A stretch of DNA of 64,000 nucleotides. It comes from Hyphomicrobium nitrativorans NL23. Lineage in GTDB: Bacteria; Pseudomonadota; Alphaproteobacteria; Rhizobiales; Hyphomicrobiaceae. Below are positions 1-64,000 of this stretch, piece by piece. Position numbers and translations under genes: made by a program. The stretch's first letter is position 1; each line of letters starts with the position of its first letter. The stretch is taken from NCBI RefSeq assembly GCF_000503895.1, contig NC_022997.1:124001-188000 (forward strand), read 5' to 3'. The notes beneath the pieces are model-generated. The model was not told the origin of the DNA, made no database searches, and saw only the letters and a list, made by a program, of their open reading frames with translations.

Positions 1-97
1 CTTCGGACCCTATCAGTCCGAAGCGTGAATCGTCGGTCTCATCAAAGAGATATAGCGTTTTCTGATCCGATTCCATCGGATCGGAAAACGCTCTAGC
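1..97 (-). repeat. Palindromic intergenic repeat, family A (copy 1, cut by window start)
   Basis: Read on the minus strand this matches the copy at 42666-42773 in order and spacing. One palindrome is built on the arms CTTCGGAC/GTCCGAAG (1-25). It is followed by a GANTC site (GAATC on the plus strand) and TCTCATCAAAGA, then a second palindrome built on AGCGTTTT and GATCCGAT arms (about 55-95) that ends at a CTCTAG. The two-palindrome layout and the roughly 108-bp size of the complete copy resemble the RIME-type mosaic elements of rhizobia; that link is inferred from memory of the family. Confidence 0.75.
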
Positions 98-793
98 GAA
101 AAACCGGGGGGATGGGGTGCGCATCGTCGCGCACGCCTTTATCGCGCGTAGGGCGACCAAAGGCTCATGCAAAAGAGGCGGCCGGAACGCCGCAAGCCAA
201 CACGAAACGACGTTCTACGGTCACCAGAACGGGCCGCCGACGTCACATCGTATTGAGCAGCACGAACAGGCCAACACCGACAGCCGGGCCAAGCAGCGTG
301 GCCACCACGAGCATCAAAAACGATTTACCAAGCATAACACGACAAACCCCGCACTTATACGCAAACTCCGCGAAGCCGCCCACCTTCGCAGATCCTCCGT
401 TTGTCTCGCGGAGACCCCTCACCCACGAAACATGAGGATAATACAATAAAAAATATATTCTCTCAGCTGCTATTCCCAATTTCGCCACATTATCATCTCG
501 CGAAAGCGAGTTGATCTCGTTGCGCCGCAGCAGGGTTTCCTGAACGCCGAATTTTTCCTATTTCTTTCAAATCATTCGATCCCCCGACGGATGAATTTTA
601 AGCTTACCCGCCCTGTGGATATCTCGCATTCCGCGAGGCCTACGACCGCAGGAGACGAGCGGTTTGTTGCCATCCGGCCACAGACCTTTCGTCGAAGACG
701 AGAGGATTCCGGGGATAACGCGCTCCGGCGTCCGCGCACGATTTTAGGCCGAGCGGAGGTGTCGTTATCGCGAGGCCGTGGCAGGCGCGCCCA
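98..793. other. Gene-poor region downstream of the dual-ATPase operon
   Basis: I see no convincing gene of normal length. The part from about 430 to 600 is clearly more AT-rich than the rest of the window and holds a short palindrome (TCGCGAAAGCGA near 495-507). The open frames here are short, rich in Arg/Pro/Ser and look like high-GC noise. The only candidate is a 30-residue hydrophobic ORF on the minus strand, listed separately. The change of base composition beside an uncharacterised operon would fit a genomic-island edge, but no integrase, tRNA or direct repeat is visible. Confidence 0.5.
243..335 (-). CDS. Possible 30-residue single-pass membrane peptide
   Basis: A short ORF starting MLGKSFLM encodes almost nothing but one hydrophobic helix (Val/Leu/Gly-rich, about 22 residues). 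That is a composition chance frames in this high-GC DNA seldom give. A G-rich stretch lies about 11 bases upstream of the ATG, rather far for a Shine-Dalgarno. The frame can be extended upstream to 488, but the extension is not protein-like. It may be a small membrane protein or simply noise; there is no family recognition. Confidence 0.2.
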   Translation of the reverse strand: MLGKSFLMLVVATLLGPAVGVGLFVLLNTM

Positions 794-3700
794 CTACAGG
801 CGGCGGGCGAGCGAACGCAGGCCATCGAACAGACGAAGCTGGCGCTCGTCCTGCCCCTTGGTCTCGTTCGCCAACTGCTCGATGCGGTCGAAGGGCACCT
901 GCTCCGCCTCGATCAGCGAGCGCGTCGCCTTCATGGAGCGGACATGGGCTTCCTGCACGAGGTGGAATTCGCCCACCGTCTGGCCCGGGAGCACGGCAGC
1001 CGGATCGAGACCGCTCTCGGACTGGAACGCCGCCTTGAGCTTCCTGAGCGCCGTGTCCTCGCGCACGCGGCCGATGAACCAACTCGTGATCTGATCGCGG
1101 GACTTGTAGTCGAGGTCGCCCGGCGACTGCGTAGCCAGCATGATGCCAAGGCCTGCCGAGCGGGCGCGCTTCAGGAGGCTCTGCAGCGGCTCTGCGGTTG
1201 CAGGCTTCGCGTTTGCGGGGATGTAGAGATCGGCTTCGTCGAACATGACGACCGCCTGCAGCTCGTCGTTCGGGTTGCGTTGACAGAAGCGCAGCGCTTC
1301 GGAGAGGAACTGCGAGACCCAGAACAGGATGTTCTCGTTGTCGCCCAGGAAGCCCGTGTAGATGATCGAGAGACGCGTGCGGCCGTCGCGGGCGTGCGGG
1401 CCGAGCCCGAGCAACCGCTCCATCTGCAGGCTTTCGCCGCCGCCTTCGAACAGCGCCGAGTTGCGGTGGCGCAGGCTGTCGAGCTGGGCCACGAGGTCGC
1501 GCCGAATCCGGCCCGAGGGGTCCATACGCTGCGTGAGATCGGTCAGCTCCGGATCCTCGTCCTCCAGGAGGTCGATGAGGTCGCCGAGCGTCACCTCGCG
1601 GCTGTGACGCGAGCCGAGAATGCGCAGCGCCACCGACAGCGTGCCCGACTGCTTCTGATGCGTCGCCGAGTTCTTCAGATGCAGCATGTCGCCGAGCGCG
1701 GCCGCGGAAAGGTTCGCCAGCAGTTGCTGCTCGTGCTCGGGCAATTCGTTAATGCCGTTCGGCAGCAGCGTGATCGAGATCGGGCGGCCGGACGAGCGAC
1801 CCGGCGTATAGACGGCAACGTCGATCGCATCCGCGAGGCGTTCGCGTTCGCCGCGCCGCTCGGTGTACTCGTCCTCGTTCGCGCGCCAGACATCCGGATT
1901 GGCGTAGCTGCAGAGATCGCCCTTGCGGTCGATGAGGATCGCCGGAATGCCTTGCAGCAAAAGCTGCTCGATGATGCAAAGCGCGAGCGTCGTCTTACCG
2001 GAGCCTGAGCCGCCGAGCACCGCGCTGTGGCGCTTCAAGACGTTCTTGTTGAGGCTGATCGGCTTGTTCAGCACGCCGACCTCACGGCCCGCGACGATGC
2101 TCGATCCGCTGGTGCCGCTTTCGTCGAGGATAACGGAGAGCGGCAGTTCGTCGTCGTTGGCGGGCCGCTGATCCGTTGCGTTCGCGCCAAGCGACCAGGG
2201 CGGCGGCAGCGCAGACTGAGAGTGATCCGGCAGCGTCTGATCCGGGGCGCCCGGCGCGAGTTCGCCCTGAGCCGGCGCGATATCGACGGGAGGCGAGAAT
2301 GGCGCGGGCGCGTCGGCGACGGCTGCGGCTTCCGGCTCCGCGCGGGACGCGGCGCGCGGCAGGGCTCGCCCCAGCAGATCGAGCCGCAGCACGCTGATGA
2401 TCGAAATGATGTTCGAAAGGAGCTTGGCGTCCTCGAACCATGTCTGGAAGCCGGGATCGTTCCTGTAATGCGCGTGGAACTCGCGCACCATCATCATGCG
2501 CTCCCACTCGGGAATCGGGATCGTGAACAGGCGGCCGCCACCTTCGCGGAATTTGCGGAACGCCTGCGCCGTCTGGTTCTTCTTGTTCGACGGATAGTCG
2601 CTCGCGCGCAGCATCACGCAGTTTTTGCCGGCCGTCATCGGCAGCACCTTGTCGAGCTGACGCTTTAAACCGCCGCCCTGGGTGGGGCGGTTGCAGAGAA
2701 ACACGCGCAGATCGCTCATGTGACCCGACTTGTGGCTCACGCGCACGTCGAACGCGGGGACCTCGTCGGACACTTCGAGGCGGCCGACACTGAGCTTGAT
2801 CGCGCTGCCCCATTCGTCGCGGGCGAGCGAAAGCGCCGACGTGAAGACGTCGAGCAACTCGTTCTCATCGGACGGGATCTCTGCTTCCGACGCATTCTGA
2901 AAACGCTGCCATGCGTCGCGATAATCGACGGACGGCGTGAGCGGCCCCGCCGTGTCGGCGCTGTCCGGACTGCCGAAGATGCCGCCGAGCGCGGAGGCGA
3001 GCGTCGACGTCCAGGAGCCCATGTCGGGCGCTTCGTCGTCGTCGGCCTCGGCGGGCGCCGTCTTGTCGCGAAGGCGGCTCTGCGCATGTTCGAGCAGGCG
3101 GCGCGTCGAGAGACCGCCGAACTCCTCGAAGAAATCGGGGCCGAAATACTGCGCGGGATCGGGGAAGGCGAGCCCGCCCGCTTCCTCAGCGATGTACTCC
3201 AGGCGTTTTGCAATGATCAGACGCGCTTCATCTTGCGTGCGGGATTCGAGAAGCGGCACTGGGCCGGCCTTCTCGATGCGGTCGATGTAGGATTGCGCGA
3301 GCACGCCGCGCACCTGCCCGTAGAAATCCTCCAGACAGGAAATGATGATGATGGCGTTCGGCAGCCGGTTCGCGATCTGAATCAGGTCGCGCGCAGCACG
3401 CTGGAAACGCTCCTCCGCGTCGTCGAAGAAACGCAGATCCTCGACCTGATCGATGGAGAACACGAGAGAGGCGCGTTCCACCGTCCACATCAACGTGCCG
3501 AGAGCGGAGATGATTTCGAACGCGCGATCTTCGCCCGTGTTCGGATCGAGAGCAGCGACGGCCTGATGCGCGAGCGGCGTCAACTGGCGGCCGAACAGAT
3601 ATTGGCGCACGCGCTGATCGATGCGCGGATCGTGGCGCTCCAGATACAACATCGCGCGGACGATGTTGATGTCGAGCTCAAGCTCGCGGAACTTCGGGCT

Positions 3701-4246
3701 CGCGACGACCTCGTCGGCCAAGCGCAGCACGAGAGACGCCAATTGCTCGTCGGAAAGAGAACCGTCGCGAAGGTCGGCAAGATGCGCCTTCGACAATACT
3801 TCGGAATCGCCCACGAGACGCTCCGTGAGACGGGCGAGGCCGCTCTCGCCATCGGCCGGACCGTCGGGATCGTAGGCCTTCTCAAGCGAGTGCACGAGAC
3901 GGCGCAAGTAGTAGTCGGCATAGTTGGAGACGTCGGGCGTCATCTGCGCATAGCCGAAATAGGCGCGGCCCTCGCGATGCGCCGCCGTGCGCAGCGCGCG
4001 CAGAAGGTGCGTCTTGCCCGCGCCGGACTGGCCGTGGAACAGCAGAATGCGCGACGGCCCGGCCGCGCCCGGCCGGCCGTTCGTAATTTCAGCGAGCAGG
4101 TCGGAGAACTTGCGGCGCGCTTTTGCATGCACCGCCGGCACATCGACGGGGTCGGCCCGCCAGATGTCATCCTCCCAGGTGATGGAGTGCTCAAAGGCTT
4201 GGGACAGCTTGTCCGCGGAACCGGCCTCGACAACGTCCTGCTGCAT
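794..4246 (-). CDS. Dual-ATPase protein: N-terminal AAA/STAND-like and C-terminal HerA/FtsK-like modules
   Basis: A protein of about 1150 residues with two P-loops. The first Walker A is GQSGAGKT near residue 72, with a Walker B-like segment ending IDQVED near 265, as in ORC/STAND-type AAA ATPases. After a low-complexity linker and a middle domain (about 440-620, with NKKNQTAQAF) comes a second ATPase: Walker A GGSGSGKT near 745, Walker B VVMFDEADLYIP near 1000 and an LATQSP sensor-like stretch. This matches HerA/DUF87-type DNA translocases. ATG at 4246 is preferred over the in-frame TTG at 4249; GGAG lies about 11 bases upstream. It follows the gene at 4291-5454 by 44 bases on the same strand. 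The architecture resembles ATPases of phage-defence or DNA-processing systems, but I cannot name a characterised family. Function is inferred. Confidence 0.85.
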   Translation of the reverse strand: MQQDVVEAGSADKLSQAFEHSITWEDDIWRADPVDVPAVHAKARRKFSDLLAEITNGRPGAAGPSRILLFHGQSGAGKTHLLRALRTAAHREGRAYFGYAQMTPDVSNYADYYLRRLVHSLEKAYDPDGPADGESGLARLTERLVGDSEVLSKAHLADLRDGSLSDEQLASLVLRLADEVVASPKFRELELDINIVRAMLYLERHDPRIDQRVRQYLFGRQLTPLAHQAVAALDPNTGEDRAFEIISALGTLMWTVERASLVFSIDQVEDLRFFDDAEERFQRAARDLIQIANRLPNAIIIISCLEDFYGQVRGVLAQSYIDRIEKAGPVPLLESRTQDEARLIIAKRLEYIAEEAGGLAFPDPAQYFGPDFFEEFGGLSTRRLLEHAQSRLRDKTAPAEADDDEAPDMGSWTSTLASALGGIFGSPDSADTAGPLTPSVDYRDAWQRFQNASEAEIPSDENELLDVFTSALSLARDEWGSAIKLSVGRLEVSDEVPAFDVRVSHKSGHMSDLRVFLCNRPTQGGGLKRQLDKVLPMTAGKNCVMLRASDYPSNKKNQTAQAFRKFREGGGRLFTIPIPEWERMMMVREFHAHYRNDPGFQTWFEDAKLLSNIISIISVLRLDLLGRALPRAASRAEPEAAAVADAPAPFSPPVDIAPAQGELAPGAPDQTLPDHSQSALPPPWSLGANATDQRPANDDELPLSVILDESGTSGSSIVAGREVGVLNKPISLNKNVLKRHSAVLGGSGSGKTTLALCIIEQLLLQGIPAILIDRKGDLCSYANPDVWRANEDEYTERRGERERLADAIDVAVYTPGRSSGRPISITLLPNGINELPEHEQQLLANLSAAALGDMLHLKNSATHQKQSGTLSVALRILGSRHSREVTLGDLIDLLEDEDPELTDLTQRMDPSGRIRRDLVAQLDSLRHRNSALFEGGGESLQMERLLGLGPHARDGRTRLSIIYTGFLGDNENILFWVSQFLSEALRFCQRNPNDELQAVVMFDEADLYIPANAKPATAEPLQSLLKRARSAGLGIMLATQSPGDLDYKSRDQITSWFIGRVREDTALRKLKAAFQSESGLDPAAVLPGQTVGEFHLVQEAHVRSMKATRSLIEAEQVPFDRIEQLANETKGQDERQLRLFDGLRSLARRL

Positions 4247-4290
4247 CAATCAACGGTCTCCAACGCAAGTGGTCTCCGTGAACGGGCGAT

Positions 4291-5454
4291 CTATTCCTCG
4301 ACCCGCACGAAGTGCCACACGGTGTTTTTGTAAGGGACGGCCGAACGCTCGATGTTGTCCGCGTTCCGCTTGTCCTTGAGATCGGCGTTCGCCAGCACCA
4401 GCGCTCCCGCACGGTGCGCTTCAGCCAGCATGCATTTGAATTCGATCTCGGAGAGGGCCCACGCCGGTTCGCTTGCGCGAATCGCCTCCCATACGTGGGA
4501 AATATACGCCTTGCGGCTGCCGGACCAGCCCTCCGCGCGAGAGGCCGCAGCCTTCTTCACGGCGAAGGCAAACTGAGGAAGATCCGGCCGCAGCGCCTTG
4601 GGCGGATCGACGGCGACAGGTGCCGAATCGTTGGCCGCGGTTGGCGGTGCTGCGTCCGGCGCGGGCACGCGCAGCGGCATCTGCGGCGGCGCATCGGGTG
4701 TCGGGATGATGTCCGATCCGGCGTCCAAAGCCCGGGCCCCGAGGCCGCGCAGCACACCTACGCGCAATGCAGCAAGCGTCGAATCCTTTGCGCCCGCGCG
4801 TTCAGCCGCGAGCTCCGCAATCAGCTTGGCATCGGTCGCGAACGCGCGCGGGTTCTGCGAGAGCTGGCCTGCCAGCAAACGGCCAGCCTTCGCGGAGAGC
4901 GCCGACCCCTTGCCGATACCCGCCTTGATGCGGTTTCCGAACGCCCGTTCCAGCGCCACGACCGCGAGTTGCGCCCTGAGCTTCGTCGGCGCGGCGTTTT
5001 TCTTCACCGACAGCCCGAAGGCCTTCTGCACGATGAGCGTACGCAGGCCTTCGACCCGCGCCAGCGGCTTCACGCGCGCCGAGGTTTCCTTTTCGAGGCC
5101 GAGGCCCTTGGCGATGAGGCCGATATCGCGCAGTTCCGCCCAGGGCTTGGGATCGACGGTCTTTTGCCCGAGGTAATGGGCTGCGGCGCGCGCGCCGTCG
5201 CCGGTCGCCGCAAGGCGTCGCTTCTCCTCGACCGCAAGTCCGTTCGCGAGGAGATGGCCGATTTCACGCTCGGCGAGGCGGCGCCAATCGGCCGGCGACA
5301 GCTTATGAGTAAAAAGCGGTGCGAGATCGGCCGCCACCTCAGCGCGCGTCGCGCCGCCGGCCGCGGAAATGCGGACAAGGACCAGGTGTCCGGTCGCCGA
5401 CGCACCCGTGCGCCGCGGCCCGGCAAGGGTGGCACCGCTGCCAAGCGCCGACAT
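4291..5454 (-). CDS. Uncharacterised partner of the dual ATPase, helical with winged-helix-like ends
   Basis: 387 residues with a perfect Shine-Dalgarno (AAGGAGG, 8 bases before ATG 5454). The N-terminal 80 residues look like a compact helical/winged-helix segment. Residues about 80-240 are Ala/Leu/Arg/Lys-rich helices. A Pro/Ala-rich linker (about 245-290) leads to a C-terminal domain of about 90 residues with AYISHVWEAI, EFKCMLAEA and a final VPYKNTVWHFVRVEE, again winged-helix-like. No catalytic motif is visible. It is the first gene of a two-gene operon with the ATPase, so it is probably a DNA- or substrate-recognition adaptor for it. This is inference; I do not recognise the family. Confidence 0.75.
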   Translation of the reverse strand: MSALGSGATLAGPRRTGASATGHLVLVRISAAGGATRAEVAADLAPLFTHKLSPADWRRLAEREIGHLLANGLAVEEKRRLAATGDGARAAAHYLGQKTVDPKPWAELRDIGLIAKGLGLEKETSARVKPLARVEGLRTLIVQKAFGLSVKKNAAPTKLRAQLAVVALERAFGNRIKAGIGKGSALSAKAGRLLAGQLSQNPRAFATDAKLIAELAAERAGAKDSTLAALRVGVLRGLGARALDAGSDIIPTPDAPPQMPLRVPAPDAAPPTAANDSAPVAVDPPKALRPDLPQFAFAVKKAAASRAEGWSGSRKAYISHVWEAIRASEPAWALSEIEFKCMLAEAHRAGALVLANADLKDKRNADNIERSAVPYKNTVWHFVRVEE

Positions 5455-5847
5455 TTCGCACGCCTCCTTCCCTGCACCTCGATTGTTGAGAGCCGTACGC
5501 GCGAATCACCGGCCTGATTCCGGACAGTCTGGGAGAGACGGCCTTGCGTTCCAAGGGATTCGCTCCCGGCTTCTGTGCTTTTTTGCAAGGTTGTAGCCGC
5601 GATGCCGCTCTTGCGAACGCAACTTGCCCGCCGATCCGGCTTTTGCCGCCTCCTCGCCCAAATGGCGTCACCTTCATTGGCAAAATACCGAGAGGGCATC
5701 GGGGGATGGACGGAGGCGAAAGCCAGTCCGTTGATGGCGCAACTCTTAATCTTTCCGGCAACCCGGCCTTAGTGTTAACGGCGAGTTAACCGCTTATTGC
5801 GATGGTCGCTCTCTGTCACCGCGCGTCCATTTGCGGGAGTTAAGGAA
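5455..5847. promoter_or_regulatory. Divergent intergenic region between the ATPase operon and the CAP lipoprotein gene
   Basis: About 390 bases without a supported gene. It must hold the leftward promoter for the two-gene operon and the rightward promoter for the lipoprotein. A perfect inverted repeat GTTAACGGCGAGTTAAC lies near 5774-5790, about 60 bases before the lipoprotein start, and could be an operator. No sigma-factor consensus can be assigned with confidence. The open frames through it are Arg/Ser-rich noise. Confidence 0.4.
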
Positions 5848-6510
5848 ATGTTGCGCGTCGTCCTGCTTGCCGTTGCCGCCGCTTCGCTGGGCCTCGGGGC
5901 CTGCAGCATGAACACCGCTGGGCTCTCGTCCGGCTTCGCCCAATCCGACACGGCTTCGTCGACGTCCACCGGCTCTCTCGGCGGCAGCCCCAGCACGCGC
6001 TCCTCGCTGACCGGAAGCGGCACGCAGGTGGCCGCCCTCAATCCCGACATGGCGCCCACGGGCTCCTACGAGAAAGCCCCGCGCGGCGCGCTTGCCGACC
6101 GGAACTATTCCGCAACCGCGCTCAATCCCGAGCGGGCGCGCGACCTCGTCAACCAGTACCGCGCCGAGAAGGGCTTGAAGCCGCTCCGCCTCAACGCCGC
6201 ACTGACCGAAGCCGCCAAGGCGCACAGCCGCGACCTCGCCAAATGGGACCGCATCTCGCATTACGGCTCCGACGGCTCCAACCCGTGGGATCGCGTCAAG
6301 CGGACAGGCTACAAGCCGAAGCTCGCGGCCGAGAACGTCGGCACGGGGCAGGTCTCCTTCGACGAAGTGCTCGTCGGCTGGAAAGAGAGCGAAGGGCACA
6401 ACAAGAACCTTCTCATCGGGGATGCCCGCGAGATGGGCCTGGCGCTGGTGCAGGACCCCAAGACCGAATTCAAGTCGTTCTGGACGCTCGTGATCGGCGC
6501 GCCGATGTAA
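5848..6510 (+). CDS. CAP (SCP/PR1-like) domain lipoprotein
   Basis: About 220 residues. The start at 5848 is chosen over the longer frame because it opens directly with a lipoprotein signal (MLRVVLLAVAAASLGLGAC, lipobox LGAC) and has GGGAG 8 bases upstream. After a Ser/Gly/Thr-rich linker the CAP domain runs from about residue 95, with NQYRAEKGLKPLRLN, the AAKAHSRDLAKWDRISHYG helix-strand unit containing the conserved His, GYKPKLAAENVGTG, and W..S.GHNKNLL. These are hallmarks of bacterial CAP proteins (YkwD-like). It probably sits on the periplasmic face of a membrane. The role of bacterial CAP proteins is poorly known. It converges with the gene at 6550. Confidence 0.9.
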   Translation: MLRVVLLAVAAASLGLGACSMNTAGLSSGFAQSDTASSTSTGSLGGSPSTRSSLTGSGTQVAALNPDMAPTGSYEKAPRGALADRNYSATALNPERARDLVNQYRAEKGLKPLRLNAALTEAAKAHSRDLAKWDRISHYGSDGSNPWDRVKRTGYKPKLAAENVGTGQVSFDEVLVGWKESEGHNKNLLIGDAREMGLALVQDPKTEFKSFWTLVIGAPM

Positions 6511-6549
6511 GCGCGCGCGGTTCGCGCAACCTCACCCCCTGCGCGATCT

Positions 6550-7638
6550 TCAGTTCTTCTCCGCTTCCGACAGCGCACTTTCCGCGTCAGCCGTCTCCCG
6601 CTCTTTCAGCGTGAACTGGAGCAGCACCGTGCGTTGCAGGAAACGGTTGAAGTTGTCGTCGGAGATCATCGTGATCACCGTTTCCCCGGACGAGCCCCGG
6701 CTCACCGCCAGCCCTTCGAGGTTGTCGATCTCATGGCTGAGGTCGGCTTCGAGCAACAGTTCGCCGGTGACGGCCGCGCCAGGGCGGATGCTGCCCGCCG
6801 CGATATGGCGCAACCTGATGCGCAAGCCTTCGAGCCATCGGAACCGGCGTTCGAGCAGGAGTACGCTTCCGTCCTCCAGGCTCGCCGCATCGGTGATGCT
6901 GAAATCACCGATGCCCTCCATGGTGAAGCCCTTGGGCACACCCTTGATCCAGATCCAACCGCGCTGAACCTTGTCGCCGCGCAGAGGGTTCTCCGTGAAG
7001 GCGACGAGCGCGCCTTTTCTCGGTCCGCCCTTGAGGACGGTCAGCGCTTCGATGCCGTCGAGGCGCATCCGCCGCTTTTCATCCGGCATTTGAATATAGG
7101 CGCGCGGGGGGCCAAAGCCTTTTTCGCTAACGTCGAAAATTCCGATGCGGTCGTTCTGCTCGAAAGCAATGTAGGCGGTGCCTTTTGAAATCGTGCCGCT
7201 TGCAAGCGCGAGCGCTTCGGCATCGCGATCGCGCATCCGGCGCAGCGGCTTGCCGTCGAGCGCGAGCAAGGGGCCGATGCGCGTTTCGCGCAATGCCTTG
7301 GGGCGTTCCTGCTCGTCGTAGGCGAGTGCGCCGGTCATCCAAAGGCCTGCATCGGAAATCGCGACGAAGCGCTTTCCCTCCGCATCGAGCCGCAGCCCCG
7401 ACCAGCCGCCGAAATACTCCGAAAACGACGTAAGAACGAGACCGCCGCGCCATGCGAGCCTGCCCTTCAGGATCGCGTCCGTCTCGCCGCGCGCAAAGTT
7501 CGCGATGGGTGTGGCGCGCACCTCGATGTCGTGCGGCGTGAGCTTGGACGTATCTTTCTTGAGGAAAGCCGTCGCGGGCCCCGCCCCGATGACGACGAGC
7601 AGGCCGACAGCAACCGCAGCGACCCAGGATGTGCGCAC
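6550..7638 (-). CDS. Exported esterase-like activity of phytase family protein
   Basis: 362 residues starting GTG, with AAAGGA 9 bases upstream. An N-terminal signal peptide (about 25 residues, ending PATA) precedes a domain of the phytase-like esterase family: GGLVLTSFSEYFGGWSGLRLDAEG and FVAISDAGLWM near residues 65-100, then LPLL-type substrate loops and FNRFLQRTVLLQFTL near the end. These match the beta-propeller-like 'esterase-like activity of phytase' proteins common in Hyphomicrobiales. It lies 23 bases behind cobT and is probably its co-transcribed tail gene. Substrate unknown; family call by recognition. Confidence 0.85.
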   Translation of the reverse strand: MRTSWVAAVAVGLLVVIGAGPATAFLKKDTSKLTPHDIEVRATPIANFARGETDAILKGRLAWRGGLVLTSFSEYFGGWSGLRLDAEGKRFVAISDAGLWMTGALAYDEQERPKALRETRIGPLLALDGKPLRRMRDRDAEALALASGTISKGTAYIAFEQNDRIGIFDVSEKGFGPPRAYIQMPDEKRRMRLDGIEALTVLKGGPRKGALVAFTENPLRGDKVQRGWIWIKGVPKGFTMEGIGDFSITDAASLEDGSVLLLERRFRWLEGLRIRLRHIAAGSIRPGAAVTGELLLEADLSHEIDNLEGLAVSRGSSGETVITMISDDNFNRFLQRTVLLQFTLKERETADAESALSEAEKN

Positions 7639-7661
7639 GAGGCTTGGTCCTTTCGCTCCGC

Positions 7662-9548
7662 TTAAAGCATGCGTCGGCGCTTTACACCCGTCGGAGCGGC
7701 GGGCGCCTTCGGCGTTTCCTCGAACAGCTCGACGAGCTTATCGGTCATTGCACCGGCCAGCTCGGTCGGATCGGAAATCGTTACGGCGCGCTGATAATAG
7801 CGCGTCACGTCGTGGCCGATGCCGATGGCGATCAGCTCGACCGGCGAGCGGTTCTCGATCTCGTCGATGACCTTGCGCAGATGCTGCTCCAGATAGCTCC
7901 CGGAGTTGACGGACAGCGTCGAATCGTCGACCGGCGCACCGTCCGAAATCATCATCAGAATGCGGCGTTGCTCGGGCCGCGCCATGAGGCGGGCGTGCGC
8001 CCAGGTCAGCGCCTCGCCGTCGATGTTCTCCTTCAGCAGGCCTTCGCGCATCATAAGCGCAAGCGCACGGCGTGCACGGCGCCAGGGGGCGTCGGCCGTC
8101 TTGTAAATGATGTGGCGCAGGTCGTTGAGCCGGCCGGGCGTTGCGGGCTTGCCGGCCGCGAGCCAATCCTCGCGCGATTGGCCGCCCTTCCAGGCGCGCG
8201 TCGTGAAGCCCAGGATCTCGACCTTGACGCCGCACCGCTCCAGCGTGCGCGCGAGAATGTCCGCGCAGCAGGCCGCCACCATGATCGGGCGGCCGCGCAT
8301 GGAGCCGGAGTTATCGAGCAGCAGCGTCACCACCGTATCGCGGAAATCGGTATCGCGCTCGCGCTTGAACGAGAGCGGCTGCATGGGATCGGTGACGATG
8401 CGCGACAGGCGCGCGGCATCGAGCGTGCCTTCCTCAAGATCGAAATCCCAGGCGCGGTTCTGTTGCGCCAAGAGGCGCCGCTGCAAACGGTTGGCGAGGC
8501 GCGCAACGGTGCTTGCCAGCGCTTTCAGCTCCTTGTCGAGGAACGTACGCAGACGATCCAGCTCTTCGGGTGTGGAGATCGTCTCGGCGGCGACCTCTTC
8601 GTCGTGCGCGCGGGTGAAGACCTTGTAGCCAAAGGATTCGGGATCATCGAGAACGGACTGGTTGGGCCGCCAGGGCTCGGCCGATTCCAGCGCGTCGGGC
8701 TCGTCGGTTTCGGAATCGAGCTCGTTGCTTTCCGGCCGCTCGGCATCTTCCATGTCGTCGCCGGCGTCGCCCTCGGTCTCCTGCTGCTCGCGCTGTTCCT
8801 CGCCGCCCTCGCCGCCGTCATCCTCTTCGCTCTCGGATTCCGCTTCTCCGCCCTGCGGCTCGGCCTCGGCTGCCTCCTCGCTCTCGTCGCTCTCGGCATC
8901 CGAGATGTCGTCCGCCAATTCGAGCGCTTTCAGGAGATCGCGAACCAAGCGGCCGAAGCCCTCCTGATCCTCGGCCAAACCCTTCATGCGGCTGAACACG
9001 TCGTCCGCGCGCGGCTCGATATGCGGACGCCAAAGATCGACTAACGCGCGCGCGCCTTCAGGCGGGGTGCGTCCCGTCAGGCGTTCGCGCACGAGCAGCG
9101 ACAGCGCGAGGCCGATGGGCGCGTCGTTGCGATCGGTGATGTGATCGAAGCGGCCGTCGGCATATTCGTCGGCGCATTTAGCGTCGAGGTTCTCGGCCAT
9201 GCCGTGCATGCGGTTCGCGCCCACGGCTTCCACGCGCGCGCGCTCCATGGCCTCGAATACATCGCGCGCGGCACCAGCCGACGGCGCGATACGGCGGTGA
9301 ACGGCTTTGTCGTGACACGCGGCCGTCAGTGCGAGGCTGTCGGCCCATCCGCGCAGCACCGCAATCTCTTCCGCGCTTGGGAGCCGTGACGGCTCCGCCA
9401 GGCGCATGACATGGCCTTCGAGAGCGGGCTGGGACGACCCGTAGACGACTTCCATCTCGCGGTCGGCGGCGATGGCGCGGACGGTGAGGCCCAGAGCCCT
9501 CTTCAAAGGTTCGGACGGCGCTTCCCGGCGTTTGGAATTCTGCGACAT
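7662..9548 (-). CDS. cobT: Cobaltochelatase subunit CobT
   Basis: 628 residues, the usual length of CobT. The N-terminal half carries [18 protein letters not shown] and the AL..DMRL-type helices. The centre (about 210-300) is a long Asp/Glu-rich stretch. The C-terminal third is a VWA domain with an intact MIDAS motif [10 protein letters not shown] and the later [13 protein letters not shown]. CobT with the AAA+ CobS forms the chaperone-like complex that drives ATP-dependent Co2+ insertion into hydrogenobyrinic acid a,c-diamide by CobN (aerobic cobalamin pathway, cytoplasm). CobS lies upstream in the same operon, with one small membrane-protein gene between. CobN is not in the window. Confidence 0.97.
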
Positions 9549-9551
9549 GCG

Positions 9552-9887
9552 CTATTTGCCATGATGGCGCCGCATATAGCGCCGCCATTCCTTGTCTTCG
9601 AGATGTTCGAGCGCTTCGAGATTACCGCGCCGGACCTTGAGCACAGCAAGCGACACGCCGATAAGCGCGCCCAACACCGTGCCCACGCCAACCTGCACCG
9701 TCTCGGAAAGCTCAGGGACGAGCGCGCCCACGATCAAGGCGAACACAACGGAGCCGAACAACGCACCGATCACCGTCATGATCACCGCGAACGCCACCGC
9801 ACCGCGAAAGCCGGTGTATCCGGCCGCGGCGAGAGCGTCGCGGTCCTCGCGGAACTCGTCCATGACGCCTGCGCTCGTGTGCTCCAT
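9552..9887 (-). CDS. Small two-helix membrane protein between cobS and cobT
   Basis: About 111 residues if it starts at MEHTSAG (9887); a later Met (MDEFRED, 9863) is also possible. Two hydrophobic segments, GAVAFAVIMTVIGALFGSVVF and TVLGALIGVSLAVL, are separated by a short loop. The tail is basic and charged (KEWRRYMRRHHGK). The ATG lies one base after the cobS stop and the stop is three bases before cobT, so all three are almost certainly translationally coupled. No domain is recognised. Position suggests a link to cobalt chelation, but it may simply be a conserved neighbour. Confidence 0.7.
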   Translation of the reverse strand: MEHTSAGVMDEFREDRDALAAAGYTGFRGAVAFAVIMTVIGALFGSVVFALIVGALVPELSETVQVGVGTVLGALIGVSLAVLKVRRGNLEALEHLEDKEWRRYMRRHHGK

Positions 9888-9888
9888 A

Positions 9889-10884
9889 TCAGGCGAGTGC
9901 GACGTTGGCCGCGCTCTCGGGCAGTTCCTCGCCGAACGCACGCTGATAGAACTCGGCGACCAGCGGCCGCTCCAACTCGTCGCACTTGTTGAGGAACGTC
10001 AGCCGGAAGGCGAAGCCGACATCTCCGAAGATCTCGGCGTTCTCTGCCCACGTCATCACCGTGCGCGGGCTCATCACCGTCGACAGATCGCCGTTGATGA
10101 ACGCCTGACGCGTCAGATCGGCCACGCGCACCATGCTGGAAACGGCCTTGCGCTTGGCTTCCGTCTTGTTCCAGCTCTTGACCTTCGAGAGCACGATCCG
10201 CGCCTCGTCGTCGTGGGGCAGGTAGTTCAGCGTCGCGACGATGGACCAGCGGTCCATCTGACCCTGGTTGATCTGCTGCGTGCCGTGATAAAGGCCGGAT
10301 GTGTCACCGAGACCGATGGTGTTTGTCGTTGCGAAGAGACGGAACGCCTTGTGCGGGCGGATCACCTTCGACTGATCGAGCAGCGTCAGCTTGCCCGAGA
10401 CTTCGAGCACGCGCTGGATCACGAACATCACGTCGGGCCGGCCGGCGTCGTACTCGTCGAACACGAGCGCGGTGTTGGTCTGCAACGCGTAGGGCAGGAT
10501 GCCTTCGCGGAACTCCGTCACCTGCTTGCCGTCTTTCAGGACGATCGCGTCCTTGCCGACGAGATCGATGCGCGACACGTGGCTATCGAGGTTGACGCGA
10601 ATGCACGGCCAGTTGAGGCGGGCCGCGACCTGCTCGATGTGAGTCGACTTGCCGGTGCCGTGGTAGCCCTGCACCATCACGCGGCGGTTGTATTTAAAGC
10701 CCGCGAGGATGGCGAGCGTGACCTCGCGGTTGAACTGGTAATCCGGATCGAGATCGGGCACATGCTCGTTCGCCTTGGAATAGGCCGGCACCTCGATATC
10801 AGAATCGATCCCGAAAACCTGGCGAACCGAAAGCTGCATATCGGGCAGCCCGTTGCTCGTAGTCGACGTCGTTTCAGCGCGCAT
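9889..10884 (-). CDS. cobS: Cobaltochelatase subunit CobS (AAA+ ATPase)
   Basis: 331 residues from MRAETTS (ATG 10884); the open frame extends further but the upstream residues are not typical. Walker [10 protein letters not shown] near residue 97, Walker [12 protein letters not shown] near 165 and the sensor region [17 protein letters not shown] are intact. MoxR/CobS-type AAA+ features are clear ([16 protein letters not shown]). CobS forms the hexameric ATPase ring that works with CobT and CobN in cobalt insertion during aerobic B12 synthesis. It is the first gene of the cobS-orf-cobT-phytase-like operon and lies 132 bases downstream of the J-domain gene. No cobalamin riboswitch is evident ahead of it. 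Confidence 0.97.
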
Positions 10885-11016
10885 GAGACCTTTTATCCGG
10901 AAAAACTGGCGGCCGGGTTCAGATCCCAGGGCCGGACTTCGTGGCAATCGCTGCCCTCGCGAGGGGCGGCGATGATCGGGGGAGGGTGACGCCAGGGACC
11001 ACGCTCGTAACGCGGC

Positions 11017-11652
11017 TCAGACAAGGCCCGCCTTCTTCAGATAGTTATAGGCTTGGATTATCTCGCGCAACGTGTCCTCGGATCGCGCGTCGCCGCCGTT
11101 GAGATCGGGATGGTGGCGCTTAACCAACTCCTTGAACCGGGCTTTGATTTCTTCCTTGGTGGCGGTGCCCGGCAAATGCAGGGCGTCGAGGGATTTCTTC
11201 TCCAGCGGCTTCAACTGGCGGCGATTCTCCACCGGCTCCGCGCGGGATTGACGCGCGCGCTCGGCGAACAGCCCATGCGGATCGTGCTCGCGAAAGCCGC
11301 CGACCCCGCCGGGCGCGGCGCCCGACACGCGGTCGTTCGTGCCATGAGCCCAGGAGTTGGCGCCCACCTTCCACGTCGGGCGGTGGCCGGTCATCGCATC
11401 CTTCTGGAAATCCGTGACCTCGTTGTCGCTCATGCCGTCGAAATAGTTGTAGGAGGCATTATATGCGCGCACATGGTCCACGCAGAACGCGAAATACTCG
11501 CCGTCGCGGCCCCGTCCCTTGGGCGCGCGATGGGGCGCCGGGCGTCCGCACCCCTTCCACTCGCAGGGCGGATGCTTCTGCCGCGATTTCTCGTCGGTGG
11601 CGCGCTTGGACGCGACCCTGATCGAATCGAAGTATTTCGAATTGAGCTTCAT
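11017..11652 (-). CDS. J-domain (DnaJ-like) protein
   Basis: About 211 residues from MKLNSKYFDSIRV (ATG 11652); an upstream TTG at 11688 is an alternative. The N-terminal part has a Cys/His-containing segment (CEWKGCGRPAPHRAP ... FCVDHV). The C-terminal 60 residues are a J-domain with the diagnostic HPD: ATKEEIKARFKELVKRHHPD. J-domains stimulate DnaK-type Hsp70 ATPase. A C-terminal rather than N-terminal J-domain is typical of this alphaproteobacterial family, whose client is unknown. The gene is divergent from bolA and upstream of cobS, an arrangement I recall as conserved in rhizobia. Confidence 0.92.
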   Translation of the reverse strand: MKLNSKYFDSIRVASKRATDEKSRQKHPPCEWKGCGRPAPHRAPKGRGRDGEYFAFCVDHVRAYNASYNYFDGMSDNEVTDFQKDAMTGHRPTWKVGANSWAHGTNDRVSGAAPGGVGGFREHDPHGLFAERARQSRAEPVENRRQLKPLEKKSLDALHLPGTATKEEIKARFKELVKRHHPDLNGGDARSEDTLREIIQAYNYLKKAGLV

Positions 11653-11753
11653 GGTGTGGATTATGGTCTGGCGGTCACGGGCAGACAAGACGAACCCTCG
11701 GGCAGTACGCCGCAGGGCGATTGCGAGCCCAAAATTTTCACGGAGGTTACTTC

Positions 11754-12032
11754 ATGTCGGCTGAGGCACGGTTGCGCGAAAAGCTCATGGTGGCGCTCGA
11801 ACCCACGCGGCTCGACGTCGTCAACGAGAGCGAGTTGCACGCAGGCCACCGATCCTCTCCGGGTACCGGCGAGAGCCATTTTCGCATTCTCATCGTCTCC
11901 CCCAAGTTCGCGGGCGTGTCGCGCGTGGGCCGCCATCGCATGGTGAACGACGCCGTTGCCGACGAAATCGCAGGCGGGCGCATTCATGCGCTCGCGCTGT
12001 CGACGTACGCGCCCGGCGAAAGTGTCGGCTAA
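11754..12032 (+). CDS. bolA: BolA family protein
   Basis: 92 residues. The ATG at 11754 has GGAGG seven bases upstream, so the longer frame from 11721 is rejected. The sequence has the BolA fold signatures: REKL...L.P..L.V.NES..H, SHFRILIVSPKFAGVSRVGRHRMVN and the final helix with IHALALSTYAPGE. BolA proteins act in the cytoplasm with monothiol glutaredoxins as [2Fe-2S] carriers or sensors. The conserved His in the SHF/R region and the HRMVN motif are present. No Grx gene is next to it. It is divergent from the J-domain gene. Confidence 0.93.
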   Translation: MSAEARLREKLMVALEPTRLDVVNESELHAGHRSSPGTGESHFRILIVSPKFAGVSRVGRHRMVNDAVADEIAGGRIHALALSTYAPGESVG

Positions 12033-12122
12033 AAACGCGCGGCGGATCGTTCGCGTCAGACAGTCGCTCGCGATTATGGCGCGGTGACGCCCGCACTGCC
12101 GCAATACTCTTAAACCCGGACC

Positions 12123-13436
12123 TTAAATATTCGTTCGCACCGCCGGGCGCGCAGCAGCACGCGAAAGCGTTTGCCGTCCGCCCTCCGCGAGCCGCTGGAT
12201 GCGCACGGCCGTGATCTTGTTGCGGGCGCGGCGCAGGATCTCCATCCGGTAGCCGTGGAACGTGAACACCTGGCCTGGCTCTGGAATCAACTGCGCCTCG
12301 TGCACGACGAGGCCGGCGATGGTTGTCGCCTCGTCGTCGGGCAGATCCCAATCCATGTGACGGTTCAAGTCGCGGATCGGCACGGTGCCGTCCACATTGA
12401 CGGTGCCGTCGGCCTGCGGACGAATGTGGACCTCTGTCGCGTCGTGCTCGTCCGTGATCTGGCCCACGATCTCTTCGAGGATGTCCTCAAGCGTCACCAA
12501 TCCCTGCACATCGCCATACTCGTCGACCACGAGCGCCATCTGCGCCTTTTTCTTCAGGAACTGATTGAGCTGGTCCTTCAGCGAGGTCGTGTCCGGCACG
12601 AACCAGGGCGTCGCGGCGATGCCCGTAATATCGATCTTTTCGACGTCCCAGCCGACCTGCGCCAATGCGCCGAGCAGATCCTTTGTGTTCAGCACGCCGA
12701 CGATGTTTTCCGGCTCGTCCTTCCAGATGGGGACGCGCGTATATTGAGAATGCAGCACCTCGGCGATGATGTCGCGCGGCGCATCCGCCACGTCGAAGGT
12801 CTGCATCTTGGTGCGGTGGACCATGATGTCGGAAACTTCGAGCTCGCCGAGGTCCAGCACGCCGCCCAGCATGTGTGCGTCCGTGCGTGCGACGGCACCT
12901 TCCAGGGTCTGGAGTTCGATGGCGCCGCGGATCTCGCGGTGGGCCGCGAGAATGTTGGCCTCGTCGTCCAGCCTGTTCGGCGTAAGCTTCAGCGCCTGGC
13001 GCACGAGAAACGCAATCGCATTCGTGACCGGACCGAGCGCGGCAACCGTCACGCGCATGAACGGCGCAACCAGCCGGGCCGTGCGCTCGGGATAGGCCAG
13101 TGCGTAGGTCTTGGGCAGAACGTCCGTGAAGATCACGATCGCCAACGTCATCGCGACGGCTGCGTAGAAAATGCCCGCCGGACCATACAGCCGAACGAAC
13201 AGCGCCGTCATTAGAGCGGCAGCCAAAATCCTCACCAGTGTGTTGGCGAAGAGAACCGTACCGACGATACGCTCCGGCTTTTCGAGCAGCCTGTCGACGG
13301 CGCGCGCACGTTCGCCGTTCTCGGAATCGAGGGCGTGCAGACGCGCGCGGCACGCGCCGGTGAATACGGCTTCCGATGCCGACAGAAGTGCCGATAGGAG
13401 CAACAGGAACAGGACGGCCGCAAAGATCAGCATCAT
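12123..13436 (-). CDS. HlyC/CorC family CNNM-CBS transporter-like protein
   Basis: 437 residues. The N-terminal CNNM/DUF21 membrane domain has about four helices (starting MMLIFAAVLFLLLLSALLSA and including FANTLVRILAAALMTALF). It is followed by two CBS domains (about 200-320, with VSDIMVHR, YTRVPIW, VVDEYGDVQGLVTLEDILEEI) and a C-terminal CorC_HlyC domain (DDEATTIAGLVVHE). Family members are linked to Mg2+/Co2+ efflux or membrane integrity; the 'hemolysin' label is historical. It is the third gene of the aroK-aroB-CorC operon, 53 bases after aroB. Convergent with bolA. Confidence 0.93.
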   Translation of the reverse strand: MMLIFAAVLFLLLLSALLSASEAVFTGACRARLHALDSENGERARAVDRLLEKPERIVGTVLFANTLVRILAAALMTALFVRLYGPAGIFYAAVAMTLAIVIFTDVLPKTYALAYPERTARLVAPFMRVTVAALGPVTNAIAFLVRQALKLTPNRLDDEANILAAHREIRGAIELQTLEGAVARTDAHMLGGVLDLGELEVSDIMVHRTKMQTFDVADAPRDIIAEVLHSQYTRVPIWKDEPENIVGVLNTKDLLGALAQVGWDVEKIDITGIAATPWFVPDTTSLKDQLNQFLKKKAQMALVVDEYGDVQGLVTLEDILEEIVGQITDEHDATEVHIRPQADGTVNVDGTVPIRDLNRHMDWDLPDDEATTIAGLVVHEAQLIPEPGQVFTFHGYRMEILRRARNKITAVRIQRLAEGGRQTLSRAAARPAVRTNI

Positions 13437-13489
13437 CTCAACCGGCTGGCTTCAGCTTCAGTGGGAATGTCTCGATGCGCTCGCCGCCC

Positions 13490-14637
13490 TCACCCCGCAA
13501 TCTCGCGGGCCAGGAAGTCGCGCACCTTTTCGGGCGGCACATCGTGCGCGATGAACGCGTCACCGATGCTGCGCGCGAGAATGAACGTCAGTGTGCCATC
13601 GCGCACCTTCTTGTCCTGACCCATCAGCGCCACGAGGTTGTCCGCGTCGGCCTTGCCGCCCGGGATGTCCGAGAGCTTCGTCGGGAGGCCCGCCGCCGCG
13701 AGATGACGGGAAACGCGCTCGGCCGTGCCTGCCGGGCAATGACCCAGGCTCTCCGAGAAGCGGAACGCGAGGCACATGCCGATGGAAACGCCCTCTCCGT
13801 GCAGCAGGCGGTCCGAGTAACCCGTCCAGGCTTCGAGAGCATGACCGAAGGTGTGGCCGAGGTTGAGAAGCGCGCGGTCGCCGGTCTCGTGCTCGTCGCG
13901 CGCGACGATGGCGGCCTTGGCCTTGACGCTCGTCTCGATGGCCGTGACCAGCGTCTCCTGCTCGTAGGCGAAGAGATCCTCGTAGGCCGCTTCCAACCAC
14001 GTGAAGAAACCCGCGTCGCCGAGAAGGCCGTACTTTGCGATCTCGGCGTAGCCCGCGCGCATTTCGCGCGGCGGCAACGTTTTCAGAACATCCGTGTCGG
14101 CGATCACGAGCGAGGGCTGGTGGAAGATGCCGATCAGGTTCTTGCCCTGGGGCGTGTTGATGCCCGTCTTGCCGCCCACGGAGCTGTCCACCTGCGCGAG
14201 GAGCGACGTCGGGATCTGCACGAAGCGCACGCCGCGGCGCAGGATGCCGGCGGCGAAGCCCGCGAGATCACCAATCACACCCCGCCGAAGGCCACGACGA
14301 GGTCGCCGCGCTCAAGTCCCATTTCGAGCAGTTGCTCGGAGAGCGGGCCCAGCGCCCGGAAGCTCTTCGTCGGCTCGCCGGGCGGAAGCACGATGGAGCC
14401 CTTGTGACGGCCCTCGGCCTTCAGGCTCGCTTCCAGCGTCGCGAGGTGGTGGCGCGCCACGTTTTCGTCCGTCACGATCCCGCATTTGCCTTTGCCGAGG
14501 CGCCCCGCAATCAGGCGGCCCGCTTCCGACAAAAGATCGGGCCCGATCAGCACGTCATAGGACCGTCCGCCGAGCGGCACGGAGACCGTGCGGGCGGCGC
14601 GGGTCGTTGCGGCCATGGAATGGGCAAGGGTCGGCAT
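13490..14637 (-). pseudogene. aroB: 3-dehydroquinate synthase aroB, interrupted by a one-base frameshift
   Basis: The N-terminal part (14637-14275) ends DLVVAFGGV-stop. The rest (from 14278) continues [17 protein letters not shown] in another frame. Intact AroB reads [12 protein letters not shown] here. Adding one G to the GGGG run (plus-strand CCCC at 14280-14283) restores a 382-residue protein with the usual motifs: NAD-binding GGG, zinc-ligand region [15 protein letters not shown] and [17 protein letters not shown]. The enzyme makes 3-dehydroquinate from DAHP (shikimate pathway step 2). It sits between aroK and CorC as in relatives. Every other residue looks healthy, so a sequencing or assembly error at the homopolymer is at least as likely as true loss. 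Confidence 0.9.
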
Positions 14638-14689
14638 CGGGCGGCGTCTCGTTTCGTGCGTTGGTGTCGAAAATGACGCGTTAGACGTA

Positions 14690-15271
14690 TCAGATCGGGG
14701 GCGTTTGCGCCAATGCCGGGTGCTGCGTCAGAGCGTTCACGATCTCGCTCACAATGGCTTCGTGGGGCACATCGCGGCTCTCGACGGTGATGTCGGCTTC
14801 CGCATAAACGGGATAGCGGGCGTCCATCAGACGGCGCATTACCGCCTCGGGGTCCGTATCCTTGAGCAGCGGGCGCGTGTCACGCTTGCCGACGCGGCGC
14901 ATGAGCACGGGAAGCTCTGCGCGCAGCCAGACCGAAATTCCCGCATCGCGGATTTGCGCGCGCGTCTCCTCCGTCATGAAGGCCCCGCCGCCCGTGGCCA
15001 GCACCTGAGGGCCAGCCGAAAGCAGGCGGGCAATTACCTTTGCCTCCCGGTCGCGGAAAAACGCTTCGCCGTGGTCGGCGAAGATCTCGCTGATGGACTT
15101 GTGCGCCACCCGCTCGATTTCCTCGTCGGCGTCGATGAACGGGAGACCGAGCCGGGTTGCCAGCCGCCGGCCGATGGACGACTTCCCGCAGCCCATGAGG
15201 CCGACCAGCACGAGCGAGCGCGTCCCGAGCGCCGTCCGCACCGTTTCGACGATGTCCTTTTCCTGCTGCAT
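14690..15271 (-). CDS. aroK: Shikimate kinase
   Basis: 193 residues from MQQEKDIVET (ATG 15271, GGGAG six bases upstream); the longer frame to 15313 is rejected. Walker A GLMGCGKSS near residue 28, the shikimate-binding DADEEIER and GEAFFRDRE segments, ATGGGAF near 85, and the lid R-residues in KRDTRPLL are all present. It phosphorylates shikimate to shikimate-3-phosphate in the cytoplasm. First gene of the aroK-aroB-CorC operon, 52 bases ahead of aroB, and divergent from the small protein at 15531. Confidence 0.97.
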   Translation of the reverse strand: MQQEKDIVETVRTALGTRSLVLVGLMGCGKSSIGRRLATRLGLPFIDADEEIERVAHKSISEIFADHGEAFFRDREAKVIARLLSAGPQVLATGGGAFMTEETRAQIRDAGISVWLRAELPVLMRRVGKRDTRPLLKDTDPEAVMRRLMDARYPVYAEADITVESRDVPHEAIVSEIVNALTQHPALAQTPPI

Positions 15272-15530
15272 CGGGTCTCCCGGCCCCGGATTCGCCGGGG
15301 GGCGTCTTCTCATAGCGCAATCGGACGTCCAAACGCGAGCGCGGGCAGGAAAAGGAGGGGAAGCCTCTAGCCAAATCAGTCATAATCGCGCCACCTTAGG
15401 CCGGACATAGTTGAAACCCTTCGCGTTTCTTTTCACGATCCGGCTGTCCGCGGAGTATCCCGGCGGACCGCGACGGGCCGCACCACAGGTCACACCACGG
15501 CTAAATCACCCTGGGGGCGAACGCCTTTTC

Positions 15531-15677
15531 ATGCCGAGCCTTTTTCGCTTTCTCACTGTCACAGGCACACTGGCCGCCGTCGTTTGCGGCACCCTTTACT
15601 TCTTCGCCACGCAGTTCGAGCCCGATCAGAGCGAGGTGGTGAAAGTCGTGCCCGGAGTCAAAGTACGGACGCCATGA
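15531..15677 (+). CDS. Small single-pass membrane protein upstream of xerD
   Basis: 48 residues. One transmembrane helix (FRFLTVTGTLAAVVCGTLYF) is followed by a short acidic-then-basic tail ending VVPGVKVRTP. The stop TGA overlaps the next start (ATGA), which indicates translational coupling. A G-rich tract (CTGGGGGCGA) ends about 10 bases upstream of the ATG. I recognise it as a short conserved protein found ahead of the exported protein and xerD in Hyphomicrobiales; its function is unknown. The longer frame from 15411 has no protein-like N-terminus. Confidence 0.75.
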   Translation: MPSLFRFLTVTGTLAAVVCGTLYFFATQFEPDQSEVVKVVPGVKVRTP

Positions 15678-17431
15678 CCGTGTCATTCCGCACGCGTTGC
15701 CTCCTGGTGCTGCTCGTGGCATCGGTCTGCGCGATCACTCCGCAAAGTTCTTTTGCCCAATGGTGGCCGTGGCAATCCCAAACGTCCTCCGAAACCCCAG
15801 CCGACGGGGCCGAGGCTGGCGGAAAGGATACGGCGCCGCCCGCCGGCGTCGCAGAACAATGGCGGGGCGCTGCCGGCGTCGAGCGGGAAGAGCTCAATCC
15901 CATCATGTCGCAAAGCGGCTCCGGCCTTCCGCACGAGCTCTGGAGCGGGCTTTCCGCGGGGCAACTGGCGGAGGCCATCTCGGTGCTGGCGCTGCCGCCC
16001 CGCTCGCCCGCCCTTCACGCCTTGTGGCGCCGCCTCATTATCTCGGACGCCCCGGCTGCCGACGGCGCGAGCCAGGCCCGCTTCACGGCGCTGCGCGTCG
16101 AGGCGCTCGACCAATCCGGCATGATCGCCGAGGCCGCAGCGCTGCTCGCGCGCGATCCTGCCGCGACGCGCGACCCGCTGCTCACCACGCTGGCGGCGAA
16201 AAGCGAAATCGGTCTCGGTAACGTCGAACACGGATGCGATCTCGCGCGCGGCCTGGCCCAGGCGCACGCGGAGCTGCCAAAGCCGATCCAGGCGGATGCT
16301 CTGCTCATTACCGGCTATTGCGCCGCCCAGCGCGGAGACATGGATGCGGCTGCCCTCCAGGCTCGCCTGATCCGAGGGCTCGATCTGGGAGACTTGCCGG
16401 GGGTGGATCTGCTCGACCGGGTAACGGCGGGTCTCGATCCCGAACTTCCAGCCGGACAGAAGCTTACGCCCCTCGACTTCCGGATCGCGTCTCTTAAAGG
16501 CAGCTTTCCGCGGGATGCGCTGATTAGAGTCGCGTCGCCCGCCCTTCTCGCCGCGCTGGCCCACGATCCGCGAAGCCCGGCCGACGTGCGGCTTCAGGCG
16601 GGCGAGGCCGCCGCGCTTTTCAACGCGCTGCCGCCGCGCGATCTCGCGCCTCTCTATCGCGCGCAGGGCGCAGGCGGTAAGGGGGACGCCGCCGAGCGCG
16701 CAGGACTTTTCCAGGCGGTCGAACAGGAAATCACGCCGGAAAACAAAGCGCATCACGTTCGCGCGTTTCTCGATCACGCTCGCCGCGCCGCGCTGACTTG
16801 GCCCGCGCTTGCCGTGATGTCCGCCCCCGTTCAGCAGCTCCGGCCGAACCCCGATCTTGCCTGGTTCTCCGAGACGGCGATCGAAGTGAGCCTTGCCGCC
16901 GGCGACTTCGAGACCGCGCGCAACTGGGCGCGGCTGACGGCCCCCAGCGGCGCGTGGAACCCCGATGCGTCGAGCCACGCCCACGCCCATTGGATGGCGC
17001 TGGCCGACATCGCGGAGCCCACGACGGGCGTCGATCGCGGGCGTCATCTGGGGGCGGTAGAGGCTCTCGCGCGGCAGGGGCGGCTGAGCCCGGCATTGCT
17101 GCACCGCCTCACGACGGTGCTCGATGCGCTCGATATGACCGTGCCGCCCAGCCTATCGGACTTGAGCAGCCAAACACCGCAACCGGCGGGCGGACACCTT
17201 CCCGACACCGGCGTGCTCACGGACCTGACGGACGCCTCGCGGAAAATGGAGTTCGGCCGCACGGTGCTGCTCGTGATGCGCACCATCGGTCCCGGCGGCG
17301 CGGAGCAGGCGCACGTGATTGCGCTCGGCGACGCCATCCGGGCGCTGCGGCGCGCCGGTCTCGAAACGGATGCCCGGCGGCTCGCGTTCGAGGGCCTGTT
17401 CGGGGCGTGGCCTCGCGCCGTGGCTCAGTGA
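15674..17431 (+). CDS. Exported helical-repeat protein of unknown function, coupled to xerD
   Basis: 585 residues. The start at 15674 is fixed by the ATGA overlap and by the signal peptide that follows (MTVSFRTRCLLVLLVASV...FAQ). The mature part is Ala/Leu-rich and almost entirely helical, with repeating two-helix units (e.g. TLAAKSEIGLGNVEHGC, DALLITGYCAAQRGDMDAAA) that look like degenerate TPR-type repeats. No catalytic motif is seen. It probably acts in the periplasm. It is followed by xerD after 11 bases. I know similar hypothetical proteins next to xerD in relatives but no function for them. Confidence 0.8.
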   Translation: MTVSFRTRCLLVLLVASVCAITPQSSFAQWWPWQSQTSSETPADGAEAGGKDTAPPAGVAEQWRGAAGVEREELNPIMSQSGSGLPHELWSGLSAGQLAEAISVLALPPRSPALHALWRRLIISDAPAADGASQARFTALRVEALDQSGMIAEAAALLARDPAATRDPLLTTLAAKSEIGLGNVEHGCDLARGLAQAHAELPKPIQADALLITGYCAAQRGDMDAAALQARLIRGLDLGDLPGVDLLDRVTAGLDPELPAGQKLTPLDFRIASLKGSFPRDALIRVASPALLAALAHDPRSPADVRLQAGEAAALFNALPPRDLAPLYRAQGAGGKGDAAERAGLFQAVEQEITPENKAHHVRAFLDHARRAALTWPALAVMSAPVQQLRPNPDLAWFSETAIEVSLAAGDFETARNWARLTAPSGAWNPDASSHAHAHWMALADIAEPTTGVDRGRHLGAVEALARQGRLSPALLHRLTTVLDALDMTVPPSLSDLSSQTPQPAGGHLPDTGVLTDLTDASRKMEFGRTVLLVMRTIGPGGAEQAHVIALGDAIRALRRAGLETDARRLAFEGLFGAWPRAVAQ

Positions 17432-17442
17432 GGCCCGCGGCC

Positions 17443-18411
17443 ATGTCCAGCGGCGACGACGGCTCTAATGGCGACGACCGGCGGCACATTACGGCATTTC
17501 TCGAAATGATGGCGGCAGAGAAGGGCGCGGCCGCCAACACGCTCGATGCCTATCGCCGCGATCTGGACGACTACCTGCGTTTTCTTTCCGGACAGGACCT
17601 TTCCGTCGTCAGCGCGGCGCGGGCAGACATTGTGCGCTATCTGCATGAGCTCTCTGCGGATGGGCTCAAGCCTGCCTCCCGGGCGCGGCGGCTCTCGGCC
17701 GTACGCCAGCTCTACAAGTTTCTGGAAGCCGAAAGCGTCGTCGCCGAAAGCCCGGTGACGGGTGTCGAGCAGCCAGCGAAAAGACGCACGCTGCCGAAGA
17801 CGCTATCCGTCGACGAGGTGGACCGACTGATCGAAACTGCGGCGCGCGCTGCCGACGGGCTCAAGGCGCGCGATCTCGTCCGGGCTCTGCGTCACCACTG
17901 TTTGCTCGAAATGCTCTATGCCACGGGCATGCGCGTCTCCGAGCTGGTCTCGCTGCCGCGCGCCGTGCTCAAGGCCGATCCCCGGCTGATCGCCATCCGC
18001 GGCAAGGGCGGGCGCGAGCGTCTCGTGCCGCTCAACGCGGGGGCGCGCGCCGCGCTCGATCGCTATCTCTCGCTCGGCTCCGCACCCGACGACGGCGTCG
18101 CGCCGATGATCGCGACGCGCTATCTGTTCCCCTCTCGCGGCGGGGCCGGGCACCTGACGCGGCAGCGCTTCGCCCAGGACCTCAAGGACACGGCCGCGCG
18201 GGCCGGGCTCGATCCCGAGCGCGTCTCTCCGCATGTGCTACGCCACGCGTTCGCCAGTCATCTCCTGGAACGCGGTGCGGACTTGCGCGCGGTGCAGAGC
18301 CTGCTCGGGCACGCCGATATCTCGACCACGGAAATCTACACGCACGTGCTCGAAGAACGTCTCAAGCGGCTGGTGACGGAGCATCATCCGCTCGCGAAGA
18401 AGGCGCCTTGA
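17443..18411 (+). CDS. xerD: Site-specific tyrosine recombinase XerD
   Basis: 322 residues from ATG 17443. The N-terminal SAM-like core-binding domain (ITAFLEMMAAEKGAAANTLDAY) is followed by the catalytic domain with all expected residues: Arg in TGMRVSELVSL, Lys in IRGKGGRER, HVLRHAFASHLL (His-x-x-Arg), LLGHADIS, and the nucleophile in TEIYTHV. The length and the HLLERGADLRAVQSLLGH stretch are typical of XerC/D, not of a phage integrase. With XerC it resolves chromosome dimers at dif, activated by FtsK. It belongs to the operon starting at 15531. The XerD (not XerC) choice rests on its common neighbour accA. Confidence 0.93.
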   Translation: MSSGDDGSNGDDRRHITAFLEMMAAEKGAAANTLDAYRRDLDDYLRFLSGQDLSVVSAARADIVRYLHELSADGLKPASRARRLSAVRQLYKFLEAESVVAESPVTGVEQPAKRRTLPKTLSVDEVDRLIETAARAADGLKARDLVRALRHHCLLEMLYATGMRVSELVSLPRAVLKADPRLIAIRGKGGRERLVPLNAGARAALDRYLSLGSAPDDGVAPMIATRYLFPSRGGAGHLTRQRFAQDLKDTAARAGLDPERVSPHVLRHAFASHLLERGADLRAVQSLLGHADISTTEIYTHVLEERLKRLVTEHHPLAKKAP

Positions 18412-18451
18412 GCGTTTCGCGAGCGGGCTCGCGCCGGAGGATTGCAACGCC

Positions 18452-18580
18452 CCTTTCTCCCCCATCATGCCGGAGGCATGTCTGCGACATGACGTGGGGG
18501 GAGGCTAGGAGGGAGGATACCAGACCGCCTGCTGTCGGGCTTCCCCCCACCCCTGACCCCTCCCCACAAGGGGGAGGGGA
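18452..18580. repeat. G/C-run palindromic element, family B (partial copy)
   Basis: In the 300-base gap between xerD and accA. The segment from GGGCTTCCCCCCACCCC to GGGGGAGGGG is the reverse complement of an arm of the element at 31885-32055. It also holds a CATGCCGGAGGCATG hairpin related to one in the family C element at 49837-50031. CCCCC near 18460 and GGGGGG near 18496 form a further inverted pair. Probably a non-autonomous dispersed element or its remnant. The rest of the gap shows nothing beyond the accA leader. Confidence 0.65.
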
Positions 18581-18714
18581 ATTGGGTCGCCCTCCGCGTT
18601 TACGAAGATCGGGACGGGCCTTGACAGGCAGGAAAGCGCAAGGCCAACGTGCGCCCAAATCCCTGCACTCCCCCACGAACGCCGCGTTTCCCCAAGCGGC
18701 AGGATGAGGCCAAA

Positions 18715-19698
18715 TTGGAACCTACGCAGTCCGAACGCCCCGTTGCCGTCCGCACCTACCTGGATTTCGAGAAGCCCATCGCGGAACTCGAAAGCAAGGT
18801 GACGGAGCTCAAGACCCTCGAAAGCGGCGAAGGCGTCTCCATATCGGAGGAAATCAAGAAGCTTGAGCAAAAGGCCAAGGCTGCGCTCGTCGATACGTAC
18901 GCCAAACTCACGCCTTGGCAGAAGACGCAGGTCGCCCGCCATCCCGACCGGCCGCACACGCTCGATTACATCACCGCCCTGATCGACGATTTCACGCCGC
19001 TCGCGGGAGACCGCTATTTCTCCGAGGACGAGGCCGTGATGGGCGGGCTCGGACGCTTCCGCGGAAAGCCTGTCGTCGTTATCGGCCACGAGAAGGGCTC
19101 GGATACCGAGGGGCGCATCCGGCACAACTTCGGCATGGCCAGGCCCGAGGGATACCGCAAGGCGGTCCGTCTCATGGATATGGCGGACAGGTTCAACCTG
19201 CCCGTGATCACGCTCGTGGATACGGCCGGCGCCTATCCCGGCATCGGCGCGGAAGAGCGCGGGCAGGCGGAGGCCATCGCACGCTCCACCGACAAGTGCC
19301 TGGAACTCGGCGTGCCGATCATCGCCGTCGTCATCGGCGAGGGCGGTTCGGGGGGCGCTGTCGCCATTGCCACCGCCAACCGGATCCTCATGCTGGAACA
19401 TTCGATCTACACGGTCGCCTCGCCCGAGGCTGCGGCCTCCATTCTGTGGCGCGACTCCGCCAAGGCCATTGACGCGGCCACCAACATGAAAATCACGGCG
19501 CAGGACCTCGATACGCTGGGTGTCATCGATGTCATCGTGCGCGAGCCTGTGGGCGGTGCGCATCGCGACCGGGCGCTGGCCATTCAGACCGCGAGCGATG
19601 CCATCGCCAAGGCGCTGGCGGAATTCGAGGGTAAATCGCCCACCGAGATCCGGCGCCTGCGGCATGAGCGCTTCCTTTCCATCGGCCGGCAGTTGTAG
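18715..19698 (+). CDS. accA: Acetyl-CoA carboxylase carboxyltransferase subunit alpha
   Basis: 327 residues if translated from the TTG at 18715. That start is chosen because GAGG lies five bases upstream and the protein then begins [21 protein letters not shown], close to rhizobial AccA; no ATG is suitably placed. Carboxyltransferase signatures are clear: [35 protein letters not shown] and [14 protein letters not shown]. With AccD it transfers the carboxyl group from carboxybiotin to acetyl-CoA to give malonyl-CoA, the first step of fatty-acid synthesis. It follows xerD on the same strand after a 300-base gap with a repeat. Confidence 0.96.
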
Positions 19699-19854
19699 GG
19701 GATAACGCTTCTCGCGCCGTACGCGTGCCGTATTCCACAGAGAGACTTGACTCTCGCGGCTCGGCGCTGAAAATTCACGGGAATCCGTAACGTTAATGAA
19801 ATCTTTACGGTTTCGGTCGGATGGTCTTTCGTATGCGCCAGGGGGAAAAAGCGT

Positions 19855-20871
19855 GTGCGTTTAAGCGTCCTCAATCGCAGTGAAGGTTTTCCGCGCGGGC
19901 TCAGGCGGCTCGCGCCAAAGCTCGTGGCTGGGCTTTGCGCCGCTTTCCTTGCTGCGTGCTCGTCGATGCCCGAGATCCTCCATCATTCCGAGAACCCGCT
20001 TTCGCCCGAGACGGTGGCCCTCATCGGCCAGAAGGGCATGCAGCCCGGCGCGCCGATCTTCGTCCGCATCTTCAAGGAGGAATCCGAACTCGAAGTCTGG
20101 AAGATGCGCGACGACAGCCGCTACTATCACTTCAAGACTTACCCGATCTGCAATTGGTCGGGCGAACTCGGGCCCAAGCTCAAGGAAGGCGACAAGCAGG
20201 CGCCGGAGGGCTTCTATACGGTCTCGCAGACCCAGCTAAACCCGAACTCGAAATACTACCTCGCCTTCAACCTCGGCTTCCCCAACGCCTACGATCGTGC
20301 ACACGGCCGCACGGGGCAGGCGCTCATGGTGCACGGCGACTGCAAGTCGGCCGGCTGCTATGCGATGACGGATGCTCTCGCGGAAGAAATCTATGCGCTC
20401 GCGCGCGACTCGCTGCGCGGCGGGCAGGAGAGCTTCGAGGTGCACGCCTATCCGTTCCGGATGACGCAGGAGAAGCTCGACCGCTTCAAGAAGCATCGCT
20501 GGTACGGCTTCTGGCGCACGATGAAGGAAGGCTACGATTTCTTCGAGGTGAACCGCGTGCCGCCGGCAATCGCGGTGTGCGAGCGTCGCTACGTCGTGAA
20601 TGCGCTTTACGAGCCCGGCGTGCAGCTCGATCCGGCTGGGGCCTGTCCGCGCTTCAAGCGGCCGCAGCTCGCGCCGTTCTCGCCGCGCCCCGCCGAGTGG
20701 CAGCTTGCCAACGAGCGCTTGACGATGCCGGGCCCGCGCACGCGCGTGGCGAGAGAGGTTGCCGCTGACGCGACACGCGCTCAGTCGATTTTTGCAACCA
20801 CGACCGGCTCGCTCGGCGAGTCTCGCGGGATGCCGCCGGGCGCGTCCGCTCTCGGCTTCGTTCCCCCATAG
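19855..20871 (+). CDS. YafK-type L,D-transpeptidase, lipoprotein (paralog 1 of 3)
   Basis: 338 residues, GTG start with GGGGGA eight bases upstream. A lipoprotein signal (LVAGLCAAFLAAC) precedes the YkuD-fold catalytic domain: IFKEESELEVWKM, YPICNWSGELGPKLKEGD, APEGFYTV, then the catalytic MVHGDCKSAGCYAMTD (His and Cys). The C-terminus (from about 290) is a Pro/Arg/Ala tail. Family members form or cut 3-3 cross-links or detach proteins from peptidoglycan; E. coli YafK/DpaA releases Braun lipoprotein. It is the first of three paralogs on one strand, eight bases before the next. Lipid anchoring would place it facing the murein. Confidence 0.92.
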   Translation: MRLSVLNRSEGFPRGLRRLAPKLVAGLCAAFLAACSSMPEILHHSENPLSPETVALIGQKGMQPGAPIFVRIFKEESELEVWKMRDDSRYYHFKTYPICNWSGELGPKLKEGDKQAPEGFYTVSQTQLNPNSKYYLAFNLGFPNAYDRAHGRTGQALMVHGDCKSAGCYAMTDALAEEIYALARDSLRGGQESFEVHAYPFRMTQEKLDRFKKHRWYGFWRTMKEGYDFFEVNRVPPAIAVCERRYVVNALYEPGVQLDPAGACPRFKRPQLAPFSPRPAEWQLANERLTMPGPRTRVAREVAADATRAQSIFATTTGSLGESRGMPPGASALGFVPP

Positions 20872-20879
20872 CGCGGCTC

Positions 20880-21815
20880 GTGGGCGAGACACCCAAGTCC
20901 GATCCGGCAACCTCAGCCGACGCCGCATCGCCGCCCAAACGGCGCACGTCGCGCGTCTTGCGGGGTTTTTATGCGCTCTTCCGCCTCGGCGTTCTCGCGC
21001 TTGTCGCCGTCGTCATTTCGGGCGCGGTGTTCGCGCTCGTTCGCCCCGTCGAGGCCGAGCGGCTGTGGATCGCCTTCCAGCGTCACGTTCGGATGGAGTT
21101 CGCGGCTTTCGGCATGGCGCTTCCCGGCACGCCGGATCTCGCCGATCTCCACGGCCGTCTCGCCGCGCACGGGCTCGCGCTCGGCAATCCGATCTTCATG
21201 CGCATCTTCAAGCGCGAGTTCGAGCTCGAACTCTGGATGATGCGCGACGGCCGGTTTCACCGCTTCGCCACATATCCGATTTGCAAATGGTCCGGAGAAC
21301 TCGGGCCGAAGCTGCGCGAGGGCGACCGGCAGGCGCCCGAGGGCTTCTATACCGTCGATCAGACGGCGCTCAATCCAAACAGCGCCTGGCATCGCTCGTT
21401 CAACCTTGGGTATCCGAACACCTTCGATCAGTCACACGGCCGCACCGGCTCGTTCCTGATGGTGCATGGCGGCTGCGGCTCCATCGGCTGCTATGCGATG
21501 ACCGACCCCGTAATCGACGAGATCTGGCGGATCGTCACGGCTGCGCTCAGAGGCGGGCAGCCGCGCTTTCAGGTGCAGGTCTTCCCCTTCCGCATGACGG
21601 AACGGAACCTCGCGCGTCACGAGGCTTCGCCGCTCGCACCCTTCTGGGCAAACCTCAAGGCCGGTTCCGATCTGTTCGAGGCAGGTCACATCCCGCCGCG
21701 GGTGAGCGTCTGCGACCGGAAATATGCCTTCGAGGCGGGGCAAGAGGGCTACGACGGCAGCGGCCTCGTCTCAGCGGGGTGCCCAGGAGCCCGCTCCGTC
21801 TTTCCATCGCCCTGA
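20880..21815 (+). CDS. YafK-type L,D-transpeptidase, membrane anchored (paralog 2 of 3)
   Basis: 311 residues from the GTG at 20880. A basic cytoplasmic stretch (PKRRTSRV) leads into one transmembrane helix (LGVLALVAVVISGAVFAL, about 35-55). The domain then parallels paralog 1 closely: FKREFELELWMMRDGRF, YPICKWSGELGPKLREGD, APEGFYTVDQTALNPNS and the catalytic MVHGGCGSIGCYAMTD. Compared with paralog 1 the N-terminal anchor differs (helix rather than lipid), which suggests a different position in the envelope. The eight-base gap to the upstream gene implies co-transcription. Confidence 0.92.
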   Translation: MGETPKSDPATSADAASPPKRRTSRVLRGFYALFRLGVLALVAVVISGAVFALVRPVEAERLWIAFQRHVRMEFAAFGMALPGTPDLADLHGRLAAHGLALGNPIFMRIFKREFELELWMMRDGRFHRFATYPICKWSGELGPKLREGDRQAPEGFYTVDQTALNPNSAWHRSFNLGYPNTFDQSHGRTGSFLMVHGGCGSIGCYAMTDPVIDEIWRIVTAALRGGQPRFQVQVFPFRMTERNLARHEASPLAPFWANLKAGSDLFEAGHIPPRVSVCDRKYAFEAGQEGYDGSGLVSAGCPGARSVFPSP

Positions 21816-21988
21816 CGCGCCCACCGCGTGATGCCGCGACGCCACGCGGGATGCTGGTTTTCCACATTCGGAAACCTCGATTTACCCTGCGGGCTGAAAC
21901 CGGGCCCAAGACAGGGTAGGATTCGGGATCGGCTGGGCGCCTGCCGCGTTTTCGATCCGTTGGCGCCTTTTCCGCAGGAGTGGCGTGC

Positions 21989-22981
21989 ATGTCTGGCGTT
22001 CGGCCGGAATGGTGGCGATTTGCGGCTGTGCTGGCGCTTTGCGCCGGCCTTTTTGCGGTTCGCGACGCCGCCCACGCCATCAGCATCGAACTCAAGGACG
22101 TGGCGCCGGATCGCATCGAGCGCCAGAGAGCCCACGAGGCGGGACAGCTTGCCCTTCCCGATACGCCCGACGTGAGCCGCCTTGAAGCGCGCCTCGAAGA
22201 GGCCGGCGTCAAGAGCGGCTCGCCGATCCTGATGCGCGTGTTCAAGGCGTCGAGCGAACTCGAACTCTGGATCGAGAAGGATCGTCGATTCGTTCTGTTC
22301 GCGACCTATCCCATCTGCCACTGGTCAGGCACGCTCGGCCCCAAGCTCCAGGAGGGCGACAAGCAGACGCCGGAGGGCTTCTACACGATCACCCAGCGGC
22401 AGACACGCCATCTCGGCCGCTGGCGTAGCGCCATCAACCTCGGCTTTCCCAACGCGTTCGACCGCGCGCAGAACCGCAACGGCTCCTTTATTCTGATGCA
22501 TGGCGGGTGCTCATCCGTCGGATGCTTCGCCATGACGGATCCCGTCATGCGCGAGATCCACGACCTGACGAGAGCGGCCATCGAGCGAGGGCAGCGGCAT
22601 GTGCCGGTTCACGTGTTTCCGTTCCGCATGACGGAGCGCGCGCTCGCCGAGCACGCCGGCCACGCGTGGCATCCGTTCTGGACGACGCTGAAGGCCGGCT
22701 ACGATTCCTTCGAGCGCACGCGGCGGCCGCCGCGCATCAGCGTGTGCAAGCGCGATTACTATATCGAGGATGCGGGCACGGAGACGGCGCTTGCGGCGCC
22801 TCCGCAGAGCCGGCGCGACCGCAGCCGAAACCGCAACAGGTTCCGCAACGATGCCGGCGGTCCAGGATCGATCCGCGTGGCGTGTCCGAAGCCGGTCGTG
22901 GCCGAGGCGGACGTGAAAGCGAACGATCACATCAAGACGGGCGAAGCGAAGCCCGCCGACGCACAGCTCGCGACGCAGTAG
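21989..22981 (+). CDS. YafK-type L,D-transpeptidase, secreted (paralog 3 of 3)
   Basis: 330 residues from ATG 21989 (CAGGAG eight bases upstream; a GTG at 21980 is the alternative). A cleavable signal peptide (WWRFAAVLALCAGLFAVRDAAHA) precedes the domain with FKASSELELWIEKDRRF, YPICHWSGTLGPKLQEGD, TPEGFYTI and catalytic LMHGGCSSVGCFAMTD. The C-terminal 70 residues are Arg/Asn- and Lys/Ala-rich, low complexity. It lies 173 bases after paralog 2, with its own leader. Three anchoring modes (lipid, helix, free) in one cluster suggest division of labour in wall remodelling; this is inference. Confidence 0.9.
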   Translation: MSGVRPEWWRFAAVLALCAGLFAVRDAAHAISIELKDVAPDRIERQRAHEAGQLALPDTPDVSRLEARLEEAGVKSGSPILMRVFKASSELELWIEKDRRFVLFATYPICHWSGTLGPKLQEGDKQTPEGFYTITQRQTRHLGRWRSAINLGFPNAFDRAQNRNGSFILMHGGCSSVGCFAMTDPVMREIHDLTRAAIERGQRHVPVHVFPFRMTERALAEHAGHAWHPFWTTLKAGYDSFERTRRPPRISVCKRDYYIEDAGTETALAAPPQSRRDRSRNRNRFRNDAGGPGSIRVACPKPVVAEADVKANDHIKTGEAKPADAQLATQ

Positions 22982-23015
22982 CGCTGCGGGCGCACCCGCT
23001 CGGTATGGAGCTCGT

Positions 23016-25218
23016 TCAGGCGACGCGACGCGGTTTGCGCTTGCCGATGAAGGGCAGCAGCGCTTCCTGCGGGCGCGCCTTGCTGAACAGATACCCTTGG
23101 CCCTGTTCGCAGCCGATCATGCGCAGGCACGCCAACTCGTCGGCCGTCTCGATCCCTTCGGCGACGGTTTTCTTACCGAGCGTCTCGCCAAGGCCCACGA
23201 TCGCGCGCACCACCGCCTGCTTCTCGACGTGGGTCTCGATGCCGGACACGAAGGAGCGGTCGATCTTAATCTTGTCGAAGGGGAAGCTCGTCAGGTAGCC
23301 GAGTGCCGAATAGCCGGTGCCGAAATCGTCCATGGCAATGCACACGCCGAGCTGGCGCAGGTCGGCCAAGGCGTCGAGAACGACGTTCGACCTCTCAAGA
23401 AAGAGAGATTCGGTGATTTCGACTTCAAGACGGTCCGGCGCGAGGCCCGTCTCGTCGAGCGTTTCCTTCACCAGTTCGAATACGTTTCCGCAGCGGAACT
23501 GCATCGGCGAGAGATTGACGGCCACGCTCACATCCGCGGGCCAAGCCGTCGCATCGCGGCATGCGCGGCGCAACACGCTGCGGCCGAGTTGCCAGATGAG
23601 ACCGGCTTCCTCGGCCAGCGGAATGAACTCCAGCGGAGGGACGACGCCGCGCTCGCCGTGATGCCAGCGCACGAGCGCCTCGGCGGCGACGATGCGGCCG
23701 GTCGAAAGCGAGACCAGCGGCTGATAATGCACATCGAGGCCATCGCTCTCGATGGCAATCCGCAAATCCTGCTCCAGGCGCCGCCGCCCCTGTGCGCGGG
23801 CGTGCATTTCCTCCTCGAAATAGCAGAACGATCCCTTGCGCGTGAGTTTGGCCTGAGAAAGCGCGAGGTTCGCGTTCTTCAGAAGCTGAGTGGCCTCGTC
23901 GCCGTCCTGCGGTGCGACGGCAATGCCGATGCTCGCGCCGATGGTGGCGTGCTGGCCCTGAATCATGTAGGGCGCGCCAATCGCAGACACGAGGCGCAAC
24001 GCGACGCGATTGATTTCCTCGGGATCGGCAACGACCCGGCAGGATGACGCCGAATTCGTCGCCGCCGACACGAGCCGCGGTCGATCCTGCCCGCAGCGTG
24101 TTACGGATGCGCCGCGCGACAGCCTGCAGCAGCAGATCGCCGGCAATCGGCCCCATCGTTTCGTTCACCGATTTGAAGTTGTCGAGCCCGATGCACAGGG
24201 ACGTTCCGCCGTGGCCGGCAGCCAGCATCTCGCTGACCCGTTCGAGATGACGTGCGCGATTGGCCAGGCCCGTCAGCGGGTCGTGGTGCGAGAGATACGC
24301 AGCCTGTGCCTCGGCGCGGCGACGCTCGGTGATGTCGACGGCCGCGACCAAGAGCGCGGGCGTCCGGTCATGCACGATCGCCTGCGAGAACAGTGCAACC
24401 TCGATCTCGGTTCCGTCCTGTTTCAAATGGCGCCAGATGCGCTCCGCCAAACGGCCCGGAGCCGGGCTATAGAGCCGATCGATCTGTTGACGATCTTCAC
24501 CCGGATGCAGCGAATGGACGTTTCTGCCGATCAGTTGATCGCCGGGATAAAGATAGTGATCGCGCGCAGCGGCATTGACCGAAAGAATCGTTTGGGTGTT
24601 GCGCGCCACGACGAACATCGGAACCGGGTTGGCCTCGAACAGAAGCCGGAACGAAGCCTCGCGCTCCTTCAGCTCGGTGATGTCAATGCGAAGGCCGATG
24701 ACGCCGCCATCGGCGGTCGCGCGCTCGTCGATCAGAATGCAGCGTCCATCCGTCAGCCACTGTTCGTGCCGCTCCGCGGGACGCGTGAGCTTTTGCAGAC
24801 GCTCGGCAATCCATTCCTCTTCGCGGCCCTCGGCGTCCGGGTAATCGCCCCGCGTCACGCCGACGCGCAGCGTGTCCGCAAGCTTGACGCCTACTTTGAA
24901 GAGGTCGGCCGTGCGATGATAGATTTTGGCGTATTGCTCATTCCACAGGACGTAACGACCTTCGGAATCGAGAAACACGATACCCTGTGGAAGGATCTCA
25001 AGCGCGTCGCGAAGGCGGGCGTCCGCGGTGCGGGCTTCCTCCGTCGCCCCGCGCGCCATCGCGAGAGCCGCTTCCAGCTCGGACATATCGACGACCCTGC
25101 GCCCGCCGTGACGGGCGGCGATGTCTCCGGTCAGCACCTTGAGAGCTGCGCGCAAGGGTCTGCGGCTTGGCGGCACGCACCGCTTCACAGACGCTCCTCG
25201 CTTCAAACCCTTCCGCAT
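23016..25218 (-). pseudogene. PAS-PAS-GGDEF-EAL c-di-GMP signalling protein, one frameshift
   Basis: The 5' part (from ATG 25218, GAGG five bases upstream) encodes two PAS domains (RDALEILPQGIVFLDSEG; LLFEANPVPMFVVARNT), DITERRRAEAQ, then SHHDPLTGLANR and an intact ARVGGDEFGVILP. The frame then shifts by one base near 24030-24040, at CCC, and continues as VADPEEINRVALRLV in the other frame. The EAL domain follows with EALVRWHH, VNLSPMQFR, VEITESLF, MDDFGTGYSAL, KIDRSFV and VAEGIET. All key diguanylate-cyclase and phosphodiesterase residues are kept, so the break is recent or a sequence error. Repaired, it would be about 733 residues. No transmembrane segment is seen, so it should sense in the cytoplasm. 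Confidence 0.88.
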
Positions 25219-25556
25219 AACATCCTCGTGGGCGGTTACCCGTGAAGCATGGCCAGCAATAACTTAATTAGATCTTTCAACGTGTTGATCCCATCTCTTC
25301 CTAAGATCCGTGCGCGGCAGGCGTGCTCAAATCGTTGGCATGCGCACCGTGTACTTTTGGGACATCCGCTAGCTCATCGTCCACGAACCGCCGATACCGG
25401 ATCGGCTTCGATGACAAACCGGCGGTATTGAAACGCGTCTCGACGCAAAAAGAAGCGAGGCCGCGCCGCGGCTGCCCAAAAAGCGTTACCTTTGACTCAA
25501 TTCTGCGCATCAAAGTTTATGGTTAGCGCTTGGTTACTCTCGGAAAGCTGCCCGGC
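25219..25556. other. Intergenic region, divergent promoters
   Basis: About 340 bases between the GGDEF-EAL gene (leftward) and the saccharopine-dehydrogenase-like gene (rightward). The part from 25255 to 25310 is AT-rich for this genome (AACTTAATTAGATCTTTCAA) and is a plausible promoter zone. No gene, RNA or strong hairpin is recognised; open frames here are short and not protein-like. Confidence 0.4.
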
Positions 25557-26705
25557 ATGCCCCTCCATGATCGTTACCCAATTCTGATCGTGGGGGGTGG
25601 CGGCGCATTCGGCGCGAGGCTCGCCGAATTGCTCGCGCGCGCCCCCGGCATCGATCTCGTTCTCGCGGGGCGGCGTCTCGCGCCCCTGGATATGCACGCG
25701 GCGGCGCTTTTCGCTACGACAGGCCGGCCGGTTCGCGCCGTCGCGCTCGACGCACGCGGGGCGACGGCTGACGACATCGCCCGGCTTGGCGTGCGCACCG
25801 TCATCAACGCGTCAGGGCCATTTCAGACCGGCTCCTACGATCTGGCCAAGGCTGCGATCGGTGCGGGGTGCCATTACATCGATCTTGCGGATGCGCGCGC
25901 GTTCGTGACCGGGTTTTCGGAACTCGACGCGGCGGCCCGCGCGGCTGGCGTTCTTGCGGTGAGCGGCGCCAGCTCCGTGCCCGGATTATCGTCCGCGGTC
26001 GTTGCGCACTATGCGGGAACATTCGCCAGCGTCGATGAGATCGATATCGCCATTTCGCCCGGCAACGCGTTCGATCCCGGCGTGGCGACGGTTTCATCCG
26101 TGCTCGGCGGCGTGGGACAGCCAATCCACGTGCTGGACGGCGGCGCGTGGAAGACGGTGTACGGCTGGCAGGGTTTGCGGCGCGGAAGTTTCGGTCGCGC
26201 AGGCCGGCGGTGGCTCGGCTACGTCGACGTGCCGGATCTGGAGCTTCTGCCGGAACAGATCCACACGGCTCGGACCGTTCGCTTTCAGGCGGGGCTCGAA
26301 GTCTCCTTTTTCCACCTGGGCCTGTGGGCCGCGTCGTGGCTCGTGCGGTCAGGCGTGGTGCGAAGCCTCGCGCCGCTTGCGCCTGGGCTCCTCGCGGTCA
26401 AACGCCGCCTCAGCCGGCTCGGGACCGACCGCGGGGGCATGGTCGTCGCGCTGCGCGGCATCGGGCACGACGGCGCGCCCAAGGAGCTGACCTGGCTGCT
26501 CGAAGCCCTGAACGGTCATGGCCCCTATGTGCCGGCGCTGACTTCGGCCGCGCTGGCGAGGCGGCTTGCATCCGGCGCCGAGACACGAACCGGGGCGTTT
26601 GCCTGCCAAGCCATCGTGCCGCTCGCGGCCATTCTGGCCGAAGGCAAACACCTCGACATCCTTTCGGCCGCCCAAGAAAAAGCCCTCCCCTCCAGGTTCA
26701 CGTGA
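25557..26705 (+). CDS. Saccharopine dehydrogenase-like NAD(P)-binding protein
   Basis: 382 residues from ATG 25557 (MPLHDRYPILIVGGGGAFG); a TTG nine codons earlier is possible. The N-terminal Rossmann motif GGGGAFGARLAELLAR, VLAGRRLAPL and the VINASGPFQTGSYDLAKAAI and GCHYIDLADARAFVTGF segments place it in the saccharopine dehydrogenase-like (SDR-unrelated) NADP-binding family. The long C-terminal half carries a hydrophobic segment (LGLWAASWLVRSG) but no lysine-pathway signature. Relatives are usually annotated only as 'saccharopine dehydrogenase family', so the substrate is unknown. A bidirectional terminator overlaps its 3' end. Confidence 0.85.
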   Translation: MPLHDRYPILIVGGGGAFGARLAELLARAPGIDLVLAGRRLAPLDMHAAALFATTGRPVRAVALDARGATADDIARLGVRTVINASGPFQTGSYDLAKAAIGAGCHYIDLADARAFVTGFSELDAAARAAGVLAVSGASSVPGLSSAVVAHYAGTFASVDEIDIAISPGNAFDPGVATVSSVLGGVGQPIHVLDGGAWKTVYGWQGLRRGSFGRAGRRWLGYVDVPDLELLPEQIHTARTVRFQAGLEVSFFHLGLWAASWLVRSGVVRSLAPLAPGLLAVKRRLSRLGTDRGGMVVALRGIGHDGAPKELTWLLEALNGHGPYVPALTSAALARRLASGAETRTGAFACQAIVPLAAILAEGKHLDILSAAQEKALPSRFT

Positions 26706-26716
26706 AGGGAAGGGCT
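26681..26716. terminator. Bidirectional intrinsic terminator
   Basis: Hairpin with arms AGCCCTCCCCT (26681-26691) and AGGGAAGGGCT (26706-26716), ten of eleven bases paired, flanked by CAAGAAAA on the left and CTCGTGTTTTA on the right, so each strand has a T-rich tail. It lies across the stop of the saccharopine-dehydrogenase-like gene and 25 bases from the convergent GlcG-like gene. Confidence 0.75.
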
Positions 26717-26741
26717 CTCGTGTTTTACGTGCGGTAACGGA

Positions 26742-27176
26742 TCAGGTGCGCCAGGGGTGCTCCGGAAGGTCGGAGACGCCGCAGACCTTCACGCCGGCCG
26801 CCGCGACCTTGTGATCGTTCTCGACCGAGCTTCCCGAGACGCCGATGGCGCCGACCAGCACGCCCTCGTCATCCACGATGGGCAGGCCACCGGGGAACGT
26901 GATCAAGCCGTCATTCGAATGCTCGATCCCGAAGAGCGGGCCGCCCGGCTGCGAGAGCTGGCCGATGGCGCCTGTCGGCATTCCGAAGAACACAGCCGTC
27001 TTCGCCTTCTTGATCGCGATATCGATGGAGCCGACCCACGCGTCGTCCATGCGATGAAACGCCTTGAGGCTGGCACCGCTGTCCACGACCGCAATGCACA
27101 TCTTCGTTTTGGTCTTCTCGGCCTCCTTGCGGGCGGCGTTGATGATTTTCTGGGCCTGGTCGATCGTTACATGCAT
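26742..27176 (-). CDS. GlcG/HbpS family heme-binding-like protein
   Basis: 144 residues, ATG 27176 with GGAGG about ten bases upstream. It matches the GlcG/HbpS (DUF336) family: [83 protein letters not shown]. Family members bind heme or act in glycolate or other small-molecule utilisation; no glycolate-oxidase genes are nearby, so the role is open. No signal peptide, so cytoplasmic. It follows the slipin gene on the same strand after about 150 bases. Confidence 0.9.
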
Positions 27177-27326
27177 GTCTTTTTTCCTCCAAGGCGCGAG
27201 GCGCGCGGCTCGTCATATCGGTCGGACGTGAACGGATTTCAATGGGCGGGGCGCAACGTGATTGCGGCATATTCGAACGGTCCGTGGGGGGAAAGGTTCC
27301 CGGCGCGGGCCGAAGCGTGCCGTGCG

Positions 27327-28493
27327 CTAGCTCTGACCGGGCGCGGCGTCCTGACTGAGCCTGTAGAGGTTCGAGAGCAGGGCGTCGAGGCCGTTCGCGC
27401 CATTCCCCGCGTGGAGATCGATGCGGCCCACTTTCTCGACCAGCTTCTCAAGCGCTTCGAGCTCCTTCAAGCGCAACAGCAGCGGATTGTTCTCCATCAG
27501 CTTCGCGGTGTTCAGCAGCGAGCGGGTGGCCGCCGTTTCCTCCTGGCGGCGGATAACATTCGCTTTTGCCAACCGCTCGGCTTCGACCACCTTGTTCAAA
27601 AGTTCGCGTACGTCGCCCGGCAGGATCATGTCCTTCACGCCGATCTCGCCGATTTCCGCACCGAGCGGGCCGGCCCGGTTCGTCACATAGGCGCGCACCT
27701 CGCCATCGACGGTGTGGCGCGCGGCGAGAATCTCGTCGAGCGTGCGCCCGGCGACGGCCTCGCGGATTGCGAACTGAACGAGACGATAGAGCGTGGCATT
27801 GACGTCGCCCGATGCGAGGGCCGCCTTCTCCGGATCGACGATGCGCGTGAACGCAGTCAGCGTCACGCGGATGCCGACGCGATCCTTGGTGAGGATTTCC
27901 TGCGCCGTCACTTCCAGCGGCTGCGGCCTCAGATCCACCTTGGCGATGCGCACGTTGCGGCCCACGGACCAGAACGCATGGCGGCCGGGGCCGAGACGCT
28001 CGGTCAGCACACCATCGACGAAGAGGAGGCCCGCTTCGTGCGCATCGACGACGGCGGTCGCAATTGCACCGCCGGCGCGCGTCGCATCGAGCTTGTCCAG
28101 ATACCGTTTCTCGACGCGCAGCTCCGACGTGGTGTCGATCAACTCGACATCGACGGCAGTGACCGTCTTCCAGAACGCGCGCGTGGTGTTGGGCAGCACG
28201 AGGTGCTTCGGCTCGCCGTCGAGCGAAACGATGGCGACTTCGCCGGGACCGGGGCGCACGATGGCGAAGTGCTCGTCCGCGAGATCGGGCTCGGCCCTCG
28301 CGAACAAAAGCGCCGTCTCGGGCGCGATCTCGGTCCGCACCACCTTGACGATTTCAACCGAAGACTGGCCGAGCGGATCGAACTCGGTGAAGCGGCCCGG
28401 CGGAAGCAGCTTGGCAAAGCGACCGTCACGACGGAGAAAACCCCGCTCGTCGTCCCTTACGATGGCGGTGGTCCAGAACGACAGTCGCGACAT
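27327..28493 (-). CDS. Slipin (SPFH/band 7) family protein
   Basis: 388 residues from MSRLSFW (ATG 28493, GGAG eight bases upstream); the extended frame to 28667 is rejected. The SPFH core is clear in the middle and C-terminal half: VDLRPQPLEVTAQEILTKDRVGIRV, IREAVAGRTLDEILA, VRAYVTNRAGPLGAEIGEIGVKDMILPGDVRELLN, then the helical coiled-coil region with KANVIRRQEETAATRSLLNTAKLME. Unlike typical slipins it lacks an obvious N-terminal membrane hairpin; instead about 150 N-terminal residues resemble the extended 'slipin' variant. Such proteins scaffold membrane microdomains. No protease partner gene (NfeD) is adjacent. Confidence 0.88.
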   Translation of the reverse strand: MSRLSFWTTAIVRDDERGFLRRDGRFAKLLPPGRFTEFDPLGQSSVEIVKVVRTEIAPETALLFARAEPDLADEHFAIVRPGPGEVAIVSLDGEPKHLVLPNTTRAFWKTVTAVDVELIDTTSELRVEKRYLDKLDATRAGGAIATAVVDAHEAGLLFVDGVLTERLGPGRHAFWSVGRNVRIAKVDLRPQPLEVTAQEILTKDRVGIRVTLTAFTRIVDPEKAALASGDVNATLYRLVQFAIREAVAGRTLDEILAARHTVDGEVRAYVTNRAGPLGAEIGEIGVKDMILPGDVRELLNKVVEAERLAKANVIRRQEETAATRSLLNTAKLMENNPLLLRLKELEALEKLVEKVGRIDLHAGNGANGLDALLSNLYRLSQDAAPGQS

Positions 28494-28851
28494 TGAGACT
28501 ACTCCACAACTTCGGGCCGTTGCCGACGCCGGCATGGCCCCCTCATTTCTTTTTACCTCCGGTGCCTGCCCAGGCGGGCAAGGTCGCCGGCCGCTGCACC
28601 ACGACGGGTACGCGGGCCTTCGCTTAAGCTCCGCGGATCGGCCGTTCGCCTCGCACTCAGCCGGCACCCTCCCCGAAAGCAGGATGAAAGCGTGAGCACA
28701 CGGCTCCGGCTCTGCCGCGAAGCGGTATCCGCGAAGGCGCGGAGCGCTTCGACGCTTGCCTCCGCTCCCCCTTCTCGGCCGAAGCTTCGAAGGCGGAACA
28801 TCGGCAGATGCAGAGGCCGGCTTCCCCAGACGTTTGAGATCGCTCCCAAAG
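28494..28851. other. Intergenic region between slipin gene and tRNA-like pair
   Basis: About 350 bases. It must hold the slipin promoter. Short inverted motifs are present (for example CCTGCCCAGGCGGGCAAGG near 28562-28580) but none is followed by a T tract. No gene is supported. Confidence 0.4.
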
Positions 28852-28923
28852 CGATTGGCGTAGGATTCGAACCCACAACAGCGAGATTAACAGTCTCGTG
28901 CTCTACCTCTGAGCTAGCCGGTT
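28852..28923 (-). tRNA. tRNA-Asn-like gene (anticodon GTT), degenerate acceptor stem
   Basis: On the minus strand a 72-base cloverleaf can be laid out with canonical arm lengths: D stem GCTC/GAGC, anticodon stem CGAGA/TCTCG around the loop CTGTTAA (anticodon GTT, Asn), five-base variable loop, and T arm GTGGG-TTCGAAT-CCTAC. The seven-base acceptor stem, however, pairs at only four positions (AACCGGC against GCCAATC), and no CCA is encoded. It is therefore either a decayed tRNA-Asn or an unusual tRNA. It lies four bases from the second tRNA-like sequence. Confidence 0.6.
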
Positions 28924-28927
28924 TTGG

Positions 28928-28997
28928 AGAAGCCAAAGGGAATCGAACCCCCTACCTCCCAGCATCGCTGGGCGCTCTGCCACTGAGCTATGGCCTC
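28928..28997 (-). tRNA. tRNA-like gene, anticodon uncertain (possibly GAT, Ile)
   Basis: On the minus strand: acceptor GAGGCCA with TGGCTTC (seven pairs, one G-T), D stem GCTC/GAGC, and a T arm GGGGG-TTCGATT-CCCTT. The anticodon arm is abnormal: CCCAG-CGATG-CTGGG gives a five-base loop, or a four-pair stem around GCGATGC with anticodon GAT but C instead of the invariant T at position 33. Total length is 70 bases and no CCA is encoded. A degenerate or special-purpose tRNA; amino-acid identity is not safe. Confidence 0.5.
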
Positions 28998-29277
28998 ATT
29001 TTACTCCCGAAGACGCGGAACACGCTCTCCGCAGAGCGGCGCGCGCCAGCCGGGTCTCAACGAGCCCGGACACATGGCGTCTGGCAGGAGATGGTGAGTA
29101 AACAGCCGATTTGGGCGAAAATCCACGTGCCTCCCGAAAATGCTCAACCATGGTTATGAACGGCAGCTCCCACCCTCCTCACGCCGCATTGCGTTCGGCG
29201 GTCTGCCGCGGTACGCCTCGGGCTTCAAACGCAACGCGCCTCCGGGGCGTGTCCGGCGTTTCAGATGGGGGAAGCGA

Positions 29278-30939
29278 ATGTCTCGGCTGAGCCTTCCGCG
29301 TGCCGCGCTCAAGCCGCGCTACGACGTGGTCGTCGTGGGCTCGGGATATGGCGGCGGGGTGACGGCCTCGCGGCTCGCGCGGGCGGGAAAGCGCGTCGCC
29401 GTCATCGAGCGCGGGCGGGAAATCCCGACGGGTTCTTTCCCGCAGAAATTCTCCGATCTTCGCCACGAGTTCCGGGTCACGGGTAAGAACTTCCGCAGCG
29501 GCTCCGAGCAGGCGATCTACGACGTGCGGCTCGGGCGCGACATGCACGTGCTCGTGGCGTGTGGGCTCGGCGGCGGATCGCTCGTCAACGCCGGCGTGTC
29601 GCTGGTTCCGGATCGCCGCGTGTTCACCGATCACGCGTGGCCGGGGCAAATCGCGCAGGACGGAATGCTCGATGAGGGGTTCCGGCGCGCGGAAGCCTGG
29701 CTGCGGCCGGTGGCCGATCCGCGTGCGCGGGAGATGACCAAGTTCAAGGTGCTGGAGCGCGCGGGACGGGCCATGGGGGCCGAACCTGTGGCGTCGCGCA
29801 TCGCCGTTACTTTTGAAGATACCGTCAGCCCTGCCGGCATCGCCCAGGCGGCGTGCACACGCTGCGGCGATTGCTGCGCGGGCTGCAACGTGGGCGCCAA
29901 GAACACGGTCGCGCTTACCTATCTTCCGGACGCTGTGAATCACGGCGCCGACGTGTTCACCGGCCTCAAGGCAGAAACCGTTCGCAAGGGCGCCGATGGC
30001 GTGTGGAAGGTCATGCTGCGCGCCAGCGCGCCGGAGCCGGGCGAACCGGACGAGACGACCATCGAAGCGCCCGTTGTGGTTCTGGCCGCGGGTACGCTCG
30101 GCTCGACCGAAATCCTGCTTCGCTCGCGCGCGGCCGGCCTCCCGCTTTCCGACAAGATCGGTCATAGATTTTCGGCGAACGGCGACATCATCGCTTTCGG
30201 CTATGGCGCAAAGACGCCCGTCAACGCGGTCGGCGTCGGCCATCCTGCGAAGGTGGACGGGCTCGAAATCGGCGCGTCCGTCTCCGGCCAGATCGAATTC
30301 CGCGACCCGGAGACGCTCTCGAACCAACTCAACGTGCAGGAGGGTGCGCTGCCGTCCGCGTTCGCGTCCGTGCTGCCTGTCATGTTCGTGCCCAACGGGC
30401 GCCTGCTCGGTGCGCTGCAAAGCCTGATCAGCGGCGTTTACAAAGGTCCGTTCGCGAGCCTGCAGACCTTCTTCGCCGTTTCGCACGACAGCGCCTCGGG
30501 GCGCTTCTCGCTCGAAGACGATGCGTTGAGCCTCGCCTGGGAGAACGCCAAGGACGAGCCGGTCTATGCGCGGCTCGACGCAATTCTCTCCAAGCTCGTC
30601 GCGGAGAGTGGGGGAGCCTACGTCAAGAACCCGCTCGCGGGCACCGTGATGGGCCACCAGCCCGCGACCGCGCATCCGCTCGGCGGCTGCGGCATGGGCC
30701 GCGACAGAACGGACGGCGTCGTCGATCACAAGTGCCGCGTTTTCAACGGGGCTGCTGGCGCGGGCGACACGGACGTTCACGACGGCCTCTACGTGATCGA
30801 CGGGGCGGTGATCCCGCGCTCGCTCGGCGTCAATCCGCTGCTCACCATCACGGCGCTTTCCGAGCGCGCCATGCTGCACTTTGCGCGCGATCGCGGCCTC
30901 AGCTACACAACGGCACCGGCCGCACCCGCCGCGGCCTGA
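29278..30939 (+). CDS. GMC-family FAD oxidoreductase (cholesterol-oxidase-like)
   Basis: 553 residues from ATG 29278 (GGGGGA six bases upstream). The FAD-binding VVVGSGYGGGVTASRLARAG is at residue 17 on. Next come DMHVLVACGLGGGSLVNAGVSL, ACTRCGDCCAGCNVGAKNT (the Cys-rich segment typical of the cholesterol-oxidase-like branch), VLAAGTLGSTEILLRS, and the C-terminal MGHQPATAHPLGGCGMGRD and VIDGAVIPRSLGVNPLLTITALSER. There is no signal peptide. Substrate is probably a hydrophobic alcohol or sterol-like compound, but the native substrate cannot be read from sequence. The PRMT-like gene follows after 10 bases, so they are likely co-transcribed. Confidence 0.92.
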   Translation: MSRLSLPRAALKPRYDVVVVGSGYGGGVTASRLARAGKRVAVIERGREIPTGSFPQKFSDLRHEFRVTGKNFRSGSEQAIYDVRLGRDMHVLVACGLGGGSLVNAGVSLVPDRRVFTDHAWPGQIAQDGMLDEGFRRAEAWLRPVADPRAREMTKFKVLERAGRAMGAEPVASRIAVTFEDTVSPAGIAQAACTRCGDCCAGCNVGAKNTVALTYLPDAVNHGADVFTGLKAETVRKGADGVWKVMLRASAPEPGEPDETTIEAPVVVLAAGTLGSTEILLRSRAAGLPLSDKIGHRFSANGDIIAFGYGAKTPVNAVGVGHPAKVDGLEIGASVSGQIEFRDPETLSNQLNVQEGALPSAFASVLPVMFVPNGRLLGALQSLISGVYKGPFASLQTFFAVSHDSASGRFSLEDDALSLAWENAKDEPVYARLDAILSKLVAESGGAYVKNPLAGTVMGHQPATAHPLGGCGMGRDRTDGVVDHKCRVFNGAAGAGDTDVHDGLYVIDGAVIPRSLGVNPLLTITALSERAMLHFARDRGLSYTTAPAAPAAA

Positions 30940-30949
30940 CCGAGGTTCC

Positions 30950-31888
30950 ATGCGCATCGAATACCATCGCACGCTGATCGCCGACCGCGTTCGCAACCAG
31001 GCGTTCCACGACGCGCTCGCCCGCACGATCCGGAAGGGCGAGACGACGGTCGCCGACATCGGCGCGGGAACGGGTCTGATCGGGCTCATGGCCGCGAAGC
31101 TCGGCGCGCGCGACGTCATTCTCTACGAGGCGGCCGAGGTGGCGGGCGTTGCGGACGCGACGCTGCGCGCCAACCGCGCGCGCGGCTGCCATCTCATGCC
31201 GTGTCATTCGACCGAGATGGAGGACCCGCCGCGCGTCGATCTCGTGGTGTCGGAAACGCTCGGCAACTATGCGTTCGAAGAAAACATCATCGCGACGCTT
31301 GCCGATGCCGAGCGGCGCCACCTCAAGGACGGCGGCGTGATCATTCCCTCACGCATCCGGCAGTTCGTGGCGCCCGTCATCACCGACCGCATTCAACGCG
31401 AGCTCACAGTGTGGGACGATGTCGGCTTTGGGCTCGATCTTTCGGTCGCGCGCGAGATGAGCCTCAACAACGTCTATGTGCGGACCCTCGCGGCGGACGA
31501 GTTGCTGGGCGGCAGCGGCGCGGCGAAAGTGTGGGACGAGGTCACGCTTGGCTCCGACACGCGCGGCGCGCGCAAGGGCGAGGCGTCGTGGACGCTCGAT
31601 CAGGCGCAGACGGTCTATGGTTTCGCCTACTGGTGGGAGGCGGAGCTGATCTCGGGCGTCACGCTTTCAACCGCGCCGGATGCGCCGCGCACGCATTGGG
31701 AGCAGCTCTATTTCCCGCTGACGAAGCCCATGACGATCGACGCAGCCGAAAGCGTGCTGATCTCGCTGCGTTCGAAGTCATCCGAAGAGGAGGGCACGCA
31801 TCTGGGCTGGACGGCGGTCCACTTCGACCGCGACGGCGCATCCAAGGCACGCCAGGCGATGGATCTCGATAAAGGCTGGATCCCCTAA
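30950..31888 (+). CDS. PRMT-like SAM-dependent methyltransferase
   Basis: 312 residues, ATG 30950 with GAGG five bases upstream. SAM motif I is VADIGAGTGLIGLMAAKLGA near residue 36. The double-E-type loop is SETLGNYAFEENI near 102, and the THW loop of protein arginine methyltransferases is present as RTHWEQLYFPL in the C-terminal beta-barrel-like half, followed by KPMTID. These are features of class I PRMTs, common in eukaryotes and patchy in bacteria. Target unknown. It follows the GMC gene by 10 bases. Its stop TAA lies inside the terminal repeat of the element at 31885-32055. Confidence 0.8.
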   Translation: MRIEYHRTLIADRVRNQAFHDALARTIRKGETTVADIGAGTGLIGLMAAKLGARDVILYEAAEVAGVADATLRANRARGCHLMPCHSTEMEDPPRVDLVVSETLGNYAFEENIIATLADAERRHLKDGGVIIPSRIRQFVAPVITDRIQRELTVWDDVGFGLDLSVAREMSLNNVYVRTLAADELLGGSGAAKVWDEVTLGSDTRGARKGEASWTLDQAQTVYGFAYWWEAELISGVTLSTAPDAPRTHWEQLYFPLTKPMTIDAAESVLISLRSKSSEEEGTHLGWTAVHFDRDGASKARQAMDLDKGWIP

Positions 31889-32055
31889 AGCACGTTCAGG
31901 TCAGACGGACTCGCGTTTTTCCCCTCCCACTTGTGGGGAGGGGCTAGGGGTGGGGGGAAGCCCAACACCAGATGGTGCTCAATCCCCCCCTCCTAACCTC
32001 CCCCACAAGGGGGGGAGGGACAGCGTCGAGTTCGTTTGAAATGAACACGCTCTAG
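31885..32055. mobile_element. MITE-like palindromic element with terminal inverted repeats (family B, complete)
   Basis: About 171 bases exactly filling the space between two convergent genes. The left end CTAAAGCACGTTCAG and the reverse complement of the right end (CTAGAGCGTGTTCAT) match over about 30 bases with mismatches. Inside are two large G/C-run arms: CCCCTCCCACTTGTGGGGA at 31921 on, and the matching CCTCCCCCACAAGGGGG near 32000. The left CTAA supplies the PRMT-like stop and the right CTAG supplies the phaZ stop. No ORF inside. Half of it recurs at 18452-18580. Confidence 0.7.
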
Positions 32056-33443
32056 AGTTTTTCAGGTTTGACTACCGCTGCATCAGGATCGACGGGCGCG
32101 ACGTCGTTGGCCGGCGCGAACGTGAAGGCGACGGAAGCGGGATCGTAGTTGCCCGCGACAGACGGGGCCGCGACGCGCGACGCGGCAGGACGCGTCGGGA
32201 TCATCTCTGCGCGCGGATCGAACGAGCGGATGAATTGCGCGACGGCGGGCGCGATCTCGGCGCGGAAGCGCGAGCCGTTGAAAATGCCGTAGTGGCCGAC
32301 CTCCGGACATTCCAGATGCAGCCGGCGTGCGGCCGGCAGGCGCGTGCAAAGATCGTGGGCCGCTCGGCATTGGCCGAGGCCGGTGATGTCATCCTTGCCG
32401 CCCTCGATGGTCATCAGCGCCGTGCGCCGGATCGCGCCCGGAACGACGCGGCGGCCCCGGTGGGTCATCGAGCCGTGGGGCAGCGCGTGCTGGACGAACA
32501 CCCGCTCGATGGTGTCGAGATAGAACTCGGCCGCGAGATCCATCACGGCGAGATACTCGTCATAGAACGTGCGATGTTTCTCGGCGGAATCGCCATCGCC
32601 GTGCACGAGGTGCATGAACAGCTCCTTGTGCGCGTTGGCATGACGGTCGAGGTTCATCGACATGAACCCCGAAAGCTGCAGGAAGCCCGGATAAACCTGG
32701 CGGCCCACGCCCTGGTTCGGCCAGGGCACATTCGTGATGACGTTGCGGCGGAACCACTCCGTGCCGCGCTCGACCGCCACGCGGTTCACGGCTGTCGGGC
32801 TCATCCGCGTATCGATAGGGCCGCCCGCGAGGATCATGCTGAGCGGCAGTGCCGGATCGTCGTCCTCCTCCATGAGAGACACCGCGGACAGCACGGGCAC
32901 TGCCGGCTGGCATACGGCGAAGACATGCACGTCGCCGCGGAAACCCTGCAGCATGTCGCGGACGTAATCGATGTAGTCGTCGAGACCGAACGTGCCGGCC
33001 GAAAGCGGGACCGCGCGGGCATCCTGCCAATCGGTGATGTAGACCTCATGGCTCGGCAGCAACGCTTCGACGGTGCCGCGAAGCAGCGTCGCGAAGTGCC
33101 CCGACATGGGCGCGACAAGCAGCACCTTTGGATCACCCTCCCGCTCCTCGACCGGGATGTCGCGGCGGAAATGAACGAGCCGGCAGAACGGGCGCTCCCA
33201 GACCGATTGCTCGGTCACCGCCACGCTGCGGCGGCCGACCTCCGTCTGCGAGATCCCGAACACCGGCTTGTCGTAGCGGCGCGTCGTGCGTTCGAACACT
33301 TCGCAGGCCGCGGAGGCGTGCCGCCCCACGGGCGTGTGCGCGAATGGATTGAGCGGGCTCTCGACGAGGTAGCGGACGGATTCCGCGACAGCCCGCGCCG
33401 GCTTCAGAGCGACGTGGCTCATTTCGTACCAGTGATAAAGCAC
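32052..33443 (-). CDS. phaZ: Intracellular polyhydroxyalkanoate depolymerase
   Basis: 463 residues from the GTG at 33443 (VLYHWYEMSHVALKPAR, which lines up with PhaZ N-termini; GGGAG eight bases upstream); the longer frame to 33611 is rejected. Family marks are VLLVAPMSGHFATLLRGTVE, VYITDWQDARAVPL, the nucleophile Cys in FAVCQPAVPVLSA, ILAGGPIDTR, and the C-terminal GGKDDITGLGQC and GHYGIFNGSRFR (acid and His). It hydrolyses stored poly-3-hydroxybutyrate on cytoplasmic granules. The Pro/Ala-rich tail of about 50 residues is longer than usual. No other pha gene is next to it. The stop TAG is in the adjacent repeat end. Confidence 0.94.
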   Translation of the reverse strand: MLYHWYEMSHVALKPARAVAESVRYLVESPLNPFAHTPVGRHASAACEVFERTTRRYDKPVFGISQTEVGRRSVAVTEQSVWERPFCRLVHFRRDIPVEEREGDPKVLLVAPMSGHFATLLRGTVEALLPSHEVYITDWQDARAVPLSAGTFGLDDYIDYVRDMLQGFRGDVHVFAVCQPAVPVLSAVSLMEEDDDPALPLSMILAGGPIDTRMSPTAVNRVAVERGTEWFRRNVITNVPWPNQGVGRQVYPGFLQLSGFMSMNLDRHANAHKELFMHLVHGDGDSAEKHRTFYDEYLAVMDLAAEFYLDTIERVFVQHALPHGSMTHRGRRVVPGAIRRTALMTIEGGKDDITGLGQCRAAHDLCTRLPAARRLHLECPEVGHYGIFNGSRFRAEIAPAVAQFIRSFDPRAEMIPTRPAASRVAAPSVAGNYDPASVAFTFAPANDVAPVDPDAAVVKPEKL

Positions 33444-33639
33444 AATCGATGCTCCCCGCTCGTGTGCGCTCACTGGACCGCAACCGTTGTCCGATGGTCC
33501 CGCTCCGCTTGTGGCAAAGCCCGGATCGCGAACGGCCAGGTGCGGCGCGTTGGCCGCAAGACACGGAAGTTCGTTGATTTTCTCGCGCGTCCCCCGCCGC
33601 TCAGGATGCACTGATTCGCGAGGCTTGACTCGTGCGCGC

Positions 33640-34281
33640 CTACAACACCTTGGCGAGTTCGGTGGCGAGCGTATCGGCGTCCACCGTGTGGGGGAAATGT
33701 CTGATGAACTCGCCGTTCTTGTCCATCAAGTAGAGAAAGGCGCTGTGATCGACGTTGTAATGATCCGGCGTCTCCGGATTCTCGACCTTCTTCGCGTACA
33801 CGCGATAAACCTTGATTGCGCCTGCGACGTCGTCGGCCGGGCCGGAAAGCCCGACGATGGCGGGGTGGAAACTCTTGACGTACTGGCCCGTCACTTCCGG
33901 CGTGTCGCGCTCGGGATCGACGGTGATGAAGATGGGCGTCAGGGCCTTCGCTTTGTCGCCGAGCTGATCGAGGGCTGCGGCAATGATCTGAAGGCCGGAG
34001 GGACACACGTCGGGACAGTTCGTGAAGCCGAAGAAAACCAGCATCGGCTTGCCGGAGAAATCCTTCTCCGTTACGCGCGCGCCCTCGGCGTTGACGAGGC
34101 TGAACGGGCCGCCGATCAGCGCCCGCCCCGTCGATGCCTCACGCGGGTCACCTGTCTGGCCGAAATCGGCAAGCAACAGGACCGCCGTCACCACGCCGGC
34201 CAGAAGCCCCATCAACAGCGCAAGCAAAAGCGTGCGCCGCGACGTGCCCGCTCTTTTCGCCTCACCCGTATTTCCCGCCAT
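33640..34281 (-). CDS. SCO1/SenC family copper-binding protein
   Basis: 213 residues. An N-terminal membrane anchor (TLLLALLMGLLAGVVTAVLLL) precedes a thioredoxin-fold periplasmic domain with the copper-binding FTNCPDVCPSGL (CxxxC) and the distal His in VDHSAFLYLMD. SCO proteins deliver copper to the CuA centre of cytochrome oxidase or act in thiol redox. In Rhodobacter the homologue senC sits beside regB and regA, and here it is divergent from regB, so a shared redox-controlled intergenic region is likely. Confidence 0.94.
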   Translation of the reverse strand: MAGNTGEAKRAGTSRRTLLLALLMGLLAGVVTAVLLLADFGQTGDPREASTGRALIGGPFSLVNAEGARVTEKDFSGKPMLVFFGFTNCPDVCPSGLQIIAAALDQLGDKAKALTPIFITVDPERDTPEVTGQYVKSFHPAIVGLSGPADDVAGAIKVYRVYAKKVENPETPDHYNVDHSAFLYLMDKNGEFIRHFPHTVDADTLATELAKVL

Positions 34282-34631
34282 GGCGCGTCACTCTCGTTTT
34301 TTTATCGATGCGTTCGGCATTCGGGATGCGCTGAACGCTCCCGCCCCGCGGGTCTAGCCTAAAGGACACGGAGCGAGGCTGCGGTGCGCAAGGTATACAA
34401 AGATGACTGGAATTTCCCAGGCCATATGGTCGCCCCCGCTGGGGCCGCGGCCACGCTCATCCACCCTTTCGCTCTTGCGAAATCGCACTTCGGCGGTTTA
34501 CCGGACCGCAGAAGCCCCTATCTTCGTGTCAGGGTTTCCCCCGCCCGGGCCGTCCGCTGGCATAGGGGCGGGCTGGGCCCGTATGCTAATACTCAGGGCT
34601 CACCACACGCCCAAATCGGAAGCCGTCACCC
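34282..34631. promoter_or_regulatory. Divergent SCO-regB control region
   Basis: 350 bases between two outward-facing genes whose homologues are co-regulated. It must carry both promoters. I see no unmistakable RegA box. No gene is supported; the 103-residue frame from 34384 looks like noise. Confidence 0.5.
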
Positions 34632-36056
34632 GTGCCTGGAAATCTACTCAAAGACGTCGAACGTAAAATTCTCACCGGCAGCGACAGCCGGCTGAGGCTG
34701 CTCACCATCGTCCGGCTGAGATGGCTCGGCGTGTTCGGGCAGATTATCGCGGTCAGCATCGTCTACTTCGGGCTCGGCTTCGACCTGCCCGTGGGACCCT
34801 GCCTGATCGTGATCGCGGTGTCGGCGTGGGTGAACGTCTTCCTCGGGATCCTCTATCCGGCGCGGCACCGGCTCTCCGTCAACTTCGCCACGACGCTCTT
34901 GGCCTACGACATCATCCAGCTTGCCTCGCTGCTCTATCTGACGGGCGGCATCGACAATCCCTTCACGATGCTGATCGTGGCCCCCGTCACGGTGTCGGCC
35001 GCGACATTGCCGTTCACGCGCACCATCGGGCTCGGGGTGCTGGCGGTGGTCTGCGCGACGTTTCTCGCCTTCTACGGGTTGCCGCTCCCATGGATGCCCG
35101 AGGGCGGGCTTTATCACCCGCTGGTCTACAAGCTCGGCGTTCTCGCCGCCGTCGCGTCGTCCATGCCGTTCCTCGCGCTTTACGTCTGGCGATTGACGCA
35201 AGAGGGTCAGAAGATGTCGACGGCGCTCGCCGCGACGGAACTCGTGCTCTCGCGCGAGCAGAAGCTGCATGCGCTGGACGGCCTAGCCGCGGCCGCGGCG
35301 CACGAGTTGGGCACCCCGCTCTCCACGATCACCCTGGTCACCAACGAACTCGACCGTCAGATCGAAAAGAACAGCCCGTATCGCGAGGATATTCTGCTTC
35401 TGCGGAGCCAGGCTCAGCGGTGCCGGGAGATCCTGCAGAAGCTCACGCGCCACCCGCGCGACGAGGACCCGCTGCACGCGAGCCTGAACGTGAAGGAAAT
35501 GATCCACGAGGCGGCATCGCCCTACATGGCGTCGGGGACGATCCTGGCCATTCGGGCCGCACCAGCCGCCTCGGCGGCTGGGCCTGACGCACGCGTGCCT
35601 CTCGGCGTCCGCAGGCCCGGCGTCATCTACGGTCTCGGCAACATCATCGAGAACGCGGTGGATTTCTCGAACACCCGCGTCGACATCAGCGCGGAGTGGG
35701 ACGGCGATATCGTCTCCGTGCTGATCGCCGACGACGGGCCCGGCTTCAAACCGGAACTTATCGAAAACCTGGGCGAACCTTATGTGACAGCGCGTGCGGC
35801 CGTGCGCCGGAACCGTAGCAATCCCAAGGTTTCGGGGCTCGGGCTCGGGTTCTTCATCGCCAAGACGCTGCTCGAACGCTCCGGCGCGCGGCTCCATCTG
35901 GACAACCGGCCGGCGCCCGAGCATGGCGCCCGGGTGCATATCATCTGGCCAAGAGCCGCCTTCGAGGCGGCACCCGAAAGCCGGGAGCCGATCCACCCAA
36001 GGGCCCAGCTCAGAGAGCCTCCCGGTCCGGGCGATCCGATTTCCGATGCGATATAA
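34632..36056 (+). CDS. regB: Redox sensor histidine kinase RegB/ActS/PrrB
   Basis: 474 residues from the GTG at 34632 (GGAAG about ten bases upstream). Six hydrophobic segments in the first 200 residues form the membrane domain, with the ubiquinone-binding heptapeptide GGIDNPF near residue 114. The H-box is AAAHELGTPLSTITL near 222, and the redox-active Cys is in RCREILQKL near 261. N, G1 and G2 boxes follow: NIIENAVDFS, DDGPGF and GLGLGFFIAK. RegB autophosphorylates under reducing conditions and phosphorylates RegA. All the redox residues of the family are present, so it should be functional. The partner gene follows at 36217. Confidence 0.96.
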   Translation: MPGNLLKDVERKILTGSDSRLRLLTIVRLRWLGVFGQIIAVSIVYFGLGFDLPVGPCLIVIAVSAWVNVFLGILYPARHRLSVNFATTLLAYDIIQLASLLYLTGGIDNPFTMLIVAPVTVSAATLPFTRTIGLGVLAVVCATFLAFYGLPLPWMPEGGLYHPLVYKLGVLAAVASSMPFLALYVWRLTQEGQKMSTALAATELVLSREQKLHALDGLAAAAAHELGTPLSTITLVTNELDRQIEKNSPYREDILLLRSQAQRCREILQKLTRHPRDEDPLHASLNVKEMIHEAASPYMASGTILAIRAAPAASAAGPDARVPLGVRRPGVIYGLGNIIENAVDFSNTRVDISAEWDGDIVSVLIADDGPGFKPELIENLGEPYVTARAAVRRNRSNPKVSGLGLGFFIAKTLLERSGARLHLDNRPAPEHGARVHIIWPRAAFEAAPESREPIHPRAQLREPPGPGDPISDAI

Positions 36057-36216
36057 GGTGCTAGGACAACAGAAGAAACGAGGAACCCGGTGTATTCACC
36101 ATGTTCTGGACTCCGCAGATTTGCGCGATGTCCCGGATAAAACTCGTGATAAAAGGTTTGAGTCTATCCCTGACGAAGCATAAGCCGCTCATATAAAGAA
36201 ACTCGGGAGGTGCGCG

Positions 36217-36783
36217 GTGGAGACCGAAGACCTATCATTCCAGAAAGACGAACTGCCCGAGGATCGCTCACTGATCATCGTGGACGATGATCGTGCCTTC
36301 CTGCAGCGGCTTGCCCGCGCCATGGAAACCCGCGGCTTCGATGTTCGCAGCGCTCACTCGATCGCCGAAGGCATCGAGCTGATCCGTGCCCATGCGCCGG
36401 CCTTCGCGGTCGTCGACATGCGGCTCGAAGACGGAAACGGCCTCGACGTCATTGCGGAACTCACGCGGACGCGGCCGGATTCACGCATTATCGTGCTGAC
36501 CGGCTACGGTAACATCGCGACCGCCGTGTCGGCCGTGAAGCTCGGCGCCGTCGATTATCTCGCAAAGCCCGCGGATGCCGACGACGTGACGGACGCGCTG
36601 CTTGCCCCGCCCAATACGAAAGCCGCGCCGCCGGACAATCCGATGTCGGCCGACCGGGTCCGGTGGGAACATATCCAGCGCGTCTACGAACTGTGCAACC
36701 GCAACGTGTCCGAGACGGCGCGGCGGCTCAACATGCATCGGCGAACCCTGCAGCGCATTCTCGCCAAGCGCGCACCGAAGTAA
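36217..36783 (+). CDS. regA: Redox response regulator RegA/ActR/PrrA
   Basis: 188 residues, GTG start 36217 with GGGAGG six bases upstream. Receiver domain with acidic pocket LIIVDDDRAF and phospho-acceptor Asp in AVVDMRLEDGNG near residue 68, then Thr in VLTGYGN and Lys in YLAKPADADD. A short Pro-rich linker (APPDNP) leads to a Fis-type helix-turn-helix NVSETARRLNMHRRTLQRIL. RegA globally controls aerobic/anaerobic energy metabolism (oxidases, carbon and nitrogen fixation). It is 160 bases behind regB and ends in a strong terminator. Confidence 0.96.
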   Translation: METEDLSFQKDELPEDRSLIIVDDDRAFLQRLARAMETRGFDVRSAHSIAEGIELIRAHAPAFAVVDMRLEDGNGLDVIAELTRTRPDSRIIVLTGYGNIATAVSAVKLGAVDYLAKPADADDVTDALLAPPNTKAAPPDNPMSADRVRWEHIQRVYELCNRNVSETARRLNMHRRTLQRILAKRAPK

Positions 36784-36788
36784 CAAAG

Positions 36789-36815
36789 CGGGCCGGCAGC
36801 GGCCCGTTTCTTTTT
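36789..36815 (+). terminator. Intrinsic terminator after regA
   Basis: Perfect seven-base-pair stem CGGGCCG/CGGCCCG with loop GCAG (36789-36806), followed by TTTCTTTTT. It begins five bases after the regA stop. The mmcB stop codon lies in the T tract on the other strand, so it may also help to end mmcB transcription. Confidence 0.88.
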
Positions 36816-37335
36816 ATACATCGAAGATGTCCCGGCCGATGGCGGCCGGGAGTGTCGGGTCTAGCAAGACCGAAAGCCGAGACGCGGATGCCCGCGCGAT
36901 CCGGAGCGTCATGGCCTTGCGCCTCGGTGCGGCGAGACGGTGATCGGGTGCTGGGCGCAGGATTTCCCCGCCATAGCGATCGGCGACGATCAGGCCGGTT
37001 TCGCCCGGCAGTACGTCGAGCGGGAATACCGGCAGCACCGCAAAAAACAGGCGATCCGAATACTCCCGGTATTCCGGCCACTTGTGATCGGCGCGGAAGT
37101 CCTCAAGGCAGGATTTGATCTCGACGATCCAAATTCCGCCGTCGGGCGCGATCCCGATTACGTCCGCGCGGCGGCCGTTCGGAAGCGGCATTTCCGAAAT
37201 CGCAGCGAGGCCATGGGCCGCCAACAGCCGCACGACACCGCGACAGATCTCTCGCGCAACGTCCGACTGCGGACCGCCGAGGCTCGGCGAGGGAATAGAG
37301 CCCCCCAAAATCCCGTTATCTACAATGTCGTTCAT
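36814..37335 (-). CDS. mmcB: MmcB family DNA repair protein
   Basis: 173 residues from MNDIVDN (ATG 37335); a GTG at 37401 would add 22 residues and has AAGGAG too close. The core matches the MmcB-like family: CRGVVRLLAAHGLAA, MPLPNGRRADVIGI, GGIWIVEIKSCLEDFRADHKWPEYREYSDRLFFAV, AGLIV..RYGGEILRPAPDHRL. The E-I-K within IVEIKS and the upstream D resemble a PD-(D/E)xK nuclease site. In Caulobacter mmcB is induced by DNA damage and linked to mitomycin C resistance. Convergent with regA. Confidence 0.88.
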   Translation of the reverse strand: MNDIVDNGILGGSIPSPSLGGPQSDVAREICRGVVRLLAAHGLAAISEMPLPNGRRADVIGIAPDGGIWIVEIKSCLEDFRADHKWPEYREYSDRLFFAVLPVFPLDVLPGETGLIVADRYGGEILRPAPDHRLAAPRRKAMTLRIARASASRLSVLLDPTLPAAIGRDIFDV

Positions 37336-37517
37336 GCCGGTCACGGATCTGCCATGCGGGACTGACACCAGATTGCCTTGATGTCCATCATAGTCCCGCA
37401 CTCTCCTTCATCTCGTTCGTCGAGGCCATTCTACATGACAGGCACGCGGCAATCCGCCCTTTCCGGGCCGGATGGCCGTGCTCTCCACTTCGAGTTCTCG
37501 TGAGGCCCACGCGATCC

Positions 37518-39971
37518 ATGTTCTTCAAGAGGCGTAACAAGGAGAAACCGGCCGAGGCGGCGGATGCGTCCGAGGCCGAGAAAAAGGGCGATGTGCCGTC
37601 CGCCGAGAGCGCGGGCGCGCCGTCTCAGGGACAGGGGATTCCCGCGGACGCGCTGCGCCGGGGCGTCGACGCCTCCGCGCTCGGCTTCAAAACCACCGCC
37701 GACCTCGAACCGGACGATGGGCCGTTCGGCCAGGACCGCGCCCTCGCGGATCTCGATTTCGGCCTCAAAATGCGCGGGCGCGATTTCAATATTTTCGTAC
37801 TCGGGCCGCCGGGAGCGGGAAAGCGGACAGCCATCCTCGCTTATCTCTCGAACGCCCAACGCGGCACCGCCACGCCAGCGGACTGGGCTTATGTTCAGAG
37901 CTTCGAAGATCCGCATCGACTGCGCGCGCTCAAGTTCCCGGCCGGGCGTGCGCCTTTTCTCGCGGAGCGTGTCGCTGCCGCCGTGCGAGAGCTTCGCGCA
38001 ACCCTTCCCGCCGCATTCGCGGCGGAAGACTATCGCGCCCGGCACCGCGCTATTGAGGAAGACTATCGCAACGCGCACGACGACGCGCTCGATGCCCTCC
38101 ACGCCAAGGCCGCCGAACAGAACATCGCCGTGCTACGCACACCGCTCGGCTTCGGCATGGCGCCGATGCACGACGGCCAGGTGGTGAAGCCCGAAGTGTT
38201 CAACCAGCTTCCCCAGGTCATGCGGCGCGACGTGGAAAGCCGCGTCGTGACTTTGCAATCGGAGCTCGAAGCGATCCTTACGAGCGCGCCCGCGGTCGAT
38301 AAGGAACGGCGGCGCCAGCTTGCCGCGCTCGATGTCGAGACCGCGCGCCATCCCATCGAGGCTGCACTCGACGACGTCTCGCAAGACTTTGCGGACGTCC
38401 CGGAAGCAACGGCATTTCTGGCGGATCTGGAGCGCGATCTCGTTGCCAATGCGCAGGCGTTGCTCTCGTCCGCGACGCAGGACGCGTGCCTCGGCCGCTA
38501 CGTCGTCCATGTGGTCGTGACGCACGCGAAGGATGCAGGGGCGCCCGTCGTTTACGCGTCCGATTTCACGCCGGAGAGCCTGATCGGCTGCATAGCGCCC
38601 GCAGATGACACTTTAACACCCGCAACCGCCACACACCGCATCCTCGCGGGTGTGCTTCACATGGCGAACGGCGGTATGCTGGTGCTCGATGCGCGGGGCC
38701 TGATCGCCACACCGGAAACCCGGAACGCGCTCAAGCGCGCCCTCAAAACGGGAGAGATCCGGCTTGGTCCGGCGTCGCAGGACACCGATCCGATCCCGCT
38801 CGATGTCAAGGTGATCCTGCTTGGGACGCACCACGACGCCGAGCGTCTCGAAGCAGCCGATGCGGACTTCGGGCGTCTCTTCAAAGTGCGGGCGTGCTTC
38901 GAGCAGGCAATGCCGCGCAGCGCCGTGAACGACAACCGCCTGGCGCGCCTCATCGCGTCGATTGTGAAGACGCACGCGCTCAAGCCGTTCGACGCGGGTG
39001 GGGTCGCGCGGTTGATCGAGGATGCAAGCCGCATCGCCGGCCACCGCGACAAGGTCACGCTCAACATCGGGCGGATCTCCGACCTCGCGCGCGAAGCCGA
39101 TTTCTGGTCCAAGCACGCCGGACGCGACGTTACGACTGCCGAGGACGTGGCGCGTGCGATGAGCGAGCGCACGCAGCGGGCGGATCGCGTTCGCGAGCGG
39201 ACGGGCGCACCGAGCGCAGCCGCCCCCATTCCCGACAATGCGGCTGGAAAAAAGTCTGGACATACGATTGCGCTCAGCACCATCGAGGCAAGCGGCGTTC
39301 GCTCCGGACAAGCGCATCGCGTTGCCGCGCGCGCCCATATTGGACGGGGGCGCGTCACGGACATTGTGTGCACGCAAGCGCCCGACGCGATTCACGGGGA
39401 GATCGTGCGGAGTTACCTCGCCGGGACATTCGCGCGCGACATTCCCCTCGCACTCGCTGCGACGCTCGCCGTTGATCCGCCCCTTCGCGGTGCTGCCGAA
39501 AACGGCATAGCGCTCTCCAAGCTTCTCGCGCTCCTCTCGGCGCTTGCGGATCAGCCGTTGCGGCAGGATATGGCCGTGACAGGCGCGGTCGATCCATGGG
39601 GCGACGTGCAGCCGGTGGACGGGATCAACGACCAGATCGAAGCTTTTTTCGATGCCTGTCAGGCTCACGCTCTTTCGGGCACGCCGGGCGTTCTTGTTCC
39701 GGACGCCAATCGCGCGCATCTGATGCTGCGCGAGGACATCGTGGAGGCCGTGCGGAACGGGCGCTTCGCCGTTCACGCCGTCAAGACCGTGGACGAAGCG
39801 CTCACGCTCATAACGGGTTGCGAGGCAGGCGTGCGCGGCGCCGACGGAAAATTTGCCGCCGAGAGCGTGAACGGACGCATCGAAGCCAAGCTGCGGGCGT
39901 TCGCGGACGCCCAACGCACATTCGAGCGCGGCGCGGACAAGTCCCCGGGCGCTCGGGAGGGCCGCGCATGA
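37518..39971 (+). CDS. Lon-like AAA ATPase with substituted protease dyad
   Basis: 817 residues from ATG 37518 (a GTG at 37500 is possible). The N-terminal AAA_32-type region has LGPPGAGKRTAIL near residue 95 and a long helical insert with acidic and Arg-rich helices. Then ANGGMLVLDARGLIATPE and FGRLFKVRACF follow, and a C-terminal Lon protease-like domain (about 590-790) with LRQDMAVTGAVDPWGDVQPVDGI. Where active relatives have GDSAS this protein has ENGIA (Gly at about 663), and where they have NEKIEG it has NDQIEA (Gln at about 706). Both members of the Ser-Lys dyad are thus replaced, at the normal spacing of 43. It is probably a non-proteolytic ATPase. The next gene overlaps its stop (ATGA). 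Confidence 0.88.
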   Translation: MFFKRRNKEKPAEAADASEAEKKGDVPSAESAGAPSQGQGIPADALRRGVDASALGFKTTADLEPDDGPFGQDRALADLDFGLKMRGRDFNIFVLGPPGAGKRTAILAYLSNAQRGTATPADWAYVQSFEDPHRLRALKFPAGRAPFLAERVAAAVRELRATLPAAFAAEDYRARHRAIEEDYRNAHDDALDALHAKAAEQNIAVLRTPLGFGMAPMHDGQVVKPEVFNQLPQVMRRDVESRVVTLQSELEAILTSAPAVDKERRRQLAALDVETARHPIEAALDDVSQDFADVPEATAFLADLERDLVANAQALLSSATQDACLGRYVVHVVVTHAKDAGAPVVYASDFTPESLIGCIAPADDTLTPATATHRILAGVLHMANGGMLVLDARGLIATPETRNALKRALKTGEIRLGPASQDTDPIPLDVKVILLGTHHDAERLEAADADFGRLFKVRACFEQAMPRSAVNDNRLARLIASIVKTHALKPFDAGGVARLIEDASRIAGHRDKVTLNIGRISDLAREADFWSKHAGRDVTTAEDVARAMSERTQRADRVRERTGAPSAAAPIPDNAAGKKSGHTIALSTIEASGVRSGQAHRVAARAHIGRGRVTDIVCTQAPDAIHGEIVRSYLAGTFARDIPLALAATLAVDPPLRGAAENGIALSKLLALLSALADQPLRQDMAVTGAVDPWGDVQPVDGINDQIEAFFDACQAHALSGTPGVLVPDANRAHLMLREDIVEAVRNGRFAVHAVKTVDEALTLITGCEAGVRGADGKFAAESVNGRIEAKLRAFADAQRTFERGADKSPGAREGRA

Positions 39972-40834
39972 TCACGCATGTGGCGGAGGCCGGAGAACAG
40001 CGGGGCCGTGTCGTGCTGTGGATGGGGGGCGCCGACGACCCGCAACAGACCGCAATCGAGGCTGCGTTCCGCCTTGCGCAGGCCTTCCAGGCGGAGGTCG
40101 AGAGCCTGTTCGTGGCGGACCATCAGCTTTTCGATTTCGCTGCACTGCCGTTTGCGCGCGAGGTCCCGCTTTCAGGCCGAGGATCTCGAAAGCTTACGGC
40201 CGAGGCGCTTGCTCGGCAGATGAAGGCTCACGCGTCGTCGCTTCAGCGCCGCGTGCTCGCGCAGGCGAAGGCCGCAGACGTGAGAGCGGAAGCGCACATC
40301 GTTCGCGCAGAGCCCGTGCATGCTCTCGCCGAAGCCTGCGCGCGCAACGGCCCATGGAACGTGGTGACCATGGGTATGCCCATCCGGCGAGGCAACGGAA
40401 TGTCGCTCACAAGCGTGTTCGAGACGGTGCACGCCACGACCGGGGTCGTCGTCGCCGGACCCAAGGCCCAGCGCACCAGCGGACCCGTCATCGCCATCAT
40501 CGACGACCTCGACCGGACGATGCCCATGATGCGCGCCGCGCGCCGTATCGCGGCGGCGACGGCGAGCGAAGCGCGGCTCTGCCTTCTCGATGAAGCGCAC
40601 GGCCACGACGCGTGGCTGGAAGGACAGGTGCGGCTTGCGCTCGGTGCAACACCGGCGGTGAAGCTCGACGTCGTGGACATGGGCCTCGAAAGCCCGCGAT
40701 CGGTGGCGCAGACACTGCGCCGGGAGGGCGCGGGATTCGTCATCGCGCGCTTCGGCGGCCATTTCGTGCGGGACGAAGAGGATGTGGCACCGCTGGCGGA
40801 GATCCTGGAAGGTCCGCTTTTTCTCGTGCGCTGA
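39968..40834 (+). CDS. Universal stress protein-like protein coupled to the Lon-like gene
   Basis: 288 residues. The ATG overlaps the TGA of the Lon-like gene, which fixes the start and shows translational coupling. The N-terminal half has a USP-like pattern (VVLWMGGADDPQQTAIEAAFRLAQ, VESLFVAD, NVVTMGMPIRRGNGMSLTSVFETVHATTGVVVAG). The second half repeats an alpha/beta pattern (PVIAIIDDLDRTMPMMRAARRIA). The usual G-x2-G-x9-G ATP motif is not clear. The pairing with a protease-dead Lon ATPase suggests a joint function. Family assignment is moderate. Confidence 0.65.
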   Translation: MITHVAEAGEQRGRVVLWMGGADDPQQTAIEAAFRLAQAFQAEVESLFVADHQLFDFAALPFAREVPLSGRGSRKLTAEALARQMKAHASSLQRRVLAQAKAADVRAEAHIVRAEPVHALAEACARNGPWNVVTMGMPIRRGNGMSLTSVFETVHATTGVVVAGPKAQRTSGPVIAIIDDLDRTMPMMRAARRIAAATASEARLCLLDEAHGHDAWLEGQVRLALGATPAVKLDVVDMGLESPRSVAQTLRREGAGFVIARFGGHFVRDEEDVAPLAEILEGPLFLVR

Positions 40835-41028
40835 ACGGTCTCTCACCTCGCCCGGCCCAACTCGGGATCGTTCTCGCGGAGCAGCGACCCTATTGGGGAC
40901 TTGTCCGCCCGCGAGGCAGAGATTATCAGCTCCTTTCGGGGACGACCGCCGACGCTTTTCGCCGTGTTCCCTCACTCCAAAGATGGTGACCGACCGCTCG
41001 TGAGCGACCGGCCACGAAAGGCCTCACC

Positions 41029-41760
41029 ATGACCTGGCTGGATGCACTCGGGATCGATACCGCCTACGCGCTTCAGATCCTCAAGATTATCGGCATCGAC
41101 ATCGTGCTCGCGGGCGACAACGCCGTCGTGATCGCCATGGCGTGCCGGATGCTCCCGCCCAAACAGCGCATGATGGGCATCCTGCTCGGGGCAGGGGTGG
41201 CGATCCTGCTGCGCGTCGTCTTCACGCTCGTGGTGCAGCAACTGCTCGACGTGCCGCTTCTGAAACTCGCTGGCGGATTTCTGCTGGTCTGGATCGCGCT
41301 CAAGCTCGTCACAGCGAGCGATCCTGAGGATCATAACGTCAAGAGCGGGACGAGCCTGTGGGAAGCCGTGCGCATCATCGCCATCGCCGATATCGTGATG
41401 AGCCTCGACAATGTGCTTGCTATCGCGGCGGCCGCGCACGGGGATCCGATGCTGATCGTGTTCGGCCTCGCGCTTTCGGTTCCGCTCGTCGTCGGCGGTG
41501 CGACGCTCATCACCTCGCTGCTCGTGCGCTTTCCCATTCTTATCTGGGGCGGGGCGGCGTTGCTCGGTTGGGTCGCGGGCGAGTTGATCGCGACGGAGCC
41601 GCTGCTCGCAGGCGTGATGCACAGCGTGGGAGAGGCGCTCGGCCTCACGGCCAAAGGCGTCGCGCGGGTGTTCGAGGTGCTGGGCGTCATCGTCGTCGTG
41701 TCCATCGGACTCGCGATCCGGCGCTCGGCGGATCCGGCCCGCAGCGACGGCACAACCTGA
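41029..41760 (+). CDS. TerC/YjbE family integral membrane protein
   Basis: 243 residues, about seven hydrophobic helices. Signatures of the TerC family: IDIVLAGDNAVVIAMACR near residue 23, the paired motif IAIADIVMSLDNVLAIAAAA near 117, and Asp/Asn residues in membrane segments. Members export Mn2+ or load metals into exported proteins. A leader of about 195 bases precedes it, with an AAAGG site nine bases upstream of the ATG; I cannot fit the yybP-ykoY manganese riboswitch to it. It is followed by mutM after 15 bases, probably co-transcribed. Confidence 0.9.
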   Translation: MTWLDALGIDTAYALQILKIIGIDIVLAGDNAVVIAMACRMLPPKQRMMGILLGAGVAILLRVVFTLVVQQLLDVPLLKLAGGFLLVWIALKLVTASDPEDHNVKSGTSLWEAVRIIAIADIVMSLDNVLAIAAAAHGDPMLIVFGLALSVPLVVGGATLITSLLVRFPILIWGGAALLGWVAGELIATEPLLAGVMHSVGEALGLTAKGVARVFEVLGVIVVVSIGLAIRRSADPARSDGTT

Positions 41761-41775
41761 GGATCATGGCGCGTC

Positions 41776-42663
41776 ATGCCTGAGCTGCCCGAGGTCGAAA
41801 CCGTTCGGAGAGGCCTCCAACGCGCCTTCGTGGGCCAGGTCATCCGGCGCATGGACGTCCGCCGTCCTGACCTGCGGTTTCCGTTTCCCGAGCGCTTCGC
41901 CGAGCGCCTCACGGGCGCGCGGGTGCTCTCTCTCGACCGGCGGGCCAAATATCTCGTCGCACGGCTTTCGACAGGCGAAGCCCTTCTCATGCACCTCGGC
42001 ATGACGGGGCGGTTCCACGTCAAGAACGCGGACGAGACGGATGCGCGGCTGATGGGCGATTACGCCTATGGCACGGCCGCCGAAGAGCGGCATCTGCATG
42101 CGCTCTTCGCGCTCGCGGATGGCGCGGAGGTTGCGTACTTCGACCCGCGCCGCTTCGGCTACATGCTGCTGATCCCCGATGCGGAATTCGACGCCCATCC
42201 GATGATGCGCGGACTTGGCGTGGAGCCGCTGACGGCAGGCCTGGACGCGCACTATCTCGCGGCCCGCGCGCACGGGGCGCGCCGCGATCTCAAGGCGTTT
42301 CTTCTCGACCAGCGTATCATCGCCGGGCTCGGCAACATCTACGTGGCCGAAGCCCTGTTCCGGGCCGGGCTCAAGCCCTCGCGGCCAGCATCCGTCCTGG
42401 CAACGCCGGGCGGAAAGCCGACGCGGTACGCGGAGCGGCTCACCGGCACCATCAAGGCTGTTCTGGAAGACGCAATCGCAGCCGGGGGATCGACACTTCG
42501 CGATTACCGCCATGCCGACGGGCAAAGCGGCAGCTTCCAGGCCACGTTCGAAGTCTACGGCCGGGAAGGCGAGCCTTGCGTCCGGCCCGGCTGCCGGGGC
42601 ATCGTGCAACGCAGCATCCAGGGCGGCCGGTCGAGCTTCCATTGTCCGGTCTGCCAACGCTGA
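41776..42663 (+). CDS. mutM: Formamidopyrimidine-DNA glycosylase (Fpg/MutM)
   Basis: 295 residues beginning MPELPEVETVRRGLQ: the catalytic Pro1 and Glu2 are exposed after Met removal, and Lys is in RRAKYLVARL. The H2TH region is QRIIAGLGNIYVAEALF, and the C-terminal zinc finger has Cys in CVRPGCRG and FHCPVCQR. It excises 8-oxoguanine and FapyG and nicks the strand by beta,delta-elimination. The N-terminus, H2TH and zinc finger are complete. A palindromic repeat follows two bases after the stop. Confidence 0.98.
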   Translation: MPELPEVETVRRGLQRAFVGQVIRRMDVRRPDLRFPFPERFAERLTGARVLSLDRRAKYLVARLSTGEALLMHLGMTGRFHVKNADETDARLMGDYAYGTAAEERHLHALFALADGAEVAYFDPRRFGYMLLIPDAEFDAHPMMRGLGVEPLTAGLDAHYLAARAHGARRDLKAFLLDQRIIAGLGNIYVAEALFRAGLKPSRPASVLATPGGKPTRYAERLTGTIKAVLEDAIAAGGSTLRDYRHADGQSGSFQATFEVYGREGEPCVRPGCRGIVQRSIQGGRSSFHCPVCQR

Positions 42664-42665
42664 TC

Positions 42666-42773
42666 CTCTAGAACGCCCGATCCGACGAGATCGGATCGGA
42701 CGCTCTAGATCTTTGATGAGACCGATGATTCACGCTTCGGACTGATAAGGTCCGAAGCGATCATGGTCTAGCG
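42666..42773 (+). repeat. Palindromic intergenic repeat, family A (complete copy, about 108 bp)
   Basis: Between mutM and the enoyl-CoA hydratase gene. The first palindrome has arms GATCCGA and TCGGATC around CGAGA (42680-42698). Then come TCTTTGATGAGACC and a GATTC (a GANTC methylation site). The second palindrome is GCTTCGGAC...GTCCGAAGC (42734-42758), and the element ends GATCATGGTCTAGCG. The same order, reversed, is seen at 1-97; a shorter version is at 53567-53636. It is bounded by CTCTAG and TCTAG. Confidence 0.85.
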
Positions 42774-42787
42774 AAAGGCGGCACGGC

Positions 42788-43576
42788 ATGGCGGGAACGG
42801 AGACGACGTTCGAGACGATCCTGGTCGAGACGCGCGGGCGCGTGGGGCTGATCACGCTCAACCGGCCGGGCCAGCTCAACGCGCTCAACGATCAGCTCAT
42901 TGCCGAGCTGAACCAAGCGCTCGACGTTTTTGAAGCGGATGAGGGGATCGGCGCCATCGTCGTCACCGGATCCGAAAAGGCATTCGCGGCGGGCGCCGAC
43001 ATCAAGGAGATGCAGGCCAAGACCTACATGGAGGCCTACAAGGGCGACTTCATCGCGAGTTGGGACCGCATCTCCCGCGCGCGCAAGCCCGTGATCGCGG
43101 CGGTGGCGGGCTTCGCGCTCGGCGGCGGTTGCGAGCTTGCCATGAGCTGCGATCTCATCCTCGCCGCCGACACTGCCAAGTTCGGGCAGCCCGAAATCAA
43201 GCTCGGCATCATGCCGGGCGCCGGCGGCACGCAGAGGCTTATCCGCGCGGTCGGAAAATCGAAGGCGATGGAGCTGTGCCTCACGGGACGGCTGATGGAT
43301 GCGGAAGAAGCGGAGCGGGCCGGGTTGGTCGCGCGCATCGTGCCGGCGGCGGAATTGCTCGACGATGCGCTCAAGACCGCGGAGACCATCGCGTCGATGT
43401 CGCTCACCGCTGCGATGATGACCAAGGATTGCGTCAATCGCGCCCACGAGACGACGCTGGCGGAAGGCATCCGCTACGAGCGGCGCACGTTCCACGCCAT
43501 GTTCGCCACCCACGATCAGAAGGAGGGGATGGCGGCCTTTACCGAGAAGCGCCGTCCCCGGTTCCGGAACGCGTGA
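42788..43576 (+). CDS. Enoyl-CoA hydratase
   Basis: 262 residues from ATG 42788. Crotonase-fold features: oxyanion-hole segment [12 protein letters not shown] near residue 63, [13 protein letters not shown] near 110 with the first catalytic Glu, and [18 protein letters not shown] with the second Glu. Close to FadB1x/PaaF-type short-chain enoyl-CoA hydratases, which hydrate trans-2-enoyl-CoA in beta-oxidation or related routes. No other beta-oxidation gene is adjacent. Its last 38 bases overlap the convergent membrane-protein gene at 43539. Confidence 0.93.
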
Positions 43577-44204
43577 CGCGGGTTTGCGTCATCGCGGACA
43601 TGACGCACAATGCGATGATCGCGATCCCGCCCCACAGGAACACCTCGTTGGCGGCCCAGTCGCCTCTCAAGGTCGCGAGCTTCCCGTCCCCGATCATGTA
43701 GGCAAGGCCGAGACCGACCGCGCCGCCGTGGGCGATGGTGAGGATCAGCGGCGGAACGGGCCAATTGCGGGCGTTGCCCAACAGAATTCCGTAGATCCCG
43801 AGCGACGCTGCGAAGACCGCAGCGCCCGTGGCGTATTGAAACGCGTGGCGCCAGACGAGATCCGAGAGCGTGTACATGGCGAACAACGCAGACGCGCCCC
43901 ATGCGTAGACGAATGCGGCGAGCCAGACGTTGCATCTCAGCGCTTCCTTGACGACCGCTGGCCCTTCCTGTCCGGCAAGGGGGTGGCTTCCACGCGACCA
44001 CAACGGCGCGTTGATGCCGAGCCCGGTGCCGACGACCAGCGCCACCAGGAGGCCTGCCGCCAGCGCCGGCAGAAAGCGATCGCCGCGTCCGGCGCCCAGC
44101 ACCATCATCGTGATGCTCACCGCGGCCGCCAACAGCAGCCACGGAAGAAGCGGCCGAAGCGAAATGCCCGGAGCGAAAGCCCGCCCATGCTGATTGATGC
44201 TCAT
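43539..44204 (-). CDS. Polytopic membrane protein (tandem paralog, downstream member)
   Basis: About 221 residues from [10 protein letters not shown] (ATG 44204). Six or so hydrophobic helices: [65 protein letters not shown], and a final [22 protein letters not shown]. It shares the layout and the terminal DWA-N--F motif with the protein encoded just upstream, so the two are paralogs. The start is 14 bases after the upstream stop. No family function is recognised; a respiratory- or transport-linked role is possible but not shown. The tail overlaps the convergent enoyl-CoA hydratase gene. Confidence 0.7.
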
Positions 44205-44217
44205 TCCGGAGACTTGC

Positions 44218-44811
44218 CTAGGAAGATTTCTTGGGCGCGTCAATCAACGCGTGTGCCGAGATGACCGCGAGACCGAGCGCGCCGAAGAGGAAGATGGCGT
44301 TTCCGGCCCAATCGGCCTTGCGCGTGTAGAGGAACTCCTTGTTGGGGTCGATGCCGAGGCCGATCATGGTGACGATCATGCCCACGAGTTGGCCGATGCC
44401 GAGATACCGGCCGATCTTGAGCATGGTCTCGTCTTCACGGCCTTGCGCTGCGTCCTTGGACAGCATCCAGGAAAAGCCGAGGCACAGCAGGCCCACGCCC
44501 ACGAACGCGGCAGAGAAGTGCGACCACTCCCGCCAGTACATGACCAGCGTATAGATCAGGATCAGCGCCGCACCGCCCCAGAGCCAGATCAAGCCCATGT
44601 AGCGGGCGGTCGTGGCCTCGATCAGGCTCCGCTTTGCGCCCGCGCGGGTCAGGCTTCTGCGCTCGGTGACGCCGACGGCCGCGAGAAGCAGACTTACGAA
44701 TGCGGTCGTCGCGAGCAGCGCCACCGGCTCCTCAGCCTGCGCTGAATAAACGGCGGCGGCGAGCCCAAGGCCGAGGATCAGCCCCCAGCCAATGATGGTG
44801 TGAATGCTCAT
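44218..44811 (-). CDS. Polytopic membrane protein (tandem paralog, upstream member)
   Basis: 197 residues, MSIHTIIGWGLILGLGLAAAV at the start. About six helices, including IWLWGGAALILIYTLVMYW and FVGVGLLCLGFSWML, with a conserved charged stretch DETMLKIGRYLGIGQLVGM, and ending DWAGNAIFLFGALGLAVISA. Both the aromatic-rich W-x-GGA-type helix (compare [15 protein letters not shown] in the neighbour) and the DWA-N-IF-F end recur in the next gene. This is a tandem duplication with moderate divergence. Unknown function. Confidence 0.7.
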   Translation of the reverse strand: MSIHTIIGWGLILGLGLAAAVYSAQAEEPVALLATTAFVSLLLAAVGVTERRSLTRAGAKRSLIEATTARYMGLIWLWGGAALILIYTLVMYWREWSHFSAAFVGVGLLCLGFSWMLSKDAAQGREDETMLKIGRYLGIGQLVGMIVTMIGLGIDPNKEFLYTRKADWAGNAIFLFGALGLAVISAHALIDAPKKSS

Positions 44812-44909
44812 CGCGGTGTTCCCCCTGCCCTGATCCAGCGTGTTCGAACGCAGATGCTCTTACACCACTTTTCGAAAGGCTGGGAAGCGCGCTGCGAGCA
44901 ACTCTCTTC

Positions 44910-45047
44910 TGTCATCCCGTCCGAAGCGAAGCGGAGCGCCGGGACCCAGCGCTAGAGCCGTCGAAGACGCGATATTTTTGCGATAGAAGGTTTTGCTAGG
45001 TCCCGGCTCGGCGCTCCGGCTTCCGCCGTCGCTTGGCCGGGATGACA
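44910..45047. repeat. Inverted-repeat element, family C (copy 1)
   Basis: Bounded by TGTCATCCCG and CGGGATGACA. Core: CGTCGAAGACGCGATATTT and GCGATAGAAGGTTTTGC, then TAGGTCCCGGCTC. It sits three bases after the argF stop. A second copy with the same core is at 49837-50031. Probably a non-autonomous dispersed element; no ORF inside. Confidence 0.75.
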
Positions 45048-45049
45048 TT

Positions 45050-45985
45050 TCAGACGGCGCCCAGGCACCAGGCGAGAATGGCCTTCTGGGCGTGGAGGCG
45101 GTTCTCCGCCTCATCGAACACCACCGATTGCGGCCCTTCGAGCACGCTCTCCGTCACCTCGTTGCCGCGATAGGCCGGCAGGCAGTGCATGAAGATCGCG
45201 CCTTTCGCGGCCTTTGCCATCAGAGCCTCGTCGACCATGTAGGGCTTCAGAAGCTTCTTGCGGCGGGCTTCGTCCGTGTCGCCCATCGACACCCACGTAT
45301 CGGTCACGATGCAATCGACGCCACTCACGGCTTTCGCCGCGTCCTTCATGATGGTGACGTTCGCCTTTTCACGGCGCACCCAGTCCACGATGTCTTCTTT
45401 CGGCCGCAACTCGTCGGGGCAGGCCACGCGCAGCTCGAAGCCGAACTTGGCCGCAGCATGCATCCAGGAGGCCGCCACGTTGTTGCCGTCGCCGACCCAG
45501 GCCACCTTGCGCCCTTTGATGGGCCCGATGCTCTCCTCGAAGGTCAGGATGTCGGCCATGATCTGGCAGGGATGCGATTTGTCGGTCAGGCCGTTGATCA
45601 CCGGCACCGTGGAATTCTTCGCAAGCTCAAGCAGCGTGTCGTGCGAATTGGCACGCAGCATGACGGCATCCGCATAGCGCGACAGCACGCGCGCGGTGTC
45701 GGAAATGCTCTCTCCGCGCCCGAGCTGAAGGTCGTTCTGGTTCAGCATGATCGTCTGGCCGCCGAGCTGACGCATGGCGATGTCGAACGACACACGCGTC
45801 CGCGTCGACGGTTTCTCGAAGATCAGCACGAGAACGTCGTCCGCGATGCCTTTCGGGCGCAGTTTCACGGGCACGCGCTTGCCGGCCGCCTTCATCGTGT
45901 GGGCGGCGTCGATGATGCGACGGAGCGTGCGGGCGTCGATCTCGTCGAGATCGAGGAAATGTCGAATAGCGGAGGGTTTGGCCAT
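45050..45985 (-). CDS. argF: Ornithine carbamoyltransferase
   Basis: 311 residues from [17 protein letters not shown] (ATG 45985); the longer frame to 46165 is not protein-like. Carbamoyl-phosphate site [13 protein letters not shown] near residue 52, the [11 protein letters not shown] motif near 130, the ornithine-binding [10 protein letters not shown]-type region (here DTWVSMGD), and [13 protein letters not shown] near the end. It makes citrulline from ornithine and carbamoyl phosphate. It follows argD on the same strand after 37 bases, so an argD-argF operon is likely. Confidence 0.97.
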
Positions 45986-46022
45986 GGCGCTTGGGCCGGC
46001 TCCAGGTTCCGGGGTTAAGATT

Positions 46023-47279
46023 TCAGGTTTGCGATTTGGAAACGGCGGCGAGCGCGCGTGCGAGGCGGTCGAGACCCTCGCTGATTTCGTGCTCTGCGAC
46101 GTTGAGGGGCGGGATGACGCGCACGACGTTGTCGCCCGCGCCGACGACGAGAAGTCCCTCGGCAAGGGCTGCCGTCACGACGTCGCGCGGCTCAGCGTTC
46201 ACCTTGATGCCCGTGAGCAGCCCTTGGCCGCGGATCTCGGTGACGAGCGCGGGAAACTGGTCCTGAAGCCGCGCCAAGCCCTGGCGCATATGCTGGCCCT
46301 TCTGCTCGACGCCTTCGAGAAAGCCCGGTTCGAGCATGATGTCGAGTAGCGTCGTGCCGACGGCCATGGCCAGCGGATTGCCGCCGAACGTGGAGCCGTG
46401 GGTGCCGGGCGTGAGGCCAGCCGCTGCCGCTTCGGTCGCGAGCACCGCGCCCACCGGGAAGCCGCCGCCGAGCCCTTTGGCGACCGCCATGATATCGGGC
46501 GCGATGCCGGCCCACTCGTGCGAGAAGAGCTTGCCCGAGCGGCCCATGCCGGTCTGCACCTCGTCGAGCACCAGCAGGATGCCCGCCTCGTCGCAGAGCG
46601 CGCGGAGGCCTCTGAGGTAGTCGGCCGGGGGAACGTGGACACCGCCCTCGCCCTGCACGGGCTCGATCATGACGGCGGCCGTCTCCGGGCCGATCGCGGC
46701 GCGAACAGCTTCGAGATCGGCAAACGGCACGTGATCGAAGCCCGGCGCTTCGGGGCCGAAGCCTTCGAGATATTTTTCGTTGCCCGCCGCCGCGAGGGTG
46801 GCGAGCGTGCGGCCATGGAAAGCGCCGCGGCAGGTCACGATCCGCCACCGCTCCGGCTGCCCGGAGACGAAATGATAGCGCCGTGCGGCCTTGATCGCGC
46901 CTTCGCAGGCTTCCGCGCCCGAATTGCAGAAAAATACCCGGTCGGCGAACGTGGCCGCGACGAGCCGCGCGGCCAGGTCTTCCTGGCCCGCGACGCGGTA
47001 GAGGTTGGATGTGTGCCAGAGCTTGCCGGCCTGCTCGGTCAGCGCCGCAACGAGCCGGGGATGCGCATGGCCGAGCGCATTGACGGCGACGCCCGAGCCG
47101 AAATCGAGATAGCGCGCGCCGTCCTCGGTTTCGAGCCAGGAGCCCTCGCCCCGGGCGAACACGACGTCCTGGCGCGCATACGTCCCCATGACGGCAGGCG
47201 GCGCGGAGCGCGACGGGCCCCGAGAGGCACCCGCATCCTGGCTGGACGAGGCTCTGAGGGGTTTGGACATGGCGCCCAT
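46023..47279 (-). CDS. argD: Acetylornithine aminotransferase
   Basis: About 418 residues if it starts at 47279 ([14 protein letters not shown] nearby); an ATG at 47189 ([11 protein letters not shown]) would match shorter ArgD proteins and the intervening residues are low complexity. Class-III aminotransferase with [46 protein letters not shown], the PLP lysine in [14 protein letters not shown], and [14 protein letters not shown]. It converts N-acetylglutamate semialdehyde to N2-acetylornithine (and often N-succinyl-LL-DAP). First gene of the argD-argF pair. Confidence 0.95.
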
Positions 47280-47297
47280 CCCACTCCCCAAAATGAC

Positions 47298-47316
47298 GAA
47301 AGCCGCCCTTCCGGCG
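47298..47316 (-). promoter_or_regulatory. Hairpin in the argD leader (possible attenuator or terminator)
   Basis: On the minus strand, stem GCCGCC/GGCGGC with loop GGAAG (about 47298-47316), followed by TTTCGTCATTTT. It precedes the argD start by about 20 bases and lies within the transcript or just upstream of it. It could be an attenuator of argD. No leader peptide has been recognised. Confidence 0.4.
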
Positions 47317-47866
47317 GCTGCGCGAAGCAGGCGTGATACGCCGCTGTTGCTCTCGTGTCAACGGATCGAAGGCCGGCGGGCGGGGCTCGTCCGGTCTCGC
47401 CATGAGCCAGGCTCGCCCCATCCAGCGCGGGACGTTATTCGCTGCAATTAATTCCGGGGAAAGGTCGGGAAAGGCCCGCATTACAAGGGACGGCGACTCA
47501 CTCTGTGGCGAGCGAGCCACTCATTCGCTGTCAATACCCCTAGATCAACTAGGCGCGCCTTGTACAAGAAAAACAAGTTATTGTAGTTTGAGCGGGTCCA
47601 GACACGACATGTCGCTGAGTTTGCAGCATGTCCCGCGTACCTCGTCTGGCCTGCGTTCGGACCTTGTACCCTAGCGGCTTTCCGCCCGCCGGTCCGCCCT
47701 TAGTTCCGCGTCATCATCAGTTCGCGTTGCGAGCAGCATTTGGCTCTGCTCACGCTTGGCGTGTGTTCAACACATCGCCTCGTCGTGTCCGCCATCGCTC
47801 CGTTCGCGCGCCTGCCTGTCCGGGTTCCATGACCCGGAGGCGTTACGCTTTGAGGAGCACCGATCC
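47317..47866. promoter_or_regulatory. argD-gcrA divergent intergenic region
   Basis: About 550 bases. The part at 47530-47600 is AT-richer, with TTGTACAAGAAAAACAAG. A GACTC at 47495-47499 is a GANTC (CcrM methylation) site, fitting for the region ahead of gcrA because GcrA acts on methylated GANTC promoters; one site alone proves nothing. No gene is supported; open frames here are Arg/Ser/Pro-rich. Confidence 0.45.
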
Positions 47867-48430
47867 ATGGCTTGGAACGACGAACGGGTTGAGCTTTTGA
47901 AGAAGCTGTGGTCCGAGGGGCTCTCTGCCAGCCAGATCGCAGGACGCCTTGGCGGCGTCACGCGCAATGCCGTCATCGGCAAAGTTCACCGCCTCGGCCT
48001 TTCCGGCCGCGCGACCACGTCGCGGATGAAGTCGCATCGTCCGCGCACCCGCACGGCCGCCAACGCGCGCCGGGTCCAGCAGAAAACCCGCTTTGCGCCC
48101 CAGGGCAATCCGGCGCTTCGCGCGCTCTATCAGCCCGAGGCCGAGCCGTTTACGCCCTCGGTGGAAGAACTCGTGATCCCGCCGAAGGAGCGCCGCACGA
48201 TCCAGACGCTCACCGAGTGCAGCTGCCGCTGGCCGATCGGCGATCCGCAGGCCGCCGACTTCCACTTCTGCGGCAAGACCAAGGTGGCCGGGCTTCCCTA
48301 CTGCGAATTTCATGCGCGCCGCGCGTTCCAGCCGCCGCAGCCGCGCCGCCGCGAGCGCGAGATCCAGGAACCGCGCATTCCCGCACTGGCTGCCCAGGGC
48401 TCGGAAGACAAGGAATCCGCCGACGTTTGA
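47867..48430 (+). CDS. gcrA: GcrA cell cycle regulator
   Basis: 187 residues, ATG 47867 with GAGGAG nine bases upstream. The N-terminal helix-turn-helix is the GcrA signature: MAWNDERVELLKKLWSEGLS then QIAGRLGGVTRNAVIGKVHRLGLSGR. A basic, disordered middle leads to the C-terminal sigma70-binding domain with Cys/His CSCRWPIGDPQAADFHFCGK and LPYCEFHARRAFQ. In Caulobacter GcrA recruits sigma70-RNAP to GANTC-methylated promoters and drives S-phase genes. The Cys/His cluster suggests metal binding. Alphaproteobacteria-specific, thus a taxon marker. Followed by a strong terminator. Confidence 0.96.
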   Translation: MAWNDERVELLKKLWSEGLSASQIAGRLGGVTRNAVIGKVHRLGLSGRATTSRMKSHRPRTRTAANARRVQQKTRFAPQGNPALRALYQPEAEPFTPSVEELVIPPKERRTIQTLTECSCRWPIGDPQAADFHFCGKTKVAGLPYCEFHARRAFQPPQPRRREREIQEPRIPALAAQGSEDKESADV

Positions 48431-48471
48431 GGATATCCGCCGCTTCACGCGGCAACCGTTTAGACGGGGGG

Positions 48472-48507
48472 AAAGGCCGGGCGCTCCGGGGGGCGCGCCC
48501 GGCCTTT
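48472..48507. terminator. Intrinsic terminator between gcrA and the DUF2244 gene
   Basis: Perfect 13-base stem AAAGGCCGGGCGC (48472-48484) and GCGCCCGGCCTTT (48495-48507), loop TCCGGGGGGC, then CATTT. It is between convergent genes and can act on both strands. Confidence 0.88.
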
Positions 48508-48533
48508 CATTTGTCGATGACGGATGCCCCGCG

Positions 48534-49031
48534 TCAGGCGGTGAAGGTTGCGCGGGCGTCGTTGAGGGCGCCCGTGAGAGCACGCGCAAAATCGGCCCGT
48601 TCCTCGTCATTCAGGAGGCGCGCGAACTCGAATTCCCGGCCGTGAGAGGCGAGCTTCAGGCGATTGGCGCCGTCGTGACGCTCGCTGAACAGGACGCGAA
48701 CCCAGTAGGGGTTGAACTCGAAGCTCTCGGATTTGCCCGATGCGGCAACCTGCGTGAGCGTCAGCGTTCGGGGCGTCAGCTCGACCAGCTCGTAAGCGGC
48801 GGCGGCGCGATAGTTGAGCTTGAACGCGATATAGACCAGCAGCACGTCGAGCCCGAAGAAGCCCATCACCGGCCAGGCCCCCATGAGCACGAAGGCCATG
48901 CCCATGACGAAGCTCGCCGCCCCGATCGCAACCATCAGGATCAGGAAGCCCTCGGGGCTGAGCGAGCGATGGGGGTGGAGAACGGCGCGAAACACGCTCG
49001 CGTCGGCCGATGCGGGTCCGGTATCATTCAT
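48534..49031 (-). CDS. DUF2244 domain-containing membrane protein
   Basis: 165 residues. N-terminal FRAVLHPHRSLSPEGFLILM and two membrane helices (about 29-70: LILMVAIGAASFVMGMAFVLMGAWPVMGFFGLDVLLVYIAF), then a soluble domain with YELVELTP, NPYWVRVL and GREFEFARLLNDEERADFARAL. This matches DUF2244, an alphaproteobacterial family of unknown function. It is divergent from nth, a pairing that recurs in related genomes. Confidence 0.92.
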   Translation of the reverse strand: MNDTGPASADASVFRAVLHPHRSLSPEGFLILMVAIGAASFVMGMAFVLMGAWPVMGFFGLDVLLVYIAFKLNYRAAAAYELVELTPRTLTLTQVAASGKSESFEFNPYWVRVLFSERHDGANRLKLASHGREFEFARLLNDEERADFARALTGALNDARATFTA

Positions 49032-49092
49032 GCGGTTAGCCTACTCGTAGAGTCGGGTTATCCTACTTTCAGGGTCAGAATTGTCAAAGCGC

Positions 49093-49812
49093 ATGAGCAC
49101 CGCACCCCGTTCCTCCTCCGCAAACCCGCCGCGCAAAAAGCCTGGAGCCGCCAAGGGGCGGGGGCGAAATCGCGGACTTACGCCGGCTGAGGTCGCGGAG
49201 GTCTTTCGGCGGTTTCAGGCGGCCGATCCAGAACCCAAGGGCGAGCTCGAGCATTCGAACCCTTACACGCTGCTCGTCGCCGTGGTGCTGTCCGCGCAGG
49301 CGACGGACGCAGGCGTCAACAAGGCGACGCGCGCCCTGTTCCAGAAAGCCGATACGCCGGAGAAGATGGTCGCACTCGGCGAGGACGTCGTGCGCGAGCA
49401 CATCCGAACCATCGGGCTTTTCCGCGCGAAGGCGAAAAACGTCATTCTGCTCAGCGAGCGGCTGATCCGCGAATTCGCCAGCGAAGTGCCGCAGGATCGC
49501 GACGCGCTCGAAACGCTTCCGGGCGTCGGGCGCAAGACGGCGAACGTGGTCATGAACGTCGCATTCGGCGCGCCGACGATGGCTGTCGATACGCACGTGC
49601 TGCGCGTCTCGAACCGCATCGGGCTTTCGGACGGCAAGACACCGCTCAAGGTGGAAGAGGATCTACTCGCGAAAATCCCGCAGGAGTACGGCGTGTTCGC
49701 GCATCACTGGCTCATCCTGCACGGGCGTTATGTGTGCAAGGCGCGCAAGCCCGAATGCCCCCGATGCCTGATCCGCGATCTCTGCCGATATCCGGACAAG
49801 ACGCCGGGGTGA
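49093..49812 (+). CDS. nth: Endonuclease III
   Basis: 239 residues from MSTAPRSSS (ATG 49093; a TTG at 49081 is an alternative). A basic N-terminal tail of about 30 residues is followed by the HhH-GPD core: PYTLLVAVVLSAQATDAGVNKAT, the HhH motif ETLPGVGRKTANVVMNVAF with the catalytic Lys, AVDTHVLRVSNR with the catalytic Asp, and the 4Fe-4S loop CKARKPECPRCLIRDLC (C-x6-C-x2-C-x5-C). It removes oxidised pyrimidines and cuts abasic sites. Confidence 0.97.
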   Translation: MSTAPRSSSANPPRKKPGAAKGRGRNRGLTPAEVAEVFRRFQAADPEPKGELEHSNPYTLLVAVVLSAQATDAGVNKATRALFQKADTPEKMVALGEDVVREHIRTIGLFRAKAKNVILLSERLIREFASEVPQDRDALETLPGVGRKTANVVMNVAFGAPTMAVDTHVLRVSNRIGLSDGKTPLKVEEDLLAKIPQEYGVFAHHWLILHGRYVCKARKPECPRCLIRDLCRYPDKTPG

Positions 49813-49836
49813 AACGGCCAGAGGCCCCGCTCCCGC

Positions 49837-50031
49837 TGTCATCCCGGAAAGGCGGAGGCGCGTCTATGCTTCCGCGCTTTCAGCACGACCCGAAGCCCTA
49901 TCCTGGACCCAGCGCAATGCTCGTCGAAGACGCGATATTTCGCGATAGAAGCTTTTCCTAGGTCCCGGCTCTGCGTTCCGTCATGCTGGAAGCATGCCTC
50001 CGGCATGACGCTCCACTTGGCCGGGATGACA
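49837..50031. repeat. Inverted-repeat element, family C (copy 2)
   Basis: Bounded by TGTCATCCCGG and CCGGGATGACA. It holds CGTCGAAGACGCGATATTT, GCGATAGAAGCTTTTCC, then TAGGTCCCGGCTC as in copy 1 (44910-45047), with extra DNA on the left and an inserted CATGCTGGAAGCATGCC hairpin on the right. It ends 14 bases from the hisF stop, between convergent nth and hisF. Likely mobile or once mobile, without coding capacity. Confidence 0.75.
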
Positions 50032-50044
50032 GGTGGTCGTCGTG

Positions 50045-50830
50045 TCAGGCCACAGGGCGGTCGAGGCGGACGGCGATGCCGGCGTCGGCCATGTGCTTCT
50101 TCGCTTCGCCGATGGTGTAGGTGCCGAAGTGGAAGATGGACGCGGCGAGCACCGCGCTCGCATGGCCGTCGCGGACGCCGTCCACCAAGTGGTCGAGATT
50201 TCCAACACCGCCCGACGCGATGACAGGCACAGGAACCGCATCAGAAACAGCTCGAGTCAACGCGATGTCGAAACCGGCCTTGGTGCCGTCGCGGTCCATG
50301 GACGTGAGAAGGATTTCGCCCGCGCCGAGCGCGACGACCTCTTTCGCATAGTCAATCACGTCGATGCCGGTGGGCTTGCGTCCGCCGTGCGTGAAGATCT
50401 CCCAGCGCGGCGGCTCGCCTTCCGCCGACACGCGCTTGGCGTCGATGGCGACGACGATGCACTGCGCGCCGAACTTCTCGGACGCTTCGCGCACGAACTC
50501 GCGGTTGAACACGGCCGCCGTGTTGATCGAGACCTTGTCGGCACCGGCTTCGAGAAGTTTTCGGATGTCGTCCACGGTACGCACGCCGCCGCCGACCGTC
50601 AGCGGCATGAAGCAGCGCTCGGCCGTGCGTTCCACCACGTCGAAGATCACGTCGCGCGCTTCGTGCGACGCCGTGATGTCGAGAAAGCAGAGTTCGTCCG
50701 CGCCCGCCGCATCATAGGCCGCGGCGGCCTCCACGGGATCGCCCGCATCCACCAGATCCACGAAGTTCACGCCTTTGACGACGCGACCGTCTTTCACGTC
50801 AAGGCAGGGGATGATGCGAGTTTTCAGCAT
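50045..50830 (-). CDS. hisF: Imidazole glycerol phosphate synthase subunit HisF
   Basis: 261 residues from [15 protein letters not shown] (ATG 50830; a Met five codons earlier is less typical). (beta/alpha)8 barrel with catalytic Asp in [12 protein letters not shown] and in [14 protein letters not shown], and [16 protein letters not shown]. With HisH it uses ammonia from glutamine to convert PRFAR to imidazole glycerol phosphate and AICAR. Same strand as hisA, hisH and hisB, but a small plus-strand gene lies between hisF and hisA, so it must have its own promoter or read through. Confidence 0.97.
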
Positions 50831-50927
50831 GGTGTCTCTGCTCATGTCCCGACGGAAGCGGGCATCTTATTTTCGCGCTCCCGGTATCATAGTCTCCGTA
50901 CCCGCCACAAGGATATGAGGGTGCAGT

Positions 50928-51191
50928 ATGTTCGTTACCGCTTCGAGCGACTGGATGGTTCTTTTGGCCGCGGCGTGCGCGCTGTCCGTGCTTGCGACCC
51001 TCGTCATCCGACGGCGCAGGACTTCGAGGCATCGCGGCGGACAGCATCCCACAAACCACGACCAGAGTTACGCGCCCCACTGGGGTGGCGCAGATACGAC
51101 GTCGCGCTCCAAGAATTCGGATTCGTCCACGCGTTCGGATTGCTCCGACAGCGGGGGAGGCAGCGATGGCGGCGGAGGAGGCGGCGACTAG
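50928..51191 (+). CDS. Small membrane protein with Ser/Gly-rich tail
   Basis: 87 residues, ATG 50928 with GAGGG five bases upstream. One hydrophobic helix (SDWMVLLAAACALSVLATLVI, about 7-27), a stop-transfer RRRRTSRHR, a Ser/Asp/Asn-rich linker and a final DSGGGSDGGGGGGD. Such helix-plus-Gly-tail small proteins are common in rhizobia. Lies between hisF and hisA on the other strand and converges with hisA. Function unknown. Confidence 0.65.
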   Translation: MFVTASSDWMVLLAAACALSVLATLVIRRRRTSRHRGGQHPTNHDQSYAPHWGGADTTSRSKNSDSSTRSDCSDSGGGSDGGGGGGD

Positions 51192-51203
51192 CGCGCCAGT
51201 GCA

Positions 51204-51932
51204 TCACGCCGCCGCGAGCAGTTCCAACGCTTCCTTGGGGTCGATGCGTCCGTCGTAGAGCGCGCGGCCCGTGATCGCGCCCTCCAGAATGCTGTACTCC
51301 GGCGTCAGCAGCGCCTTCACATCCTCGATGGACGCAAGGCCGCCCGAGGCCACGACCGGGATCGAGACGGCGCGCGCGAGTTCGGCCGTTGCGGGCAGGT
51401 TGAGGCCGGTCAGCACGCCGTCGCGGTCGATGTCGGTGTAGACGATCGCCGCCACGCCCGCGTCCTCGAAGCGGCGCGCCAGATCGATGGCCGTCAGTTC
51501 CGACGTTTCGGCCCAGCCTTCGACGGCGACTTTGCCGCCGCGCGCATCGATGCCGACGGCGACGCGGCCGGGAAAGCTCTTGCAGGCTTCGCGGACGAGG
51601 TCCGGATCGCGCACGGCGGCCGTGCCAAGAATGACGCGGCGAATGCCGCGCGCGAGCCACGTCTCAACGGTTGCGAGATCGCGGATACCGCCGCCGAGCT
51701 GCACGGGCATCGTGGTGGCCTTCAGAATCGCGCTCACCGCGTCGGCGTTCACGGGGCGGCCCGCAAAGGCGCCGTTCAAATCGACGATGTGGAGATATTT
51801 GAAGCCCTGGCGCTCGAAGGTCTGGGCCTGGTCCACCGGGTCGTCGTTGAAGACCGTCGCCTCGCTCATTTCGCCGAGCTTGAGGCGGACGCACTTGCCA
51901 TCCTTCAGGTCGATGGCCGGAAATAAAATCAC
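51204..51932 (-). CDS. hisA: ProFAR isomerase HisA
   Basis: 242 residues. Barrel with [17 protein letters not shown] (catalytic Asp), [29 protein letters not shown], and [15 protein letters not shown] (second catalytic Asp) and [13 protein letters not shown]. It isomerises ProFAR to PRFAR in histidine synthesis. The gap to hisF (374 bases) contains the small membrane-protein gene on the opposite strand. Confidence 0.97.
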
Positions 51933-52045
51933 ACTAGGCCCCCTCGTTCTTGCCTTCGCGGGGCGGCTCGTTCCGCCATATGTTTGCTATGATATTGCCC
52001 GATCAATAGAGTTTGTCGCCAAGCGTCAAGTCCGTGTGTTCACAT

Positions 52046-52354
52046 ATGCCAGCCGTTTTTCACGCGTTATCGCCGCAGCCCGGGGCCGCCGCGCCTCTCA
52101 CGGAGGATCATGCGATCGAGATCTGGATCGCCCGCTGGCTGCGTGTCCGGCGTGTCGATCTCGTCCGGCGCTATGGCTGCGACGCGCGGCGGCTCTACGA
52201 AATCTGGCAAGAGGACAGATTCGCGGGAAGCCGCGACAAGGCGCTCGAAGCCTTCGCTGCGCGCTTTCCTTCCCTCGTCGACCGCATCGATGCCGGGCCG
52301 CATGTGCGCGTTTCACGCACACCTCATCCCGATCAGCTTCATATGTTCGATTGA
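52046..52354 (+). CDS. Small conserved helical protein, unknown
   Basis: 102 residues from MPAVFHALSPQ (ATG 52046; alternatives at a TTG upstream). Arg/Trp-rich helical pattern: HAIEIWIARWLRVRRVDLVRRYGCDARRLYEIWQE, ending HPDQLHMFD. The Trp/Arg spacing suggests a small DNA- or RNA-binding helix-turn-helix, as in other short alphaproteobacterial proteins, but I cannot name the family. Lies divergent from hisA, about 113 bases away. Confidence 0.6.
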   Translation: MPAVFHALSPQPGAAAPLTEDHAIEIWIARWLRVRRVDLVRRYGCDARRLYEIWQEDRFAGSRDKALEAFAARFPSLVDRIDAGPHVRVSRTPHPDQLHMFD

Positions 52355-52575
52355 GAAAATCCGGTTAGCGCTTTGACGTCGCCGCGATTATCCATGTTCG
52401 GTGTGTTGCGGACATGTTCGTCATGCGCGCTCCGTTCGCCACTGTCTCTCCATAGCCGCACCGCGATGAGAACAAAATTCGAACGGACTCTAGACGCCCA
52501 CAGCGACTCATGACACGTTCTCTCTACGTTCTCACCGCGTCCCCCACACTGCTCCTTGCCCACGGAGAGCCCCTC

Positions 52576-52938
52576 ATGCGCACCTACCTCATCTCTTACG
52601 ATCTCGCGAAGCCCCACCTCATCAAGCACGTCGTCGCCCAGGCGATCATGGCTGCCGGCCAGAGCTGGGCCCGCCCCCTGGAACAGACCTGGTACGTGCG
52701 TTCGGAGGAGAGCGAGGAAGCGATCGAAGCGAAGATGATGCGCATCCTCGAAGCCGAGGACGGCCTCCTGATCCAGCGCGTGAAGGACGAGGCCGTGCTG
52801 ACGAACACCTCGATCCGCTGGTTCAAGCAGCGCCAGGCCGGCGTCGAGGCCGGTGGCGACAGCAACATCATCGCCTTCCCGCCTCCCGCCCCCGGCGCGC
52901 CGGACGAGCCGGAGCTGCCGTTTGCGAAGGCGTCATGA
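52576..52938 (+). CDS. Cas2/SinR-like small protein (orphan)
   Basis: 120 residues, ATG 52576 with GGAGAG seven bases upstream. The N-terminus MRTYLISYDLAKP, a helix, then EQTWYVRSEESEEAIEAKMM, then DGLLIQRVKDEAVLTNTSIRWF follow the Cas2/VapD-like ferredoxin-fold layout of orphan 'SinR-like' proteins. The Asp after the first strand (YDL) is present, as in nuclease members. The Pro/Glu-rich tail is extra. No cas gene or repeat array is near, so this is not a CRISPR system. It ends in a strong terminator and is likely monocistronic. Confidence 0.65.
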   Translation: MRTYLISYDLAKPHLIKHVVAQAIMAAGQSWARPLEQTWYVRSEESEEAIEAKMMRILEAEDGLLIQRVKDEAVLTNTSIRWFKQRQAGVEAGGDSNIIAFPPPAPGAPDEPELPFAKAS

Positions 52939-53011
52939 TCTCAGAATTTGGCGAGTGGCGCGGGGTTTCCCCATCTCTCCCCGCCCCCCCAACCCCGCTC
53001 CGCTCGCCCGG

Positions 53012-53039
53012 AAGGGAGGCTTTTGGCCTCCCTTTTTTC
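53012..53039 (+). terminator. Intrinsic terminator
   Basis: Stem AAGGGAGGC (53012-53020) and GCCTCCCTT (53026-53034), nine perfect pairs, loop TTTTG, then TTTTCTTG. It lies 74 bases after the Cas2/SinR-like gene and 110 before YciI. Confidence 0.9.
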
Positions 53040-53149
53040 TTGTCCGAAGCGGCGGGCTAAGAAAAATGTCGGAGCCAGCCGCGGCGGCTCGTCGTTCCGT
53101 CATGCGGAGCCCCACGGCAACCGCGCAGGCACGGAGCGGAGGACAGCCC

Positions 53150-53569
53150 ATGCGTTACATGATCCTGATCAAGGCGACGGCGGACAGCGAAGCAGGCGTC
53201 ATGCCGACCGCGGACGCGATCAGCGAAATGGTCGATTACCACGAGGAACTGGCGAAGGCTGGCGCGCTCGTGAACGCCAACGGGCTTATGGCCACGTCGC
53301 ACGGCTGGCGGCAGAAGTACGAGGGCGGCAAGCGCGTCGTCACCGACGGACCGTTCGCGGAATCCAAGGAATTGATCGCGGGCTACACGATCATCGAGGT
53401 CGCAACGCCGGACGAGGCGCTCGACTGGTTCAAGCGCTTTCCGAACCCCTACTACGGGGCTGACGGGGAGATCGAGATGCGCCGCGTCTTCGATCTCGAC
53501 GATCTCGGCGACAGCGAGGGCGTCGAGCGGTTCCGTAAGCTGGACGCGCAGGGGAAGAGCGGCAGCTAG
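53150..53569 (+). CDS. YciI family (YCII/DGPF domain) protein
   Basis: 139 residues, ATG 53150 with GGAGG seven bases upstream. YCII domain: MRYMILIKATADSEAG, MVDYHEELAKAGALVNANGL, the diagnostic VTDGPFAESKELIAGYTIIE and ALDWFKRFPNP. The His and Asp of the family (DYHEE; DGPF) are present, as in small dehydrohalogenase/YciI-like enzymes. Such genes often sit beside ECF sigma factors; none is here. Its stop TAG forms the start of the repeat at 53567. Confidence 0.92.
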   Translation: MRYMILIKATADSEAGVMPTADAISEMVDYHEELAKAGALVNANGLMATSHGWRQKYEGGKRVVTDGPFAESKELIAGYTIIEVATPDEALDWFKRFPNPYYGADGEIEMRRVFDLDDLGDSEGVERFRKLDAQGKSGS

Positions 53570-53636
53570 AGCGTTTTGATGAAACCGATGATTCACGCTT
53601 CGGACTGATAGGGTCCGAAGCGATCATGGTCTAGCG
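53567..53636. repeat. Palindromic intergenic repeat, family A (short copy)
   Basis: TAGAGCGTTTT, GATGAAACCGATGATTCACG, then palindrome GCTTCGGAC...GTCCGAAGC and GATCATGGTCTAGCG, as in 42666-42773 but lacking the GATCCGA palindrome. It carries the conserved GATTC (GANTC). The left TAG is the yciI stop and the right CTAG gives the pyrE stop on the other strand; the element exactly fills the gap. Confidence 0.85.
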
Positions 53637-54188
53637 GTCGAGGAAATCGCTGGCTTTGAATAGGGAGGCGAAGGGGATGCCCGCGTCGGCGTAAAGTTTC
53701 GACGCGCCTTCCTCGCGATCCAGGATCGAGATCACGAGCACGATGTCCGCGCCCGCTGCCTTGAGCGCTTCGACGGCCTTCATTGCGGAGCCGCCGGTCG
53801 TCGTCACGTCTTCCACGATGGCAACGCGCTTGCCGGAGACGTCGGAGAGGCCGTCGATCAGCTTTTTCGTGCCGTGATCCTTCACCGTCTTGCGAACGAA
53901 GAAGCCGGGGAGCGCGCGGCCTTCGCGGCGACCGACGATCGAGACCGGAGTGATCAGCGGCACGGCGCCCATTTCGAGGCCGCCCACGATGTCGGCGTCG
54001 GTCTCGGCGATGCGTGCATAAATGAGTTCGGCCAGAAGCTCCGCGCCTTCGGGATCGAACATGGTGGGCTTCATGTCGAAGTAGTGGTCGCTCTCCTTGC
54101 CGGAGGCGAGCACCACGTGGCCCTTCACGAACGACTTCGTGCGGACGATTTCGTAGAGGCGCGCTTGCGCGTCGGTGGTGGTTGTCAT
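53631..54188 (-). CDS. pyrE: Orotate phosphoribosyltransferase
   Basis: 185 residues from MTTTTDAQARLYEIV. PRPP motif RVAIVEDVTTTGGSAMKAVEAL near residue 112, FKASDFLDR at the C-terminus, and SFVKGHVVLASGKESDHYFDMKPTMFD near the N-terminus. It makes OMP from orotate and PRPP (pyrimidine synthesis). The sequence is complete; the stop is provided by the family A repeat. Divergent from the small gene at 54345. Confidence 0.96.
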   Translation of the reverse strand: MTTTTDAQARLYEIVRTKSFVKGHVVLASGKESDHYFDMKPTMFDPEGAELLAELIYARIAETDADIVGGLEMGAVPLITPVSIVGRREGRALPGFFVRKTVKDHGTKKLIDGLSDVSGKRVAIVEDVTTTGGSAMKAVEALKAAGADIVLVISILDREEGASKLYADAGIPFASLFKASDFLDR

Positions 54189-54344
54189 ACTGGCCCCGCC
54201 TTGGACAATGCCTGCTCATAGATGCCGCGCCACCCGGCGTCCACACCCCCATTGTTAAATAACCAGCGCATTGCACTAGACGTGGGAAAGTTTTTGATCT
54301 CTATTTGTTCTCAATCGAGTCGCGATCTGAGGAAGGAATTGGTC

Positions 54345-54728
54345 ATGGCCAACCTTGTCGTTTCGTACACTCTTCGCGGGAGCGAAAACTACGCGGTCAT
54401 TGCTGAAGTGATCCACAATCTTGCGTCGCACTATGCGCACACCGACGAGAGCGAATATCGGATTATTACGCCGTATTCTGCGGAATCGGTTGAAGCGATG
54501 TTGACGAGCGTCATGGCAACGGACGACGAGCTTCGAGTATACACAGTATCAGATGCCCGCACAGTGAATGCTGATCCTGAATGGCATTACGGCGCGCAAT
54601 GGTATGCAGCATCTAAGAGCGCTGCAAATTCCCTTCTTCGAAAGCTCCGTAACGCCGGCCGCCTTCGTCGGGCAGCCCGGCGTTCCATGGTGGTCTCTAC
54701 GGCTTCCACCTCAGGAAGTTGGCGATGA
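54345..54728 (+). CDS. Second Cas2/SinR-like small protein
   Basis: 127 residues from [12 protein letters not shown] (ATG 54345, AAGGA seven bases upstream). The pattern VVSYTLRG, helix, [21 protein letters not shown], then [15 protein letters not shown] resembles the Cas2/SinR-like layout of the protein at 52576, more weakly (no Asp after the first strand). Codon use and GC are lower than in neighbours (ATT, AAT, TAT codons), suggesting recent acquisition. The C-terminal 35 residues, from about RRAARRSM, run into the 3' end of convergent hisH and may not be conserved. Confidence 0.6.
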
Positions 54729-55350
54729 GGGCGAGGCCGAGGGCCTGGCTCTTTTCGGGGTGGAATTGCGTGCCTGCCACGTTGTCTTTCGCGATCATCG
54801 CGGTGACGGGGCCGCCGTAGTTCGTTTCGGCGACAACCGCGCTCCTGTCCTCCGGGACGTAATGGTACGAGTGCACGAAATAGGCGTGCAGCCCCTTTGC
54901 GCCGGTCGGGATGCCATCGAGCAGCGGGTGGGGGCTTTTCACGTCCAACGTGTTCCAGCCCATGTGGGGAATCTTCAACGTAGGGTCGGATGGCTCAATC
55001 GCGCGCACCTCGCCCGCGATCCAGCCCAGGCCCGGTGTGGTTTCGAATTCGAGGCCGCGGCTCGCGAGAAGCTGCATGCCGACGCAGATGCCGAGGAAGG
55101 GGCGGCCACGTGCGTGCACGGCCTCTTCGAGCGCGTCGTGCATACCCGGCACAGCTTCGAGCCCGCGGCGGCAATCGGCAAACGCGCCGACGCCCGGCAG
55201 CACGACGCGATCCGCGCTCCTCACATCCTCGGCGCGGGCGCTGACGACGATCTGGGCATCCGCTCCCGATTCACGTGAAGCGCGTTCGAAGGCTTTCGCT
55301 GCCGAGTGCAGGTTCCCGGAGCCGTAATCGATGATGACAACACGCTGCAT
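54697..55350 (-). CDS. hisH: Imidazole glycerol phosphate synthase subunit HisH
   Basis: 217 residues, [20 protein letters not shown] at the start. Class-I glutamine amidotransferase with nucleophile Cys in [15 protein letters not shown] and His/Glu in [10 protein letters not shown] near the end; oxyanion PGVGAFADC is present. It hydrolyses glutamine and passes ammonia to HisF. It follows the DUF2628 gene by seven bases. Its last 32 bases overlap the convergent gene at 54345. Confidence 0.97.
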
Positions 55351-55357
55351 GGAGGGG

Positions 55358-55936
55358 TCAGTTTCCGATCGGGGATTTGCGGGTCAACCGCGAAGACAGG
55401 CGACGAAGTAGCGTCTCGGCGCGCGAGACGGCATCGGGATGCGAAGACATGGACGCGGCAGTTGGCGGCGACGCCCACGGGAACAACGGCGCTTCGGCGG
55501 GTTTCTCCGCGTTCAGCGTCGGCAGCCACGCGCCGAAGAAGCGGCGTTCGGCTTCCTCGACGTTGCCGCCGCCGACGCTGCCGAGTTCTTTCCAGCCGGC
55601 GCGAACGAGCGAGGCGCGCTGCACGCTCGCCGCTTCGAAGCCGGTGATCACGTTGAGCAGAATAAAGCCCCACGTGATCCATTGGCTTCCGGTGTCCAAG
55701 GTCTGCAACGCGTGAACGAGGGCGACGGCTGCGACGACGTACATCAGAAGTCCGATCCATTCGCGCTTCACCGCGAGATAGAGCGGACCGAAGAACAGCG
55801 CGCGCCAGGAGAAGCCGTCCGCCACGAATACGAGGCGCTCGGCGCGCTCCAGCGGCAGGCCGGCGTTGTCCTCCGGCTCGTAGACCGAGAACGTTTTCGA
55901 GCCCGACGCGGAACCAAAGGGCCAAATCCGGATCAT
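55358..55936 (-). CDS. DUF2628 domain membrane protein in the his cluster
   Basis: 192 residues from [11 protein letters not shown] (ATG 55936, overlapping the hisB stop by one base). Early [40 protein letters not shown], and membrane segments ([29 protein letters not shown]) define DUF2628. A soluble tail of about 75 residues is Ser/Arg-rich. The hisB-DUF2628-hisH order recurs in Hyphomicrobiales, but a role in histidine synthesis is not established. Confidence 0.9.
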
Positions 55937-56550
55937 CAGGCGAGCATTCCTTTCGTGGAGGGAACACGGCCGGCCTGGCGCGGATCTGCGGTGATCGCGG
56001 CGCGCAATGCGCGGGCGAGGCCCTTGAAGCACGTCTCGGCGATGTGATGGTTATTGTCGCCGTAAAGCGTGGCGACGTGCAGCGTGATGCCCGCGTTCTG
56101 GGCGAACGCCTGGAACCATTCGCGGAACAGCTCTGTGTCCATCTCGCCGACCTTCGGCTGCGAGAAGTTCACCTGCCAGACCAGGAACGGACGGCCGGAG
56201 ACGTCAATCGCGACGCGCGTTAACGCTTCGTCCATCGCGAGGTGCACGTCCGCATAGCGCGTGATGCCCTGCTTGTCGCCGAGCGCCTTGGCCACCGCCT
56301 GGCCGAGCACGATGCCCGTGTCCTCGGTGGTGTGATGGAAATCGATATGCAGGTCGCCCTTGGCTTCGAGCTTGATGTCGATCAGCGCATGGCGCGCAAG
56401 CTGCTCCAGCATGTGATCGAGAAAGCCAACGCCGGTCGAGATCTCGTAGCTGCCGGTGCCGTCGAGATCGACGGTGGCCGAGATCTGCGTTTCCTTGGTC
56501 CTGCGTGTGATCGTCGCTTGCCGCTTCACGGGGGATCCTCGCCGCGCCAT
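55936..56550 (-). CDS. hisB: Imidazoleglycerol-phosphate dehydratase HisB
   Basis: 204 residues. Two-repeat fold with [60 protein letters not shown] and the C-terminal [15 protein letters not shown], holding the metal-binding His and Glu residues. It dehydrates imidazole glycerol phosphate in histidine synthesis. It is first in the hisB-DUF2628-hisH set and divergent from hslV. Complete and normal length. Confidence 0.97.
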
Positions 56551-56591
56551 TATTGCCTTGGAGAACCCAAGCGTCTATCAGCTTCGAGGGT

Positions 56592-56612
56592 CTGGGGCCA
56601 GTAGAGCCCCAG
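56592..56612. other. Hairpin between hisB and hslV
   Basis: CTGGGGC-CAGTAGA-GCCCCAG, seven perfect pairs, in the 124-base divergent space, 62 bases upstream of hslV. It has no T tract, so it is more likely an operator or mRNA leader structure than a terminator. No clear RpoH promoter could be assigned. Confidence 0.35.
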
Positions 56613-56674
56613 TATCACCCATGGCGGCAAACACGCGCTTAAGGCTGGCGTCCCTCCCTGGAATTCAAGGTAAA

Positions 56675-57247
56675 ATGTCTCAAATTCCGCAGAACACCGC
56701 CGACGGCGCCTCGTGGCACGCCACCACCATCCTCACAGTCCGGAAGGATGGGCGGGTGGTGATCGCGGGCGACGGACAGGTGAGCCTTGGCGCGACCATC
56801 ATCAAGTCCAACGCGCGCAAGGTGCGACAGCTTGGCAAGGGCGGCGTGATTGCCGGTTTTGCCGGTGCAACCGCGGACGCGTTCACCTTGTTCGAGCGCC
56901 TGGAAGCGAAGCTCGAACAGTATCCCGGCCAGTTGATGCGGGCCGCCGTCGAACTTGCGAAGGATTGGCGCACCGACCGTTTTCTCCGCCGCCTCGAAGC
57001 GATGATGATCGTGGCGGATGCGGATGTGACGCTCGTGCTCACCGGCACGGGCGACGTGCTCGAACCCAAGGACGACGTCATGGGCATCGGCTCGGGCGGC
57101 ATGTACGCGCTGGCCGCGGCGCGGGCGCTCCTGGATCAGCCGCTCGATGCGGAAGCCATTGCGCGGCGCGCGATGGGCATCGCGGGCGAGATCTGCGTCT
57201 ATACGAACAGCAATCTCGTCGTCGAAAGCCTGCCGTCTTCGAAATAG
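56675..57247 (+). CDS. hslV: ATP-dependent protease subunit HslV
   Basis: 190 residues from [11 protein letters not shown] (ATG 56675, AAGG four bases upstream). A 16-17-residue propeptide ends in HA before the catalytic Thr of [23 protein letters not shown]. The rest ([69 protein letters not shown]) is typical of the peptidase ring that pairs with HslU. hslU follows but is separated by a membrane-protein gene. Confidence 0.97.
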
Positions 57248-57291
57248 CCGGGCGGCGGAACGGTCGTAGCCGAAAAAAGCGCGGAACCAGC

Positions 57292-58308
57292 ATGATCCGG
57301 AACGAGCACCTCGACCTGGCGGTGGCGCAGGGCATCCTCACGGCGGACCAAGCCGAGCGGCTTCGCACGCTGGCGAAGGGCGGCGATGCAGACGCGAACA
57401 ACGCACGCGATCACGCCAATCCGGACGACGAGCGCTTCCGGCTGATCGGCGGCTTCAACGACGTGTTCGTCACCATCGGCATCGCGCTTCTGGTGAGCGG
57501 CCTTTTCACGCTTTCCAGAGCGTTCCATTTCGAACCGGGATTCGGGGTGTTCTGCGTCGCGGCGGCGTGGGGCCTGTCCGAGTTTTTCGCACGGAAAATG
57601 CGGCTCGCGCTGCCGTCCATCGCGCTGGCCCTGATGCTGGCGCTCGGTTCCGCCTTCGGCGGCGGCGAACTCGGACATCTGATCTCGTCCGAGTTCGCAC
57701 CCATTGCATCCGCCCTCGCGGTCGTGCTCGGCGCCGTGCTGCACGAACGGCGCTTCGGCGTGCCGGTGAACTGGGCGATTGGCGCCGTGGGGCTCTCCTT
57801 CGCTCTTGTCTACACCGCAAGCTTGATGGTCGACCACGCCTGGTACCTGCTCTTCGCCCTGCTCGGGCTTGCGATTTTCGTTGTCGCGTTGCGCATCGAT
57901 GCAACCGACATCACCCGCGAGACGCGCCGGAGCGACATCGCGTTCTGGCTGCATCTCGTCGCCGCGCCGATGATCGTGCACGGGACGATCCCTCTCCTCA
58001 TCGGCGCGCCGGAAGGCATGAACGTCGCGCAGGCGGTTGCCGTGCTCGGCATTTATGCGGTGCTCGGTCTTGTCGCCATCGTCATCGACCGGCGCGCCCT
58101 TCTCGTTTCGGGACTTCTCTATGCGGGCGTCGCGCTCGGCTACCTCTTGAACGAGAATGTCGAGACCAGTTTCGGCTCGTCGCTCACGTTGCTGGCTCTC
58201 GCCGTCATCGTGCTCGGACTTTCTGCCGGCTGGCGGACGATCCGGCGCGCTCTGATTCCGCTTCTGCCGCTCGGCGCGCTTAAGCAGTCCATCCCTCCGG
58301 CACATTGA
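57292..58308 (+). CDS. Polytopic membrane protein between hslV and hslU
   Basis: 338 residues from MIRNEHLDLAVAQGIL (ATG 57292). The N-terminal 60 residues look like a soluble helical hairpin (AQGILTADQAERLRTLAK), followed by about ten membrane helices. Charged loops include RETRRSDIAFW. Layout (short helical N-domain plus many helices) recalls DUF2157/DUF4401-type proteins, but I do not assign it. 44 bases after hslV and 24 before hslU, so it is in the heat-shock protease operon. An inserted gene here is unusual. Confidence 0.75.
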   Translation: MIRNEHLDLAVAQGILTADQAERLRTLAKGGDADANNARDHANPDDERFRLIGGFNDVFVTIGIALLVSGLFTLSRAFHFEPGFGVFCVAAAWGLSEFFARKMRLALPSIALALMLALGSAFGGGELGHLISSEFAPIASALAVVLGAVLHERRFGVPVNWAIGAVGLSFALVYTASLMVDHAWYLLFALLGLAIFVVALRIDATDITRETRRSDIAFWLHLVAAPMIVHGTIPLLIGAPEGMNVAQAVAVLGIYAVLGLVAIVIDRRALLVSGLLYAGVALGYLLNENVETSFGSSLTLLALAVIVLGLSAGWRTIRRALIPLLPLGALKQSIPPAH

Positions 58309-58332
58309 CCGGCTTCATCTGACGGATCCCAC

Positions 58333-59646
58333 ATGACCACTTTCTCGCCGCGCGAAATCGTCTCCGAGCTCGACCGCTACATCGTCGGTCAGGGCGACGC
58401 CAAACGCGCCGTCGCCATCGCGCTCCGGAACCGCTGGCGCCGCCAGCAGATCGAAGGACCTCTGAAAGACGAGGTTTTGCCGAAGAACATCCTGATGATC
58501 GGGCCCACCGGCGTCGGCAAAACCGAGATCGCGCGCCGCCTCGCCAAGCTCGCGGGGGCGCCGTTCCTTAAAGTCGAGGCGACGAAGTTCACGGAAGTGG
58601 GCTACGTGGGCCGCGACGTGGAGAGCATCATCCGCGATCTCGTGGAGGTGGGGCTCGGGCTCGTGCGCGATACGAAGCGCCGCGAGGTGCTCGCGCAGGC
58701 AGAGAAGAACGCGGAGGAGCGCGTGCTCGACGCGCTCGTCGGGCCGGGCGCGCAGCCCGCCACGCGCGATTCCTTCCGTAAGCGGCTGCGTGCGAACGAG
58801 CTCAACGACAAGATCATCGAAATCCAGGTGACGGATACGGGCGGCGGAATGCCCATGCTCGACATCCCGGGAATGCCCGGCGCCTCGATGGGCGCCGTCA
58901 ACCTTGGCGACATCTTCGGCAAGATGATGGGCGGGCGCACGAAGCCGCGGCGCGTGACCGTCAAGGACAGCTATCCGCTGCTTATCGCCGAAGAGAGCGA
59001 CAAGCTGATCGACAATGACCAGATCACGAGCGAGGCCATCCGCGCCGTCGAGAACAACGGCATCGTGTTCCTCGACGAGATCGACAAGATCTGCTCGCGC
59101 GGCGAAGGCGGGCGCTCGGGTGCCGAAGTCTCGCGCGAAGGCGTGCAGCGCGATCTGCTGCCGCTGATCGAGGGCACGAGCGTCTCCACCAAGTACGGGC
59201 CGGTGAAGACCGATCACGTGCTGTTCATCGCGTCGGGCGCGTTCCATGTGGCGAAGCCTGCCGACCTGCTTCCCGAGCTGCAAGGGCGGCTTCCGATCCG
59301 CGTCGAGCTGAAGGCGCTGTCGCGCGAGGACTTCCGCCGCATCCTGACCGAGCCCGAGGCAAGCCTGATCAAGCAGTACATTGCGCTGATGGCAACGGAA
59401 GGCCTCAGTCTCGTGTTCACCGAAGACGCCATCGATGCGCTCGCGGACGCGGCCGTGCTCGTCAACTCGACGGTCGAGAACATCGGCGCACGGCGGCTTC
59501 AAACCGTGATGGAGCGCGTGCTCGACGAGATTTCGTTCGAGGCCTCCGATCGGAATGGAGAGACGTCGACCATCGACGCGGCTTACGTGACGTCCCGCGT
59601 CGGCGAGCTTGCGAAGAATACGGATCTTTCCAAGTTCATCCTGTAA
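58333..59646 (+). CDS. hslU: ATP-dependent protease ATPase subunit HslU
   Basis: 437 residues. N-terminal [19 protein letters not shown], Walker [16 protein letters not shown] near residue 57, the pore motif region with [12 protein letters not shown], the I-domain around 140-240, Walker [12 protein letters not shown] near 250, and the C-terminal [19 protein letters not shown]. Complete HslU that unfolds substrates for HslV. Same operon as hslV. Confidence 0.98.
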
Positions 59647-59804
59647 CGGCCGCGAACACGCGGGCCGAATTCTTGGCGCTTGCCGGGAGATTTTCCCATT
59701 CGCCATGCAATCGGCTGCGCGCGTGCTGCCGAATGTTCTTGCGAGCCGTGCCTGGGCGGATCAATACTGACGATATAACAAAACATAATTCGGAGGCGCG
59801 CCCC

Positions 59805-60944
59805 ATGGCCCAACACGCGCGCGGCATCGCCAGTGCTGCGGTCGCCTTTTCGCTGTTGCTCGCGCTCGGCGCAACCGCGCCATCCGCCGAGGAGGCCACC
59901 CCGAAGCTTGCATCGTCGCTTACGCTTAAAGGGCACACGGCCGACGTCTGGTCCGCCACCTTCAGCCCGAACGGCAGCCGCATTCTGACTGCCTCCGCCG
60001 ATCGCACCGCACGGGTGTGGGACGCCAAGTCGGGCGATCTCCTGCTGACGCTCACGGGCCACGAGGAAGGCGTGCGTCATGCGGCCTTCAACGCCGATGC
60101 GAGCCTCGTCGTCACGGCCTCGCGCGATATGACGGCGCGGCTTTGGGATGCCAAGACGGGCCGCGAAATCGCCGTGCTCGGGGGGCACGAGCAGATGCTC
60201 GAACAGGCCGAGTTCAGCCCCGATGGCGCACGCGTCGTCACGGTGCCGCACGCGAACACCGGCAAGCTCTGGGACGGCAAGACTGGGCAGCTCATCGCGG
60301 ATCTCGCGGGCCACGAGGGCTACATGACATGGGCGGCATTCAGCCCCGACTCGAGGTTGCTCGTCACGGCGTCGGCCGACAAGACGGCGCGGATCTGGGA
60401 CGCGGCGACGGGGAAGCCGGTCCTGACACTCAACGGACACACGAGCCTCGTCAGCTCCGCAACGTTCAACAGCGATGGCGCCCGCATCTTCACCACGTCC
60501 TCCGACAAGACGGGACGCATCTGGGACACGAAGACAGGCGAGCAAATCCGCGCCTTCGCAGGCGGGCATACGCGCGCCGTGCTGCGCGGCGAGTTCAGCC
60601 CCGATGACCGGCGCGTGATCACGGGCGGCGCCGATCGCATCGCGAACGTCTGGGACGCCGAGACCGGCGAGAAACTCCTGACGCTCGACGGCAAGCACCG
60701 GCGCAACCTCTCGACGGCAATGTTCAGCGCGGATGGCACGCTCGTCCTCATCTCGTGCCACGACAGCAGCGCGAGGCTGTGGGACAGCACGACGGGCGCG
60801 TCGATTGCCTGGCTCGCGGAACATGGCAAGGCTGTCGAGGCAGCCGAGTTCAGCCCCGACGGACGGCAGGTGATCACCGCCTCGTTCGACGGCACGGCCA
60901 AGGTATGGGATCTCCCCCTCGGTACGACAAACTCTGAGAAATGA
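59805..60944 (+). CDS. Exported WD40 beta-propeller protein (eight repeats)
   Basis: 379 residues, ATG 59805 with GGAGG eight bases upstream. Signal peptide (ASAAVAFSLLLALGATAPSA) followed by eight consecutive WD40 repeats of about 42 residues, most ending ARVWDAKSG or similar, with GH near the start (LKGHTADV, LTGHEEGV, LGGHEQML, LAGHEGYM, LNGHTSLV, AGGHTRAV, then two degenerate ones). It should form a periplasmic propeller, a scaffold without catalytic residues. The partner is unknown. The frame upstream to 59673 is rejected. Confidence 0.9.
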   Translation: MAQHARGIASAAVAFSLLLALGATAPSAEEATPKLASSLTLKGHTADVWSATFSPNGSRILTASADRTARVWDAKSGDLLLTLTGHEEGVRHAAFNADASLVVTASRDMTARLWDAKTGREIAVLGGHEQMLEQAEFSPDGARVVTVPHANTGKLWDGKTGQLIADLAGHEGYMTWAAFSPDSRLLVTASADKTARIWDAATGKPVLTLNGHTSLVSSATFNSDGARIFTTSSDKTGRIWDTKTGEQIRAFAGGHTRAVLRGEFSPDDRRVITGGADRIANVWDAETGEKLLTLDGKHRRNLSTAMFSADGTLVLISCHDSSARLWDSTTGASIAWLAEHGKAVEAAEFSPDGRQVITASFDGTAKVWDLPLGTTNSEK

Positions 60945-61032
60945 TCGTCTTCTTCTGGCGTTCGGCGCGGCAACGCGGCTAAGTTGACGCAACTTGCGTC
61001 TGCCTCATGCCGTTCTCGCGCTGGACCAATCC

Positions 61033-61251
61033 ATGAAATCATTCATCGTCATCGCCATCGGCGGCATCGTCGGCCTGCTCGCCGGCTGGATTGCGACCGC
61101 CGCCGCTGTCGTCATGTTTGGCGAACAGCTCGGGCTTTCGAACTTCGAAGGTCAGCGCGACCTCATGGCGGCCTTCGGCTATGGTCCGGCTGGCGGCCTG
61201 GTGGGGCTCATCATCGGCGTGTGGATCGGACGGCGTCTGTCCCCCGCCTGA
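61033..61251 (+). CDS. Small two-helix membrane protein
   Basis: 72 residues from MKSFIVIAIGG (ATG 61033). Helix 1 IVIAIGGIVGLLAGWIATAAA, a loop with EQLGLSNFEGQRDL, helix 2 GPAGGLVGLIIGVWIG and a final RRLSPA. Glycine-zipper-like spacing (G-x3-G) in both helices. Unknown function; it follows the WD40 gene by about 90 bases. Convergent with trhO. Confidence 0.65.
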   Translation: MKSFIVIAIGGIVGLLAGWIATAAAVVMFGEQLGLSNFEGQRDLMAAFGYGPAGGLVGLIIGVWIGRRLSPA

Positions 61252-61280
61252 CCGCGAGACGCCCGCAGGATCGGAGCGGT

Positions 61281-62093
61281 CTATCTCGCCGCCGCGTGCA
61301 TCTTCGGGCACTGGGCACTGTGGCGCTCTTCCTCGTCCGCTGCGACAGGCGCACCGCAGGCCCGGCACATCACGTGCGAGCCAGGCGTTACGCCATGCTC
61401 AAGCGCGACGCGCTCATCGAACACGAAGCACTCGCCCCGCCACAGGCTTTCCTCAGGCGGCACGGTCTCCAGGTATTTGAGAATGCCGCCTTCGAGGTGA
61501 TAGACCTCGGGAAAGCCCTGCGACAGCAGATAGGCGGATGCTTTCTCGCAGCGAATGCCGCCTGTGCAGAACATGGCGACGCGGGTGTGCTTCTCGGGGT
61601 CGAGATTGGCGGCGACGAATTCCGGAAACTCGCCAAACGTGCGCGTCTCGGGATCGACCGCATCCTTGAAGGTGCCGATGGCGACCTCGTAGGCGTTCCT
61701 CGTATCGAGGACGAGCACGTCAGGATCGGCGATCAGCGCGTTCCAGTCCTCCGGCTTCACATACGTTCCGACTTGCTTCGTCGGGTCGGCCTCGGGGCGC
61801 CGCAAGGTTACGATCTCGCGCTTGAGCCTCACCTTGAGGCGTCCGAACGGCGGAGCATCGACGTAGGATTCCTTGCTCACGAGATCGGCGAAGCGAGGAT
61901 CGGATCGGAGGTTCGCGAGAAGATTGCGAATGCCCCCATCCGATCCAGCAACGGTGCCGTTGATGCCTTCCGGCGCGACGAGGATCGTGCCCGTGATCTC
62001 TTCCGCACGCGCAAGATCCAGCAACCGCTCGCGGAGCGCGGGCGGGTCGGAAATTGCAACGAACTTGTAGAATGCTGTGACGGTGACGGACAT
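61281..62093 (-). CDS. trhO: tRNA uridine(34) hydroxylase TrhO (rhodanese family)
   Basis: 270 residues. N-terminal [20 protein letters not shown] and [20 protein letters not shown], then a rhodanese domain with [16 protein letters not shown] and the catalytic loop [22 protein letters not shown]-terminal [11 protein letters not shown] and HSAQCP with extra Cys pairs. Family UPF0176/YceA/TrhO, which hydroxylates U34 in tRNAs that read NNU/NNC codons, using oxygen or prephenate-derived cofactor. The N-terminal domain and rhodanese Cys are intact. Near the prolyl aminopeptidase gene (13-base gap). Confidence 0.94.
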
Positions 62094-62105
62094 GGCTCGC
62101 GTGGC

Positions 62106-63062
62106 TTACGCCATTCCCGCAAGGCTGTCGACGGCGCGCTTCATCGCCTCGAACACGCCCGGTTCCGTCATCGCGTGCCCCGCCGACGGTACGATTTCGA
62201 GCCGCGCCGACGGCCACCGCCTGGCCAGTTCATAGGCGGCGCGCGGCGGACAGAGCAGGTCGTAGCGGCCTTGCACGATCACACCGGGAATTCCGGCGAG
62301 CCGCCCGGCGCCGTTCAAAAGCTGATCCGGCGCGAGAAAGAAATGGTTGGCGATGTAGTGCGCTTCCATGATCGGGGTCGGCGGCAGTCGTCCGGTTCGC
62401 GGCATATCGTCTGCAAGAACGGTTTCTCCCGGCGCGAACTCCGACATGATGCGCTCGAAGCGATTCCATCGATGGGCCGCGGGATCGCGCACGGTCGGGT
62501 CTGTATCGGTGAGGCGCGCGACGTAGGCCGCAATCGGATCGGCGCGCTCAGCTTCCGGCAGCGGGGCTAGGAAGCTCGCATAGAGATCGGGTCGCAACTC
62601 GGCCGGGCCACGGCGAAACGCCCACTCCACTTCGGCGTCCGTGCCGAGGAAGACCGCACGCAGCACGAGGGCCGACACCCGCTCGGGGTGGGCCTCGGCA
62701 TAGGCGAGCGCGAGCGTCGAGCCCCACGATCCGCCGACGACCAGCATCTTTTCGAAGCCCATGTGCGTGCGGATGCGCTCGATGTCGGCCACGAGGTGCT
62801 GCGTGGTGTTGGCGCGGGTTTCCAGATACGGATGGCTTCGGCCCGCGCCGCGCTGGTCGAAGAGAACGGCGTGAAAGCGGTCGCCGTCGAACAGACGCCG
62901 GTGCGCGTGCTGGGCGCCGCTGCCCGGCCCGCCATGCAGAAAGAGCGCGGGAATGCCGCCTTTCCGGCCGACCTCCTCCACGTAAATCCAATGCCCCTCA
63001 CCGACGTCCAGCATGATGGCATCGAACGGGCGCGGCGGCTCTGGCAGTGACATGGACGTCAT
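62106..63062 (-). CDS. pip: Prolyl aminopeptidase (proline iminopeptidase)
   Basis: 318 residues from MTSMSLPEPP (ATG 63062; MSLPE at 63053 is possible). Alpha/beta hydrolase with LFLHGGPGSGAQHAHRRLFD (oxyanion), FDQRGAGRSHPYL, the nucleophile Ser in VVGGSWGSTLALAYAEAHP, the Asp region VIVQGRYDLLCP and the His in PSAGHAMTEP. This is the S33 prolyl aminopeptidase family, which removes N-terminal Pro from peptides. It is followed by trhO after 13 bases on the same strand. Cytoplasmic, no signal. Confidence 0.95.
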   Translation of the reverse strand: MTSMSLPEPPRPFDAIMLDVGEGHWIYVEEVGRKGGIPALFLHGGPGSGAQHAHRRLFDGDRFHAVLFDQRGAGRSHPYLETRANTTQHLVADIERIRTHMGFEKMLVVGGSWGSTLALAYAEAHPERVSALVLRAVFLGTDAEVEWAFRRGPAELRPDLYASFLAPLPEAERADPIAAYVARLTDTDPTVRDPAAHRWNRFERIMSEFAPGETVLADDMPRTGRLPPTPIMEAHYIANHFFLAPDQLLNGAGRLAGIPGVIVQGRYDLLCPPRAAYELARRWPSARLEIVPSAGHAMTEPGVFEAMKRAVDSLAGMA

Positions 63063-63200
63063 GAGTGACGGGTTCTCCGGTGACCTGCCAAGCCGTGGCG
63101 CGGCATCCGTACGTGATTCAAACCACACGGCCGGTGCGCCGATGGAACGGCCCCTCACTTAACAGCGTTACGCTTAGGCCCCAACAGAGGTCTATCGCGC

Positions 63201-64000
63201 ATGCTTATCAAGTATGGGTTCGGAATCGCAATCACCGTGCCCCAGCCCACATCTCTTATCACGCTGCTCGACATACGGGACCACCGCCGCCCCGACGTGA
63301 TCGACGAAAGCGCTTTCGGCACAACGCCGGACGTGCCCGTCTCGATATACCGCGATCAGTTCGGCAACGTGTGCCGGCGCATGATTGCGCCTGCCGGAGA
63401 ATTCTCCATCACGCTGGGCGGCACGATCCAGGATTCGGGCGTCCCCGACCTCGTGGACCCCTCGCTTCGCGAAATCCCGGTTGCAGAATTGCCTGACGAT
63501 GTCCTCGTCTATCTGCTCGGCAGCCGCTACTGCGAGACCGACCGCATGAGCGAGATCGCCTGGGCGCACTTCGGCACCATGACACCGGGATGGCAGCGGG
63601 TAGAGGCCATCGTCGACTTCGTGCATCGGCGGATCGCGTTCGGCTATCACCACGCGCGCGATACGCGAACCGCGGCCGAAGCCTACGAAGAACGCGTGGG
63701 CGTGTGCCGCGATTTTGCGCATCTCACGATCGCGCTTTGCCGTGCACTCAACATTCCGGCGCGCTACGTCAACGGCTATCTGGGCGATATCGGCGTGCCG
63801 AAGGATCCCGCGCCCATGGATTTCAGTGCGTGGTGCGAGGTCTATCTCGGCGGGCGATGGTGTGCCTTCGATGCGCGCCACAACAGACCGCGCATCGGGC
63901 GTATCCCCGTCGCCTACGGCCGCGACGCGACGGACGTTCCCCTCGTACACTCGTTCGGCCAGCATACCCTCACGACGTTCAAAGTCTGGACGGACGAGAT
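63201..64000 (+). CDS. Transglutaminase-like family protein, 3' end beyond window
   Basis: The frame from ATG 63201 (AGAGG ten bases upstream) stays open for 266 codons to the window end. MLIKYGFGIAITVPQPTSL starts the N-terminal transglutaminase-like domain. The Cys nucleophile is in GVCRDFAHLTIALCRALN, and YVNGYLGDIGVPKDP and AWCEVYLGGRWCAFDARHN follow. Relatives often have His in the DF-H-AW position; this protein has Ser (DFSAW), as in a subfamily with Ala or Ser there, so the catalytic triad may differ. It is similar to the transglutaminase-like proteins that process or ligate peptides. Because it runs off the end, a standard ORF listing would miss it. Confidence 0.85.
   Translation, partial: MLIKYGFGIAITVPQPTSLITLLDIRDHRRPDVIDESAFGTTPDVPVSIYRDQFGNVCRRMIAPAGEFSITLGGTIQDSGVPDLVDPSLREIPVAELPDDVLVYLLGSRYCETDRMSEIAWAHFGTMTPGWQRVEAIVDFVHRRIAFGYHHARDTRTAAEAYEERVGVCRDFAHLTIALCRALNIPARYVNGYLGDIGVPKDPAPMDFSAWCEVYLGGRWCAFDARHNRPRIGRIPVAYGRDATDVPLVHSFGQHTLTTFKVWTDE

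What the first reader, a model, noticed from the sequence alone, without database searches (positions are those of the whole stretch)
794..5454. Uncharacterised operon of a dual-P-loop ATPase and a helical adaptor
Two genes, one strand: a 387-residue helical/winged-helix-like protein with a perfect Shine-Dalgarno, then an 1150-residue protein with an AAA/STAND-type and a HerA/FtsK-type ATPase in one chain. Large multi-ATPase proteins with an adaptor are typical of phage-defence and DNA-handling systems. Flanks are a palindromic repeat and AT-shifted gene-poor DNA, while the rest of the window is core genome. I cannot place it in BREX, Dnd, Wadjet or another named system from sequence alone, and no nuclease or methyltransferase is beside it. 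Seen: two P-loops and operon layout. Inferred: defence or DNA-translocation role.
Basis: partly seen in the sequence, partly recalled or inferred. Interest (0 to 1): 0.72.

Follow-up and report, generated by a model that had tools for sequence, protein, structure and literature searches.

The report
Clade-fixed DNA-pump operon without nuclease
A two-gene operon for a large DNA-pumping motor and a probable DNA-binding partner looks like a predicted virus-defence machine that has lost its DNA-cutting enzyme and become an inherited part of Hyphomicrobium-like bacteria.

Summary
In detail: 4291-5454(-) encodes a 387-aa double winged-helix protein, 794-4249(-) an 1151-aa protein with an AAA ATPase, a restriction-nuclease-like middle domain lacking a visible catalytic motif, and a HerA/FtsK ATPase. 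No searched library names the adaptor. The architecture resembles the Orc/CDC6-coupled "HerA/FtsK capture" class predicted in 2024 (PMC10853773) as mobile, nuclease-bearing anti-invader systems.

It differs on two tested points. No DUF559-type nuclease gene was found in the fetched DNA around 79 relatives or in its own genome. It looks vertically inherited: the ATPase is in 35 of 36 genomes of its family, and on an rpoB tree of 29 genomes all nuclease-less carriers lie on one side; class samples held only itself.

A Xanthobacter plasmid copy may link the types: Hyphomicrobium-type adaptor, weak nuclease-like frame before it.

Best reading: a domesticated, nuclease-less DNA pump under purifying selection; whether it serves genome maintenance or invader capture is undecided. 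New variant of a known kind.

The parts
4291..5454 (-). Adaptor gene, 387 aa: winged helix 1, helical core, low-confidence linker (about residues 250-290), winged helix 2
   Evidence: ORF; AlphaFold2 mean pLDDT 87.9; no match at E 1 in Pfam, PADLOC, NCBIfam or PHROGs, none in PDB sequences at E 10
5155..5397 (-). Adaptor N-terminal winged-helix module (about residues 20-100)
   Evidence: my reading of the model's secondary structure
4294..4587 (-). Adaptor C-terminal winged-helix module (about residues 290-387); holds 14 of the 25 invariant columns
   Evidence: model, alignment of 37 rows
5463..5468 (-). Shine-Dalgarno AGGAGG of the adaptor gene
   Evidence: sequence, 8 nt before the ATG
794..4249 (-). 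ATPase gene, 1151 aa (1150 from the ATG at 4246)
   Evidence: ORF, families, 39-row alignment
3059..4123 (-). AAA ATPase module (about residues 43-397), AAA_16/BrxD-like; Walker A at 4010-4036
   Evidence: Pfam, NCBIfam BrxD 2e-5 but far under its cut-off, model, Walker A invariant 39/39
2465..2923 (-). Restriction-nuclease-like middle domain (residues 443-595); one invariant Asp (D501), no conserved (D/E)xK, so probably inactive
   Evidence: predicted order of helices and strands; D501 is the only D, E or K conserved at 90% or more in residues 484-534; fold not confirmed by a structure search
857..2110 (-). HerA/FtsK-type ATPase module (about residues 714-1131); Walker A at 1988-2017, Walker B at 1232-1255
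   Evidence: Pfam DUF87/HerA_C, Foldseek HerA/TrwB, motifs; this part of the model has low confidence
5797..6510 (+). Divergent CAP-domain gene, the most constant neighbour; not argued to be part of the machine
   Evidence: Pfam CAP 6.1e-23; divergent in 51 of 60 relatives' loci with an adaptor gene starting 1.5 kb or more into the locus

Best explanation
The operon encodes a two-part DNA-translocating machine related to the Orc/CDC6-coupled HerA/FtsK capture systems. The double winged-helix adaptor binds DNA and/or seats the motor; the N-terminal AAA module works as a loader or switch; the HerA/FtsK module, as a ring, pumps duplex DNA. The nuclease partner carried by its distant relatives is missing and the middle domain looks catalytically dead, so the machine moves or holds DNA rather than cutting it by itself. 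In the window's family and some neighbouring families it has become a resident, vertically inherited part of the chromosome, most likely serving genome maintenance or standing surveillance. Shown: domain content, no DUF559-type nuclease gene beside the operon, distribution in the samples searched, purifying selection. Inferred: ring-shaped pumping, DNA binding by the adaptor, nuclease loss rather than primitive absence, and the cellular role.
For: Domains. ATPase in 35 of 36 same-family genomes, adaptor in 34 of 36; in 24 genomes of other families of the order 5 and 4 (my count of strong matches: the printed tally, 57 of 60, includes short HerA-like matches, that, 38 of 60, equals mine). Order sample: 23 of 199 match; 20 have the long adaptor beside the ATPase, one (G050) ends at a contig edge, two are triads. 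Class samples: only itself in 289 and 210 partly overlapping genomes. rpoB tree of 29 chosen genomes: all 13 nuclease-less genomes in a 14-row group (90/82) with one triad genome; the 12 rows outside a 17-row group (100/98) all lack it. Nuclease profile (4 rows): no hit in the 79 relatives' loci, hits in the distant relatives; own genome no DUF559 at E 0.01. Link: the Xanthobacter plasmid adaptor scores 43.8 bits with the Hyphomicrobium-type profile against 3.6 with the triad profile, its AAA falls on the Hyphomicrobium side (100/99, long branch), a nuclease-like frame precedes it (20.7 bits, searched alone); hhalign 90.4 against at most 26.0 in 20 shuffles. dN/dS.
Against: No experiment. That the 13 form one clade is not shown: the best tree puts one triad genome among them (held together: p-AU 0.135), the tree is midpoint-rooted and its 14 non-carriers were chosen by me from 19. 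The short triad adaptors (about 220-235 aa) are not demonstrably homologous to the 387-aa adaptor (profile probability 10.9; only Tsukamurella's score, 24.7, beat its shuffles). The Xanthobacter nuclease-like frame is weak, its ATPase frame ends before HerA, and a plain tblastn of the window's adaptor against plasmids found nothing, that copy included. Nucleases of other families were not searched for, in the own genome or beside relatives. A seventh distant relative (G682, partial) showed no nuclease in its short flank. The HerA half of the model is of low confidence. One family genome (G023) lacks both genes and one of 1.8 Mb (G015) lacks a detectable adaptor.
Confidence: 0.55

Rival explanations
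1. It is still an anti-invader system, fixed in the clade: the pump intercepts phage, plasmid or conjugating DNA and either blocks it or feeds it to a host nuclease encoded elsewhere.
For: The nearest described class is predicted to act this way (PMC10853773). The six full-length distant relatives carry a nuclease. The middle domain diverges fast inside the clade (29-42% identity at rpoB identity of 79-82%), as a decoy or sensor might.
Against: Near-universal retention in the family, purifying selection on both genes, ordinary GC, no match in 50,697 phage records and none confirmed in the viral contig scan, whose confirming query was the Methylobacterium ATPase. Mobile genes beside it: none among the three neighbouring window proteins scanned; most neighbours of relatives were not scanned.
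Confidence: 0.3
2. It is a DNA-repair or end-processing motor of the HerA-NurA kind, using an unlinked nuclease.
For: Foldseek hits include a HerA-NurA complex and Sulfolobus HerA.
Against: Only the HerA core is shared; no DUF559-type nuclease gene is adjacent (NurA itself was not searched for); the AAA module and adaptor have no counterpart in HerA-NurA (recalled).
Confidence: 0.1
3. The nuclease was never lost: the two-gene form is the older state, and triads added a nuclease and swapped the adaptor.
For: The split between the two types is not rooted by these data.
Against: In the samples searched, triads occur in Actinomycetota and Alphaproteobacteria but the two-gene form only in part of one order; the Xanthobacter copy carries a nuclease-like frame.
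Confidence: 0.05

Closest known systems
Orc/CDC6-coupled HerA/FtsK capture systems (NAR 2024, PMC10853773)
   Same: AAA ATPase, inactive restriction-nuclease domain and HerA/FtsK combined, with winged-helix proteins and a predicted DNA-interception role
   Different: No active nuclease gene found beside it, not in an evidently mobile neighbourhood, retained across a clade; no winged helix visible after the middle domain in the same chain
   Same: Tsukamurella ATPase aligned over 940 columns, probability 99.7, E 3.5e-27
   Different: They carry the nuclease and a shorter adaptor of about 220-235 aa; ATPases only about 20-28% identical to the window's; sparse in the samples
MADS Mad8 ATPase (PADLOC model)
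   Same: Best PADLOC match of the ATPase, in the HerA module, E 4.5e-21
   Different: Only the HerA module; no PADLOC model matches the adaptor
BREX type 2 BrxD
   Same: Weak AAA similarity (NCBIfam 2e-5, 23.9 bits against a cut-off of 350)
   Different: No BREX methyltransferase or PglZ among the five window proteins scanned
SIR2-HerA, HerA-NurA and TrwB-type coupling proteins
   Same: HerA/TrwB-type motor fold
   Different: Different partner proteins; no effector gene recognised here

Membership tests
Orc/CDC6-coupled HerA/FtsK capture systems | HerA/FtsK ATPase | tested here: met
   Pfam DUF87 6.9e-12, Foldseek HerA, motifs 39/39
Orc/CDC6-coupled HerA/FtsK capture systems | Orc/CDC6-type AAA ATPase | tested here: inconclusive
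   AAA_16/AAA_22 and weakly BrxD-like; membership of the Orc/CDC6 clade was not separately tested
Orc/CDC6-coupled HerA/FtsK capture systems | inactive REase domain between AAA core and a C-terminal winged helix | tested here: inconclusive
   topology of the middle domain fits and no (D/E)xK is conserved, but no structure match was isolated for it and no winged helix is visible after it in this chain
Orc/CDC6-coupled HerA/FtsK capture systems | winged-helix domain or protein | tested here: met
   two modules in the adaptor model; relation to DndG/SspB/FokI not tested
Orc/CDC6-coupled HerA/FtsK capture systems | active REase partner (the paper says 'usually') | tested here: not met
   DUF559-type profile: no hit in 79 loci, none in own genome; other nuclease families not searched
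Orc/CDC6-coupled HerA/FtsK capture systems | mobile gene neighbourhood | tested here: not met
   clade-wide retention and a conserved CAP neighbour in 51 of 60 loci
BREX | PglZ and PglX/BrxX partners | tested here: not met
   none among the five window proteins scanned; ATPase far under the BrxD cut-off; more distant genes not scanned
DndFGH | DndF, DndG and full DndH | tested here: not met
   best DndH match is to its HerA end, 8.5e-8; no DndF or DndG match to either protein
MADS | multi-gene set mad1-8 (recalled) | tested here: not met
   for these two proteins only mad8 and weakly mad3, both in the HerA module; adaptor unmatched; neighbours not scanned with PADLOC
Cellular FtsK | being the genome's FtsK_SpoIIIE protein | tested here: not met
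   a separate strong FtsK_SpoIIIE match exists in 8 of 8 genomes with the operon

The most novel reading that the evidence does not exclude
A former anti-invader capture machine, stripped of its nuclease, has been domesticated into a clade-specific chromosome- or DNA-handling motor beside FtsK, for instance for moving DNA through the hypha into the bud in budding members of the group (the budding habit is recalled; no test of it was made).
Probability: 0.15. Interest if true: 0.8.

Novelty: new variant of a known kind. Interest (0 to 1): 0.5.

Why it matters
In the passages read, capture systems of this class are predictions from sequence. A nuclease-less version kept by nearly every sampled genome of a cultivable family gives a clean place to ask what the pump does without its cutter, and whether defence machines can turn into housekeeping DNA motors.

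Tried and rejected
Strain-variable island: rejected by distribution and context. FtsK replacement: rejected, FtsK is separate in 8 of 8. Adaptor as kleisin: Foldseek's JetA and MukF hits have E 0.098 or worse and TM 0.25 or less, so no fold match. Pfam on each of 37 adaptors gave only scattered weak hits (HemN_C in 4, best 0.0055; HVO_A0261_N in 2; two others in 1 each), not followed. Homology of the 387-aa adaptor to the short triad adaptors: not shown. Phages and viral contigs: nothing. A first rpoB tree was wrong because antisense frames were picked for some genomes; one search replaces it. In the gene tree two triad rows were cut to their C-terminal part and the Xanthobacter branch was extreme; the AAA-only tree replaces it, where the trimming of row T_G647 may have kept extra residues. 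G052 had no rpoB hit and dropped out; four rpoB rows (G043, G045, G354, G367) are partial. The rate comparison has one triad pair with rpoB and may be spoiled by gene transfer, so it is not used as proof. The nuclease profile included the Xanthobacter frame; one search tested that frame with a profile without it. My notes say the Xanthobacter ATPase was cut by an IS; the calls show only that its frame ends about 260 bases before IS3-family genes.
Full report
WHAT IS THERE. Two genes on the minus strand, adaptor (4291-5454) then ATPase (794-4249), 41 nt apart, with a perfect Shine-Dalgarno before the adaptor. The window's adaptor matches nothing in Pfam, PADLOC, NCBIfam or PHROGs at E 1 or PDB sequences at E 10; a few of its 37 relatives have weak Pfam hits. 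Its AlphaFold2 model is good (mean pLDDT 87.9) and I read a winged helix at each end of a helical core. Foldseek gives no PDB match at E 0.001 (best 0.098). The ATPase has an AAA module, a middle domain whose predicted helices and strands fit a restriction-nuclease fold, a low-confidence linker, and a HerA/FtsK module. Walker A of both modules and the HerA ATQ motif are identical in 39 of 39 rows; in residues 484-534 one Asp (D501) is the only D, E or K conserved at 90%. Mean pLDDT of this model is only 70.5 and the HerA half is weak.

WHERE IT OCCURS. Of 36 genomes of the window's family (window included), 35 have the ATPase and 34 the adaptor; of 24 genomes of other families in the order, 5 and 4 (strong matches counted by me; the printed tallies are 57 and 38 of 60, the first inflated by short HerA-like matches). 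In an order sample 23 of 199 match at 1e-25: 20 with the long adaptor beside the ATPase, one (G050) at a contig edge, two triads. In two partly overlapping class samples only the window's own genome matches (1 of 289 at 1e-30; 1 of 210 at 1e-25); in a phylum sample 3 of 219: itself, a triad (G647), and a partial HerA match (G682). No phage record and no confirmed viral contig encodes a relative. Four plasmid-collection records match the ATPase partly, none over 80%; the adaptor matches none. From the genome collection 97 relatives were recognised and 79 loci kept, mostly labelled Hyphomicrobium, Filomicrobium or Hyphomicrobiaceae; that the window itself belongs there is inferred from these. 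The divergent CAP gene flanks the adaptor in 51 of 60 loci with enough upstream DNA; farther neighbours vary (MoeA, transglycosylase, carboxypeptidase).

DESCENT. I chose 30 genomes (14 nuclease-less, 2 triad, 14 without, the last from 19 non-carriers); 29 gave rpoB. The midpoint-rooted tree puts all 13 remaining nuclease-less genomes in a group of 14 (support 90/82) that also holds one triad genome; a group of 17 (100/98) has 13 nuclease-less, 2 triads and 2 without; all 12 rows outside it have none. Holding the 13 together is not rejected (p-AU 0.135). Against five close relatives dN/dS, by a Nei-Gojobori script, is about 0.10-0.12 for the ATPase and 0.13-0.20 for the adaptor, with synonymous change already high.

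THE NUCLEASE. Distant relatives of the ATPase in Tsukamurella, Nonomuraea and Methylobacterium are preceded by a protein of about 225-235 aa that I take for a winged-helix adaptor and by a DUF559-type nuclease (Pfam 5.1e-9 and 7.5e-11 for the two actinobacterial ones; the Methylobacterium one by alignment). The Tsukamurella ATPase aligns over 940 columns (probability 99.7, E 3.5e-27). None of the 79 loci of the nuclease-less type has a match to the four-row nuclease profile, though several loci are cut short by contig ends, and the own genome has no DUF559 at E 0.01. Xanthobacter plasmid pXAUT01 is a possible intermediate: its adaptor fits the Hyphomicrobium type (43.8 bits against 3.6; hhalign score 90.4 against at most 26.0 in 20 shuffles), its AAA falls on that side of the split (100/99, but a long branch), and a short nuclease-like frame runs into the adaptor start (20.7 bits with a profile that excludes it). 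Its ATPase frame stops before the HerA part, near IS3-family genes.

COMPARISON WITH PRINT. The 2024 paper PMC10853773 (abstract, passages and part 7 of its main section seen) describes mobile neighbourhoods that usually join an Orc/CDC6 ATPase, an inactive REase, an active REase of one of two families, HerA/FtsK and winged-helix proteins, and proposes that such systems intercept invader DNA. A 2026 paper that cites such work as its authors' own repeats the theme (PMC12839542, abstract, section 36 and passages seen). Neither main text mentions Hyphomicrobium, and the 2024 text names neither DUF559 nor Vsr (figures and supplements not seen). Searches for DUF559 with HerA (one Deinococcus paper, listing only), Hyphomicrobium with HerA (none) and capture-system phrases (only the 2024 paper) found no account of this operon in the open library. 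So the triads look like members of that class by domain content; the Hyphomicrobium-type operon shares most of the architecture but fails two tested features (active nuclease, mobile context), and I file it as a variant related to the class rather than a member.

FUNCTION. The most likely mechanism is a ring-shaped DNA pump loaded or switched by its AAA module and positioned by the adaptor. Domains and distribution are shown; pumping, DNA binding and role are inferred. FtsK is present separately in 8 of 8 genomes with the operon, so it is not the FtsK of the cell. Whether it now serves the chromosome or still intercepts invaders cannot be decided from sequence. At rpoB identity of 79-82%, HerA modules within the nuclease-less type are 65-77% identical, AAA 55-61%, the middle domain 29-42% (six pairs); the one triad pair with rpoB data (79%) has 56, 47 and 42%: the motors are held tightly, the middle domain is not.

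On going back over the calls I corrected the wording on the triads (six full-length relatives, plus a partial one without a nuclease in view), the order count (20 with adaptor, one at a contig edge), the Foldseek figures for the adaptor, and the extent of the neighbour scans.

Noticed in passing
window 51-95: Near-perfect palindrome (21-nt arms, 3-nt loop) beyond the ATPase's 3' end; the only place in the window that matches its pattern, and its core is seen only in loci of the window's own genome among 214 held.
   Followed up: partly
L142 4185-9194 and L143 4069-9203: Complete triads in the Methylobacterium aquaticum megaplasmid and a Nonomuraea replicon, in stretches with no gene listed in the plasmid collection.
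   Followed up: yes
L141 6269-9278: Xanthobacter plasmid pXAUT01 holds a copy with the Hyphomicrobium-type adaptor whose ATPase frame ends before the HerA part, about 260 bases before IS3-family genes.
   Followed up: partly
G015 and G023: A 1.8-Mb family genome keeps the ATPase but shows no adaptor, and one family genome lacks both; not checked whether this is loss or assembly.
   Followed up: no
L214 (G682): A partial HerA-module relative in a distant member of the phylum, in a 788-aa frame, without nuclease or adaptor match in its short flank.
   Followed up: no
L144: The Tsukamurella triad lies between ribosomal-protein genes, next to a VapB/PIN-domain toxin-antitoxin pair.
   Followed up: no
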